DNA of 64,000 nt. Origin: Closterium sp. NIES-65 (Eukaryota > Streptophyta > Zygnematophyceae > Desmidiales > Closteriaceae). Every line of letters begins with the position of its first letter. The first letter of the stretch is position 1. The stretch lies in contig CANXME010001461.1 of assembly GCA_948144175.1 (NCBI GenBank), positions 1 through 64,000 on the forward strand. The letters run 5' to 3'. Under the pieces are notes generated by a model, which worked only from the letters and a program-made list of their open reading frames with translations, did no database searches and was not told the DNA's origin. A program made the position numbers and the translations under genes. This document shows positions 1 through 64,000 of this stretch, in pieces.

Positions 1-725
1 CGGATTAGGACAGATCGGGGTGGGGAGTTTCCGTGGAGCTGATATTACGGCCTGGCTCAAAGAAGCATGGCATCCAGAGGGAGCTGACCACGGCTTACAC
101 CCCACAGTCCAACGGTGTAGCAGAACGGGCGAACCGGACAATTCTGGAGACAGCTAGGGCGCTGCTCATAGAATCTGGGCTGGGCAACTTGATGTGGCCC
201 ATGCTGTTCGGCACGCTACCGTCGCTAGAAACAGGGTAATCACAAAGGTTGGGATGACTCGTGGTGCCGTTGGAGAGGTGGCTTGGGAGGAAGCCACCGG
301 TGGCATGCTGAGGGTGTTCGGTTGCATGGCAGTCGCCCACTGTCCCCAAGACCTACCGCAGTAAGTTGGGGGCGAGTGCAATCTGGTGTGTGCATTTGGG
401 GCTGGCTGCTGAGAGCAAAGGGATGGCTGCTGTGGGAACCTTCCAGGGTGTGTTTTGTTTGACAGCAGGGATGTGAAGTTTGTTGAGGCATGATGTATGG
501 GAGCTGGGAGAAACAGCCGGAGGCCAGGTGGTCCCAGCAAATGGAGCAGATCACCATGCAGCTGGACCTGACTCCTAGTGTGTGGGAGGAGGGAGAGGAG
601 GCAGCTGCAGAGGGTGGTGATAAAGAGAAGGTGCAGGAGGCACCTGCTGGTGGAGGTGATGGTGTGTAGACTAGCGGTAGCAGCTAGTGGAGCTGCTGGA
701 TCCGAGGAGGAGAGCAGCAGCAGGG
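1..725 (+). pseudogene. A-family Ty1/copia integrase and linker fragment (unit 1 of the duplicated block)
   Basis: Broken frames encode the core and C-terminal part of a Ty1/copia integrase, the enzyme that inserts element cDNA. The aspartate block RTDRGGEF is recognisable, damaged, at the left edge. The block around the catalytic Glu (SNGVAERANR) lies near 109-160, and the IN tail and acidic linker that precede RT follow to about 725. The copy at 6742-7467 matches it almost base for base, but here there are many one-base gaps in runs (near 199, 254, 263 and 304), so the longest frame is 68 codons. The 5' half of the element is outside the window. RT and RNase H do not follow; the sequence passes straight into an A-LTR scrap and a B element. 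Non-functional. The gaps could be decay or uncorrected sequencing error. Confidence 0.85.
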
Positions 726-802
726 AGCTTCCATCTTGGGTTCCTCTGCGAGCTCGTCCTTCTGCTTGTACTGTTCATAGCGCGTACAAATGTTATCCGA
801 AG
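726..802 (-). repeat. A-LTR scrap bridging A and B sequence (unit 1)
   Basis: About 77 bp match the interior of the A LTR (the stretch seen at 13777-13850 in A1) in minus orientation. It sits exactly between A-family linker sequence and the Gly-rich gag tail of a B element. The same scrap with the same edges occurs at 7468-7546. Confidence 0.8.
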
Positions 803-3800
803 TGGTGGCGAGAATGGAGGTGTCAGTGGCAGCAGTGGAGGCGGAGGAAGCGGCGCGGTGGCGGAGGGAGCGGAGGCGCGGAGGTGGCGGAGGCGCGGAG
901 GTGGCGGAGGCGGCGGAGGTGGCGGAGGCGGCGGCAGCAGCGGTGGGAGCTGGTCGCGGCTCTGCGCAGTGGAGTGGGTCCGGTGGTGGTCCGTGCAGCA
1001 GCAGCAGCGCAGTCGTGAGACCCTGTCCCCTCAGCAGCTTTGTGAGTGTACGCTACGCGTCGCGCGGCTGAGGTACTGGTCCCTGCACCTACGTCCTCCG
1101 TACCGGCGACCGCGCTGGTGAGCATGCGGGGGCCCGCACTCCACCCAGCGCTGCTTCGGCCGACTGACGTACGCGTGGCATCACCAGTCCCTGAGGCCTC
1201 TGAGATCCCTCGCTGGGGAGAGCTGTCTAGGGCGGGGGTGTTGCTATCTTTGATCTTGATTATGATGCTATTCTTGCTGCCATGTATGCTGTGTCTGATA
1301 GTGTTGAGGGTGACTATTACCTGTGTGTTCCGCTGACCCGGGCATTGAGGCTGGCTGCTCTAGGTGCTGGTGAGGCTGCTGCTCTAGGTGCTAGTGCGTT
1401 TGCTGCCCCAGGTGGAGGTGAGTCTGCTCTCTCAGGTACTACGTCGGCTCAGCCTTACACACCTTCACCCTTGACTCGGGTGCTTCCCGCTCCTTATTTT
1501 GAGACCCAACCACGCTTACGCCGCTTAGTCCGCCGGTTGCGGTCTCCCTGGCGGACCCCTCTGGGGTCCTGTCCTTGCTAGCTTCTCCACTGTCTTACTG
1601 TGCCCGGCAGCCCCCTCTGGCACACTGTCAGGTCTCTACCTCCCCTCGTTCTCTACAAACTTGGTGAGTGGAGCTGATCTACAAGATAGGTGGGTTGACC
1701 ATTTCACTCCTGCGAGTCAGCGGGTGACCCACTGCACGTGTGCTCGGACAGGCCGACACTTGGCCACGTTCACCCCGGTCGGCCGGTCGAGCCTGTACAC
1801 ACTTACTACTGAGTCTGCTCCAGGTGCTGAGTCTGGTCAGGTAGCTGCGTCGAGTCAGGTGTTTGCTGCATCAGCGTTCAGGTCTGGTCCTGAGTCTGCT
1901 CCTGCTCGTGTCGTCTCCTGTCCCACCAGACCCTCCTTTGGCACCACCGCCTTGGTCACCCCTCCCTGCCTCGTCTCCGAGGCATGGCCTCCCGTGTCCT
2001 TGTCTCTGGTCTCCCCGGTCTCTCCCTCCCCTACCTCCGGGGCCTGCCCCTACCTGCGTCCCTTGCGTCAAGGGGCGACAGTGCGCCGCCCCTCACTCCT
2101 CCGAGTTTCGTCCGACAGAGGCTCCGCTGCAGACTCTTCACATGGACGTGTGGGCCCCGCCCGCGTCCGTGGCAGGGCACGAGCGTTACTTCTTGTTGGT
2201 GGTTAACGACTACTCGCGTTACACCACAGTCTTCCCCTTGCGCAGCAAGGGTGACGTCACTGAGGTGTTGATCGACTGGATCCGCGCAGCTCGTCTCCAG
2301 CTCAGAGAGAGTTTCGGCTCGGACTTTCCTGTTCTGCGTTTGCACTCTGACAGAGGCGGGGAGTTTTCCTCTCTGCCCATCTGGGAGCCTTCTGTCGAGC
2401 ACAGGGCATCCGCCAGACCTTCACACTTCCGGCCTCTCCACAGCAAAATGGGATTGCTGAGCGCCGCATTGGCAAGGTCATGGACGTCGCTCGTACGTCC
2501 ATGATCCATAAGGCTGCCCCCCATTTTCTGTGGCCGTTTGCGGTTCAGTACGCAGTGCATCAGCTCAACCTTCAGCCCCGGGTCTCCTTGCCAGAGACCT
2601 CCCCCACCTTGCGGTGGACCGGAAGGTTGGCAATGCGTCTGCGTTTCGGGTCTGGGGATCTCGGGCGTTTGTCTGCGACTTGTCTGCGGACAAGGTGTCC
2701 CCCCGTGCTGTTCCCTGCGTCTTCCTTGGCTTCCCCCCTGACGCGCGTTCGGGTGGCAGTTTTACCACCCCACCTCGCGCCGTGTTCTGGCCCCAGGAGG
2801 TCACCTTTGACGAGTCGGTGCCTTACTACCGTCTCTTCCCCTACCGCACGGCGCCCCTCCCCCCGCCGCCGCTCTTCTTTACGCCAGGTCCTCCCCCGAT
2901 AGACCCCTTCCCCCCCCTCAGGGTCCTGCCCCGTCAGGTGTGTCCCACGTAGACGTAGTCGAGCCTGTCGAGGTAGCTGCTGACTCTGGTGCTGTTAGAG
3001 GTGCTGAGCCTGCGGGTGTCGGGTCTGGAGGTGCTGAGCCTGGGGGTGCTGAGTCCAGGGGCGTGGATCCTGGGGGTGCTGAGCCTGGGGGTGCTGAGTC
3101 TGGGGGTGCTGAGCTTGGGGTGCTGAGTTTGGGGGTGCTGAGCCTGGGGGTGCGGAGACTGGGGGTGCTGGGTCTGCTCGTGTGGCCTCTCGTGGTGCTT
3201 TGTCGAGGCGGGAGCCACTCTCTCCGCAGGAGTTGCGCGAGTTGTTTGCCTGGCGCTGGAGCCGTGCTGCTGAAGCTGGAGGTACTACTGTTGCTGCTGG
3301 TCCCGGAGGTGCTCGTACTCGCGGTGCTGGAGCTGCTGGTACTGGGGTGCTGCTGGGGCTGCTGGAGTTGGTCCTGCTGAGGGTACTGCTGGAGCTGCTG
3401 GCAACACTGGAGCTGCCGGTTCTGCTGGAGCTGGAGCTGCGGTTCTGCTGGAGCTGGAGCTGCTAGAGCTGAAGCTGTTGGGGTGTTGGCGCTGGTCGTT
3501 CTGCTGGCGCTGGTGCGTCTGAGGGTGCTGGTGTTGGCGCTGTTGGAGTTGGAGGTGCTACTGGCGGTGGAGCTGCCGCTGGGAGTACTCGTGCTGTCCC
3601 TACTGAGTCTGGAGGCACTGCGCGGCCGCGGCCGTACTTCGTTCCGCTCCTTGAGCAGGTTCTTGGTCTCTTGCTCGTCTTCTGTTCTCGGCTCCAGCTG
3701 TGAGGCTGAGATCTACGCGGCGGCCATGGCTGCACAGGAGCTACGCTGGCTCACCTACCTGCTGACTGACCTAGGAGAGCCGTCTCGTTCTTCTCCAGTT

Positions 3801-4050
3801 CTGTACGTAGACAACAAGGCCATGCTGGCCTTGTGTCAGGAGCACAGACTGGAGCACATAACGAGCACATTGCTCTCCGCTACTTCCTTGCTCGTGAGCT
3901 GCAGCAGCGTGGTCAGCTGCGTCTTGCTTACGTTGCCTCTGAGGCAACATTGTTGATATCTTTACCAAGGCATTTCCGCCTGGTGATCAATAGCGCTTCT
4001 GTACTATGCTAGGTCTTGTGCCTACTTGGCCTCACTTGCTCACTTCTTGA
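803..4050 (+). pseudogene. B-family Ty1/copia element B0: gag tail, PR, IN, repeat linker, RNase H end; RT deleted
   Basis: Fragments in shifting frames match the better copy at 7547-10804. In order: Gly-rich gag tail (about 830-945), Cys/His finger region (about 1085-1160), protease motif DSGAS (near 1472), the WHHRLGHPS pre-integrase motif (near 1940), integrase with DRGGEF (near 2350) and QNGIAERR (near 2445), a GAEPG-type repeat linker (about 2992-3160), a Gly/Ala linker (about 3260-3630), and the RNase H end with YVDNKAM (near 3805) and the IFTKAFPP motif (near 3957). The reverse transcriptase and the start of RNase H are missing between linker and RNase H. Numerous one-base insertions and deletions break every domain, so no protein can be made. 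It is a damaged second copy of B1. Confidence 0.85.
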
Positions 4051-4350
4051 CCTTGCTTGTACTGTGATCTTTCTATACCTGCACTTGCCTGTTTACCTTT
4101 ATATATGATCTTGCATGTGAACTGGCCTTCTGGCCTTGCTCTTGTGCTCAGATTGTGTGGTGACGTTGTGATCCACCCTGAGCTTGCTTTGCTTTGCTTG
4201 ACTGGTCTTATGACCTCTTGTTCTCCCCCACTTGCTTATCATATAGCTTGTCTAGGCTATAGTGGGGTAGACACTATGGGGTACAGTTTCCTAGGGTTTC
4301 CTACTTGTACCCAACCTTGTGCTAGTTCATTCATTCCTCGTTTCTTCACA
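4051..4350 (+). repeat. B-family 3' untranslated region and LTR remnant (unit 1)
   Basis: The stretch after the RNase H stop matches 10805-11104 and, more loosely, the B2 3' end at 20877-21236. The polypurine tract and LTR start present in B2 (21095-21106) are deleted here. Only the later part of the short B LTR, with the GGGGTACA and CATTCATTCC motifs, remains from about 4240. Confidence 0.65.
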
Positions 4351-4631
4351 TCACAATGAATCGACGGACGTCGGTGTCTCTTCCATTCGGATTGAACGTC
4401 TCCGGTAGCCTGGGACGTGCCGCCTCAAGATTGACTGTAGCTTCTGTCGCTGCTGCTGCTGCTGCTGCTGCTACCGTCGCTGTTGCATTCGCTGCTACGT
4501 TCGCTACTGCTGTGGCGGCTACCAACTCGTTCGCGAGAAGCTCCTCTATTCGGTGGAGTGCCGCTCGTGTCTGGTCCAGGCCGGTGTAACTCCGTAATTT
4601 TTCGTATTGAATTATCACCGTTTTCCTCCAT
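4346..4631 (-). pseudogene. Retrotransposon gag N-terminal fragment (unit 1), probably Ty3/gypsy-like
   Basis: On the minus strand a frame beginning MEENGDNSIRKITEL matches 11100-11390 but is broken near 4581 by a two-base gap. It encodes a short acidic start, a predicted helix (LHRIEELLANEL), an Ala/Thr/Val-rich segment that includes a GCT/AGC triplet run, and a conserved-looking block PRLPETFNPNGRD. That last block resembles the start of Ty3/gypsy capsid domains, where a P-x-x-F segment precedes the capsid core. The rest of gag is absent because B sequence takes over at about 4350. The family call is an inference from a short motif. Confidence 0.45.
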
Positions 4632-4812
4632 TTGGCAATTTACAGGAAGATTTGCGACGAAAATAAATGAATTTAGGTGCTGGGGTGCGCCTTCCTTTCA
4701 GCACCACAACGAATCCATCGGTGCTTGAACTTTTTTCGTATGGAATTATCACCGTTTTCCTCCATTTGGCAATTTACAGGAAGATTTGCGACGAAAATAA
4801 ATGAATTTAAGT
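4597..4812. repeat. 80-bp direct duplication at the boundary between the two blocks
   Basis: The sequence from TTTTTCGTAT to AAATGAATTTA is present at 4597-4676 and again at 4731-4812, separated by about 54 bp. Only one copy exists at the matching place in unit 2 (about 11357-11435). Block 2 (A gag) begins directly after the second copy, so this marks the rearrangement joint. Confidence 0.75.
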
Positions 4813-7467
4813 GAATCAAGGAGGTGCTGAAAAACTTCACCGTCAAGAAGTTCAATGGTGAGGGCTATGATGATTGGGCCTGGAAAATGCAACTCTATTT
4901 CCGTCAGATCGGATTGCTGAAACTAATGATTGGGGAGGAGCCTAGACCGAGTGACCCCGCCCTTCATGAAGATTGGGACGAGCGCGCCTCGGCTGGCTAC
5001 TACTTGATGTCGCAGAGTTTGGAGCTGAACCAGCGTCACCACGTCATGCACCTGCTGCCGGAGGTTGAGTGCGGTCCGAAGGCGTGGACGGTGTTGAAGG
5101 AGCTGCACGCCCCTACCTCCGTCGCTGCAACGCTCATGATGGAGAGGGAGCTGTCCGCGTTGCGCCTAAGCGAGGGAGAGCCGGTGCAACCTATCCTGGA
5201 CAAGATGCGTGATCTCTACGCGAAGTTGGCGACCGCGGAATCACCTACCCGGAGCAGACCAAGTGCCTGAAGATGCTCTCGCTGCTGCCGGAAATCGTGG
5301 CTTCAATTCACGAGCGGATTGAGCCTGCCGCAGAACCAGAGCTTGTGGACGCTCGAGTGGGTGCGGACGAAGATTCTGGAGGAGGACTTCCGTCGCCGCC
5401 AACTGAGGGGTGGAGACGACGGCAGCAGCGGCTACGGGATGCAAGGGAGCCGACGTGGCAAAGAACGTGGCTTCGGTGGTGCTGGACGCGGTGCAAAGAA
5501 AGACGACGACTCCAACGACCAACAAGGAGGTACCGGTTGGGGTCGCGGGTGCGAATCTGGACGTGGGGGCAAGTCGGGTGCTTGGTGGCAAAATGAAAGG
5601 GGTTGCTGGGTATTGTGAGAAGGAGGGGCACCCCTGGTTTTTGTGCTATAAGAAACCCGATGGATGGAGCCCCCCAGAATCGTCACCAGGATGGCGGCGC
5701 GCGGGAGGAACCAGAAAAAACGGCGCCAACATGGTACGCTGATTCAGTCCGACAAACAACCCGAAGGGCAACGACGGTGCTGGAAAAGAAGAAGGAGCGC
5801 ACCGCGGGCCAATTCTTTGATATGGGAGACAGGGGGAGCAAGGAGACGCATCTGCTAAGGCTGGAGCAGAGCTGCCCCCCTGGATATATTGGGTGTTGGT
5901 CACAGGCGCTGCTTGGACAATGACGCCGCGCAAGGACCTGCTGGACGACGTACGAGCTGCTCTGATCAGCGAGGTGTGCTCCGCCTCTGGACACGCGCTG
6001 AAGGTGGCTGGTGCGGGACGAGCTGCGTTTAAAAGGGAGCGGATGGCAAGCCGGTGGTGCTGCAGCGACGTTCTTCTTGTTCCTGAACTCAAGGCCAACC
6101 TCATCTCCCTCCGTAAGCTTGGCAAGTCTGGGGTGAGCACTAGCACGGATGGGGCACGCACTTATAAGGGGAAGCTGGGCATCGGGTGCTTTGGGATCTG
6201 CACAAGAGCAAGGACGTGTACAGGATCTATGTGGCAGCTGCCGGCGCTGGCGTGGCACGGTGGGGGGCAGGCTGAAGGAGGGGTCTGCATCCTAGGGGGA
6301 GTGCAACGCCGTTGGAGGGGTTGGTATGAAAGTGTCGGCCAGATCTGGGGTGAGAGATTGGGCAACTGCACACCGACGTTTGGGGCATGTGGCAATGCCT
6401 TTGCTGAAGCAGCTGGAGAAGGATGGAGCGGTTAAGGGCTTGAAGCTGAACGGACAACCACCCGATGATAACTGTGAAATTTGCCTCCTTTCAAAGTTCA
6501 CCCGTTTCCCTTCCATAGTGGTGGCTGGCAGGAGCAAAAAAGCGTTGGAGCTGGTCCACATGGACTTGGTGGGGCCGCTGCCGGTGCAAGGGCACAAGGG
6601 GGAGCGGTACTTCCTAACCATAGTGGATGACTGGAGCAGGCTAATGTGGGCGTATCCGCTGAAGCAGAAAGATCACGCCGCCTCCACGATTCGGGACGAT
6701 TGCTGCCGTTCGTGGAGAAGCAAGCGGAGTGTGTGGTGAAGCGGATTAGGACAGATCGGGGTGGTGAGTTCCTTGGAGCTGAGATGACGGCCTGGCTCAA
6801 GAAGCAGGGCATCCAGAGGGAGCTGACCACGGCTTACACCCCACAGTCCAACGGTGTAGCAGAACGGGCGAACCGGACAATTCTGGAGACAGCTAGGGCG
6901 CTGCTCATAGAATCTGGGCTGGGCAACTTGATGTGGCCCCATGCTGTTCGGCACGCTACCGTCGCTAGAAACAGGGTACTCACAAAGGTTGGGGATGACT
7001 CGTGGGTGCCGTTGGAGAGGTGGCTTGGGAGGAAGCCACCGGTGGACATGCTGAGGGGTGTTCGGTTGCATGGCAGTCGCCCACGTCCCCAAGACCTACC
7101 GCAGTAAGTTGGGGGCGAGTGCAATCTGGTGTGTGCATTTGGGGCTGGCTGCTGAGAGCAAGGGATGGCTGCTGTGGGAACCTTCCAAGGGTGTGTTGTC
7201 TGACAGCAGGGATGTGAAGTTTGTTGAGGGCATGATGTATGGGAGCTGGGAGAAACAGCCGGAGGCCAGGGTGTCCCAGCAAATGGAGCAGATCACCATG
7301 CAGCTGGACCTGACTCCTAGTGTGTGGGAGGAGGGAGAGGAGGCAGCTGCAGAGGGTGGTGATAAAGAGAAGGTGCAGGAGGCACCTGCTGGTGGAGGTG
7401 ATGGTGTGGAGACTAGCGGTAGCACTAGTAGAGCTGCTGGATCCGAGGGAGGAGAGCAGCAGCAGGG
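4813..7467 (+). pseudogene. A-family copia element, gag-PR-IN portion (chimeric block 2)
   Basis: The frame opens just inside gag (MLKNFTVKKFNGEG, from 4824), lacking the first 43 or so residues seen in A5. Gag_2/UBN2-type sequence runs to about 5250 and then shifts frame at a lost G near 5238 and a gained A near 5293. Further on are the CCHC knuckle (near 5610, damaged), the protease segment (near 5900), the pre-integrase HRRLGH and CEIC motifs (about 6375-6485), and integrase with HMDLVGP (about 6556), RTDRGGEF (6750) and NGVAERANR (6850). At least six frameshifts are visible against A5 and A6, most in homopolymers. RT and RNase H are replaced by B sequence after 7467. The gag start, 5' LTR and primer site are absent. 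Confidence 0.85.
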
Positions 7468-7546
7468 AGCTTCCATCTTGGGTTCCTCTGCGAGCTCGTC
7501 CTTTCTGCTTGTACTGTTCATTAGCGCGTACAATGTTATGCCGAAG
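7468..7546 (-). repeat. A-LTR scrap bridging A and B sequence (unit 2)
   Basis: This is the same 77-79 bp LTR piece as at 726-802, with the same neighbours. A-family frame sequence ends at ...GGEQQQG and the scrap begins; B gag-tail sequence starts at GTGGTGGCGAG. The A frame read through the scrap runs out of phase into B, so there is no in-frame fusion. Confidence 0.8.
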
Positions 7547-10500
7547 TGGTGGCGAGAATGGAGGTGTCAGTGGCAGCAGTGGAGGCGGAGGAAGCGGCGG
7601 CGGTGGCGGAGGGAGCGGAGGCGGCGGAGGTGGCGGAGGCGGCGGAGGTGGCGGAGGCGGCGGAGGTGGCGGAGGCGGCGGCAGCAGCGGTGGAGCTGGT
7701 CGCGGCTCTGCGCAGTGGAGTGGGTCCGGTGGTGGTCCGTGCCAGCAGCAGCAGCGCAGTCGTGAGACCCTGTCCCCTCAGCAGCTTTGTGAGTGGTACG
7801 CTACGCGTCAGCGCGGTGAGGGTACTGGTCCCTGCACCTACGTCCTCCGTACCGGCGACCGCGCTGGTGAGCAGTGCGGGGGCCCGCACTCCACCCAGCG
7901 CTGCTTCGGCCGACTGACGGACGCGTGGCATCACCAGTTCCCTGAGGCCTCTGAGATCCCTCGCTGGGGAGAGCTGTCTAGGGCGGGGGTTGCTATCTTT
8001 GATCTTGATTATGATGCTATTCTTGCTGCCATGTATGCTGTGTCTGATAGTGTTGAGGGTGACTATTACCTGTGTGTTCCGCCTGACCCGGGCATTGAGG
8101 CTGCTGCTCTAGGTGCTGGTGAGGCTGCTGCTCTAGGTGCTAGTGCGTTTGCTGCCCCAGGTGGAGGTGAGTCTGCTCTCTCAGGTACTACGTCGGCTCA
8201 GGCCTTACACACCTTCACCCTTGACTCGGGTGCTTCCCGCTCCTTATTTTGAGACCGCACCACGCTTACGCCGCTTAGTCAGCCGGTTGCGGTCTCCCTG
8301 GCCGACCCCTTTGGGGGTCCTGTCCTTGCTAGCTTCTCCACTGTCTTACTGTGCCCGGCAGCCCCCTCTGGCACACTGTCAGGTCTCTACCTCCCCTCGT
8401 TCTCTACAAACTTGGTGAGTGGAGCTGATCTACAAGATAGGTGGGTTGACCAGTTCACTCCTGCGAGTCAGCGGGTGACCCACTGCACGTGTGCTCGGAC
8501 AGGCCGACACTTGGCCACGTTCACCCGTCGGCCGGGGTCGAGCCTGTACACACTTACTACTGAGTCTGCTCCGGGTGCTGAGTCTGGTCAGGTAGCTGCG
8601 TCGAGTCAGGTGTTTGCTGCAGCGTCCAGGTCTGGTCCTGAGTCTGCTCCCTGCTCGTGTCGTCTCCTGTCCCACCAGACCCTCCTTTGGCACCACCGCC
8701 TTGGTCACCCCTCCCTGCCTCGTCTCCGAGGCATGGCCTCCCGTGTCCTTGTCTCTGGTCTCCCCCGGTCTCTCCCTCCCCTACCTCCGGGGCCTGCCCC
8801 TACCTGCGTCCCTTGCGTCAAGGGGCGACAGTGCGCCGCCCCTCACTCCTCCGAGTTTCGTCCGACAGAGGCTCCGCTGCAGACTCTTCACATGGACGTG
8901 TGGGGCCCCGCCCGCGTCCGTGGCCAGGGGCACAAGCGTTACTTCCTGTTGGTGGTTAACGACTACTCGCGTTACACCACAGTCTTCCCCTTGCGCAGCA
9001 AGGGTGACGTCACTGAGGTGTTGATCGACTGGATCCGCGCAGCTCGTCTCCAGCTCAGAGAGAGTTTCGGCTCGGACTTTCCTGTTCTGCGTTTGCACTC
9101 TGACAGAGGCGGGGAGTTTTCCTCTGCCCATCTGGGAGCCTTCTGTCGAGCACAGGGCATCCGCCAGACCTTCACACTTCCGGCCTCTCCACAGCAAAAT
9201 GGGATTGCTGAGCGCCGCATTGGCAAGGTCATGGACGTCGCTCGTACGTCCATGATCCATAAGGCTGCCCCCCATTTTCTGTGGCCGTTTGCGGTTCAGT
9301 ACGCAGTGCATCAGCTCAACCTTCAGCCCCGGGTCTCCTTGCCAGAGACCTCCCCCACCTTGCGGTGGACCGGGAAGGTTGGCAATGCGTCTGCGTTTCG
9401 GGTCTGGGGATCTCGGGCGTTTGTCTGCGACTTGTCTGCGGACAAGGTGTCCCCCCGTGCTGTTCCCTGCGTCTTCCTTGGCTTCCCCCCTGACGCGTCT
9501 GGGTGGCAGTTTTACCACCCCACCTCGCGCCGTGTTCTGTCCTCCCAGGAGGTCACCTTTGACGAGTCGGTGCCTTACTACCGTCTCTTCCCCTACCGCA
9601 CGGCGCCCCCCCCCCCGCCGCCGCTCTTCTTTACGCCAGGTCCTCCCCTGATAGACCCCTTCCCCCCTCAGGGTCCTGCCCGTCAGGTGTGTCCCACGTA
9701 GACGTAGTCGAGCCTGTCGAGGTAGCTGCTGACTCTGGTGCTGTTAGAGGTGCTGAGCCTGCGGGTGTCGGGTCTGGAGGTGCTGAGCCTGGGGGTGCTG
9801 AGTCCAGGGGCGTGGATCCTGGGGATGCTGAGCCTGGGGGTGCTGAGTCTGGGGGTGCTGAGCTTGGGGTGCTGAGTTTGGGGGTGCTGAGCCTGGGGGT
9901 GCGGAGACTGGGGGTGCTGGGTCTGCTCGTGTGGCCTCTCGTGGTGCTTTCTCGAGGCGGGAGCCACTCTCTCCGCAGGAGTTGCGCGAGCTGTTTGCCT
10001 GGCGCTGGAGCCGTGCTGCTGAAGCTGGAGGTACTACTGTTGCTGCTGGTCCCGGAGGTGCTCGTACTCGCGGTGCTGGAGCTGCTGGTACTGGGGGTGC
10101 TGCTGGGGCTGCTGGAGTTGGTCCTGCTGGAGGTACTGCTGGAGCTGCTGGCAACACTGGAGCTGCCGGTTCTGCTGGAGCTGGAGCTGCCGGTTCTGCT
10201 GGAGCTGGAGCTGCTAGAGCTGGAGCTGTTGGGGGTGTTGGCGCTGGTCGTTCTGCTGGCGCTGGTGCGTCTGAGGGTGCTGGTGTTGGCGCTGTTGGAG
10301 TTGGAGGTGCTACTGGCGGTGGAGCTGCCGCTGGGAGTACTCGTGCTGTCCCTGCTGAGTCTGGAGGCACTGCGCGGCCGCGGCCGTACTTCGTTCCGCT
10401 CCTTGAGCAGGTTCTTGGTCTCTTGCTCGTCTTCTGTTCTCGGCTCCAGCTGTGAGGCTGAGATCTACGCGGGGGCCATGGCTGCACAAGAGCTACGCTG

Positions 10501-10804
10501 GCTCACCTACCTGCTGACTGACCTAGGAGAGCCGTCTCGTTCTTCTCCAGTTCTGTACGTAGACAACAAGGCCATGCTGGCCTTGTGTCAGGAGCACAGA
10601 CTGGAGCACATAACGAAGCACATTGCTCTCCGCTACTTCCTTGCTCGTGAGCTGCAGCAGCGTGGTCAGCTGCGTCTTGCTTACGTGGCCTCTGAGGCCA
10701 ACATTGTTGATATCTTTACCAAGGCATTTCCGCCTGGTGATCATCAGCGCTTCTGTACTATGCTAGGTCTTGTGCCTACTTGGCCTCACTTGCTCACTTC
10801 TTGA
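7547..10804 (+). pseudogene. B-family copia element B1, RT-deleted, one TGA in protease
   Basis: One frame carries most of the polyprotein. A Gly-rich gag tail (about 7560-7700) is built from an 18-bp repeat. A Cys/His finger of form CX13CX3HX4C lies at 7833-7904. The protease motif DSGAS is at 8223-8237 and is followed by an in-frame TGA at 8250-8252 (Arg in relative B3). The same frame resumes through WHHRLGHPS (about 8692) and integrase with DVWGPAR, DRGGEFSS and QNGIAERR to about 9610. Next come a Pro-rich stretch, a GAEPG repeat linker (about 9740-9905, frame lost near 9866), a Gly/Ala linker (about 10010-10370) and the end of RNase H (YVDNKAM near 10559, to the stop at 10802-10804). All of RT, including the YVDD motif, is missing at a joint near 10400. 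It could not copy itself. Confidence 0.88.
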
Positions 10805-11104
10805 CCTTGCTTGTACTGTGATCTTTCTATACCTGCACTTGCCTGTTTACCTTTATATATGATCTTGCATGTGAACTGGCCTTCTGGCCTTGCTCTTGTG
10901 CTCAGATTGTGTAGTGACGTTGTGATCCACCCTGAGCTTGCTTTGCTTTGCTTGACTGGTCTTATGACCTCTTGTTCTCCCCCACTTGCTTATCATATAG
11001 CTTGTCTAGGCTATAGTGGGGTAGACACTATGGGGTACAGTTTCCTAGGGTTTCCTACTTGTACCCAACCTTGTGCTAGTTCATTCATTCCTCGTTTCTT
11101 CACA
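10805..11104 (+). repeat. B-family 3' untranslated region and LTR remnant (unit 2)
   Basis: The sequence aligns with B2 20877-21236. The segment holding the polypurine tract and the first 20-25 bases of the LTR is deleted near 10990. The LTR tail (TAGTGGGG, GGGTACA, CATTCATTCC) ends at about 11104, where the minus-strand gag fragment begins. Confidence 0.6.
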
Positions 11105-11197
11105 TCACAATGAATCGACGGACGTCGGTGTCTCTTCCATTCGGATTGAACGTCTCCGGTAGCCTGGGACGTGCCGCCTCAAGATTGACTGTAGCTT

Positions 11198-11229
<32 letters not shown>

Positions 11230-11390
11230 ACCGTCGCTGTTGCATTCGCTGCTACGTTCGCTACTGCTGTGGCGGCTACCAACTCGTTCGCGAGAAGCTC
11301 CTCTATTCGGTGGAGTGCCGCTCGTGTCTGGTCCAGGCCGGTGTGTAACTCCGTAATTTTTCGTATGGAATTATCACCGTTTTCCTCCAT
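11100..11390 (-). pseudogene. Retrotransposon gag N-terminal fragment (unit 2), probably Ty3/gypsy-like
   Basis: An open frame of 96 codons starts at ATG 11388-11390 and stops at 11100-11102, which is the junction with B sequence. It has a short polar start, a predicted amphipathic helix (LHRIEELLANEL), an Ala-rich middle coded partly by an eight-unit GCT run (11200-11228), and the block RPRLPETFNPNGRD at its end. The block resembles the entry to a Ty3/gypsy capsid domain; nothing downstream survives, so the assignment is tentative. The start is supported because the upstream sequence on this strand is AT-rich and non-coding, like a 5' leader. It is the better-preserved twin of 4346-4631. Confidence 0.5.
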
Positions 11391-11697
11391 TTGGCAATTT
11401 ACAGGAAGATTTGCGACGAAAATAAATGAATTTAGGTGCTGGGCATCTTACTGTGAGTTGAGTCGACTGTACAAATAACGAGCGCTGATTCTGTAGGTCG
11501 CGTAATTCTCCTATGATTGAAATCCGCGTCCGATCTCAGCCGTTAAGAAGAAATTCGATCCGACATTCCAAATTCCAACTTTTTTGGGCGAAATTTTCAG
11601 GGCCATTGAGATTCGAATCGATCCGACGGTTGAAATTCCAACTTTTTCGCCACTGGACCTGATGAGTGATCGAAAACCGGTTGGAGGGGGACGTTAG
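11391..11697. other. Non-coding stretch with short repeats, left flank of the TRIM
   Basis: No supported gene. The first 50 bp belong to the leader of the gag fragment. From about 11445 the sequence is moderately AT-rich and contains two similar segments centred on ATTCCAACTTTTT (about 11572 and 11635), each preceded by a GATYCGA-type string. It is probably leader sequence of a decayed minus-strand element whose LTR lies at 12172-12360. Confidence 0.4.
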
Positions 11698-11835
11698 TGT
11701 CAGAATCCCAACCACTAGACCATTGGGATAAAAGGGCTTGTTGAGTAGCGGGTCAGTGCGCTTATAACCCCCCAGGCCAATTTGCCTGTAACCCTTTCCT
11801 AGGATCAATCGGGGATCACCAGTGGACCCCCGACA
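11698..11835 (-). repeat. TRIM 3' LTR (138 bp)
   Basis: Minus-strand 3' copy, TGTCGGGGG...TGACA, equal in length to the 5' copy. A TTTT run at 11730-11733 lies just upstream of its own A-box copy. Confidence 0.9.
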
Positions 11836-11871
11836 CCCCCCCGCACTGGGATGCCCGAAGTGCATACACCG

Positions 11872-11929
11872 GGATTCGAACCCGAGACCTTCGCTCTGAT
11901 ACCATGTCAGAATCCCAGCCACTAGACCA
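11872..11929 (-). promoter_or_regulatory. tRNA-like Pol III A box and B box across the TRIM LTR/primer-site joint
   Basis: TGGTCTAGTGG (11919-11929) fits the A-box consensus and GGTTCGAATCC (11872-11882) fits the B-box consensus. Their starts are 47 bases apart, within the range of tRNA genes. The B box sits in a CGGG/CCCG stem like a T arm. Function is inferred. Confidence 0.6.
11893..11904 (-). promoter_or_regulatory. TRIM primer-binding site (initiator tRNA-Met type)
   Basis: TGGTATCAGAGC on the minus strand, directly after the 5' LTR. It is complementary to the 3' end of plant initiator tRNA-Met. Confidence 0.88.
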
Positions 11930-12042
11930 CTGGGATAAAAGGGCTTGTTAAGTAGCGGGTCAGTGCGCCCATAACCACCCAGGCCAATATGCCTGTAACC
12001 CTTTCCTAGGATCAATCGGGGATCACCAGTGGACCTTCGACA
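11905..12042 (-). repeat. TRIM 5' LTR (138 bp)
   Basis: Minus-strand 5' copy, TGTCGAAGG...TGACA. It differs from the 3' copy by a few substitutions and no length change. It contains the A-box-like TGGTCTAGTGG 14 bases before its end. Confidence 0.9.
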
Positions 12043-12360
12043 GTTAGAGAATAGCGCGGAACTGTTTTACGAACCCAAAAATCGGCGCTTTCCGTCGTCG
12101 CCCCTGCGGTTTTAAAGGCTAGGTTTTAGCGGTCGAAAAACTTCGCGTCTGAACAGGCTCTGATTACCAAGTGTGAGGATCTAGGATCGAGCTCCGAAAA
12201 GAGAGTTTGAATTGAATGAATGATCACCTGGGTACAAAGCGAGGCTATATATAGGCTCGACACAAGGCCCCGTAACCAGGTGTTACGCAAAGGTTCCGCG
12301 GGTCGCGAAGCGTCCCGTAACTGCCTTTGTCACTCAGTGAGGTGCCTTAACACCAGCGAG
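12043..12360 (-). repeat. Decayed LTR end with a degenerate primer site
   Basis: On the minus strand, a TATATATAG box (about 12246-12254) is followed by CTTTGTAC, a TTCATTCAATTCAAAC leader-like run and a terminal CTCACA at about 12172. Next comes GGTAATCAGAGCC (12156-12168), one base longer than the iMet primer site. This is the usual order of R/U5, LTR end and primer site. The 5' part of the LTR is missing where B2 coding sequence begins, near 12361. The gene-free bases 12048-12155 are leader-like. Inference from motif order only. Confidence 0.45.
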
Positions 12361-12909
12361 GACCTTGAGTGTCTTGCAGCCGCTGCGCCTCATCTCGTGT
12401 CCATGCTGCTTGCCCCTGAGGGAGACCCAGATGCACCAGACATCCCGACTCCGGGTTCTTACGCTAGTGCTATCGCGGGTCCCTACTCCTCTCAGTGGCA
12501 GACAGCCATGGACGCAGAGATGGCATCCTAGAAGTCCACATGCACTTACGTCGACGAGGTTCCCCCTCGTGGAGAGAGCATCGTCAATGGCAAGTGGATT
12601 TTCAGGGTGAAGCGGCCGCCAGGTTCTCCGCCTGTCTTCAAGGCTCGTTACGTTGCTTGAGGATTCACACAACGGGAGGGAGTCAACTTCTTGCAGACCT
12701 TCTCCCCCACCCTGAAGATGACCACTCTTCGGGTGCTGCTGCGCGTTGGCGCTCAACGGGACTACGAGCTTCACTCTCTTGACTTCAGCACAGCCTTTTT
12801 ACAGGGCAGCGTGCATGAGGAGATCTGGCTGCGCCGCCCGCCTGGCTTCACTCGGTCGTTCCCTCGTGGTACCCAGCGCAGCCTCTTGCGGCCAGTCTAC
12901 GGTCTCCGC
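12361..12909 (+). pseudogene. B2 reverse transcriptase, N-terminal part, cut by A1
   Basis: One frame (codon starts 1 mod 3) encodes the linker end and the first half of an RVT_2-type copia reverse transcriptase, which would copy element RNA to cDNA. It reads ...GPYSSQWQTAMDAEM, GKWIFRVKRPPG, FSPTLKMTTLRVLL, LHSLDFSTAFLQGSV and PPGF, ending at VYGLR at 12909. Two in-frame stops replace a Trp (TAG, 12529-12531) and an Arg (TGA, 12657-12659); there is no frameshift. Element A1 is inserted exactly within the VYGLR-HAPREW motif, and the frame resumes at 19770. Gag, PR and IN of B2 are absent upstream. Confidence 0.88.
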
Positions 12910-14002
12910 TGTTGGTGTAAGGGCCTAATAAACTCAAGCTAATAAGACTTTATCAAACTTAAAACCTCTCCTCGGGGTCACCTCCAAGGGTCCTTGGGTG
13001 CCTGGTACAAGACCAGCCCCTATCCTCGGGTCCGAGTTTGTAGAGAGAGGGATCAAGAGGGACTAAGTCAAAACAGCAAGAGTACCTTGAACGTCGCGCA
13101 GCGTATCGTGCAGACCGTCGATCGGATTAAGCTGAGAATTTCCTATATCGAAGCTCACTCTAAGAGCTTTAAAATAAGCCAAGTTGCCTCGCGAAAAGTT
13201 CTGCCATTACGAAGTTATGGCTCGGACAGCGTTAGCCTAGCGTTGGAGTGCTAGCGTACTAGCGTTGACTCGGGTAGCATTCCGCCGTCGCACCGCGTAG
13301 AAACGAAATTCCAGCAAGGAAGGAATTTGCTTGAATCAATTTCACTATATTCAGGTACAAACAGAGAAGGAATAAATAGCTCTAGCTAGCAAGGACCTTG
13401 GGAATCAACCTGGGAACAACCAGGGATGATCCCAAATAATTCCAAGGAACAGAACCAACCTGGCTGGACAAAATAGCAGGTGGTAGGTTGGTGAACAACC
13501 TCTGGTTCTGTTTTTCCAACCTGGGAAAACAACAACCAGGTTCAGGTCCTAAAAACAGAACCTGTTTTGTCTTTGCCCAACCAGCCAAATGCTGGTTCCG
13601 CTGGTTTCCCCTGGCCCTGTAGCATGCAGATACAGACAAACAACATCCAACCTTCACCTAAATTGTACCCCTATAGTGCCTGCCCTGCTACACTATAGTC
13701 AACCAAACAAAACAGTACAATTTCGAGTTGGATAGAACTGAATCTGCGCAATCAAGTAAGTTGAACCGCAAAGATTCCATCTTGGGTTCCTTTGCGAGCT
13801 CGTCCTTTCTGCTTGTACTGTTCATAGCGCGTACAATGTTATGCCGAAGCGCACATTGTGCGAGTACCTGCAAATGCTTCAAGCAAAAATTGCGAAAGCA
13901 AACAAACACACGAACATACCATTCACGCGCAAATGCATTCGCACACGCATACTTGTGCAAACAGACGGCAGGATGTCGTGCAATGTGAATTTGCACCCAA
14001 CA
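12910..14002 (-). repeat. A1 3' LTR
   Basis: 1093 bp, ends TGTTGG/CCAACA. It carries a run of AACCTGG/CCAGGTT motifs (about 13400-13620) and repeated CTAGCGT strings (about 13235-13270). Confidence 0.95.
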
Positions 14003-14013
14003 CACTCCCCCTC
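14003..14013 (-). promoter_or_regulatory. A1 polypurine tract
   Basis: GAGGGGGAGTG on the minus strand directly abuts the 3' LTR. It primes plus-strand DNA synthesis in this element class. Confidence 0.9.
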
Positions 14014-14044
14014 AGCCTGCCGGCTGCATCCCCATCATTCCATA

Positions 14045-17000
14045 CTAGTTCATGCTCATTCCACTCATGCGCACACAACGCCAATGAGGCTCATCCGCAA
14101 GCCTCTTGGTGAGGAAGTCTGCTGGCTGCTGGTGAGTCTTGATGTAGATCGGGTTCACCGTCCCCCTCTTCACCTCCTTACGCAGCCAGTGCCACTTGAT
14201 ACGCATGTGCTTATTCAGCCCATGAAGCACAGCGTTCCTGGCCATCCCAAGAGCTCCCTTGCTATCACATAACAGCGGCGTAGCAACCTTTTGCTCCTGG
14301 CCAATCTCCTCTAACAGCCTCCTCAGCCAAATCACCTCCTTCACCCCATGGAACATCGCCATGTACTCTGATTCCACAGAAGAGAGTGCTGTCTCCGTCT
14401 GCTTCTTTGACCTCCAACTAACCGGTCCTCCTCCAACTACGCAGATGTATCCTCCCACAGATGAGGAATCCTCCTTCTCAGAGGCCCACGTAGCATCAGT
14501 AAAGCAAGTGAGAAAAAGCTTGCCTTCTCCAAGCCTCTCCCCTTTCTCTTTCAGCACCTCAACCCCTTTCTGCTTCACCTGTGCAGATGCGGAGTATTGA
14601 ACTCCAATGCTTGGGTGAGAGTTCAGATACTTCACCACACGCTCAGCTGCATCCACCTGCTCCTCTGATGGATTCTGCACTACCCTAGCCAGCTGCCCAA
14701 CCGAGAAAGAGATGTCGGGTCTCGTGTGAAGTGCTGCATACAAGAGGCTGCCCACCAAGGACTGAAATTGCTGCTGCTCCTCGGCTTCAACCCCTTCATC
14801 CTCTGCAGCTTTCACAAGCTTGAATTCTGCTGGCAGGGGAGTTGCAACCTTGCGCTCATTCTCAATTCCGTACTTCTCCCCAAGCTCCTTGATGAACTTC
14901 TCCTGGTGCAGCTTCAACCACCTGTGATCCAGATCCCTCTCCACGTGCATCCCGAGGTAGTACTTTACCTCCCCAAGGTTCTTGCACTTGAAGTTCTCCA
15001 TCAGCTACTGCTGCACCTTCTGGATCTCCTTCATGCTGCTGCTAAAGAGAAGAATGTCGTCCACATAGACCAGAAACAGCACCAGCTTCTCCCCCTCCCC
15101 CTTGAGAAAGAGGCTCTCATCACAGCTGCTGGTCCTGAATCCCATCTCCTCTAAAACAGCTGCCAACTTCTGGTACCAGCAGCGTGGCGCCTGCTTCAAG
15201 CCGTAGATGGACCTTTTCAGCTTGCACACCCTGCCCGTACCATCCTCATACCCAGGTGGCTGCGTCATGAACACCTCCTCCTCTAAAATACCGTTGAGGA
15301 ATGCCGTTGATATGTCCATCTGGATAATGAACTTCCCACTAACGGCTGCATCTGCCAACAAGACACGAAGGGTAGGGGGTTTGGCAGTGGGAGCAAAGAT
15401 CTCATTGAAGTCCCGCTTCTCCTTCTGCATAAACCCCTTAGCCACCAGCCTACTCTTGTAGATGCTGACCTGCCCCTTGTCGTCAATCTTGATCCTTAGC
15501 ACCCATTTGCATTGTACCGCTTTCTTTCCCTCAGGCAGCACCACTAGTTCCCAAGTCCCATTCTCCAGCAGGCTCTGGTACTCAGCATCCCTAGAAGCTA
15601 GCCATTTGTCCCTATCTGGTCCAGCTAATGCCTCCTCCATGCTAGCTGGTTCCTCTGGTGCAGGGGCAAGAAAACAGTACGCAGGTTCATCCTCCTCATC
15701 CGGGTCATAGCCATGCGGTAGAATCAGCAATGCCTCCTCAGTCCCAAGCTGCTGCTCCGCTACATCAGCTCCTGCAGTCAGCTTCTTAGTAGCCATACGG
15801 GTACGTCCTGGCCTGGAGACGGGTGTCTCCCATCCCTTCATAACGACACCCTTCGGCTTCTTAGTTTTTCCCTGCTGCTGCTCTCCTCCCTCGGATCCAG
15901 CAGCTCCACTAGTGCTACCGCTAGTCTCCACACCATCACCTCCACCAGCAGGTGCCTCCTGCACCTTCTCTTTATCACCACCCTCTGCAGCTGCCTCCTC
16001 TCCCTCCTCCCACACACTAGGAGTCAGGTCCAGCTGCATGGTGATCTTCTCCATCTGCTGGGACACCCTGGCCTATTGCTGTTTCTCCCAGCTCCCATAC
16101 ATCATGCCCTCAACAAACTTCACATCCCTGCTGTCAAACAACACACCCTTGGAAGGCTCCCACAGCAGCCATCTCTTGCTCTCAGTAGCCAGCCCCAAAT
16201 GCACACACCAGATTGCACTCGCCCCCAACTTATTGCGGTAGGTCTTGGGGACGTGGGCGACTGCCATGCAACCGAACACCCTCAGCATGTCCACCGGCGG
16301 CTTCCTCCCAAGCCACCTCTCCAACGGCACCCACGAGTCATCCCCAACCTTTGTGAGTACCCTGTTCCTAGCGACGGTAGCGTGCCGAACAGCATGGGGC
16401 CACATCAAGTTGCCCAGCCCAGATTCTATGAGCAGCGCCCTAGCTGTCTCCAGAATTGTCCGGTTCGCCCGTTCTGCTACACCGTTGGACTGTGGGGTGT
16501 AAGCCGTGGTCAGCTCCCTCTGGATGCCCTGCTTCTTGAGCCAGGCCGTCATCTCAGCTCCAAGGAACTCACCACCCCGATCTGTCCTAATCCGCTTCAC
16601 CACACACTCCGCTTGCTTCTCCACGAACGGCAGCCAATCGTCCCGAATCGTGGAGGCGGCGTGATCTTTCTGCTTCAGCGGATACGCCCACATTAGCCTG
16701 CTCCAGTCATCCACTATGGTTAGGAAATACCGCTCCCCCTTGTGCCCTTGCACCGGCAGCGGCCCCACCAAGTCCATGTGGACCAGCTCCAACGGCTTTT
16801 TGCTCCTGCCAGCCACACTATGGAAGGGGAAACGGGTGAACTTTGAAAGGAGGCAAATTTCACAGTTATCATCGGGTGGTTGTCCGTTCAGCTTCAAGCC
16901 CTTAACCGCTCCATCCTTCTCCAGCTGCTTCAGCAAAGGCATTGCCACATGCCCCAAACGTCGGTGTGCAGTTGCCCAATCCGTCTCCCCAGATCTGGCC

Positions 17001-18625
17001 GACACTTTCACACCAACCCCTCCAACGGCGTTGCACTCCCCCTGGGATGCAGACCCCTCTCCAGCCTGCCCCCCACCGTGCCACGCCAGCGCCGGCAGCT
17101 GCCACATAGATCTGTACACGTCCTTGCTCTCGTGCAGATCCCAAAGCACCCGATTGCCCAGCTTCCCCTTATAAGTGCGTGCCCCATCCGTGCTAGTGCT
17201 CACCCCAGACTTGCCAAGCTTACGGAGGGAGATGAGGTTGGCCTTAAGTTCAGGAACAAGAAGAACGTCGTGCAGCACCACCGGCTTGCCATCCGCTCCC
17301 TTAAACACAGCTCGTCCCGCACCAGCCACCTTCAGCGCGTGTCCAGAGGCGGAGCACACCTCGTTGATCGGAGCAGCTCGTACGTCGTCCAGCAGGTCCT
17401 TGCGCGGCGTCATTGTCCAAGCAGCGCCTGTGTCCAACACCCAATAATCCAGGGGGTGCAGCTCTGCTCCAGCCTTAGCAGATGCGTCTCCTTGCTCCCC
17501 CTTGTCTCCCATATGAAAGAATTGGCCCGCGGTGCGCTCCTTCTTCTTTTCCGCACCGCCGTTGCCCTTCGGGTTGTTGTCGGACGAATCAGCGACCATG
17601 TTGGCGCCAATTTTCTGGTTCCTCCGCGCGCCGCCATCCTGGTGACGATTCTGGGGGGTCCATCTATCGGGTTTCTTATAGCACAAAAACCAGGGGTGCC
17701 CTTCCTTCTCACAATACTAGCAACTCCCTTTCATTTTGCCACCAGCACCCGACTTGCCCCCACGTCCAGATTTCGCACCGCGATCCCAACCGGTACCTCC
17801 TTGTTGGTCGTTGGAGTCGTCCTCTTTCTTTGCACCGCGTCCAGCACCACCGAAGCCACGTCCTTTGCCACGTCGGCTCCCTTGCATCCCGTAGCCGCTG
17901 CTGCCGTCGTCTCCACCCCTCAGTTGGCGGCGACGGAAGTCCTCCTCCAGAATCTTCGTCCGCACCCACTCGAGCGTCCACAAGCTCTGGTTCTGCGGCA
18001 GGCTCAATCCGCTCGTGAATTGAAGCCACGATTCCGGCAGCAGCGAGAGCATCTTCAGGCACTTGGTCTGCTCCGGGTAGGTGATTCCCGCGGTCGCCAA
18101 CTTCGCGTAGAGATCACGCATCTTGTCCAGGATAGGTTGCACTGGCTCTCCCTCGCTTAGGCGCAACGCGGACAGCTCCCTCTCCATCATGAGCGTTGCA
18201 GCGACGGAGGTAGGGGCGTGCAGCTCCTTCAACACCGTCCACGCCTTCGGACCGCACTCAACCTCCGGCAGCAGGTGCATGATGTGGTGACGCTGGTTCA
18301 GCTCCAAACTCTGCGACATCAAGTAGTAGCCAGCCGAGGCGCGCTCGTCCCAATCTTCCTGAAGGGCGGGGTCACTCGGTCTAGGCTCCTCCCCAATCAT
18401 TGGTTTCAGCAATCCGATCTGACGGAAATAGAGTTGCATTTTCCAGGCCCAATCATCATAGCCCTCACCATTGAACTTCTCGACGGTGAAGTTTTTCAGC
18501 ACCTCCTTGATCAGCGAGCCTTGGCTTGTTCGCGCTCCCCTTGGCGCAGAAACACCAGAATCATGGCTGCCGCTACGATCTTGGGCTGAAGATTCACCAG
18601 CTACCGCCGAGGTGTTCCCCGCCAT
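14045..18625 (-). pseudogene. A1 gag-pol polyprotein with three amber codons and no frameshift
   Basis: A single frame of 1526 codons from MAGNTSAVAG (18625) to MSMN-stop (14045). Domains in order: UBN2/Retrotran_gag_2-type Gag (about residues 40-210), basic Gly-rich tail, CCHC knuckle ending YCEKEGHPWFLC, protease VLDTGAAWT, pre-integrase HRRLGH and CEICLLSKF, integrase HMDLVGP, RTDRGGEF and NGVAERANR, acidic linker, RVT_2 with FLVYVDDILLF (YVDD at 15056-15067), and RNase H ending THQQPADFLTKRL. TAG replaces Trp in the knuckle (17717-17719), Glu in the linker after IN (16073-16075) and Gln in RT just after YVDD (15005-15007). Apart from these three codons the domains read cleanly. The start is supported by the same ATG in A5 and A6. 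Gag is fused in frame to Pol, as in most plant copia elements. Confidence 0.94.
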
Positions 18626-18656
18626 AGCTACCTATATCGAGGATCACTATAACGCA

Positions 18657-18668
18657 GCTCTGATACCA
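18657..18668 (-). promoter_or_regulatory. A1 primer-binding site (initiator tRNA-Met type)
   Basis: TGGTATCAGAGC, three bases (AGC) after the 5' LTR end on the minus strand. Confidence 0.93.
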
Positions 18669-18671
18669 GCT

Positions 18672-19764
18672 TGTTGGTGTAAGGGCCTAATAAACTCAAG
18701 CTATTAAGACTTTATCAAACTTAAAACCTCTCCTCGGGGTCACCTCCAAGGGTCCTTGGGTCCCTGGTACAAGACCAGCCCCTATCCTCGGGTCCGAGTT
18801 TGTAGAGAGAGGGATCAAGAGGGACCTAGTCAAAACAGCAAGAGTACCTTGAACGTCGCGCAGCGTATCGTGCAGACCGTCGATCGGATTAAGCTGAGAA
18901 TTTCCTATATCGAAGCTCACTCTAAGAGCTTTAAAATAAGCCAAGTTGCCTCGCGAAAAGTTTTGCCATTACGAAGTTATGGCTCGGACAGCGTTAGCCT
19001 AGCGTTGGAGTGCTAGCGTACTAGCGTTGACTCGGGTAGCATTCCGCCGTCGCACCGCGTAGAAACAAAATTCCAGGAAGGGAGGAATTCGCTTGAATCA
19101 ATTTCACTATATTCAGGTACAAACAGAGAAGGAATAAATAGCTCTAGCTAGCAAGGACCTTGGGAATCAACCTGGGAACAACCAGGGATGATCCCAAATA
19201 ATTCCAAGCAACAGAACCAACCTGGCTGGACAAAATAGCAGGTGGTAGGTTGGTGAACAACCTCTGGTTCTGTTTTTCCAACCTGGGAAAACAACAACCA
19301 GGTTCAGGTCCTAAAAACAGAACCTGTTTTGTCTTTGCCCAACTTGCCAAATGCTGGTTCCGCTGGTTTCCCCTGGCCCTGTAGCATGCAGATACAGACA
19401 AACAACATCCAACCTTCACCTAAATTGTACCCCTATAGTGCCTGCCCTGCTACACTATAGTCAACCAAACAAAACAGTACAATTTCGAGTTGGATAGAAC
19501 TGAATCTGCGCAATCAAGTAAGTTGAACCGCAAAGATTCCATCTTGGGTTCCTTTGCGAGCTCGTCCTTTCTGCTTGTACTATTCATAGCGCGTACAATG
19601 TTATGCCGAAGCGCACATTGTGCGAGTACCTGCAAATGCTTCAAGCGAATATTGCGAAAGCAAACAAACACACGAACATACCATTCACGCGCAAATGCAT
19701 TCGCACACGCATACTCGTACAAACAGACGGCAGGATGTCGTGCAATGTGAATTTGCACCCAACA
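18672..19764 (-). repeat. A1 5' LTR
   Basis: 1093 bp, the same length as the 3' LTR. It would hold the promoter that drives gag-pol toward lower coordinates. Confidence 0.95.
19133..19140 (-). promoter_or_regulatory. Candidate TATA box in the A1 5' LTR
   Basis: TATTTATT on the minus strand, about 630 bases into the LTR and followed by CCTTCTCTG. It is kept in the other A LTRs I compared. Transcription start is not shown. Confidence 0.35.
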
Positions 19765-19769
19765 TCCGC

Positions 19770-20876
19770 CACGCGCCCCGTGAGTGGCACGACACACTGA
19801 GGACGACACTTGCGGCTCTTGGGTTTGCTCCGTCGACTGCTGACTCGTCACCGTTTCTGCGCACCGACACCTCGCTGCCGCCGTTCTACATCCTCGTGTA
19901 CGTCGACGACTTGCTCTTTGCCACAGCTGACACTGAGGCTCTCGCCCTTGTGAAGTCGGAGCTGCAGAAGAGACACACATGCACAGACCTCGGTGAGCTG
20001 CGCAGCTACTTTGGCTTACAGATTACCCGGGATAGAGCACGCCGCACCATCACCCTGACTCAGTCACACATGGTGCAGCAGGTCCTTCAGCGCTTCAGCT
20101 TCACCTGGTCCTCGGCATAGGCCACTCCTCTGGCTACAAGTCACTCGCTCTCACCTCCACCTTCGGACGAGTGCGTAGAGCCGAGTGGTCCTTACCCAGA
20201 GCTAGTGGGCTGCCTCATGTACCTGATGACCTGCACTCGTCCTGACCTTGCGTACCCTCTTGGCCTTCTGGCTCGCTACGTGGCTCCTAGTCGGCACCGA
20301 GAGGTGCATATGGATGCTGCTAAGAGGGTACTACGCTCTTTGTGCTGTACATCGGATATGGGGCTCGTGCTTGGAGGACGGAGCAACGTTGTCCTCACTG
20401 GGCACTCAGACGCTTCTTCGGTTGACGATCAGGCTACGCTGGGGTCGTCACAAGGTTACACCTTCAGCCTTGGCTCTGGTTCAATTTCTTGGCTTTCTTC
20501 ACGCTTGTCTTCGGTTCTTAGCTCTTGTTGTGAGGCTGGGATCTACGCCACAGCCATGGTTGCACAGGAGTTGTGCTGGCTTACCTACCTGCTGACCTAC
20601 TTGGGAGAGCGGCCTCGTTCTCCTCCAGTGCTGTACGTAGACAACAAGGCTGCCATTGCCGTGTGTCAGCAGCACAGACTGGAGCACAGAACGAAGCACA
20701 TCGCTCTGCGTTACTTCCTTGCTCGAGAGTTGCAGCAGCGTGGTCAGCTTCGTCTTGCTCACGTGGCCACTCAGGCCAACACTGCTGACATATTCACCAA
20801 GGCACTTCCGCCTAGTGATCATCAGCGCTTTTGTACTTTGTTGGGCCTTGTGCCTACGTTTCCTCACTTGCTGTAG
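19770..20876 (+). pseudogene. B2 reverse transcriptase C-terminal part and RNase H
   Basis: The frame cut at 12909 resumes here (HAPREWHDTL). It carries the RT active site LVYVDDLLF (YVDD at 19899-19910), the thumb/connection region and a full RNase H to a TAG at 20874-20876. Motifs include RPDLAYPLGLLARY, GHSDASS, SSCCEAGIYA, YVDNKAAIAV and ADIFTKALPP. One in-frame TAG at 20118-20120 interrupts the region between RT and RNase H. After it, 223 codons stay open. Removing A1 plus one TSD copy restores the RT frame exactly, so A1 inserted into a B2 copy that may already have held its other stops. Confidence 0.92.
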
Positions 20877-21105
20877 GCTCTGCCTGTACTGTGATCTAGA
20901 TATATATACTTGCATGCTTGCTCTTGGTAGGTAGAGATCACGGTACTGTTGTTGTTACATATATATTTCTGCATGTGAACTGGCCTTATGGCCCTTTGCT
21001 TGTGCTCAGTGTGTGTGGTGACGTTTTGATCCACCCTGAGCTTGCTTTGCTTCTCTTGCCTGGTCTTGTGACCCCTTGCTCTCCCCCACTTTGCCTATGG
21101 GGGAG
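20877..21105 (+). other. B2 3' untranslated region with polypurine tract
   Basis: A pyrimidine-rich leader with TATATATATAC and TTGCTTTGCTT strings, ending in the polypurine tract CTATGGGGGAG at 21095-21105. No gene seen. Confidence 0.7.
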
Positions 21106-21236
21106 TGTCAAATTTTATGCATGTCATATATGTGTAGGCTGTAGTGGGCTAGCCAATAAGGGGTACAACCCCATTAGGGTTCACATTTGTAACCAACTTT
21201 TCATAGTTCATTCATTCCTGTCTCTAGATTCTAACA
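21106..21236 (+). repeat. B2 3' LTR (short, about 131 bp)
   Basis: Starts TGTCAAATTT right after the polypurine tract and most plausibly ends TTCTAACA at 21236. This end is supported by the B1 copy, whose similarity stops at the same point. The short LTR is unusual beside the long LTRs of A, C and D. Confidence 0.6.
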
Positions 21237-21394
21237 ATAATTATCTAGTATGCAGTGGGGTACTCTATAGTGAGTACAGCCCAAATTTGGGTTTACTATA
21301 TGTATCCTATCTGCTGCTAGTGCAACCCCTCTTTCTGTCTCTAACTTTCAGCTAGCGTTTCTCGACATGCAATTAGAGCGAGAAGGCTCCTAGC
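21237..21394 (+). other. AT-rich LTR-like remnant
   Basis: Contains CAGTGGGGTACTCTATAG and GAGTACAGCCC, which loosely echo the B LTR interior (TAGTGGGG..GGGTACA). It may be a second, decayed B-like LTR. No gene seen. Confidence 0.3.
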
Positions 21395-21870
21395 ATGTGC
21401 GCACACCTACTTCCGCTGCTGTCCTTCATGTCGCGCGCCCGGGGCGCGCGACGTTTTCTGCTTGCCGCGCGCCCGGCACGCACGGCGTTTTTTCTTCCCG
21501 CCGCGCGCCCCGAGCGCGCGGTTCTTTTCTGCCCACGACGCGCCCCGAGCGCGCAGTGGTTTCCTGCCCGCCGCACGCCTCGGGCGCGCGCGGCGGTTTC
21601 ATCGCCTGTCGCGGCACCCCAGGGGCCCGCACGCCGTTTCCCCTCCCGTCGCCCGTTGCGGCGCCCCGGGGGCCCGCACGCTGTCCCTTCCCGTCGCCCG
21701 TCATGGCGTCACGGGGGCCCGCACGCCGCCCTGCTCGTTGCCCGTTGCAGCGCCCTGGGGGCCCGCACGCCACCCCCTTCCGTCACCTGGCGTGGCACCC
21801 TGGGGACCCGCGCACCGCCCCGCTTTCGCTCGCACGCCGCCCGAGCTGCTACACGTGTATCTACCACATG
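21395..21870. repeat. GC-rich minisatellite, two unit types
   Basis: About five units of roughly 35 bp based on CGCGCGCCC...TTTTCTGCCC (21432-21600) are followed by about five units of 44-47 bp ending GGGGCCCGCACGC (starts near 21622, 21669, 21714, 21758 and 21802). Long open frames on both strands here follow from the absence of AT-rich stop codons and are not supported as genes. Confidence 0.75.
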
Positions 21871-22163
21871 CCGCACGCGCGCCGCCTGCGTTGGGGGTAT
21901 GGGGGTGGCGGGTGTGTGAGCCGTCCCCTGCTCCTCCTCCTCCTCTGTCTCCCACTTCTCGACATTATTTGTCCTGGCTGTCGTGCTGCTTTTGTCGAGT
22001 CAAAGGTCACTGACCTTTCACCTTCGCTTCAACTTCTTGCTGCTGTCCCTTTGTCAACTGCTTCGTTGTTGGTTGGTTGACTCGGTGTTGCTTCGCTGTG
22101 AGCCTGCTTTGTTCATGTTATAGTGCTCGACACATCAGAAGCGCGAACTATATGTTCCCAACA
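21871..22163 (-). repeat. E-family LTR, 3' copy start (other end not located)
   Basis: On the minus strand the E coding end overlaps a GAAGGGGAA polypurine tract (about 22164-22174) and is followed by TGTTGGGAACATATAG, a normal LTR start, at 22163. The far end may lie inside or beyond the GC-rich minisatellite. Confidence 0.4.
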
Positions 22164-22305
22164 TTCCCCTTCGCTTCTGCAATGTCGTCGCCTTTGTTGC
22201 TGGTGACGTGGCCTTGTCCGGTCAACAGCGTGCAGTACTCGAACTTCTGCTTTCTGAGTTTCTTGGTCAAGTAATCTGCTACCATCTCGGACGTGGGGCA
22301 GTAGG
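22164..22305 (-). pseudogene. E-family copia polyprotein C-terminal end
   Basis: About 47 codons on the minus strand read CPTSEMVADYLTKKLRKQKF and continue to GNVG at the polypurine tract. The MVADYLTKKL string is the conserved tail of copia RNase H. It differs from the tails of A (PADFLTKRL), B (ADIFTKALPP) and D (AADILTKRLAE), so it is a separate family. Everything upstream is replaced by the D2 LTR at 22306. The fragment keeps no active-site residue. Confidence 0.7.
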
Positions 22306-23156
22306 TGTTAGATGTTAAGGACGGAGTCTAGGAAGATTAGGGGCCGAATTAACTCAAAATTGTCAACTACAACTCTGGACAGGAAAGTCGTCGTCACAAG
22401 AAACTCCGTTGACGAGAAACGCACTGTTAGAAATCTCTCAAACACGAGTATGTTGTAGCCCTTGACCGTGACCATCTTTCACCATATAATTCGTATCAAA
22501 ATATGGAGTATAACTCGAGTTATGAATTTCGGCACACTAGGGGTATGCTGCCATAGCAACTTAACACAATCACAATGGTTCAGACATTGGTTCACAAAGA
22601 GGATTGAAATGGCTAGAAACCAGGTAGGGGAGGATAAGTAGGACGAGAGGGAAGGGCCACAAGGAGTTCCCAACCAAGGAAACCTTGTAAGCACATCAAA
22701 TCCCCTTCCTATAGCAACCCCACTTTTGCTTTTGTCACTTTTCCAACCTCCACAATCCACCTCACCCAAGTTGGCCACACTTGCCAACCCAATTTGGTTT
22801 CTCCCAACCGCTTGGCAGCATCTACAGTGATGGGGACGAATTTCCCAACCGCCAAAAGTCTGTACCCCATATCGAGTCACTTCACAACTTCCCAAAGTCG
22901 TCACATCACAACTAAAAAATCAAACGATCATAACTTTCTCGTTCTTGCTCCGATCGCGGTGATTCTTGGTTCGTCAGAAAGCTCTTGAGTAGAGAAGTCA
23001 TTTCAAATATATGCTCAAAATATCATTCTCACACATTCAGAGAATCCAAACCACACGGAACACAATTTCTTGCACATGCTCACACCATGCATGCAACGCA
23101 CGAACACATGATGGGAGGCAGACAGACGTGAATGCAAATAATAGCATCACATAACA
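22306..23156 (-). repeat. D2 LTR (3' copy, 851 bp)
   Basis: TGTTATGTG...CTAACA on the minus strand, aligned along its length to the D1 LTRs. It is preceded on that strand by the CCAGAGGGGGAGTT polypurine tract (23157-23170). The partner 5' LTR is not in the window. Confidence 0.85.
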
Positions 23157-23936
23157 AACTCCCCCTCTGGCTGCTTGCCATCATCCCACATGCCATAGCT
23201 CAAGCATACACTCTCAATGCATACTCATTCGAGTAAGCTCCATTCACTTCAACACTCGTCTCAATAGAAATTATTTCCTTCCAACATCTCCTCTTTTCTT
23301 AAATCTGCAGCACCCCATTGCAGCCTCTCTCTCTTCCAAACCATCTCACTGCAGCCCCATAATAGTAAGCTACCTCATCTTCATCCATCTTTTCAGCCAC
23401 ACTTCCAGCTGGTACCACTTTTGGCGTGCCACAACTTGCATAGGTGAGCCTGGTAGGAGAGCGCACATCCCTCCTAGGACGCTCAGGCGGTTGTGGGGCA
23501 CGTGGTGCAGCATCTTGCTGCTGCTGCGATTGCTGCTGATGCTGCTGCTGCTCCACCTCAGGTTCTCCCCCATCCTCAATCACCCCAGAGATCTCCTCCT
23601 CTGAGACAGTGACCTGCTCTTGCCTTGAAGGTCGCTGCACCTCATCGGCCTCAATAATTAGCGGTGTAGTAGGAAGCTTCTACTGCTGCTTCTTCCACTC
23701 CTTGTAGTATAGTGACTCAAGGAACTTCACATCCCTTGAAACACTCAGCTTCAGGCTGGTCAAGTCCCATAGCAGCCAGCCCTTGTGGTCCTTCGCAATT
23801 CCCCAGTGCACACCCCATCTCCCATAAGCTTCCAGCTTTCCCCTCTTCTCCTTAGGCACATGAAACACCACCATGGTGTGCTAGGCTCTCAGCATGTTGA
23901 CTGCTGATGCACTCCTATACCACTTGGTGTAGGGGA
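23157..23936 (-). pseudogene. D2 copia remnant: IN tail and linker; RT and RNase H deleted
   Basis: Minus-strand frames match D1 from IPYTKWY (about 23935), the end of integrase, through VVFHVPKEKRGKL, SRDVKFLESLYY and the Gln-rich linker to DEDEVAYYYGAA (near 23370). The sequence then leaves the polyprotein and reaches the 3' untranslated region, so the whole RT and RNase H, about 1.8 kb in D1, are missing. Stops include a TAG at 23680-23682 in an otherwise continuous frame and one near 23881. The 5' side is cut at 23937 by the C2 LTR. This is an internally deleted, 5'-truncated relic. Confidence 0.82.
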
Positions 23937-25006
23937 TGTTAATGGGAATGGAGTGTTGGCCCTGCCCTCGCTTGGGCAATGCCAACGACTTGGTCGGATG
24001 TACGGGAATAGCAGCCGACCATTCATAGTGGGAGGAGTTGCTCGACAGGCTTCGTCAAGCTGCAGGGGACCGCTGTGGTGTTGTTGTCGACCAAGAGCTC
24101 GACAACTGCAAGTGACTGGTCTGGACGACGGTTGGGCCATTGACCAGGAGGGGCAGTTTGACCGGGAGGTCGACGGAGCAGACCGTCGATATGCAGTTTG
24201 ACAGGGAGGTCAACAGAGCAGACCGTTGACCTGACAAGTGAGCAGCAGTCGACGAGGGGAGCTCGGCGATAACCGCTGACAGTTCTGGTTGACGGAAGGG
24301 GTCCATCGACCAGAGGGTAGCTTGATAGGAGCCGTGGTTGACCAAGGGCACCGAGTGTTCAACTAGAGGGAGTTGTGATCGACCAGAGGCACCTGGTGGT
24401 CGATCGGAGGACTTTGGTGGTCGACTAGAGCACCTGGTGGTGTCCAGGTGGACCGGGTAACCTGCTAGACGAGTTCTGCAGAGGCACGAGAATGTCTTCG
24501 AGGTCGCGATGGCGAAGGCGACTTCGGGCTGGTATCCCCAAGTTGATGTGGCTCGTCAGGCGCAGACAAGAGCTGACGGATGCCCAACGAGGCAAGTCCG
24601 GACAATCGTCTGCGCGCACCTACGAGCATGCACATTGCTGTCTTCTACGGGACAACGCTAGACAGCCACTTTGCTGCAGCGTTGGCACACCGTTCACTTG
24701 CAGTGTTGGCAGGTCGCTCTTCTGCAGTGCTGGTACGGCTCCTCTACGCAACGCTGGCAGGCGGTCGACCAAGCTACGCTGGCGATCGACCAAGCTAGCT
24801 GTAGAGTTGGTAGGTGCTTGATGTAGTCATTGTTGTCATTTATTGTTCAATCATTCTGCAATTTCCACTTTGCGAGTGGAAACTCTTGCCAATTTCTTCC
24901 GTGAATGTGCAAGCACTAAAGAACTAAGCAAAGCTATGATCACTCCTAGTAGTTTGTGCCAACCCCCGTAGTCTAGCTCACTACCATTGTAGAGTGACTC
25001 TCCGCA
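23937..25006 (+). repeat. C2 5' LTR (1070 bp)
   Basis: Starts TGTTAATGGG and ends TCTCCGCA directly before the C-type primer site. The start (GTGTTGGCCC..CCTCGCTTGGGC) and end (AACTCTTGCCAATTT, GCAAGCACTAA) are homologous to C1 LTRs. The middle holds imperfect tandem copies rich in GTCGAC (about 24140-24240 and 24340-24440). Confidence 0.8.
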
Positions 25007-25024
25007 TGGTGCAGTGAGCGTGGA
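25007..25024 (+). promoter_or_regulatory. C2 primer-binding site, not initiator-Met type
   Basis: TGGTGCAGTGAGCGTGGA starts at the LTR end. The same 18-base site, one base changed, follows the C1 5' LTR. The tRNA partner was not identified. Confidence 0.65.
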
Positions 25025-25106
25025 CAGCGTCGCAGATTACCTTAGGATAGGAGCCGACTTTTGCACATATTAAGTGGTTCGTAGGCCGGCAGCAGCGTTA
25101 GTCGCC

Positions 25107-26880
25107 ATGGTCGACCCCGTAGTTGATGCGGGTGTAGCGGACACCTTAGAGGCACGCTTGGCTGATGCGACGAAATGCCACGCAGATGGCGAGTACAGAA
25201 CGATCCCATGGGCGATCGTCGAGTTGGGCATCTGATCGCAGTGGGTGACGGAACACCCTTCCTGTCCTGCATCTCCTCGACCGGTACGCAACGAAGGTGG
25301 CGTCGACGACTAGGTCAATGGTGGTGCACGAGTCAGCGGCAACGAAGGCACAAGGCAGAGACGCGTGATCACAGTCGACGGTGGTGTCGACGAGATTCAG
25401 GCGCAAGTGCAGCGGTCGATAGCGGCTGCAGGCAGCTCGTGTGCCGACGTCGATGGTTGATGTTGCTCTCCTCTACGAAGCGGTGCAGGGCTCTTGGCAA
25501 CGACGCATGTGACGGCGGGCGGGATTGTACCGGCGTATTACCCTAAACCCTAGCTGTTCAGAGTGACTCGATGCTGGTCACTAAGCATGACACTTCATCC
25601 TGTCGACGTATTAGGTCAGGGACCACCTGTACATCGGACAGCTGGAGGAGAAGATGACACATATTCGGATGGACGAGCATGAGTCTGTGACAGACTACTG
25701 CAACCGTGCTTGACGAACCCTGCCTGAGATGCAGATGCGGGCGCCGAATACTCGACGGCGTCCTACATCATTCACATTGTAAAGGGCCTGCCACGCAGCT
25801 ACAACCTCATGAAGAGGATGAAGATGGTGCCCGGCACGCATGAGTCCCTCGACGAGGACTCCATCACCAGCTACATGCTTCAAGATTAGGCGATGCAAGA
25901 GGCCGAACAACCCACGGAGCTCCTTCTGCAGGCAAACTACATTGCACCGACGAAGCTGAATCAACAGCAAGGGCAGCGCGGGAAGCCGGGTGGAGGTGCT
26001 AGCGGAGGTGGCGGTCGACGAAGAACGTCGACGAGAAGAGGTCGACGTGGGATAAGGGCCGAGGAGGTAGTGGTCGACGGCGGGAGTGCTGGATCTGCCA
26101 CGACCCCAACCATCTCTCTTATGAATGCCCCGAACGCGTTGACAACGATGAGGGCGGCAGCAAGGGAGGTCGCAATAAGTCGGCCAGTCGTCTCTCCCGT
26201 CAAGATGCGAAGCCGCGCAAGGAGAAGGAGACGTTGAAGAAGACATCGGCGATGAAGGACGTCAAAACCTCCATCGACAAGGGCCGAGGCAACGGAGAGG
26301 CGTTGTGCTCGATGGTCGCCGTGGTGGAGCCGACGGGGTCGCTTGCGCCGAAGGCTGGTGAGGACTTCCAGGCGGTAGCTGCAGCTGTGCAGGCCAACCC
26401 GATGGTGGTGCTGCTCGACAGTGGGTGCTCCTATCACCTGATGGGGACAAATGAGGTCTTCATCGACATGGCAGCGAGCGATGGTGTGAAGCACGTGCGA
26501 ATCCTAGACGTACTCTACGTTCCACGCGCACCTGCGAAGGGCTCGGATGGCGAGGAGGCATTGGTTGTTGTGCACATTGACTTGTGCGGGCCGTTTCGAG
26601 TGGCTGCCAAGGATGGCAACTTGTACTTCCTGCTGCTGAAGGATCGCCGTATTCGGTTTGTGTGGGCAATCCTGGTCGCTAAGAAGAGCGATGTGCTGCG
26701 GGAATTCCAACAGTGGCTGGTGCTGGTAGAGCGACAGACGAAGAAGTTGGTGCTGTTGCTCCGCTCTGACCGAGGAGGGGAGTTCCTTAGGAAGGCGTTC
26801 ACCGACTTAGTCATTAGGAAGGGCATCAACCACAACTTGACGAGCCCCTACACTCCGCAAGAAAACGGGATGGCGGCACA
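25107..26880 (+). pseudogene. C2 copia gag, protease and partial integrase, truncated
   Basis: Gag starts at ATG 25107 (MVDPVVDAGVADTLEARL), matching the C1 start, but carries several stops and frameshifts through 25900. The CCHC knuckle CWICHDPNHLSYEC lies near 26090. From 26234 a clean frame of 250 codons carries protease LLDSGCSYHLMGT, then jumps from DVLYVPR to HIDLCGPFRVAAKD, so about 140 codons with the pre-integrase HHCC finger are missing without loss of frame. Integrase continues through SDRGGEF and QENGM and ends abruptly at about 26880. RT, RNase H and the 3' LTR are absent. It would encode a Gag-PR and a finger-less integrase at best. Confidence 0.84.
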
Positions 26881-27175
26881 AACAATATATATGAAAGTAG
26901 AAAGGGAGGTGCACGACCAATGTAACTACACTAGAACAAATAGCAAGCAGGGTATACATAACTCTGACACGGGTCTCTCTGGCTGACCCCTCTAGGGGTG
27001 CGGTCATAGGACGTGCCTCCACCGTTCTCCCGTGTTGGGCAGCCCCCTTAGTATTCCTCACAGGTTTCCACCTTCCCTTGTTCTCTAAGAACTTGGTGAG
27101 TCTTGTTGTTCTCAACGACTAGTTTGTCAATGTGAATGCTCCTGGGGGTGAGCGTGTGGCGATTTGTATTCAGAG
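26881..27175 (+). pseudogene. B5: B-family fragment after the protease
   Basis: Bases 26955-27175 match the part of B3 just downstream of the DSGAS motif (54884-55068): SLADPSGG-like, then CTCCACCTTCCCTTGTTCTCTA and GAACTTGGTGAGT, then GAGCGTGTGGCGAT. Frames are broken. The 75 bases before it match nothing I recognise. Confidence 0.6.
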
Positions 27176-27735
27176 CCACTTCCTTTTGGACCGCGCATCT
27201 CCGCACCCAGACAAATCAAGTTTTGATTGTTGCGATCGAAGGGACTCACGCCCCTTAGCACCTAGGAGCCGCTGTCCTCGCGTTCTCTCGTAAACGCGTG
27301 CAGCCACGACTGCGCCTAGAGCTAAGCCGAGCCACCGTCCTTTGACATGGGCGAACGTATTAACGCCAGGACCCTCGTGCAGGAGCGCCTGGACCGACTG
27401 CTCTAGCAGCTGCAAAAAAATTACCTTGGAGATTGTGGTGCTGACGGCAGAGCGTACGTCACTGCAAAATGACATCGGCTGGCGCCCCAAGCACAATCGC
27501 AAACACAAGTCACACAAGGACAACCAGCACGTCAGGCATCACAACACGGAAGTGTGGGGCAATCCTCAAGCGCGGCTAGTGATGGTGTCGCCCTCAACGA
27601 CAGAGACAACGATCACCAAGCGACACACCTAGGAGCGACGAATGCGCCCAGAAGCTAACGACGCATCATGATCTTGGTGCCGATCGGCGATTAAGCAATG
27701 CCGTCTATTACAATTGTAGACTAAGTGGCCATGTC
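27176..27735 (+). other. Unassigned 560-bp stretch, possibly a gag relic
   Basis: No confident gene. A short frame from 27342 encodes a His/Lys/Asn-rich protein (WRPKHNRKHKSHKD), and near 27700-27760 a different stretch reads YNCRLSGHV, which resembles half of a CCHC knuckle. Together this could be the basic tail of a decayed Gag. It differs in composition from A to E gag tails. Confidence 0.25.
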
Positions 27736-28321
27736 TTAGGAGAAAGGTGGCATGAATGGTAAGTTTCTGGAAGAGCAAGGTGAAAACCTAAAACTAGAGT
27801 GCCCTATAAGAAGTGTCCTACTACATCCTAGTACAACTAACAACATATACAAATATACGTTCTGACACACCCCCATAGGGGAAGTGGGGGACAACAAGAG
27901 TAAACAAGCAGGTATAGATATATAGATCACAGTACAAGGCAATGACAAGCGGTAAGCATATGAGGCAGAGTAGGCACAAGGTCTAGAGCTGTCCAGATAC
28001 ACTGATGATCACCAGACACAAGTGCCTTGGTGAAAATATCAGCAGACTTGGCCTCTCTGGCCACGTAAGCAAGACGAAGCTGGCCACGCTGCTGCAACTC
28101 TCGTGCGAGGAAGTAACGCAGAGCGATATGCTTCGTTCGGTGCTCCAGTCTGTGCTCCTAACACAAGACCATCATGGCCTTGTTGTGGACGTACAGAACC
28201 TGAAGAGAACGAGGCCGCTCTCCCAAGCCGGTAAGCAGTTAGGTCAGCCAGCGTAACTCCTGTGCAGCCATGGCCCACGTGTAGATCTCAGCCTCACAAC
28301 TAGAGTTGAGAACAGAAGAAG
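27736..28321 (-). pseudogene. B4 RNase H end, 3' untranslated region and LTR (left part of a split element)
   Basis: On the minus strand the RNase H tail reads SSCEAEIYT, AMAAQELRWL, YVHNKAM, HRLEHRTKHIALRYF and ADIFTKAL, with an in-frame TAG replacing Gln at about 28158-28160. A short untranslated region and a CTATGGGGGTG polypurine tract (27868-27878) follow, then an LTR beginning TGTCAGAACG at 27867 that is only loosely like the B2 LTR. The upstream RT lies at 35656-35904 and 37008-37740, separated by D1 and A3. Non-functional. Confidence 0.82.
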
Positions 28322-29187
28322 TGTTATAAACTAAGGACGGAGTCTACAAAGATTAGGTGCCTAAATTTCTCAAAATCGTTGGGCCTAGTTTCTGGACAGA
28401 AAAGTCGAGTTCACAAGAAACGCTGTCGACGAAAAGTGTACATTCAAAGCTTCATTAAACTCAGATATGTTGTAGCCCTAGTCCGTGGCTACAATTCCCA
28501 ATTTGAATCGTACAATAAGGTGAAGTATTTCTTGATTTATGAATTTCGGCGCACTAGGGGGTAAGCTGCCATAGAATCTTAACTCAATCACAATTGTCTC
28601 ATGATTTCACACAAGAAAGTTGGAGTAGCAATAAACCAGGTGGGAGGGGAGAGGAGGACGAGATAAAAGGTCCCCAAGGAGTCCCCAACCAAGGAAACCC
28701 CATAAGCACACCAAATCCCTTCCCTATAGGAACCCCACTTTTACTTTTGTCACTTTCCAACTCATGCCATCCACCTTGCCCAACTTCGCCACACTTGCCA
28801 ACCTGTTTGGCTCCTCCCAACCACTTGGCAGCATCTATAGTGATGTTGACGAATTTCCCAACCCCCAAAAGTCTATACCCCTTATGGAGTCAACCCCACA
28901 ACTTCCCATAGTCACCACAACCAAATATCAAAAGCATACGAACTTCCAACGTTCGTAACTTTCTTGTTCGTGCTCCGATTGAAGTGATACTTGGTTCTTC
29001 GGCAAGCTCTTGAGCAGAGGAGTCACTTCAGATATCTGCTCAAGCCAAATAACATTCACACACACACTCAGAAAAACCAAACCACATCAAACACAAATTC
29101 TTGCACACGCTCACACCACGCATGCAACGCACGAACATATGATGGGAGACAGACAGACGTGAATGCAAATGATAGTATCACATAACA
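28322..29187 (-). repeat. D1 3' LTR
   Basis: 866 bp. It is preceded on the minus strand by the CCAGAGGGGGAGTT polypurine tract at 29188-29201. Confidence 0.93.
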
Positions 29188-29244
29188 AACTCCCCCTCTG
29201 GCTGCCTACCATCATCCCACATGCCATAGCTCAATCATGCACCC

Positions 29245-32200
29245 TCAATGCACACTCATCCCAGCAAGCTTCATGCCCTTCCAATGCTCAGGTTCAGCAA
29301 GGCGCTTGGTGAGAATGTCAGCCGCCTGCTGATGGGTCTTCACAATCCCAAGTCGCACCTACTTGTCCAGAAGCCTCCTCACCCAGTGCCACTTGGGCCT
29401 GATGTGCTTTGTCAGCCCATGAAAGCAGGCATTATTGGCAAGCTTCACTGCCGACTCATTGTCACAAAACATGATTGTCGGCTCCTTCTGACCAACTCCA
29501 ATCTCCTCCAACAAACACCTCAACCACACCACCTCCTTTGCCCCATGATGCAGGGCCATGTACTTTGTCTCACACGAGGACTGCCCCACCTCATTCTGCT
29601 TCTTACTGCGCCAGCTCACTGCACCACCTCCAAACAGGCACACATAGCCTCCAATGCTAGTGCCGTCCGTCTTCACAGAGTTGAAGCTAGTGTCAGTGTA
29701 GCAGGTTAGGAGCATCTCCCCCTTGCTCAAATCAGCTGCACCCCTCTGCAGCCTCTGCCTGACAGCACTGTACTCCAAGCCCACTGATGTTGTAACACTC
29801 ACATAACGGACCAACCTCTTGGCCGCTTCCAGCTGCTCATGACTGGGGCAAGAAACCACACTTGCAAGCCTGGATGTTGCAAAGGCAATGTCAGGCCGTG
29901 TATGGTTGGCCGCATAGTTGAGTGCCCTAACCATGGAATGAAAAAGCTTCCTATCACTCTCACCCACTACCTCCTCATCAGCACAGGGCTCCACATTGAA
30001 CCCCAAAGGCAGTGGGGTGGCTGTTTCTTTCCTCCATCTTGCAGCTCATACTTCTCAGCCAGCCCCTCACAATACTTCCTCTGGTGCAACCTCAACACTC
30101 CCTTGTCAAGGTCCCTCTCCACATGCATCCCCAGATAGTACTTCACATCTCCCATCTTGGAGCACTTAAACTACATCTCCAGCATCTCCTCCACACGCTC
30201 AATCATTGCACATGACTCAGAGAAGAACAGGATGTCGTCCACATACACCAGGAGCATGAGAAACTGCTCCTTCTCTTCCAGCAGGAACAAGCTATGATCA
30301 CACTCACTCTTCTTGAACCCCCCAGCCAGCAGTGTCTCCTCAAGCTTGTGGTACCATGCGGGAGGAGCCTGCTTCAGGCCATAGATGGCCTTCTTCAGCC
30401 TGCACACCCTGTCGCTCCCATCATCCAATCCCTCAGGGTGTAACATGTACAGCTCCTTAAGAATGATCCCATTGAGGAAGGCGGTGGTTATGTCCATCTG
30501 CTTCACACGCCATCCACGGTTTGCAGCCATTGCCAATGACACCCGCAGAGTCGTGCCTTTCCCCATAGGAGCAAAGATCTCGTCAAAATCCTTCCCCTTT
30601 GTCTGCTGAAACCCCTTGGCCACAAGCCTTGACTTGTAGCCGGTCAGCGCCCCATCAGGTCCGTACTTGTGCCTGAAAATCAGCTTGGAAGAAATGGCCT
30701 TCTTCCCAGGAGGCAACTCACACAGCTCCCAAGTCACATTCTCCAGCAGAGAGTCATACTCTTCCTTCACACTCTGCTTCCACTTTTCAGCATCGGGCCC
30801 GCTCAATGCCTCAGCTAGCGTCTTGGGCTCAGGGACGGCTGCCCAGTAGCAGTGTGCTATCTCATCCTCATCACACTGCTCAGCCACACTCCCAGCCCCC
30901 ACCACCTTTGGCTTGCCAAGGCTCGGATAGGTCAGCCGGTTAGGAGGGCGCACATCCCTCCTAGGACGGTCAGCCGGACGTGCGGCACCTTGTGGAGCAC
31001 CTTGCTGCTGCTGCTGCTGCTGGTGCTCCTCCACCTCAGGTTCTCCCCCATGCTCAGTCACCCCAGAAATCTCCTCTTCTGAGACAGTGACCTGCACTTG
31101 CCTCGAAGGCCGCTGCACCTCATCAGCCTCAGTGATCAGCGGTGTAGTAGGAAGCTTCAGCTGCTGCTGCTTCCACTCCTTATGGTACAAGGACTCAAGG
31201 AACTTCACATCCCTCGACACACTCAGCTGCTGGCTGGTCAAGTCCCGAGTCAGCCATCCCTTGTGATCCTTAGCAAGCCCCAAGTGCACACCCCATCTCC
31301 CAGAAGCTTCCAACTTTCCTCTCTTCTCCTTAGGCACATGAAACACCACCATGCACCCATAGGCTCTCAGCATGTTGACTGCTGGTACACTCCCATACCA
31401 ATTGGTGTAGGGGACCCACTGCTTGTCCCCCACAGTCGCCAGCACCCTATTCTTCACAAGGGCGACCTGCCGAAGTGCAGTCACCCAAAAAGGATCCGGC
31501 AGCCCTGCACGCCCAACAAGAGTGCGAGCACCTTCCTGCAGGGTCCGGTTGAACCGCTCAGCTAAGCCGTTCTGCTGAGGGTTGTAGGGCACTGTGAGCT
31601 GATGCTGGATCCCCTTCTTCTTCAGCACCGCCTCAAAATCAGCACCAATGAACTCTCCCCCATGGTCAGTGCGAATCACCTTCACCTTGTGTCCGCTCTC
31701 CCTTTGAGCTCTCGGCATCCACTCCTTGAGAGCAGCCGCTGCCACCTCCCCCTTAGTCTTCAGAGAGTACACCCACACCGCACGCGTGTGGTTGTCCACA
31801 ATGGTCAAGAAGTAGCGGCTGCCCGAGAGAGAAGGGGCCCTCGTGGGGCCCACCATGTCCATGTGCACAAGTGCAAGTGGAGCCTTCGCTGGTCCCGTGC
31901 TGCTGCTGAAGGGAAACTTCATGAACTTGGTCTCAAGGCATGTAGGGCAGCTCCCAATCTCCTTTGCTGCCCCCTTCACCTCCAACCCCTTCAAGCTCTC
32001 ATCCTTCACTAACTTCTGCAGCATAGGAATGTTGATGTGACACAACCTCTCGTGCCACGTCTCCCAATCGGCATCACCATTCCCAGATGAAGCCATTGCC
32101 CATGCAGCGGTTGCATCCATACCAGCAAGCACCTCACCATGTGGCTGCTGTGACTGCTGCACCTTCTTGACTCCATCCAGGGCCCCACCAAGTGTTGCAA

Positions 32201-33677
32201 TCTCCTGTCCTCCCGCAGTTGTATTAGTCGCTGCCGCTGCCGCTGCCGTTGCTGGTGGTTTCCCATTCCAAGGAATGATGGGCAGCTGCCAGAGGTCCTT
32301 GATGCAGCTGCTCTTCTCCTCCAAGTCCCACAGCAGCAACTTCCGAAGCTTTGCACGGCAGCTGGTTGGCCCGAAAGTCACTTTGGCCTTGCTTTTCTGC
32401 AGCCGGCGCACAGAGAGGAGGTTAGCGGACAAACGTTCAACCAACAACACATTCCCCAGCCCCACAAGCTCCCCATTGGCTCCCATGACCTTGGCATTTC
32501 CAACACCAATCACAGGGAGCAAAGCACCTGAAGCGGCAGCCACAAACTTGATCTTCCCAGGGGATTTCACCTCGTTAATCAAATCTGCCTGTGGGGTCAT
32601 GTGACTTGTGCAACCTGAATCGATTACCCAGTGAGTGAGGGGGTGCATCACAACATTCCCAACTGAACCCACATCACCCCTACTCCCTTGCACATCCTCA
32701 ACTATGAGGAACATCCCAGGGTCGGCTTTACCTTGTGCACCATCACCTTGTGTACCTGAACCTTGCACAGCGCCACCTCGTGCACCTTCACCAGTTGGCG
32801 GCTTCATGCCTGGGGGTGCCCATCCCTCAGGCCGGCTAAAACACTTGAACCACGGGTGTCCAGCCTTCTTGCAGTACCAGCAAGCTCCCTAAATTCGGGT
32901 GCTCCCCCTGCCTCTAGAGCTCCCATGCCCCTCGTTGTAGTCACCTCGGCCTCTCCTTCTGCCAAAGCCTCTCCCACGGCCTCGGCCTCTCCCACCCCCT
33001 CTTCCTCTGCTGCCTCATGCAGCTCCATACCCCACAGCAGTTTTGTTGGCAGCACCACCTCCCGTGTGGCGCCTGCGGAAGTCCTTCTACAGGATCTGCT
33101 GCCGTAGCCACTCAGGCGTCCACTTGTCCTGCTGAACGTTGAGGGTGGGGATGAGGTTGTCCCACGAGTTGTCGAGCACCGAGATGATCTTGGTGCACTG
33201 CTGCATCTCCGACACCTGGCTGCCCGCCGCTGCCATCCTCCATAGGTGCCCTTGACCTTGTCAAGCAACGGCTTCACATCGTCTCCCGGCCGCATGGAGA
33301 GGGCAGCCAGCTCCTTCTCCAATACGATCACCATCAGCAGCGTGTTGGGCTGAACCACGTCGCATAGCAGCTTCCACGCCTTTGGTCCCGAGTCATCGAG
33401 CTCCATCAAATCCTTGATGTGCTGGAACATGTCGTTGTTGACCGACTGTAGAATCAAGTCGTATAGCACCGCGCTTTTCCAATCCATCGATCGCGGGCAT
33501 CTCCTTCCTCCGGCATCTTCTCTTCTCCCATCGCGAGTTTCAGCAGCTTATAGAGCTTGAAGGCGCAGTCCGCATCCGCCCGCTCCATTCCTCATAGTTG
33601 GAGCCATCCAAAGCTTCAATCTTGGATGGTGGCGGCTCACTCCTCTTCATAGCTGCTTCTCCACTCCCTTGACTCAT
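29245..33677 (-). pseudogene. D1 gag-pol polyprotein
   Basis: Starts at ATG 33675-33677 (MSQGSGEAAMKRSEPP) and ends at TGA 29245-29247. Gag is damaged by frameshifts near 33565, 33480 and 33240 and by a TAG near 33095. The CCHC knuckle CWYCKKAGHPWFKC lies near 32847-32888. A continuous 878-codon frame from 32807 carries protease VIDSGCTSHMT, pre-integrase HERLCHI and CPTC, integrase HMDMVGP, RTDHGGEF and QNGLAERFNR, a Gln-rich linker, and RT with LVYVDDILFF (YVDD at 30234-30245). A TAG at 30171-30173 and a frameshift near 30025 follow; RNase H then reads clearly from 30006, with a TAG at 29359-29361 before AADILTKRLAE. Pol looks younger than Gag. Not able to make the full protein. Confidence 0.93.
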
Positions 33678-33898
33678 CTCCTCTGCTCCCAATCACAGGT
33701 TTCAGCACCCCCTTTGGTTTCCACACCGAAGTCCCATACGATTTCCACAAGTGTCGGCGCCAACGAAATTTCGGCAGAGTTTCCCCTTAGCGGAAGTCAC
33801 ATCCAACCTCCAGAACTCCACTTAGGCATGCTCACAGGCCATGGTGGGTCTAGGAGGGTCTTCACACTTTAGTAGGCTCCCCACAAGGTCCTGAATCA
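33678..33898 (-). other. D1 leader between primer site and gag
   Basis: About 220 bases of untranslated leader on the minus strand. No gene seen. Confidence 0.6.
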
Positions 33899-33910
33899 GC
33901 TCTGATACCA
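33899..33910 (-). promoter_or_regulatory. D1 primer-binding site (initiator tRNA-Met type)
   Basis: TGGTATCAGAGC, two bases after the 5' LTR end on the minus strand. Confidence 0.92.
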
Positions 33911-33912
33911 CT

Positions 33913-35650
33913 TGTTATAAACTAAGGACGGAGTCTACAAAGATAAGGTGCCTAAATTTCTTAAAATCGTTGGGCCTAGTTTCTGGACAGAAAAGTCGAG
34001 TTCACAAGAAACGCTGTCGACGGAACGTGCACTGTCAAAACCTCACCAAACTTAGATATGATGTAGCCCTAGTCCGTGGCTACAATTCCCAATTTGAATC
34101 GTACAATAAAATGAAGTATTTCTTGAGTTATGAATTTCGGCGCTCTAGGGGATAAGCTGCCATAGAATCTTAACTCAATCACGATTGTCTCATGATTTCA
34201 CACAAGAATGTTGGAGTAGCAATTTACCAGGTGGGAGGGGAGAGGAGGACGAGATTGAAGGTCCCCAAGGAGTCCCCAACCAAGGAAACCCCATAAGCAC
34301 ACCAAATCCCTTCCCTATAGGAACCCCACTTTTACTTTTGTCACTTTCCAACTCATGCCATCCACCTTGCCCAACTTGGCCACACTTGCCAACCTGTTTG
34401 GCTCCTCCCAACCACTTGGCAGCATCTACAGTGATGTTGACGAATTTCCCAACCCCCAAAAGTCTATACCCCTTATGGAGTCAACCCCACAACTTCCCAT
34501 AGTCACCACAACCAAATATCAAAAGCATACGAACTTCCAACGTTCGTAACTTTCTTGTTCGTGCTCCGATTGAAGTGATACTTGGTTCTTCGGAAAGCTC
34601 TTGAGCAGAGGAGTCACTTCAGATATCTGCTCAAGCCAAATAACATTCACACTGTTAGAGACTAAGGACGGAGTCTATGAAGATTAGGATCCAAAATATC
34701 TCAATATCGTTGGGCCTAGTTTCTGAACAGAAAAGTTGATTTCACAAGAAACGCCGTCGACGGAAATTTCACAAGTAAAACTTCACCAAACGCAGATATG
34801 TTGTAGCTCTACTCCGTGGCTACAATTCCCAAGTTGAATCCTACGGAAAGGTGAAGTGTGTCTTGAGTTATTGATTTCAGCGCACTAGGGGGTATGCTGC
34901 CATAGAATCTTAACTCAATCACAAAGTTCACACAAGTTCACACAAGAGAATTGGAGTCACACTAAACCAGGTGGAAGGGATGAGGAGGACGAGAGGGAAG
35001 GTCCCAAGAGAGTCTCCAACCAAGGAAACCCCATGCCATACAATTCCCTTCCCCATAGGCAACCCAACTTTGACCTTTGTCACTATCCCAACCTCCACAA
35101 TCCACCTCAACCCAACTTGGCCACACTTGCCAACCTGGTTTGGTTTCTCCCAACCATTTGGCAGCAACTACAGTAGAAAAGACGAATTTCCCAACCCCCA
35201 AAAGTCTGTACCCCCCATATTGAGTCAACCCCACAACTTCCCATAGTCACCAGAACCAAATATCAAAAGCATACGAACTCCAACGTTCGTAACTTTCTTG
35301 TTCGTGCTCCGATTGAAGCGATACTTGGTTCCTCGGAAAGCTCTTGAGCAGAAGTCACTTCAGATATCTGCTCAAGCCAAATAACATTCACACACACACA
35401 CTCAGAAAAACCAAACCGCACAAAACACAAATTCTTGCACACACTCACAATACGCATGCAACGCACGAACATATGATGGGAGGCAGACAGACGTGAATGC
35501 GAATGGTAGCATCACTCAACACACACACACTCACAAAAACCAAACCACATCAAACACAAATTATTGCACACGCTCCCACCACGCATGCAACGCACGGACA
35601 TATGATGGGAGAGAGACAGACGTGAATGCAAATGATAGCATCACATAACA
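33913..35650 (-). repeat. D1 5' LTR, split by solo LTR D3
   Basis: LTR sequence occupies 33913-34652 and 35527-35650. The middle is the D3 insertion plus one TSD copy. Removing them joins the CA-rich run around CATTCACAC to the ACACTCAC run as in the left LTR. Confidence 0.9.
34653..35521 (-). mobile_element. D3: solo LTR of the D family, 869 bp, TSD CACAC
   Basis: TGTTGAGTGATG...CTCTAACA on the minus strand, homologous to D LTRs but clearly diverged. It is flanked by CACAC at 34648-34652 and 35522-35526. It has no internal sequence, as expected after LTR-LTR recombination. It sits inside a CA-rich stretch, so the duplication is slightly less informative than at other sites. Confidence 0.88.
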
Positions 35651-35655
35651 AGAAG

Positions 35656-35904
35656 AGCGTGTAGACCTCCAAGAAACTGAACCGGAGCTAAGGCTGAAGG
35701 TATAACCCTGTGACGACCGCTGAGTCGCCTGGTCGTCTACCCAAGAAGCGTCTTAGTGTCCAGTGAGTACAACTGGACCCTGTCCTCCAAACACAAGCCC
35801 CATGCCCAATGTACCGCACAAGTGACGCAACACCCTCCTAGCAGCCCGCTAGTGCTCTGGTTGGTGTCTCCCAGGCGCAACGTAGCGTGCTAGGATGCTG
35901 AGAG
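35656..35904 (-). pseudogene. B4 middle part: end of RT connection and start of RNase H
   Basis: On the minus strand it matches B2 from about 20265 to 20515: LARYVAPGRHQPEH-like, VLLTGHXDAS-like and GYTFSLSSGSVSW. It joins B4 left (after D1) and B4 right (after A3). Frames are damaged; no product. Confidence 0.8.
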
Positions 35905-37002
35905 TGTTGGTGTAAGGGCCTAATAAACTCAAGCTATTAAGACTTTATCAAACTTAAAACCTCTCCTCGGGCTCACCTCCAAGGGTCCTTGGGTGCCTGG
36001 TACAAGACCAGCCCCTATCCTCGGGTCCGAGTTTGTAGAGAGAGGGATCAAGAGGGACTTAGTCAAAACAGCAAGAGTACCTTGAACGTCGCGCAGCGTA
36101 TCCTGCAGACCGCCGATCGGATTAAGCTGAGAATTTCCTATATCGAAGCTCACTCTAAGAGCTTTAAAATAAGCCAAGTTGCCTCGCGAAAAGTTCTGCC
36201 ATTACGAAGTTACGGCTCGGACAGCGTTAGCCTAGCGTTGGAGTGCTAGCGTACTAGCGTTGACTCGGGTAGCATTCCGCCGTCGCACCGCGTAGAAACG
36301 AAATTCCAGGAAGGGAGGAATTCGCTTGAATCAATTTGACTATATTCAGGTACAAACAAAGAAGGAATAAATAGCTCTAGCTAGCAAGGACCTTGGGAAT
36401 CAACCTGGGAACAACCAGGGATGATCCCAAATAATTCCAAGCAACAGAACCAACCTGGCTGGACAAAATAGCAGGTGGTAGGTTGGTGAACAACCTCTGG
36501 TTCTGTTTTTCCAACCTGGGAAAACGACAACCAGGTTCAGGTCCTAAAAACAGAACCTGTTTCCGCTGGTCTTTGCCCAACCAGCCAAATGCTGGTTCCG
36601 CTGGTTTCCCCTGGCCTTCTAGCATGCAGATACAGACAAACAACATCCAACCTTCACCTAAATTGTACCCCTATAGTGCCTTCCCTGCTACACTATAGTC
36701 AACCAAACAAAACAGTACAATTTCGAGTTGGATAGAACTGAATCTGCGCAATCAAGTAAGTTGAACCGCAAAGCTTCCATCTTGGGTTCCTTTGCGAGCT
36801 CGTCCTTTCTGCTTGTACTGTTCATAGCGCGTACAATGTTATGCTGAAGTGCACATTGTGCGAGTACCTGCAAATGCTTCAAGCGAAAATTGTGAAAGCA
36901 AACAAACACACCAACATACAATTCACACGCAAATGCATTCGCAGACGCATACTCATACAAACAGACGGCAGGATGTCGTGCAATGTGAATTTGCACCCAA
37001 CA
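35905..37002 (-). mobile_element. A3: solo LTR of the A family, 1098 bp, TSD GAGAG
   Basis: Complete A LTR with TGTTGG/CCAACA ends and identical GAGAG flanks (35900-35904 and 37003-37007). Its extra length against 1093 bp is explained largely by a TCCGCTGG-type insertion near 36562. It is inserted into B4. Confidence 0.94.
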
Positions 37003-37007
37003 GAGAG

Positions 37008-37740
37008 GGTACACAAGGTCAGGTCAGGTCATCTGGTACATGAGGCAACCCACAAGCTCTGGCTACTGAGCCAAAGCGCTGAATGACCTGGTGCACCATG
37101 TGTGACCGAGTCAGAATGATGGTGCGCCGTGCTCTGTCTTGGGCGATCTGCAAGCCAAGAAAGCGACACAGCTCACCAAGGTCAGTGCACGTTTGTCTCT
37201 TCTGCAGCTCCAACTTCACAAGGGCCAGTGCCTCAGTGTTAGCAGTAGCAAAGGCCAAGTCATCGGAGTATACAAAGATGTAGAACGGCGGGAGAGAAGT
37301 ATCAGTGCATAGAAACAGCGACGAGTCAGCAGTCGAAGGAGCAAACCCAAGAGCCGCAAGCGTCGGCCTCAGTATGTTGTGCCAGTCGCGAAGTGCCTGA
37401 CGGAGACCGTAGACTGGCCGCTGAAGGCTCCACTAGGTACCCTCAGGAAACAACCCAGTGAAGCCAGGTGGGCGGCGTAGCCAGATTTCCTTATGTAGGC
37501 TGCCCTACAAGAAAGATGTGCTGACGTTAAGCGAGTGGAGCTCGTAGTCGCGTTGTGCTGCAACGGGCAGTAACACCTAAAGATTGGTCATCTTCGGTGT
37601 GGCGAAGAAGGTCTCAAAGAAGTCGATTTCCTGAGGTGATTGAAGCCTAGTGCAACGTAACGCACCTTGAAGACAGGCGGAGAACACGACGGCCGCTTCA
37701 CCATGAAACTCCACAAGCCATAGACTATGTTCGCCTGGTT
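37008..37740 (-). pseudogene. B4 reverse transcriptase, with YSDD in place of YVDD
   Basis: The minus strand reads the B-type RT from IVYGLWSFMVKRP (about 37725) through LHSLNVSTSFL, IWLRRPPGFTG, RPVYGLRQALRDWHN, FYIFVYSDDLAFA (37259-37270 for YSDD) and ELCRFLGLQIAQDR to the A3 insertion. The second active-site residue is Ser instead of Val. The paired aspartates are kept, but several stops and at least two frame changes make the copy inactive. The 5' side passes into C5 sequence at about 37740. Confidence 0.82.
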
Positions 37741-38363
37741 GACGTGGGCGACGGCGACGACGACGTGCAGTAGTATGTGCCATGCCCTCTTGCATGGCTG
37801 GTGCGGTGGTCGGCGTGTTGTGGTTGGGTGCACACTGACGGGCAATTCTTAGAGTCGTACTGCCGTGTGTGGGCTGGAGGCCCAAGCATAAACGCGGCAA
37901 GGGAGTGTCAACGGAAGTTGTTGTTGGCCCCGTCCTCGCTTGGGCGGAGCCGACTTTGTGGTTGGGTGTTAGAGGTGCAGCCAACCTGTAGTAGTGGGCG
38001 AGCTGGTCCACCTGCACAGGGGTCACTGAAAGGGCACCGACTTCGGTGTGGTCAACCTGGTGTGGTCGACTGGTTGTGGTCGTCGACCGGGGTGGTCGCC
38101 GAGCACGAAGCTATTAGTCGCCAAGGGGGGGGGGGGGAGGGGGGTTGGGGGTTGCCTGATCGACCAGGTTACCCGAGCAACGGGGTCTGCGAGGTGCGCG
38201 ACCGTCGCCCAGGAAGATTGGCAAAGTCGACCTGCGGTTCGGCATCCCGAGGTCGACGTTGCTCTACAGGTGCAACCGTCGGCATGTGGTCAACCTAGCA
38301 CCTGCGCAATGTGTGTGGCGGTGCACGTCGTGCTCAACCGTCATCTGGCACCTGCGAAGTAGG
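37741..38363 (+). repeat. C5: C-family 3' internal end and partial 3' LTR
   Basis: Bases 37741-37905 match the non-coding 3' end of C1 read on its sense strand (GATGTGGGCGACGGTGAC-like to a GCAAGGGAG polypurine tract). The LTR starts TGTCAACGG at 37906, with the GGCCCCGTCCTCGCTTGGGC core. It is GTCGAC-rich like the C2 LTR and contains a run of 13 G with a further G-rich tail near 38124-38152. It is cut at 38363 by A2. Confidence 0.7.
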
Positions 38364-39456
38364 TGTTGGTGTAAGGGCCTAATAAACTCAAGCTATTAAG
38401 ACTTCATCAAACTTAAAACCTCTCCTCGGGGTCACCTCCAAGGGTCCTTGGGTGCCTGGTACAAGACCAGCCCCTATCCTCGGGTCCGAGTTTGTAGAGA
38501 GAGGGATCAAGAGGGACTTAGTCAAAACAGCAAGAGTACCCTGAACGTCGCGCAGCGTATCGTGCAGACCGTTGATCGGATTAAGCTGAGAATTTCCTAT
38601 ATCGAAGCTCACTCTAAGAGCTTTAAAATAAGCCAAGTTGCCTCGCAAAAAGTTTTGCCATTACGAAGTTATGGCTCGGACAGCGTTAGCCTAGCGTTGG
38701 AGTGCTAGCGTACTAGCGTTGACTCGGGTAGCATTCCGCCGTCGCACCGCGTAGAAAGGAAATTCCAGCAAGGAAGGAATTCGCTTGAATCAATTTCACT
38801 ATATTCAGGTACAAACAGAGAAGGAATAAATAGCTCTAGCTAGCAAGGACCTTGGGAATCAACCTGGGAACAACCAGGGATGATCCCAAATAATTCCAAG
38901 CAACAGAACCAACCTGGCTGGACAAAATAGCAGGTGGTAGGTTGGTGAACAACCTCTGGTTCTGTTTTTCCAACCTGGGAAAACAACAACCAGGTTCAGG
39001 TCCTAAAAACAGAACCTGTTTTGTCTTTGCCCAACCAGCCAAATGCGGGTTCCGCTGGTTTCCCCTGGCCCTGTAGCATGCAGATACAGACAAACAACAT
39101 CCAACCTTCACCTAAATTGTACTCCTTTAGTGCCTGCCCTGCTACACTATAGTCAACCAAACAAAACAGTACAATTTCGAGTTGGATAGAACTGAATCTG
39201 CGCAATCAAGTAAGTTGAACCGCAAAGCTTCCATCTTGGGTTCCTTTGCGAGCTCGTCCTTTCTGCTTGTACTGTTCATAGCGCGTACAATGTTATGCCG
39301 AAGCGCACATTGTGCGAGTACCTGCAAATGCTTCAAGCAAAAATTGCGAAAGCAAACAAACACACGAACATACCATTCACGCGCAAATGCATTCGCACAC
39401 GCATACTCGTACAAACAGACGGCAGGATGTCGTGCAATGTGAATTTGCACCCAACA
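38364..39456 (-). repeat. A2 3' LTR (1093 bp)
   Basis: Complete A LTR with normal ends, next to the polypurine tract GAGGGGGAGTG (39457-39467). No partner 5' LTR or TSD can be shown because the element is truncated near 41985. Confidence 0.93.
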
Positions 39457-39498
39457 CACTCCCCCTCAGCCTGCCGGCTGCATCCCTATCATTCCATA

Positions 39499-41985
39499 CT
39501 AGTTCATGCTCATTCCACTCATGCGCACACAACGCCAATGAGGCTCATCCGCAAGCCTCTTGGTGAGGAAGTCTGCTGGCTGCTGGTGAGTCTTGATGTA
39601 GATCGGATTCACCGTCCCCCTCTTCACCTCCTTACGCAGCAAGTGCCACTTGATACGCATGTGCTTATTCAGCCCATGAAGCACAGCGTTCATGGCCATC
39701 CCAAGAGCTCCCTTGCTATCACAAAACAGCGGCGTAGCAACCTTTTGCTCCTGGCCAATCTCCTCCAACAGCCTCCTCAGCCAAATCACATCCTTCACCC
39801 CATGGAACATCGCCATGTACTCTGATTCCACGGAAGAGAGTACTGTCTCCGTCTGCTTCTTTGACCTCCAACTAACCGGTCCTCCCCCAACTACGCAGAT
39901 GTATCCTCCCACAGATGAGGAATCCTCCTTCTCAGAGGCCCACGTAGCATCGGTAAAGCAAGTGAGAAAAAGCTTGCCTTCTCCAAGCCTCTCTCCCTTC
40001 TCTTTCAGCACCTCAGCCCCTTTCTGCTTCACCTGTGCAGATGCGGAGTATTGAACTCCAATGCTTGGGTGAGAGTTTAGATACTTCACCACACGCTCAG
40101 CTGCATCCACCTGCTCCTCTGATGGATTCTGCACCACCCTAGCCAGCTGCCCAACCGAGAAAGAGATGTCGGGCCTCGTGTGAACTGCTGCATACAAGAG
40201 GCTGCCCACCAAGGACTGAAATTGCTGATGCTCCTCGGCTTCAACCCTTTCATCCTCTGCAGCTTTCACAAGCTTGAATTCTGCTGGCAGGGGAGTTGCA
40301 ACCTTCCGCTCATTCTCGATTCCGTACTTCTCCCCAAGCTCCTTGATGAACTTCTCCTGGTGCAGCTTCAACCACCTGTGATCCAGATCCCTCTCCACGT
40401 GCATCCCGAGGTAGTACTTTACCTCCCCAAGGTTCTTGCACTAGAAGTTCTCCATCAGCTGCTGCTGCACCTTCTGGATCTCCTTCATGCTGCTGCTAAA
40501 GAGAAGAATGTCGTCCACATAGACCAGAAACAGCACCAGCTTCTTCCCCTCCCCCTTGAGAAAGAGGCTCTCATCACAGCTGCTGGTCCTGAATCCCATC
40601 TCCTCTAAAACAGCTGCCAACTTCTGGTACCAGCAGCGTGGCGCCTGCTTCAAGCCGTAGATGGACTTTTTCAGCTTGCACACCCTGCCCGTACCATCCT
40701 CATACCCAGGTGGCTGCGTCATGAACACCTCCTCCTCTAAAATCCCGTTGAGGAATGCCGTTGATATGTCCATCTGGATAATGAACTTCCCACTAACGGC
40801 TGCATCTGCCAACAAGACACGAAGGGTAGGGGGTTTGGCAGTGGGAGCAAAGATCTCATTGAAGTCCCGCTTCTCCTTCTGCATAAACCCCTTAGCCACC
40901 AACCTACTCTTGTAGATGGTGACCTGCCCCTTGTCGTCAGTCTTGATCCTTAGCACCCACTTGCATTGTACCGCTTTCTTTCCCTCAGGCAGCACCACTA
41001 GTTCCCAAGTCCCATTCTCCAGCAAGCTCTGGTACTCAGCATCCCTGGAAGCTAGCCATTTCTCCCTATCTGGTCCAGCTAATGCCTCCTCCATGCTAGC
41101 TGGTTCCTCTGGTGCAGGGGCAAGAAAACAGTACGCAGGCTCATCCTCCTCATCCGGGTCATAGCCATGCGGTAGAATCAGCAATGCCTCCTCGGTCCCA
41201 AGCTGCTGCTCTGCTATATCAGCTCCTGCAGTCAGCTTCTTAGTAGCCATACGGGTACGTCCTAGCCTGGAGACGGGTGTCTCCCATCCCTCATAACGAC
41301 ACCCTTCGGCTTCTTAGTTTTCCCTTGCTGCTGCTTTTTCCCCTCAGATCCAGCAGCTCCACTAGTGCCAGTCTCCACATCATTTTCTCCACCAGCAGGT
41401 GCCTCCTCTACCGTCTTTCCATCACCACCCTCTGCAGCTGCCTCCTCTCCCTCCTCCCACATACTAGGAGTCAGGTCCAGCTGCATGGTGATCTGCTCCG
41501 TTTGCTGGGACACCCTGGCCTCCGGCTGTTTCTCCCAGCTCCCATACATCATGCCCTCAACAAACTTCACATCCCTGCTGTCAAACAACACACCCTTGGA
41601 AGGTTCCCACAGCAGCCATCCCTTGCTCTCAGCAGCCAGCCCCAAATGCACACACCAAATTGCACTCGCCCCCAACTTACTGCGGTAGGTCTTGGGGACG
41701 TGGGCGACTGCCATGCAACCGAACACCCTCAGCATGTCCACCGGCGGCTTCCTCCCAAGCCACCTCTCCAACGGCACCCACGAGTCATCCCCAACCTTTG
41801 TGAGTACCCTGTTCCTAGCGATGGTAGCGTGCCGAACAGCATGGGGCCACATCAAGTTGCCCAGCCCAGATTCTATGAGCAGCGCCCTAGCTGTCTCCAG
41901 AATTTTCTGGTTCGCCTGTTCTGCTACACCGTTAGACTGTGGGGTGTAAGCCGTGGTCAGCTCCCTCTGGATGCCATGCTTATGC
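39499..41985 (-). pseudogene. A2 pol remnant: end of integrase, linker, RT, RNase H
   Basis: On the minus strand a frame from GIQRELTTAY (about 41970) covers the catalytic-Glu block of integrase, here NGVAEQANQ instead of NGVAERANR, and the linker to about 41290, where a one-base loss breaks it. A clean frame from 41250 covers RT (FLVYVDDILLF) to a TAG at 40441-40443 (Lys in relatives). The same frame continues from 40404 through RNase H to the normal MSMN stop at 39499. Gag, protease and the first two thirds of IN are missing at a joint with C4 near 41985. RT and RNase H are each nearly intact. Confidence 0.9.
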
Positions 41986-42165
41986 GGGCCGTTTCGCGTG
42001 GCTACCAAGGATGGCAGCCTGTACTTCTTGCTGTTGAAGGACCGCAAGACCCGCTACGTGTGGGTGAGGCCGGTCGCCAAGAAGTCCAACGTGCTGCGGG
42101 AGTTCGAGAAGTGGCTGGCTGGTGGCTGAGCGGCAGACCAAGAAGTCGGTGCTAATGCTGCGTTC
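41986..42165 (+). pseudogene. C4: C-family integrase fragment
   Basis: The plus strand reads CGPFRVATKDGSLYFLLLKD, RYVWVRPVAKKSNVLREFEK and then breaks frame. This is the same part of integrase as 50700-50815 in C1 but on the opposite strand to its neighbours A2 and C3. It keeps none of the DDE aspartate/glutamate set except the tail of the first block. Confidence 0.75.
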
Positions 42166-42195
42166 TGACGGCGATGCTCCCTCTGCTCGCCAAGG

Positions 42196-43275
42196 TCAGT
42201 GCGCTGGCTGATGAGAACGTCGAGATCGTCTCTTCCACCCCTTCCCCTGCCTCTCCATATGCTTGAGACTCCCCTTGAGCCCCAACCGTTCCGCAACCGC
42301 AATTGCAGACGAGTTATCCACGTGGATGACGGTCGGCACCCCAACATCAAGAAGCGGAAATTCAGCGAGAAGAATGTGCAAAAGGCGCGCCTCCTTGACG
42401 ACCTTCACCAAGCACAAGACCGTATCCGCTGGTACTGTTGCGCGTATATCGGTCGCCCACGTCATCGGAATCCGCATACTCCACCAGGCGCAGAATATCC
42501 AGTCCACCACCAAATTTGAGGGCAAAATCGCGGGTGTTAACCATGTACCGTCGTTGAAGTACGTCGGCTGCTCCATGTACAGATCTCGGCCCAACTTGCT
42601 CTACAGGTATGCGCTTTTCATGTCCAGTTGCATCAGATGCAGGTCGAGCACCGCGAGGATGGAGAGGAAAATGTGCAATGTGATGTAGCTGTCGACCGGT
42701 AGATACGTCGTATCGTAATCCGCACCACAGATCTGCGTAAATCCTTTCGTAACGAGACGCGCCTTTTTGTGGGCGACCATGTCGTCGTAAGAACCCACCG
42801 GTTCTTCATGACATTGACGTCGCACGGTCGAGACACTAGGTTCCATGTTCCATAGGCGAGGAGGCTACGCATCTACTCCTCCACTGCTGCTTTTACCACC
42901 TCCCCCTTCCAGCTCTCCAGCGCTTCCTTAACAGTCATCGTTGAGATACCCCACCGTTGTTCTGGGTTAGCGTGCATATCGGAATTCAGTTATGGTAGCG
43001 TAGTATGCGCCTTCGTGTCATCAAGGAGCTTGCTAGTGAATACCGGGCATGCATCAGCCCATTTCTTTAGAGGCATAACAGAGTTGGAGCTGGTGGAATG
43101 CCATGCTGGCAGCTTGACTTCCACCACATCACTCGAAGTACTCTCCAGACGACTCCCCATACATCTTTGTTGGCTTCGTCGATGACCTCTACAACGTCGC
43201 TCGACAATCCATCGCTAATCTCGTCCCCTGTCAACTGCTCCCCTGTCAAGTGCTTGGGATCTCCACAAACAACGC
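42196..43275 (-). pseudogene. C3 linker, RT and RNase H remnant (C-related family)
   Basis: Minus-strand frames read linker TGEQLTGDEISDGLSSDVVE (about 43249), RT KKARLVTKGFTQICGADYD and ILAVLDLHLMQLDMKSAYL (42620-42780), then RNase H FALKFGGGLDILRLVEYADS and IHVDNSSAIAVAERLGLKG (about 42270-42530). Against C1, the RT region from LYMYQPDHFNNGT to the RNase H start is missing, which removes the YVDD motif, and frames shift repeatedly. The RNase H end is lost near 42250. It is clearly related to C1 but more diverged. Confidence 0.75.
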
Positions 43276-43279
43276 ATTA

Positions 43280-44257
43280 TCATTGAGAGATGCTCTTTCC
43301 GCCTCGAGAACGCGCGTTGCTCTTGGCCATGTTCGCGCGGTTGACGTGTTTGTCATTCTTTCCTCCTCCGCGCAATTTCACCCACTTTTGTTGCTGTTGC
43401 TGCTGCTTTGACGCGACATAGTTGAGTTGAGGGAGAAGCTGATCCTTGCGCTGCTCAGATTCAAGTATGAACTCCTCTTCAATGATGTAGCTTGAAAGCG
43501 TATCCATATCGAGCTCTTCGCGTACACCCGGGAGTTTCACTATGCGACAAAGGATATTGTAGCTTGCAGGTAGAACTTCGATGATATGCGAGACATACGA
43601 TAACATTGCATAGTCCACGCCAGCCATAAGTAGATCTGCAAGAATTTGTTGTGCGCGATTGCAGTATGCAGTTGCGCTTTCGTGCTCCCCCATCTCCAGA
43701 TTTGTGACCCGTTGCTCTAGCTGGCCGATGTAAAGGTCACCCGTTGCCTTGTAGGCAGGGCCTACGTTATCAGAAATTGTTTGTCTAAATTTCTGGATTC
43801 TGAACACATTTTTACTGGTTCATTTGATGTCATAAACATGCTGTTTAATTTGGTCTGATTTTTAAGAGAAGCTTTTTCTATTCATCTGATTGCTCAGACA
43901 TCATTATACTGTTCGCCTGAGACTGCAGACATCAAGTTTTGTTCTCGTCTAGAACCGACAAATTCCCCCACCTGGCCAGTGGTCCACCTGGCTAGTTGGC
44001 CACATGGCTTGTTGCCCAATGTTACGGACGAGACTTGACACCCGCCGCGTTACTGTGCTGCCACCGCTAGGCTGCCACCGATGGGTGCTGATTTCGCCAC
44101 CGCTGTGGCGCTCCCGCAAAGCAACGACCTGTGCTTTTAGGTCCATGACTTCCGTAGCGTCGCCCTCGCGAGCCATACGAAATCGAAGTGGCTGCCGGCC
44201 CAAGGTTGACAACTTCGTCAACCGTAAACGAGGCTATCTGAAGTTCACGTGTGCATC
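43280..44257 (-). pseudogene. C3 gag remnant
   Basis: A 175-codon minus-strand frame (43807-43280) encodes the C-type Gag: YIGQLEQRVTNLEMGEHESA, SYVSHIIEVLPASYNIL, DMDTLSSYIIEEEF and a Gln run, ending KSISQ-stop. It aligns with C1 IAQLKGQLTHLRMGDKETA and TLTSYILQEEAM. A 90-codon frame (44221-43949) is the candidate N-terminus (MAREGDATEVMDLKAQ). Between them, about 43808-43948 is AT-rich with stops. The CCHC knuckle, protease and integrase are absent because the sequence jumps to the linker near 43275. Confidence 0.68.
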
Positions 44258-44420
44258 CACACTCACCGCGCCATGCGGAGATTAGGCGATTTTAGGAGAG
44301 CCTAGGTACAGATTTGCAAACCGGATACTTGTAAAACGAATACGGATTTTGTTGGAAACCCAAAAATCAGTATTCTTGGTATACAGTAACTGAAAGAATG
44401 AAATTGATTAATAGATGGAT
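44258..44420 (-). repeat. C3 primer site and start of its 5' LTR
   Basis: TGGCGCGGTGAGTGTGGA (minus strand, about 44257-44274) is the C-type primer site with a few changes. It is preceded on that strand by an LTR ending CTCCGCA. The LTR is interrupted at 44421 by A4 and resumes at 45514; its far end was not located. Confidence 0.6.
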
Positions 44421-45513
44421 TGTTTGTGTAAGGGCCTAATAAACTCAAGCTATTAAGACTTTATCAAACTTAAAACCTCTCCTCGGGGTCACCTCCAAGG
44501 GTCCTTGGGTCCCTGGTACAAGACCAGCCCCTATCCTCGGGTCCGAGTTTGTAGAGAGAGGGATCAAGAGGGACTTAGTCAAAACAGCAACAGTACCTTG
44601 AACGTCGCGCAGCGTATCGTGCAGACCGTTGATTGGATTAAGCTGAGAATTTACTATATCGAAGCTCACTCTAAGAGCTTTAAAATAAGCCAAGTTGCCT
44701 CGCAAAAAGTTCTGCCATTACGAAGTTATGGCTCGGACAGCGTTTGCCTAGTGTTGGAGTGCTAGCGTACTAGCGTTGACTCGGGTAGCATTCCGCCGTC
44801 GCACCGTGTAGAAACAAAATTCCAGGAAGGGAGAAATTTGCTTGAATCAAGTTGACTATATCCAGATACAAACAGAGAAAGAATAAATAGTTCTAGCTAG
44901 CAAGGACCTTGGGAATAAATCTGGGAACAACCAAGGATGATCCCAAATAATTCCAAGCAACAGAACCAACCTGGCTGGACAAAACAGCAGGTGGTAGGTT
45001 GGTAAACAACCTCTGGTTCTGTTTTTCCAACCTGGGAAAACAACAACCAGGTTCAGGTCCTAAAAACAGAACATGTTTTGTCTTTGCCCAACCAGCCAAA
45101 TGCTGGTTCCGCTGGTTTCCCCTGGCCCTGTAGCATGCAGATACAGACAAACAACATCCAGCCTTCACCTAAATTATACCCCTATAGTGCCTGCCCTGCT
45201 AGACAATAGTCAACCAAACAAAACAGTACAATTTCGAGTTGGATAGAACTGAATCTGCGCAATCATGTAAGCCGAACCGCAAAGCATCCATCTTGGGTTC
45301 CTTTGCAAGCTCATCCTTTCTGCTTGTACTGTTCACAGCGCGTACAATGTTATGCCGAAGCGCACAATGCGTGAGTACCTGCAAATGCTTCAAGCGAAAA
45401 TTGTGAAAGCAAACAAACACACGAACATTTCATTCATACCCAAATGCATTCGCACACGCATACTCGTACAAACAGACGGCAGGATGTCGTGCAATGTGAA
45501 TTTGCACCCAACG
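44421..45513 (-). mobile_element. A4: solo LTR of the A family, 1093 bp, imperfect TSD
   Basis: A full-length A LTR whose ends are both mutated (TGTTTG for TGTTGG on the plus strand; final CAACG for CAACA). The flanks TGGAT (44416-44420) and TTGAT (45514-45518) match at four of five bases. More diverged than A1, A2 and A3, so probably older. Confidence 0.85.
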
Positions 45514-46325
45514 TTGATTACATCAAAAACAACATAAACCATATAAAGAGACATAGTGACGTATGCAAGAGTGTTCTTCGAGAATGTTGTTCATAAAGAA
45601 CGATGTTCAAGGAGAACATGCAAGCACCTACTATAGTATGTGGTTCCAAACTAGCACCGCCAGGTGAATATACCATCAGGTGAAATATTGTTAAGTGTAT
45701 ATTCTACCTGCCAAGGAGTAGTTGCGCGTTCTTGCAATACAGACTGGCCCGCGTCGTGAATCGAGACCTAGAGGAACGCCAGCAGACTTAGCATCCGTGA
45801 ACGATCGCTCTCATCACCTCGTCTGCTTTACCAGTTAGCACCAATCTTCCTCTAGCACTCTTTCTGTCGGACTGCTCCGCTTCACACTCTTGTTCTACTC
45901 CTGCTCTACTCCGCTACAGCGCCGCGCACCGCGCCCGCACTATGCGCCGAGCCCGCGTCGCCCGCGCACCGCTCGCGCAGCCCGCGACGAGCCCGCGCAG
46001 CCTGCCGCCGCGCGCAGCCTGCTTAGGCCCCGCGCGCCGCGTCCGTCGCCAGCGCGGACCACAGCTGCCCCGCGCGCCGCGTCTGCCGCCCGCGCAGCCG
46101 GCTGCTGCCTCGCACGTCGCTGTAGGAGCCCGCGCACGGCCCGCTGCTGCCCCGCGAGCTGCCTTAGGAGCCCGCGCGTGACCCGGTGCTGCAGTCTACG
46201 CTCGGCCTGCTGCTGGCCCGCGCGCTGCCTGAGCTGCCTTTGCCTGGTGCCTATTGCCTGCTGCCTTTGCCTTTGCTTGCTACCTGCTACTGCCTTTGCC
46301 TACTGGCTTTACCTGCATTGCGATT
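45514..46325 (+). other. Rest of the C3 LTR, then GC-rich 5' region of B3
   Basis: No gene. Bases 45514 to about 45720 are AT-rich and probably the remainder of the C3 LTR. From about 45890 to 46250 the sequence is extremely GC-rich, with repeated GCGCGCCGCG and CCCGCGCAGCC strings, and then CCTTTGCCT-type pyrimidine repeats up to the B3 gag start. It resembles a long B-family leader. No B LTR is recognisable. Confidence 0.4.
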
Positions 46326-46798
46326 ATGGCGACGCTTAATGTTCTTGCGTTTGAGCCTGACGGTCGCCCGATGGAGTTCGGTGTGTGGCTCGACGATCTC
46401 CAACTGTTTCTTCTGACCGATGCCAAAGACGGCGTTTCACTGGTCGATTACGTGTCTGGCACTGCCGTTGCTCCCGCTGACGATGCTATTACTCTCGAAC
46501 GCTCATAGTGGCAGACTCGCGATGCTGCTGCATGCCTAGCTGTTAGGTCCCATCTGCCGATGACTGAGCGCGCGCATTTCAGCCAGCACAAATCTGCTAG
46601 GGCACTATACGACGCTGTAGTTGCGCGCTACTCCTCCCCGGCCACTGCAGCCCTAGGTCGGCTCATGCTTCCCTACCTGTTCCCTGACCTGTCCTCGTTT
46701 ACCGCTGCTTAGAACCTCAGTTCTCACTAGTGACACTCGCTTTCGTGCCGCCCTTCCAGCCGAGTTCTGCGCCGCAAACCCCACCCCGATGTACTTCA
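46326..46798 (+). pseudogene. B3 gag N-terminal part, cut by C1
   Basis: ATG 46326 begins MATLNVLAFEPDGRPMEFGV, then WLDDLQLFLLTDAKDGVSL and, after a TAG at 46506-46508, HLPMTERAHFSQHKSARALY, YSSPATAALGRLM and LFPDLSSFTAA. This is the capsid-like Gag of the B family. A further stop and a frame change near 46700-46730 precede EFCAANPTPMYF, where C1 is inserted. The sequence resumes at 53832 (YFLVTRLPDTL), one base out of phase. Confidence 0.8.
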
Positions 46799-47577
46799 TG
46801 CAGAGATAACTAGTGCAACGGGATATAGACTACGGGCTAGGCATGGGGCAAGAGTGATCGTAGTTTTCGTTCGTTCCTTAGTCGTTTCCAAGTGCTAACA
46901 GTGCTTGCTAGTTCACGGGGAAAATTGGCAAGAGTTTCTTTAGGAAAACATCACAACAGAAGTTCAGAATGATTTCATCAACATTGGCAACACTGACTAC
47001 ATCAGACCTAGCAAGGCTGCTGGTCCACTGCCAGCGCAGCACAGTCAACCGCGTGCCAGCACGACTTGGCCGACCACGCTCCAGCAGAGCAGAGTCGCGG
47101 CTTGCCAACGTTGCAAATCCGCGGTGTGCCAACTCTGCAGTATGTTGGCTGCACAGCGTTGCATCCGCGGGACAACGGTGCACCAGCTTTGCAGGTGCAT
47201 GCAGCTGGTTGGCGCCCAACTCCCCGTCACATGCCCAGCGTAGATACTCCACCCGTGACGGCGCCCACTAGCCACGTTGCCTTCGGGATACCACCCCCGA
47301 GGTCGTACTGGCAGAAAACACCACTGGCGACTTTCGCGCACGTCGCCCGGGTATCCTGGTTGACTGGGTATTTCGCTGTCCTCCCGCGGTTTCGCGGCCA
47401 CCGCGGTCCTCCCCCAATTTCGCGGACAACACGGTGCTCCCGCGATTTTGCGGCTACGGCGGTCCTCCCGCGATTTTGCGGCTACCACGGTCCTCCCGCG
47501 ATTTCGTGGCTACCGCGGTCCTCCCGCGATCGGCTCTGCCCAAGCAAGGACGGGGCCAAACACAACTCCCGTTGACA
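46799..47577 (-). repeat. C1 3' LTR (779 bp)
   Basis: Contains six units of an exact 28-bp period based on GGTCCTCCCGCGATTT (starts near 47377, 47405, 47433, 47461, 47489 and 47517). Confidence 0.92.
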
Positions 47578-47589
47578 CTCCCCTGCCCC
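47578..47589 (-). promoter_or_regulatory. C1 polypurine tract
   Basis: GGGGCAGGGGAG on the minus strand abuts the 3' LTR. Confidence 0.85.
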
Positions 47590-47711
47590 GTTCACGCTTG
47601 GGCCCCTCCCCCCGGCCCACACGACAGTACTGCTTAGAGAATAGCCCGTCGGCGTGCACACAACGCACAACACGCCTGTCACCGCACCATCCATGCAAAA
47701 GAGCATGGCAC

Positions 47712-50700
47712 CTAATGCTGCACGTCGTTGTCACCGTCGCCCACATCGGCCAGGCGCACTTGGCTGATTGCAATGGAGCACCGGAAGGCCGGGTAGTGCA
47801 GCGCCTTCGTCAGGAAGTCGGCCGGCTGCTCAGCGGTCGGGATGTACTTCAGCGAAAACTTCCCGCGCTTCACCATGTGCTGTAGCCAGGCATGTTGCCG
47901 TTCCATGTGCTTGAGGCTGCCCTTCAACCCCATGCCCTTGCCAACCGTGATGGCTGACTTGTTGTCCACCCTGAGGACAGTCGGCTTTCCGGTGTCTAGC
48001 TGCTGGAACTCTGCGAGGAGGAAGCGAAGGCGACGTCCCTCCTTGCCGGCCGCCACTTACTCCGACTCGGTCGACGACAGCGTCGCGCACTTGATGCGCT
48101 GGCTCGACCAGGAGACCGCGGACCCTCCGTAGACGAACACGTAGCCGCCCGTGCTCATCCGGTTTTGCTTGTCGCCCTCGTCGTCGGCGTCCACGAAGCC
48201 AACCAACTCCAGCGACTCCGGACCACCGCCGTACTCTAGGACAGTGTCTCGCGTGTTGGCGAAGAAGGCGAGACAGCGGTCGGCTTCGCGCCAGTGCTGG
48301 TCGCTCCTCACCGTGAGGCCGCTCCCCAGCTTGCTGCACGCGAATGCGATGTCTGGCCTCGTCATCGTCGCCGCGAACTGCAGCGAGCCGGCCTTCTGCC
48401 GGTACTCCTCCTTCTCGCGCTCCTGCGCCTCCTTGTCGTCGAATGTCTGCTCCGCGTAGGCGGCGACGGAGACCGGCGTCTTCGTAGTGCGCCCGGTCTG
48501 CTCCTCGTCAATGAAGCGCCTCCGCAGCTTGTCGGCGTAGCCCTGCTGGTGCAGCCACAATTTTCGCGCAGGCCTGTCGTGCAGGATCTCTAGGCCGAGA
48601 TACTTCTGCACCGGCGAAATCTCGCGCAGCTCGAAAGCGGCCTCCAGCAGCTCCTTCAGCTTCTTCAGCATCGCGGTGCTGCTGCTCGCGGCGAGAAGGT
48701 CATCGACGTAGACCAGCACCCACCAGGTCACCTTGTCGTCGCCGACCTTGAAGTACAGAGCCTCGTCGACTTGGCTCTTCTTCCACCCGGTGCCAACCAA
48801 CACGTCGTTGAGAGCCGTGTACCACAGCAGCGGCGACTGCTTCAGCCCATAGAGGCTCTTCAGCAGCTTGCACACCCGGCCGGTCCCGTTGTTGAAGTGG
48901 TCCGGCTGGTACATGTACAGCACGCGGTCGAGCTTGCTCTGCAAAAAGGAGCTCTTCATGACCAGCTGCATCAGGTTGAGGTCGAGGACGGCGACGATGC
49001 TGAGGAAAATCCTCAGCGTGACATAGCTGCTCACCGGCGCGTACGTCTCGTTGTAATCAGCGCCATACACTTGCACGACCAGCCTTGCCTTTTCGCGCTT
49101 GACAGTGTCGTCGATGCGGTACTTCGTTGTCAGCACCCACCGGTTCTTCATTATGTTCACCGCCGGCGGGCGTTCGACCAGCTCCCAAGTGCCCATCTTG
49201 ATGAGGCCACGAATCACCTCCTCCATGGCGGCCTTCACCGCTGGGCCCTTCCAGCTCGCCAACATCTCCTTCACCGTCATGGTCGAAATGTCCCAACGGT
49301 GCTCGGGATCGGCGTGCATGTCGGGGTCGAGCTCCAAAAACTCCTCATCCTTCTCGGCGTCATCGTACGCCAGGTCTTCGTCGTCCACATCGTACACCGT
49401 GGTGAAGGCAGCGGGGACGAAGAAGTCGGGTGGCCTCCGAATTCGGCCCGACTTCCGAGGTCCGGGCTGCACCTCCACCACGTCGCTCGATGTGCCTTCA
49501 TCGAACTGCTCCCCTGTCGTCCGCTCCTCTGAAGCAAGCTCCACGTTCGACGGCTCCCCTATCGACGACTTCTCTGAAACGCGCTTCCCGTTCGACGGCT
49601 CCCCTATCGACGTCTTCTCTGAAACGCGCTTCCTGTTCAAAAACTCCCCTGCCAATTGCTCCGCGGTCGGCTTCGCTGCTGCTTGTTCCCTTGTCAGCTG
49701 CCTATTAGCCGCGGGCTCCTCTGCGGGTTCCTCCGCGGTCTCCTTCGCAGTGCTCTTCGCGGCCTCCATCGCGATATTCTTCGCGGCTTTCTTCGCAGTG
49801 TCCAAAGTTGGCTGCACATCCGCGGCCCGCTTCTCCGCGACTGGCTGGGCATCACGTCGGCCACCGGCGATGCTCTTGGCCGGCGCCACAGGCGACGCCC
49901 CACGACTCCCCTCATCGCCGGAGACCGACAGCGAAGTCAGGCCACTCAGTCCGACTGGAAGAGGAGGGGAAGAAGGGGCAGGAGATGGCAAGGCAGGGGC
50001 GACCGCGACATCATCATCAGCCTGCTCACCGACCTCAGCGAGCAGAGGAAGCGTCGCCGTCGAGGTATCCGTAAGTGGGTTAGCCCGCGTCCGCCCCGAC
50101 GCGGGCCCGAATTCCGACTTCCACACCTCCAGCGACAGGGTTTCGTAGAACACCACGTCCGACGTGGTGACCACCCGGTCGTCGGCGATGTCAAGGAGCT
50201 CCCAGCTTTTGGTCTCCTCCGACACGCTGAGGTGAAGGCCCCACCGGGCCTTCGGCTTCAGCTTCCCACCGCGCTGCTGCTCAGGGACGAGAAATTGCGC
50301 CATGCAGCCCCACACCCGCGCCAGGGACAGGTCGGGCTTCTGCCCGGTGAGAAGCTGGTGCAGCGTCGTCCCCGCGGGCAGCGTTGACCGCTCCAGGCAG
50401 TTGCGAACCCAGACGGCCTGCCGCAGAGCGAGATGCCACCAGTGGTGCTGCACGCCCATGTGCAGCAGCATCGTCCGCACCGACTCCACCACCGTCCTCA
50501 TCTCCCGCTCCGCCATGCCATTCTGCTGCGGGGTGTAAGGGCAGGTTAAGTCGTGAACGATGCCCTTGCTGTCCACGAAGGCGGTGAAGTCATTGCCGAG
50601 GAACTCCCCTCTGTGATCAGAGCACAGTTGCAGCACCGAATGCTTCGCCTGCCGCTCCACCAGCACCAACCACTTCTGGAACTCCAGCAGCATGTCCGAC

Positions 50701-52965
50701 TTCTTGGCGACCGGCCTCACCCACATGTAGCCGGTCTTGCGGTCCTTCAGCAGCAGGAAGTACAGGCTTTTGTCCTTGGCAGCCACGCGAAATGGCCCGC
50801 ACAAGTCAATGTGCACGACGGCCAGGACATCGTCGGCTTCGGAGTCGTGGTCGGGGAAGGTGTGCCGCGCCAGCTTCCCGCCGACGCACGAAACACACGG
50901 GGAGTCGGCGCCAGTCGCCGACGTGAGGTCCAGCCCAGTGGCGACCTCGTGCTTCGCCGAGCTCCGTATCATGTCCATGCCAACATGCGCAAGCCTTGCG
51001 TGCAACCTGTTCGGGGTTGCCTTCGTCGCTGAGACGATCGCCCGCAGAGCTACCTCCTCTTTCGCAGGCGTCGTCGCCTTTACTGCGCATGGGCGTAGGT
51101 CAGTGCAGAGGACCCGGCCGGTGTACGTCGCTCGACCAAGCACGTCCCCCGCCGCGGAGACGAGCAACATCCGATGTCCGTCCTCCTTCAGCGTCACCCT
51201 GCTCTCCTTTAGCTGGCCAGCCGAAAGCAGATTCGCCTGCACGCCCGGGACGTAGAGAACGTCGGAGATGAGCACTCGCTTCCCGGCCTCCCCTTGCAGC
51301 GCAACCGTGCCACGACCGCGGACGTCCTGCAGCGCCTCATTGAAGCCACGCACATGTTTCACGTCGCCGCCCGGCCCCAATTCGACGAAGGCCTCCTTCG
51401 TCCCCATCAGGTGGTGCGAGCAGCCGCTGTCAAGCAGGACCACCGCGGGGTTCGCTTGCACAGCTGCCGCCACCGCCTGGAAATCCTCGCCAGCTTCCGG
51501 CGCCAGCGAGATCGTCGGCTCCAGGATACCGACAAGCGAGCACGACGCCTCCTTACCGTCTCGCCCTTTGCCACGCGCGGAAGAGTCGGCGTCCTTCACC
51601 GAGGTCGATTTCGTCGACTGCTTTTCTTTTCGCGGTTGGTTTCGTCGACGCGGACGATGGCTGCCAGAACTTCTGCGGCCTCCCTTCGCGTCGTCGTCGT
51701 CAGAATCGCTGCGGTCGGGGCACTCGAAGGAGAGGTGATCGGGATCGCCGCACAGCCAGCATTCCCAACGTCAACCTCCTCCTCCACGACTGCCATCCTT
51801 GGACGACTTCTGCTTGTCAGCGTCCTTCGTCGGCTTCCCGCCACCGCGGTGACTGCCACCAGACTGCCCGCGCTGTCTCGGAAGACCACCTCGCTTCGCG
51901 GGGGCCGCCAAATTTACTTGCGCGAGGAGCTCCTGGGACCGCTCAGCTTCCTGCATCGCCTCTTCCTGCAGGATGTACGAGGTCAACGTGTCCTCGTTGA
52001 GCATCGCTCGCGTGCTCGTCGCCATCGACAGCCGCTTCAGCAAGTTGTAGCTGCTCGGGAGTCCTTGCATGACATGCGTGACGTACAAAGCCGTTGAGTA
52101 TTGCGCGCCAGCCATCCGTATGGTGGCCGAGCTCACTCGAAGTAGTCAGTCGCGGTCTCCTTGTCGCCCATACGCAGGTGCGTCAACTGACCCTTCAGCT
52201 GGGCAATGAACAAGTCATCGGTGACCTTGTAAGTTGACTCAATGAAATGCCACACCCGGTGGCCACATCAAGGTACTCCCTGCACGACTTCAGGGCGATC
52301 TGTACGCCCGACGAGCAGCACCGCAAAATGACCGTGAAGGTCAGCAGCTGCACGGCGCGAAATTCCGCTCGCAGGTCGGGGTAGTGCTCCTCCGGCGTCG
52401 CCACGGTTCCACGAGCGAAGTCCATCAGCCTGGCCATCTCCAGCTGGGGCTCGATGGCTTCCTTCCACGTGAGGATGTCGGGACGACCGACCAGCAGAGG
52501 GGTGACCGAGATCCTGTCCGGCGTAAACTTGAAGTAGCCGTAGCTCGGCCCAATTCCTCCCGCGGACACGTGAGTCGCCGACATCGGCGCCAATTCACTT
52601 CGTCTGCCTCCGACGTAGTTTCGCGGGGCCCCTGCAGCCGCAGACGACTGCATCCCTCGCGCCTGAACGCCGCCGACTTCATCGGCGTGAATCACACCTC
52701 GCTGCCTCGATGTGCCTCCCGCGCTGCTACCGACTTGGCCACCACCCGCGTTGACGTCCGCGTCGACGCCGCCCGCGTTGTTCACCGGTCGAGGAGACGC
52801 AGGCCGAGAGGGAGGGTGCTCCGTCGCCCACAAGGAGCGGATGCCAGCCTCGACGACCGTCCAGGGGATGTCGCCATACTCGTTGGCCTCGTGCTTTCTC
52901 ATCGTGTTCTCCAGCCGTGCCTCCAGGGTGTCCACCACCCCTCCGTCACCTACGGCTCCTACCAT
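47712..52965 (-). pseudogene. C1 gag-pol polyprotein
   Basis: Gag starts MVGAVGDGGVVDTLEARL at 52965, a start shared with C2. Frameshifts lie near 52255 and 52140. From 52136 one frame runs to 47712 with only two stops: TGA at 51771-51773 (an Arg codon, CGA, by one base) just before the CCHC knuckle CWLCGDPDHLSFEC, and TAA at 48057-48059 in RNase H (Tyr of the SSTESEY motif). Between them 1180 codons are open. They hold protease LLDSGCSHHLMGT, pre-integrase HARLAH and CVSC, integrase HIDLCGPF, CSDHRGEF (His where most have Arg) and QNGMAEREM, a long acidic/Ser-rich linker with tandem EPSNGKRVSEKSSIG-type repeats, and RT LVYVDDLLA (YVDD at 48699-48710). RNase H ends AEQPADFLTKAL. Nearly complete but not functional as read. 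Confidence 0.94.
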
Positions 52966-53048
52966 AGTGACTACCGCACAGCTGCCGGTCTACGAACAAT
53001 CTAGGTGAGTGAGAAGTCAGCTAAACCGAAGGTTTCGTCGCGGTGTCG

Positions 53049-53066
53049 TCCACGCTCACCGCACCA
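53049..53066 (-). promoter_or_regulatory. C1 primer-binding site, not initiator-Met type
   Basis: TGGTGCGGTGAGCGTGGA on the minus strand directly after the 5' LTR. It is shared, with small changes, by C2 and C3. The tRNA is not identified. Confidence 0.7.
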
Positions 53067-53826
53067 TGCAGAGATAACTAGTGCAACGGGAGATAGACTA
53101 CGGGCTAGGCACGGGGCAATAGTGATCGTAGTGTTCGTTTGTTCCTTAGTCGTTTCCAAGTGCTAACACTGCTTGCTAGTTCACGGGCAAAATTGGCAAG
53201 AGTTTCTCTAGGAAAACATCACAACAGAAGTTCAGAATGATTTCATCAACATTGGCAACACTGACTACATCAGACCTAGCAAGGCTGCTGGTCCACTGCC
53301 AGCGTAGCACGGTCGACCGCGTGCCAGCACGACTTGGTCGACCACGCTCCAGCAGAGCAGAGTCGCGGCTTGCCAACGTTGCAAATCCGCGGTGTGCCAA
53401 CGCTGCAGTATGTCGGCTGCACAGCGTTGCATCCGCGGGACAACGGTGCACCAGCTTTGCAAGTGCGTGCAGCTGGTTGGCGCCCAACTCCCCGTCACAT
53501 GCCCAGCGTAGACACTCCGCCCGTGACGGCGCCCACCAGCCACGTCGACCTCGGGATACCACCCCTGAGGTCGTCCTCGCAGACAACATCCCCGGCGACT
53601 TTCGCGTACGTCGCCCGGGTATCTTGGTTGATCGGGTATTTCGCGGTCCTCCCACGGTTTCGCGGCCACCGCGGTCCTCCGCTGTTTCGTGGCTCCACGG
53701 TCCCCCGCGATTTCGTGGCTCCACGGTCCCCCACGATTTCATGGCTCTACGGCCCCCCGCGATTTCGTGGCTCCACGGTCGGCTCCGCCCAAGCGAGGAC
53801 GGGGCCAAACACAACTCCCATTGACA
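53067..53826 (-). repeat. C1 5' LTR (760 bp)
   Basis: The equivalent array has one 28-bp step and then 26-bp steps (starts 53645, 53673, 53699, 53725, 53751 and 53777), with a GTCCCCCGCGATTTCGTGG-type unit. Confidence 0.92.
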
Positions 53827-53831
53827 CTTCA

Positions 53832-56800
53832 CCCCTATTTCCTCGTCACCCGCCTCCCTGACACTCTTAGCTCCATCAGGGACCACTTCCTAGCCCTAGA
53901 CCCTACCACTCTCACTGTCGCCGACTTCGAGAAGCACCTCTTAGCAAGAGAGAAGAACATCCTCGTTGTAGGTGCTGCTTGTGGTACTCCTCGCTCTCCC
54001 CTCTTTGAGGGGTGCTCCCCCTCCCTCTTACCCCCTCCTACGCCTCCGCAACTGCTAGTGTCGACCTCCTTCGTGCTGAGAAGGTCGCAGCTGCTTCCGC
54101 TCCTAGTGGGAAGCGCAGCCGCTCCAGGGGAGGCAAGGGTGGCAGGGGTGGCGGACGTGGCAGTGGAGGGGGCAGTGGTGGAGGCGGCGGGGGAGGTGGA
54201 GGTGGTGGGGGTGGTCGTGGGGGTGGAGGTGGTGGTGGGGGCGATAGTGGTGCCGGGAGCGGTGGCGGTGGCGGTGGTGGCGGAGGGGGGAGTGGTAGTG
54301 GCAGCGATGGTGGAGGCTTGGGTGACACTAGTGGTGGCCAGGGGCAGCAGCAGCAGCAGCAGCAGCCGCAGCAGCGTCAGCGCCAGACCCCTACTTCCCA
54401 GCAGCTTCTTGACTGGTATGCCGGGTGTGGGGCGTCTGGGGGTCCTGGTCGCTGCCCTTATATCACTCGCAGAGGTCCCCGCGCTGGTCGCCAGCGCACA
54501 GGGTTTCACACTGAGTACCGCTGCTTCGCTCGGCTTAGCGACGCCTGGCGTGTCAAGTTTCTTGATGCTACTGAGTTCCCCAACTGGGCAGACCTGCTTA
54601 GGCGTGATGTACCTATCTTTGATCTTGACTATGAGGCTATTCTTGCTGCCATGTATGCATTGATTGTTAGTGCTGAGGGTGACTGCTACTTGTGTGTGCC
54701 ACCTGACCCCAATATAGCCCAAGGTTTAGTGCCTGTGGCACTAGGTGCTTGTGAGTCTGCTCCCCCTGGTACTGCGTCCGCACAGGCCTTGCACACCTTC
54801 ACACTTGACTCTGGTGCTTCCCGCTGTTTCTTTCGCGACAGCACCACAGTCATTCCCCTCCCTGCACCTGTTCCTGTCTCACTGGCTGATCCCTCTGGGG
54901 GCCCAGTGCTTGCACGGTCTTCCACTGTGCTTCCGTGTTTGGCGGTCCCGTATGGTGAGCTGTCTCGTCTCCACCTCCCCTTGTTCTCTACGAACTTGGT
55001 GAGCAACGCCGTCCTTCAGGATCACTGGGTTGACACCTTTACTCCTGGAGGACAGCGTGTGGCGATCAGCACATGCTCCCGGACCGGCCGTCAACTGGCC
55101 ACATTCACAGGTGCGCCTGGGTCCAGTATGTACACCCTCACCACTGCGTCGCGCTCCACCTCTTTGTCTCCCCCGCTGTACATGTCTACTCAGGTAGCTA
55201 CCCAGTGTGAGTGTCGCCGGCTGTCGCACGACACTCTTCTGTGGCACCACCGCCTTGGTCACCCCTCCCTGCCTCGCCTTCGTAGCATGCACTCTCGCTT
55301 CCTGGTCTTTGGCCTTCCCAGGTCTCTGCCTGCCCTCCCCCCCTCGCCTGCGCCACCCTGCATTTCTTGCGTCGAGGGGCGGCAGCACGCCGCTCCTCGC
55401 TCCTCCTCGTTCCCTCCCACAGAGGCTCCACTGCAGACTCTCCACCTGGACGTGTGGGGCCCAGCCCGCGTCTGTGGACAGGGCAACGAGCGGTACTTCC
55501 TGCTGGTCGTCGATGACTACACGCGTTACACCACGGTCATTCCCTTGCAGCGCAAGGGGGAGGTCCCTGATGTTTTGATCCTCTGGATCCGCGCTGTTCG
55601 TCTCCAGCTCCGCGAGCGGTTCCAGTCGGACATTCCTGTCTTGCGTTTGCACTATGACAGAGGTGGTGAGTTTTCCTCAGACCTCTTGGCAGCCTTCTGT
55701 GCGGAGCACGGCATCCGCTAGACGTTCACGCTTCCGGCCTCTCCACAGCAGAATGGGGTTGCTGAGCGCCGCATTGGCTTAGTCATGGAGGTCGCTCGTA
55801 CCTCCATGATCCATGCGGCTACCCCCCATTTTATGTGGCCGTTTGCGGTCCGGTACACCGCGCATCAGCTCAACCTCTGGCCCCGTGTCTCCTTGCCGGA
55901 GACCTACCCCACACTGCTGTGGACGGGGAAGGTTGGCGATGCGTCGCATTTCCGGGTCTGGGGTGCTCGTGCCTTTGTCCGCGATACCACCGCGTACAAG
56001 CTCTCCCCTCGGGCCATTCCCTGCGTCTTCCTTGGCTTTGTCGCTGACACGCCTGGCTGGCAATTTTACGACCCCGCCTCGCGCCGTGTCTTTCCGTCTC
56101 AGGATGTCACCTTTGACAAGTCAGTTCCCTTTTAATGTCTCTTTCCCTACCGCACTGCCCCTCGCCCCCCCCCCCCCCCCGCCAATCTTTCTTGCCCCAG
56201 GTCCTCCCCAGGTAGACCCCCTCTGCGCGCCAGGTCCTGCTCCTTCAGGTGTCTCTTAGGTAGACCCTCTCGTACCTGCGCCTGTTGAGGTCACCGGTGA
56301 CTCAGATCCTGCTGGGGGTGGTGCTGTTCCTGGGGGTGCGGAGCTTGGGGGTGCGGAGCGTGGGGGTGCTGAGCCTAAGGGTGCGGAGCCTGAGCGTGAG
56401 GACCCAGGAGGTGCTGAGACTGGGGGTGCGGAGTGTGGGGGCAGTGAGCCTGAGCGGGAGGAGCCTGACGGTGCGGAGCCTGGAGGTGCTGAGCCTGCGC
56501 GTGAGAGGCATGGAGGTCCTGGGCCTGGGGGTGCTGCGTCTGGGGGTGCTGAGCATGCGTGTGAGGAGCCTAGGGGTGCTGAGTCTGGGGGTGCGACGCC
56601 TGAGGGTTCTGAGACTGCTGTTACGCGGTCTCCTTAGAGTAGGTGCCTTCGTCCATGTGTGCCTCTCACCTCACATCAGCTGCACGACAGGTACGGTCGC
56701 CATCAGGGTCGCGCTTCTGGAGCTCGGGGCTCTACTGCTTGAGGTACTTTTGCTGACGTGATTGAAGCTGGGAGTGGTGCTTGTCCTTTGTATCCTGGAG

Positions 56801-57350
56801 GTGCTGGAGTCGCTGGTCTCGGAGGTGCTCGTACTAAAGGTACTGGAGCTGCTGGGGCTGGAGGTGCTGTGTCTGTGGGTGCTACTCTTGGAGACCCTGG
56901 GTCTGGGGGTACTGCTGCTGGAGGCACTAAGGCTAGAGACCCTGGGACTCGCAGTGCCGGTTCAGGGGGCGCTGCAGCTGGTGGAGCAGGTCCAGGAGGA
57001 GCTGGCGCTAAGGGTCCTGGAGCTGCTGGAGGTGCTGGAGCTGCTGAGGGTACTGGAGCTGCTGGAGGTGCTAGAGTTGCTGGTGCTGGTGGCACTGCAC
57101 AGCCACGCCTGTTCTTCGCTCCGCCATCTCCGTCGTCTCAGCCACCGCCTGACTCTGCGCTGCGCCATGTTCTCAGTCTCCCTTCGTGTTCCTCGTCAGC
57201 GTTAGCCGGCTGTCCCCGGCACCCAACTTGTAGTCCGTCGTCCTTCCTCTCCTCTGCCGCGTGTTCCTCTGCTGTCTCCTGCTGCGTCCTCTCTGCTTGA
57301 CGTTGTGGACCCCGAGTCTGACCAATTTCGTACTGAGCACCCTACTGTCA
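53832..57350 (+). pseudogene. B3 gag remainder, protease, integrase and repeat linkers; RT missing
   Basis: Gag resumes YFLVTRLPDTLSSIRDHFLA and changes frame near 54020. A 569-codon frame from 54012 carries the Gly-rich tail (about 54110-54330), a Gln run, the finger in which the second Cys is Arg, protease LDSGASRCFF, WHHRLGHPS, and integrase DVWGPARV and YDRGGEFSS. TAG at 55719-55721 replaces Gln. The frame continues TFTLPASPQQNGVAERR to a TAA at 56133-56135 (Tyr). A poly-C run (56167-56180) shifts the frame into a GAEPG-type acidic repeat linker (about 56300-56625) and then a Gly/Ala linker (about 56770-57110). The element is cut at 57351 by the A5 LTR before RT. It is the most complete B polyprotein front half in the window. 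Confidence 0.9.
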
Positions 57351-58226
57351 CAAGATGGAAGCTTTGCGGTTCAACTTACTTGATTGCGCAGATTTAGTTC
57401 TATCCAACTCGAAATTGTACTGTTTTGTTTGGTTGACTCTAGTGTAGCAGGGCAAGCACTATAGGGGTACAATTTAGGTGAAGGTTGGATGTTGTTTGTC
57501 TGTATCTGCATGCTACAGGGCCAGGGGAAACCACCGGAACCAGCATTTGGCTGGTTGGGCAAAGACAAAAAAGGTTCTGTTTTTAGGACCTGAACCTGGT
57601 TGTTGTTTTTCCAGGTTGGAAAAACAGAACCAGAGGTTGTTCACCAACCTACCACCTGCTGTTTTGTCCAGCCAGGTTGGTTCTGTTGCTTGGAATTATT
57701 TGGGATCATCCCTGGTTGTTCCCAGGTTGATTCCCAAGGTCCTTGCTAGCTAGAGCTATTTATTCCTTCTCTGTTTGTACCTGAATATAGTGAAATTGAT
57801 TCAAGCGAATTCCTCCCTTCCTGGAATTTCGTTTCTACGCGGTGCGACGGCGGAATGCTACCCGAGTCAACGCTAGTACGCTAGCACTCCAACGCTAGGC
57901 TAACGCTGTCCGAGCCATAACTTCGTAATGGCAAAACTTTTCGCGAGGCAACTTGGCTTATTTTAAAGCTCTTAGAGTGAGCTTCGATATAGGAAATTCT
58001 CAGCTTAATCCGATCTACGGTCTGCACGATACGCTGCGCGACGTTCAAGGTACTCTTGTTGTTTTGACTAAGTCCCTCTTGATCCCTCTCTCTACAAACT
58101 CGGACCCGAGGATAGGGGCTGGTCTTGTACCAGGCACCCAAGGACCCTTGGAGGTGACCCCGAGGAGAGGTTTTTAAGTGTGATAAAGTCTTAATAGCTT
58201 GAGTTTATTAGGCCCTTACACCAAGA
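57351..58226 (+). repeat. A5 5' LTR, lacking its first 218 bp
   Basis: Plus-strand A LTR from the CAAGATGGAAGC position (about base 219 of the A1 LTR) to the end, mutated from CCAACA to CCAAGA. It follows B3 directly, with no TSD visible, so this is a truncation joint and not an insertion end. Confidence 0.88.
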
Positions 58227-58229
58227 AGC

Positions 58230-58241
58230 TGGTATCAGAGC
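58230..58241 (+). promoter_or_regulatory. A5 primer-binding site (initiator tRNA-Met type)
   Basis: TGGTATCAGAGC, three bases after the LTR end. Confidence 0.9.
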
Positions 58242-58272
58242 TGCGTTATTGTGATCCTCGATATAGGTAGCT

Positions 58273-59523
58273 ATGGCGGGGAACACCTCGGCGGTAGCTG
58301 GTGAATCTTCAGCCCAAGATCGTAGCGGCAGCCAAGATTCTGGTGTTTCTGCGCCAAGGGGAGCGCGAACAAGCCAGGGCTCGCTGATCAAGGAGGTGCT
58401 GAAAAACTTCACCGTCGAGAAGTTCAATGGTGAGGGCTATGATGATTGGGCCTGGAAAATGCAACTTTATTTCCGTCAGATCGGATTGCTGAAACTAATC
58501 ATTGGGGAGGAGCCTAGACCGAGTGACCCCGCCCTTCAGGAAGATTGGGACGAGCGCGTCTCGGCTGGCCACTACTTGATGTCGCAGAGTTTGGAGCTGA
58601 ACCAGCGTCACCACGTCATGCACATGCTGCTGGAGGTTGAGTGCGGTCCGAAGGCGTGGACGGTGTTGAAGGAGCTGCACGCCCCTACCTCCGTCGCTGC
58701 AACGCTCATGATGGAGAGGGAGCTGTCCGCGTTGCGCCTAAGCGAGGGAGAGCCGGTACAACCCATCCTGGACAAGATGCGTGATCTCTACGCGAAGCTG
58801 GCGATTGCGGGAATCACCTACCCGGAGCAGACCAAGTGCCTGAAGATGCTCTCGCTGCTGCCGGAATCGTGGCTTCAATTCACGAGCGGATTGAGCCTGC
58901 CGCAGAACCAGAGCTTGTGGACGCTCGAGTGGGTGCGGACGAAGATTCTGGAGGAGGACTTCCGTCGCCGCCAACTGAGGGGTGGAGACGACGGCAGCAG
59001 CGGCTACGGGATGCAAGGGAGCCGACGTGGCAAAGGACGTGGCTTCGGTGGTGCTGGACGCGGTGCAAAGAAAGACGACGACTCCAACGACCAACTAGGA
59101 GGTACCGGTTGGGGTCGCGGTGCGAAATCTGGACGTGGGGACAAGTCGGGTGCTGGTGGCAAAATGAAAGGGAGTTGCTGGTATTGTGAGAAGGAAGGGC
59201 ACCCCTGGTTTTTGTGCTATAAGAAACCCGATGGATGGACCCCCCAGAATCGTCACCAGGATGGCGGGGCGCGGAGGAACCAGAAAAACGGCGCCAACAT
59301 GGTCGTTGATTCGTCCGACAACAACCCGAAGGGCAACGGCGGTGCGGAGAAGAAGAAGGAGCGCACCGCGGGCCAATTCTTCCATATGGGAGACAAGGGG
59401 GAGCAAGGAGACGCATCTGGTAAGGTTGGAGCAGAGCTGCACCCCCTGGACTATTGGGTGTTGGACACAGGCGCTGCTTGGACAATGACGCCGCGCAAGG
59501 ACCTGCTGGACAACGTACGCTAG
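58273..59523 (+). CDS. A5 Gag with protease start, open frame ended by a rearrangement
   Basis: This is the only undamaged Gag frame in the window: 416 codons from MAGNTSAVAG. It contains the UBN2/Retrotran_gag_2-type Gag domain (about residues 40-210, with YDDWAWKMQLYF and LHAPTSVAATLMMEREL), a Gly/Arg/Lys-rich nucleic-acid-binding tail (about 235-300), the CCHC knuckle CWYCEKEGHPWFLC (about 304-317), a Lys/Asn-rich stretch, and the protease active site VLDTGAAWTMT (about 396-406). The product would coat element RNA in virus-like particles. At residue 416 the frame meets A-LTR sequence joined at ACGC (59517-59520) and stops at once at TAG 59521-59523. The remaining PR, IN, RT and RNase H are missing, so only Gag plus a protease stub could be made. 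Expression is not shown; the 5' LTR lacks its first fifth. Confidence 0.85.
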   Translation: MAGNTSAVAGESSAQDRSGSQDSGVSAPRGARTSQGSLIKEVLKNFTVEKFNGEGYDDWAWKMQLYFRQIGLLKLIIGEEPRPSDPALQEDWDERVSAGHYLMSQSLELNQRHHVMHMLLEVECGPKAWTVLKELHAPTSVAATLMMERELSALRLSEGEPVQPILDKMRDLYAKLAIAGITYPEQTKCLKMLSLLPESWLQFTSGLSLPQNQSLWTLEWVRTKILEEDFRRRQLRGGDDGSSGYGMQGSRRGKGRGFGGAGRGAKKDDDSNDQLGGTGWGRGAKSGRGDKSGAGGKMKGSCWYCEKEGHPWFLCYKKPDGWTPQNRHQDGGARRNQKNGANMVVDSSDNNPKGNGGAEKKKERTAGQFFHMGDKGEQGDASGKVGAELHPLDYWVLDTGAAWTMTPRKDLLDNVR

Positions 59524-59850
59524 GCTAACGCTGTCCGAGCCATAACTTTGTAATGGCAAAACTTTTCGCGAGGCAACTTGGCTTATTTTAAAGCTCTTAG
59601 AGTGAGCTTCGATATAGTAAATTCTCAGCTTAATCCGATCGATGGTCTGCACGATACGCTGCGCGACGTTCAAGGTACTCTTGCTGTTTTGACTAAGTCC
59701 CTCTTGATCCCTCTCTCTACAAACTCGGACCCGAGGATAGGGGCTGGTCTTGTACCAGGCACCCAAGGACCCTTGGAGGTGACCCCGAGGAGAGGTTTTA
59801 AGTGTGATAAAGTCTTAATAGCTTGAGTCTATTAGGCCCTTACACCAACA
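59517..59850 (+). repeat. A6 5' LTR, only its last 334 bp
   Basis: Plus-strand A-LTR end with an intact CCAACA terminus, joined directly to the A5 gag-protease frame. The LTR segment that carries the candidate TATA box is missing. Confidence 0.9.
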
Positions 59851-59853
59851 AGT

Positions 59854-59865
59854 TGGTATCAGAGC
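59854..59865 (+). promoter_or_regulatory. A6 primer-binding site (initiator tRNA-Met type)
   Basis: TGGTATCAGAGC, three bases after the LTR end. Confidence 0.9.
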
Positions 59866-59896
59866 TGCGTTATAGTGATCCTCGATATAGGTAGCT

Positions 59897-62800
59897 ATGG
59901 CGGGGAACACCTCGGCGGTAGCTGGTGAATCTTCAGCCCAAGATCGTAGCGGCAGCCATGATTCTGGCGTTTCTGCGCCAAGGTGAGCGCGAACAAGCCA
60001 GGGCTCGCTGATCAAGGAGGTGCTGAAAAACTTCACCGTCGAGAAGTTCAATGGTGAGGGCTATGATGATTGGGCCTGGAAAATGCAACTTTATTTCCGT
60101 CAGATCGGATTGCTGAAACTAATGATTGGGGGGGAGCCTAGACCGAGTGACCCCGCCCTTCAGGAAGATTGGGACGAGCGCGCCTCGGCTGGCTACTACT
60201 TGATGTCGCAGAGTTTGGAGCTGAACCAGCGTCATCACGTCATGCACCTGCTGCTGGAGGTTGAGTGCGGTCCGAAGGCGTGGACGGTGTTGAAGGAGCT
60301 GCACGCCCCTACCTCCGTCGCTGCGACGCTCATGATGGAGAGGGAGCTGTCCGCGTTGCGCCTAAGCGAGGGAGAGCCGGCGCAACCCATTCTGGACAAG
60401 ATGCGTGATCTCTACGCGAAGTTGGCGACCGCGGGAATCACCTACCCGGAGCAGACCAAGTGCCTGAAGATGCTCTCGCTGCTGCCGGAATCGTGGCTTC
60501 AATTCACGAGTGGATTGAGCCTGCCGCAGAACCAGAGCTTGTGGACGCTCGAGTGGGTGCGGACGAAGATTCTGGAGGAGGACTTCCGTTGCCGCCAACT
60601 GAGGGGTGGAGACGACGGCAGCAGCGGCTACGGGATGCAAGGGAGCCGACGTGGCAAAGGACGTGGCTTCGGTGGTGCTGGACGCGGTGCAAAGAAAGAC
60701 GACGACTCCAACGACCAACAAGGAGGTACCGGTTGGGGTCGCGGTGCGAAATCTGGACGTGGGGGCAAGTCGGGAGCTAGTGGCAAAATGAAAGGGAGCT
60801 GCTGGTATTGTGAGAAGGAAGGGCACCCCTGGTTTTTGTGCTATAAGAAACCCGATGGATGGACCCCCCAGAATCGTCACCAGGATGGCGGCGCGCGGAG
60901 GAACCAGAAAAACGGCGCCAACATGGTCGCTGATTCGTCCGACAACAACCCGAAGGGCAACGGCGGTGCGGAGAAGAAGAAGGAGCGCACCGCGGGCCAA
61001 TTCTTCCATATGGGAGACAAGGGGGAGCAAGGAGACGCATCTGGTAAGGTTGGAGCAGAGCTGCACCCCCTGGACTATTGGGTGTTGGACACAGGCGCTG
61101 CTTGGACAATGACGCCGCGCAAGGACCTGCTGGACAACGTACGCGCTGCACCGATTAATGAGGTGTGCTCTGCCTCTGGACACATGTTGAAGGTGGCTGG
61201 TGCGGGACGAGCTGCGTTTAAGGGAGCGGATGGCAAGCCGGTGGTGCTGCACGACGTTCTCCTCGTCCCCGACCTGAAGGCCAACCTCATCTCCCTCCGT
61301 AAGCTTGGCAAGGCTGGGGTGAACACCAACACGGATGGGGCTCGCACTTATAAGGGGAAGCTGGGCAATCGGGTGCTTTGGGATCTGCACGAGAGCAAGG
61401 ACGTGTACAGATCTATGTGGCAGCTGCCGGCGCTGGCGTGGCACGGTGGGGGGCAGGCTGGAGAGGGGTCTGCATCCCAGGGGGTGTGCAACGCCGTTGG
61501 AGGGGTTGGTGTGAAAGTGTCGGCCAGTTCTGGGGAGACGGATTGGGCAACTGCACACCGACGTTTGGGGCATGTGGCAATGCCTTTGCTGAAGCAGCTG
61601 GAGAAGGATGGAGCCGTTAAGGGCTTGAAGCTGAACGGACAACCACCCGATGATAACTGTGAAATTTGCCTCCTTTCAAAGTTCACCCGTTTCCCCTTCC
61701 ATAGTGTGGCTGGCAGGAGCAAAAAGCCGTTGGAGCTGGTCCACATGGACTTGGTGGGGCCGCTGCCGGTGCAAGGGCACAAGGGGGAGCGGTATTTCCT
61801 AACCATAGTGGATGACTAGAGCAGGCTAATGTGGGCGTATCCGCTGAAGCAGAAAGATCACGCCGCCTCCACGATTCGGGACGATTGGCTGCCGTTCGTG
61901 GAGAAGCAAGCGGAGTGTGTGGTGAAGCGGATTAGGACAGATCGGGGTGGTGAGTTCCTTGGAGCTGAGATGACGGCCTGGCTCAAGAAGCAGGGCATCC
62001 AGAGGGAGCTGACCACGGCTTACACCCCACAGTCCAACGGTGTAGCAGAACGGGCGAACCGGACAATTCTGAAAACAGCTAGGGCGCTGCTCATAGAATC
62101 TGGGCTGGGCAACTTGATGTGGCCCCATGCTGTTCGGCACGCTACCGTCGCTAGGAACAGGGTACTCACAAAGGTTGGGGATGACTCATGGGTGCCGTTG
62201 GAGAGGTGGCTTGGGAGGAAGCCGCCGGTGGACATGCTGAGGGTGTTCGGTTGCATGGCAGTCGCCCACATCCCCAAGACCTACCGCAGTAAGTTGGGGG
62301 CGAGTGCAATCTGGTGTGTCCATTTGGGGCTGGCTGCTGAGAGCAAGGGATGGCTGCTGTGGGAACCTTCCAAGGGTGTGTTGTTTGACAGCAGGGATGT
62401 GAAGTTTGTTGAGGGCATGATGTATGGGAGCTGGGAGAAACAGCCGGAGGCCAGGGTGTCCCAGCAGATGGAGCAGATCACCATGCAGCTGGACCTGACT
62501 CCTAGTGTGTGGGAGGAGGGAGAGGAGGCAGCTGCAGAGGGTGGTGATAAAGAGAAGGTGCAGGAGGCACCTGCTGGTGGAGGTGATGGTGTGGAGACTA
62601 GCGGTAGCACTAGTGGAGCTGCTGGATCCGAGGGAGGAGAGCAGCAGCAGGGAAAAACTAAGAAGCCGAAGGGTGTCGTTATGAAGGGATGGGAGACACC
62701 CGTCTCCAGGCAAGGACGTACCCGTATGGCTACTAAGAAGCTGACTGCAGGAGATGATGTAGCGGAGCAGCAGCTTGGGACCGAGGAGGCATTGATGATT

Positions 62801-64000
62801 CTACCGCATGGCTATGACCCGGATGAGGAGGATGAGCCTGCGTACTGTTTTCTTGCCCCTGCACCAGAGGAACCAGCTAGCATGGAGGAGGCATTAGCTG
62901 GACCAGATAGGGACAAATGGCTAGCTTCTAGGGATGCTGAGTACCAGAGCCTGCTGGAGAATGTGACTTGGGAACTAGTGGTGCTGCCTGAGGGAAAGAA
63001 AGCGGTACAATGCAAGTGGGTGCTAAGGATCAAGACTGACGACAAGGGGCAGGTCACCATCTACAAGTGTAGGCTGGTGGCTAAGGGGTTTATGCAAAAG
63101 GAGAAGCGGGACTTCAATGAGATCTTTGCTCCCACTGCCAAACCCCCTACCCTCCGTGTCTTGTTGGCAGATTCAGCCGTTAGTGGGAAGTTCATTATCC
63201 AGATGGATATATCAACGGCATTCCTCAACAGGATTTTAGAGGAGGAGGTGTTCATGACGCAGCCACCTGGGTATGAGGATGGTACGGGCAGGGTGTGCAA
63301 GCTGAAAAAGTCCATCTACGGCTTGAAGCAGGCGCTACACTGCTGGTACCAGAAGTTGGCAGCTGTTTTAGAGGAGATGGGATTCAGGACCAGCAGCTGT
63401 GATGAGAGCCTCTTTCTCAAGGGGGAGGGGGAGAAGCTGGTGCTGTTTCTGGTCTATGTGGACGACATTCTTCTCTTTAGCAGCAGCATGAAGGAGATCC
63501 AGAAGGTGCAGCAGCAGCTGATGGAGAACTTCAAGTGCAAGAACCTTGGGGAGGTAAAGTACTACCTCGGGATGCACGTGGAGAGGGATCTGGATCACAG
63601 GTGGTTGAAGCTGCACCAGGAGAAGTTCATCAAGGAGCTTGGGGAGAAGTACGGAATTGAGAATGAGCGCAAGGTTGCAACTCCCCTGCCAGCAGAATTC
63701 AAGCTTGTGAAAGCTGCAGAGGATGAAGGGGTTGAAGCCGAGGAGCAGCAGCAATTTCAGTCCTTGGTGGGCAGCCTCTTGTATGCAGCAGTTCACACGA
63801 GGCCCGACATCTCTTTCTCGGTTGGGCAGCTGGCTAGGGTGGTGCAGAATCCATCAGAGGAGCAGGTGGATGCAGCTGAGCGTGTGGTGAAGTATCTGAA
63901 CTCTCACCCAAGCATTGGAGTTCAATACTCCGCATCTGCACAGGTGAAGCAGAAAGGGGTTGAGGTGCTGAAAGAGAAAGGGGAGAGGCTTGGAGAAGGC
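59897..64000 (+). pseudogene. A6 gag-pol polyprotein, two stops, runs off the window
   Basis: One frame from ATG 59897 to the last base (1368 codons) with no net frameshift. TGA at 59984-59986 replaces Gly 30, and TAG at 61817-61819 replaces Trp in integrase (DDWSRL in relatives); from 61820 the frame is open to the edge. Domains in order: Gag (about residues 40-210), CCHC knuckle (near 60796-60838), protease LDTGAAWT (near 61083), pre-integrase HRRLGH and CEICLLSKF, integrase HMDLVGP, RTDRGGEF and NGVAERANR, acidic linker, RT with KSIYGLKQALHCWY (APR in relatives) and LVYVDDILLF (YVDD 63455-63466). RNase H is cut by the window after GVEVLKEKGERLGEG. The 5' stop would leave translation to restart at 60020 (MLKNF) at best. 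Confidence 0.94.

Follow-up and report, generated by a model that had tools for sequence, protein, structure and literature searches.

The question raised by this locus is whether one short repeat period can be at once the body of an LTR element and a transcription unit of RNA polymerase III (Pol III). In the window, by which we mean the whole analysed stretch of 64,000 nucleotides, a TRIM of 345 bp with a period of 207 lies on the minus strand at 11698-12042. The reading that we consider probable is that it represents a non-autonomous and probably Copia-dependent TRIM, whose type 2, tRNA-type Pol III promoter is split by the joint between the LTR and the primer-binding site (PBS).

The hallmarks of a TRIM named in the preliminary description, namely LTRs with TG/CA ends, an iMet PBS, a polypurine tract (PPT) and a GTTAG duplication, are all present. 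The two copies of the target-site duplication GTTAG were read in the window at 11693-11697 and 12043-12047. Between them, on the minus strand like all parts of the element given here, lie a 5' LTR (11905-12042) and a 3' LTR (11698-11835) of 138 bp each, which were delimited by their identity to each other (129 of 138 positions) and have the ends TGTCG...TGACA. The internal region (11836-11904) measures 69 bp, a length at which a protein of note is impossible. It opens, directly 3' of the 5' LTR, with the 12-mer TGGTATCAGAGC (11893-11904), which we take to be the primer-binding site for initiator Met tRNA and which occurs at 4 further places within the window, and it closes, directly 5' of the 3' LTR, with a G7 PPT (11836-11842). 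The A box TGGTCTAGTGG (11919-11929) is situated inside the 5' LTR and starts 25 bases ahead of the PBS, and the B box GGTTCGAATCC (11872-11882), the only one in the window at one mismatch or fewer, is situated in the internal region. It had been claimed that these boxes stand 47 bases apart across the 5' LTR/PBS joint and that the first TTTT downstream comes just ahead of the A box of the 3' LTR. Both were found as described, with 47 bases from start to start and the TTTT at 11730-11733, 11 bases ahead of the second A box (TGGTCTAGTGG, 11712-11722), which has no B box downstream of it.

Such short motifs call for an estimate of what chance would provide. Under strict patterns the window contains one A/B pair spaced 30-60 bases apart, and 0 of 100 first-order Markov simulations contain any; when the B-box pattern is loosened, the single observed pair compares with a null mean of 0.46 and is not significant. 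At one mismatch or fewer, at least one B box was present in 60 of 100 shuffles and at least two A boxes in 45 of 100, these being the numbers observed; single A or B boxes are thus not rare by chance. The strong evidence is the genome-wide family, for which each pattern gave 0 places with its reversed control.

A tRNA gene at the element was ruled out, since none is called there by ARAGORN or Rfam: ARAGORN reported no tRNA and Rfam no match at the gathering threshold across the window, and the weak Rfam matches at the element belong only to the tmRNA clan (7.5 bits, E 3.8). As far as its letters indicate, the element bears a promoter-like resemblance and is not a tRNA gene. 5S rRNA is absent from the weak Rfam matches at the element, and the 5S-derived LTR sequence that marks Cassandra was not found. 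The lack of a tRNA call by either program agrees with the reading of the element as an ordinary Pol II-type TRIM, whose LTR end and leader are kept for integration and priming and resemble A and B boxes by coincidence or as a defunct remnant. The functional constraint under which U5, PBS and leader stand in every LTR element also speaks for this reading, which, in the light of the copies described below, we regard as rather unlikely.

The assembly searched comprises 874 Mb in 2,400 contigs, and reversed patterns served as controls. The pattern PBS-N(2-22)-GGTTCGAATCC was found at 2,124 exact places, the exact TTTT/A-box pattern TTTTATCCCAATGGTCTAGTGG at 7,477 and the 37-base joint of A box, LTR end and PBS at 2,112, with 0 for the reversed control in each case. 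The TRIM family is large, with thousands of copies in the genome. In viral_contigs and genome_contigs, neither of which is a collection intended for eukaryotes, the pattern A box-N(8-22)-PBS had no match (0 in each). The window copy itself recurs at two loci (L001 on C1862 and L003 on C263) with adjoining flanks that are alike over the length printed, which looks like duplicated assembly or haplotypes, or a segmental duplication.

Copies were studied in two samples. The first consists of 73 distinct places, from 100 listed of the 2,124, and was chosen on exact PBS and B box. Since an exact B box was a condition of entry to the first sample, this box was sampled again through the A box: 58 places were chosen on exact TTTT and A box, 26 of which then have a PBS at two mismatches or fewer. 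Each box was thus assessed where the other had served for selection. Successive filters on the 73 places left 56 for the LTR, 53 for the PPT and 49 for length, the last being the set used for divergence. A separate filter, which also left 49, asked for a clean direct repeat, 130-150 bp long, with its end at the PBS, and underlies the counts of duplications, TATA motifs and LTR identity; 41 copies of this second set of 49 were scored for CAA. The interiors of the 73 places are of two main kinds, 66-69 bp and about 93 bp. Tandem arrays occur in the family (L048, L069 and L071 are examples) and, in the available text of two papers, are known for other TRIMs (PMC4717578, PMC7215508). Perfect 5-bp duplications flank 41 of the 49 full copies with clean LTRs, and the median LTR identity of the 49 is 0.978, with 16 at 0.99 or above; the family is therefore a TRIM with recent insertions. 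Absence of coding capacity, two LTRs, a PBS, a PPT and short duplications of fixed length, the traits that define a TRIM, were all found.

These copies also bear on the SINE architecture proposed in the preliminary description. tRNA-derived SINEs (SINE2) share with the present family the A and B boxes and a Pol III unit of about 200 nt. They are LINE-dependent and differ in being without LTRs, PBS and PPT, and no such unit was present in the loci read. A tRNA-derived SINE with tandem copies that resemble a TRIM by accident would account for a predicted Pol III unit equal to one period; against it stand the PBS and PPT, the arrangement LTR-internal-LTR with its 5-bp duplications, and the sequence ahead of the A box. 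Among 190 A-box sites pooled from the fetched loci of both samples, U3 lies directly upstream in 182, and inspection showed U3 with a small insertion at 6 more, which brings the count to 188 of 190; at the remaining loci (L012 and L044) most of U3 is missing. The copies have the LTR-internal-LTR form of a TRIM, and no free monomer was seen in the loci read. On the duplications and on U3 upstream of the sampled A boxes, the SINE reading was rejected for the loci read, and we find it hardly credible.

The preliminary description had allowed that boxes without conservation, or a spacing that drifts freely, would make the Pol III resemblance accidental. In the first sample the A box is present, with at most two mismatches, at 58 of the 73 places, and its distance to the B box is 47 in 33 copies, 44 in 24 and 46 in 1, so that 57 of 58 have one of two spacings. 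Of these 58 copies, 55 have TTTT 11 bases ahead of the A box and 3 do not. Downstream of the 5' A box, the first TTTT comes 11 bases ahead of the next A box in 49 copies; in the other 9 it is elsewhere or missing. In the A-anchored sample GGTTCRANNCC fits at all nine fixed positions in 16 of 26 copies and at eight or nine in 24 of 26; the spacing in the 24 copies with two mismatches or fewer is 44 (16), 47 (6), 45 (1) and 48 (1). One of the two failures (L093) is a chimaera with a different leader 3' of the LTR. The window copy and 24 of the 26 A-anchored copies agree in having the A box within the LTR and the B box 3' of the PBS. Of the 41 LTRs scored, 34 have CAA 18 bases ahead of the A box and 7 do not; for plants, CAA triplets just 5' of tRNA genes have been reported to act as start sites (PMC11700998). 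The spacing and the phase of TTTT bear out the earlier claim that the boxes form what appears to be a conserved tRNA-type Pol III unit over one period.

For an ordinary Pol II-type TRIM with an incidental likeness, it is awkward that both boxes fit their consensus, mostly 44 or 47 apart, and that TTTT recurs at one phase. It is also awkward that TATA[AT]A and AATAAA are missing from all 49 LTR pairs (0 of 49 5' LTRs and 0 of 49 3' LTRs; TATAA was seen in one 3' LTR). The divergence between two subfamilies, A and B, could be measured at 49 of the 73 places. Between subfamilies (within A and within B in brackets) it amounts to 31.2% for the spacer (13.7, 2.0), 18.5% for the other interior (7.0, 3.0) and 13.5% for U3 (7.6, 5.9), in all of which the value between subfamilies is clearly greater than that within them. 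The corresponding values are 4.4% for R (6.1, 2.9), 5.4% for TTTT (0, 10.7), 2.1% for the A box (4.1, 0) and 3.8% for the rest of U5 (5.0, 2.0). From R through TTTT, ATCCCAA and the A box to the remaining U5, the divergence of 2.1-5.4% between subfamilies is thus about the mean of the values within them. The conservation of U5, PBS and leader is not specific to a promoter, because these parts are needed for reverse transcription anyway; yet the A box, which lies outside the LTR tip and the PBS, is as little diverged as stated. Among the points that count against a Pol III unit are the copies in which TTTT is elsewhere or missing, the LTRs without CAA at -18, the divergence of TTTT within subfamily B and the lack of a tRNA-like fold of note in Rfam.

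The B box invites an explanation of its own. As CGGG-TTCGAAT-CCCG it may form a leader hairpin with a palindromic loop, serving RNA dimerisation or packaging by the Copia partner; it sits 8-11 nt past the PBS, and by eye three leaders that follow PBS-like sequences (in L008, L014 and L032) have inverted repeats of the type GGTCC..GGACC in the same place. However, another form of the B-box consensus, GGTTCGATTCC, which occurs in 5 of the 26 A-anchored copies, breaks the 6-nt palindrome and keeps the consensus, and a hairpin leaves the A box and the phased TTTT unexplained. We consider it improbable that the hairpin is the whole explanation, and a hairpin role and a promoter role could coexist in one sequence.

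An LTR retrotransposon requires the same R at both ends of its RNA. Under the preferred reading of a Pol III promoter split by the LTR/PBS joint, the anatomy suggests how this need may be served, and it is from this anatomy that we infer Pol III transcription, its start site and terminator, and R; the partner is suggested by the chimaeras described below. With the A box in U5, the B box just internal and the iMet PBS where a tRNA has its anticodon arm, TFIIIC would contact both boxes at the joint of the 5' LTR and the internal region. Pol III would start at or near CAA, 18 bases ahead of the A box, so that the predicted RNA 5' ends fall inside AACAAGCCC. The transcript would run through U5, PBS, interior, PPT and U3 and stop at the same-phase TTTT of the 3' LTR. 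For the window copy the predicted RNA is 217 nt long with AAGCCCTTTT at both termini, a redundancy of 10 nt (AAGCCC-UUUU). The proposed R of the 5' LTR (AAGCCCTTTT, 11937-11946) is placed by the predicted start at CAA, and that of the 3' LTR (11730-11739) includes TTTT 11730-11733 as predicted terminator. The RNA would have the form R-U5-PBS-interior-PPT-U3-R, in which the 10-nt R serves first-strand transfer; an R of this length would be short. Copia proteins would package the RNA, iMet tRNA would prime, and integration would produce the 5-bp duplications. Because promoter and start both sit in R-U5-leader, they would be copied in every round, and a promoter that is transcribed is thereby inherited. 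A solo LTR or a lone 3' LTR would hold the A box only and is expected to be silent. The strict form of this proposal, with the promoter solely across the 5' LTR/PBS joint, a transcription unit that is both genomic RNA and repeat period, an R whose length of about 10 nt follows from where Pol III starts and where TTTT stops it, and silent solo LTRs, is one that we favour by a narrow degree over its being wrong in some part. If true, start and stop signals overlap within about 10 bases at one phase of both LTRs, which would be a concrete answer to the need for R.

The probable dependence on Copia is suggested by the copies in which the A box is missing (15 of the 73 places of the first sample). 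In at least two of these 15 (L055 and L066) the LTR matches apart from a deletion of one base. The motif of a different LTR lies directly 5' of the TRIM PBS in 8 of the 15 copies without an A box against 0 of the 58 with one, a count based on the LTR motif; the second PBS of L014 and L032 carries one-base deletions. In the chimaeric loci (L014, L032, L037, L051, L093 and L015) the TRIM interior or LTR is joined to a different, Copia-type LTR or leader at the shared iMet PBS. Along one strand L014 has a different LTR, PBS, TRIM interior, TRIM LTR, PBS-like sequence, leader and, last of all, a Copia gag frame (PF14223; the match, at E 1.9e-5, falls short of Pfam's cut-off), the one case in which coding sequence is tied to a chimaera. 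A reverse transcriptase frame at L010 was not counted for the partner because it lies on the strand opposite to the TRIM there. In L015 the TRIM U3 is combined with a different LTR end, like the Copia-side LTR of the window, in both LTRs and with a TAGCT duplication; the chimaera itself was therefore inserted. Within the window, the motif of the Copia-side LTR is found at two positions, 4260 and 11014; the copy at 11014 is some 600 bp away from the TRIM and follows a frame that has Copia-type integrase domains. This 3' part of an LTR of the type fused to the TRIM elsewhere (11003-11104 on the plus strand, start approximate) marks a candidate partner lineage. The chimaeras are read most simply as pointing, through their Copia-type LTR, to a Copia partner; they could also have arisen by recombination at the shared 12-bp PBS instead of co-packaging, and they are a natural record of strand transfer or recombination. 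The window (1-64000) as a whole is largely retrotransposon sequence, with LTR-like repeated stretches of about 960 bp and long inverted copies. As a single case, the copy at L012 (minus strand, about 1225) starts at AAAACAAGCCC, adjoining the predicted Pol III start; it abuts an apparent inverted LTR end and could be cDNA without first-strand transfer.

The general idea that a TRIM may have a tRNA-type promoter has been published before (PMC10886601). In the part of that account available, Kojima (2024) applies the name Helenus to TRIMs whose LTR contains tRNA-like sequence, among them one plant family, Helenus-1_SMo of Selaginella (LTR 120, interior 85, 5-bp duplications), and suggests the term TRIMp3 for those TRIMs that have a Pol III promoter, of which Cassandra is the validated case (PMC10886601). 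The present family resembles Helenus in its tRNA-type A and B boxes, PBS, PPT and 5-bp duplications, in a size of 345 bp against 311-1263 bp, and in a likely Copia dependence such as is proposed for fungal Helenus; to judge from these features, it would work like Helenus. It differs in that the tRNA-like part of Helenus, as there described, is inside the LTR, whereas here conserved A and B boxes were found without tRNA-derived sequence confined to the LTR. Since the A box is in the LTR but the B box is internal, the LTR alone is an incomplete promoter; and since a B box outside the LTR goes against the definition of Helenus, we did not file the family there. A Pol III promoter sequence, which characterises TRIMp3, is present at the level of sequence. 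Cassandra is likewise a TRIM with a Pol III promoter, a TGGTATCAGAGC primer site and tandem arrays (PMC7215508, PMC10853983); in the available texts its promoter is of the 5S type and inside the LTR, and its Pol III transcription is reported (PMC12786077), whereas that of the present family is predicted. SMART/FRetro129, a 292-bp LTR element of grasses, also has 5-bp duplications and a Copia partner with unrelated LTRs; it differs in a reported TATAAAA in the LTR, and neither 'tRNA' nor 'polymerase' occurs in the available text (PMC3281118). In the open-licence literature we found no further paper on TRIMp3 or Helenus, and a search there for boxes, PBS and LTR together returned two papers, by title on retrotransposons that target tRNA or Pol III genes.

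The way in which a Pol III transcript comes to have R at both ends is not spelled out for Helenus or Cassandra in the available portions of the papers. With its thousands of copies, its two classes of spacing and its natural chimaeras, the present family is amenable to tests, and it bears on the acquisition of small-RNA promoters by TRIMs. As for the source of such a promoter, a tRNA-Glu origin of the A-box segment was rejected, the tRNA-Glu-like pattern having matched 0 places in the genome, and therefore only likeness to a tRNA-Gly-like A box is claimed. A tRNA-Gly-like pattern, which itself asked for part of the A-box match and whose tRNA identity is our reading, was found at 53 places in the genome with A-B distances of 42-50. 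Among the five strings shown, one has exactly TGGTCTAGTGGT like the TRIM and four have TAGTGTAGTGGT. With RF00005, 63 of 18,457 candidates in the genome were scored, all of them repeats of a few organellar-looking tRNAs. At one place (G000:C9:125451-125505) a few additional bases, which may be a short intron, apparently break up the anticodon region of a tRNA-Gly-like gene.
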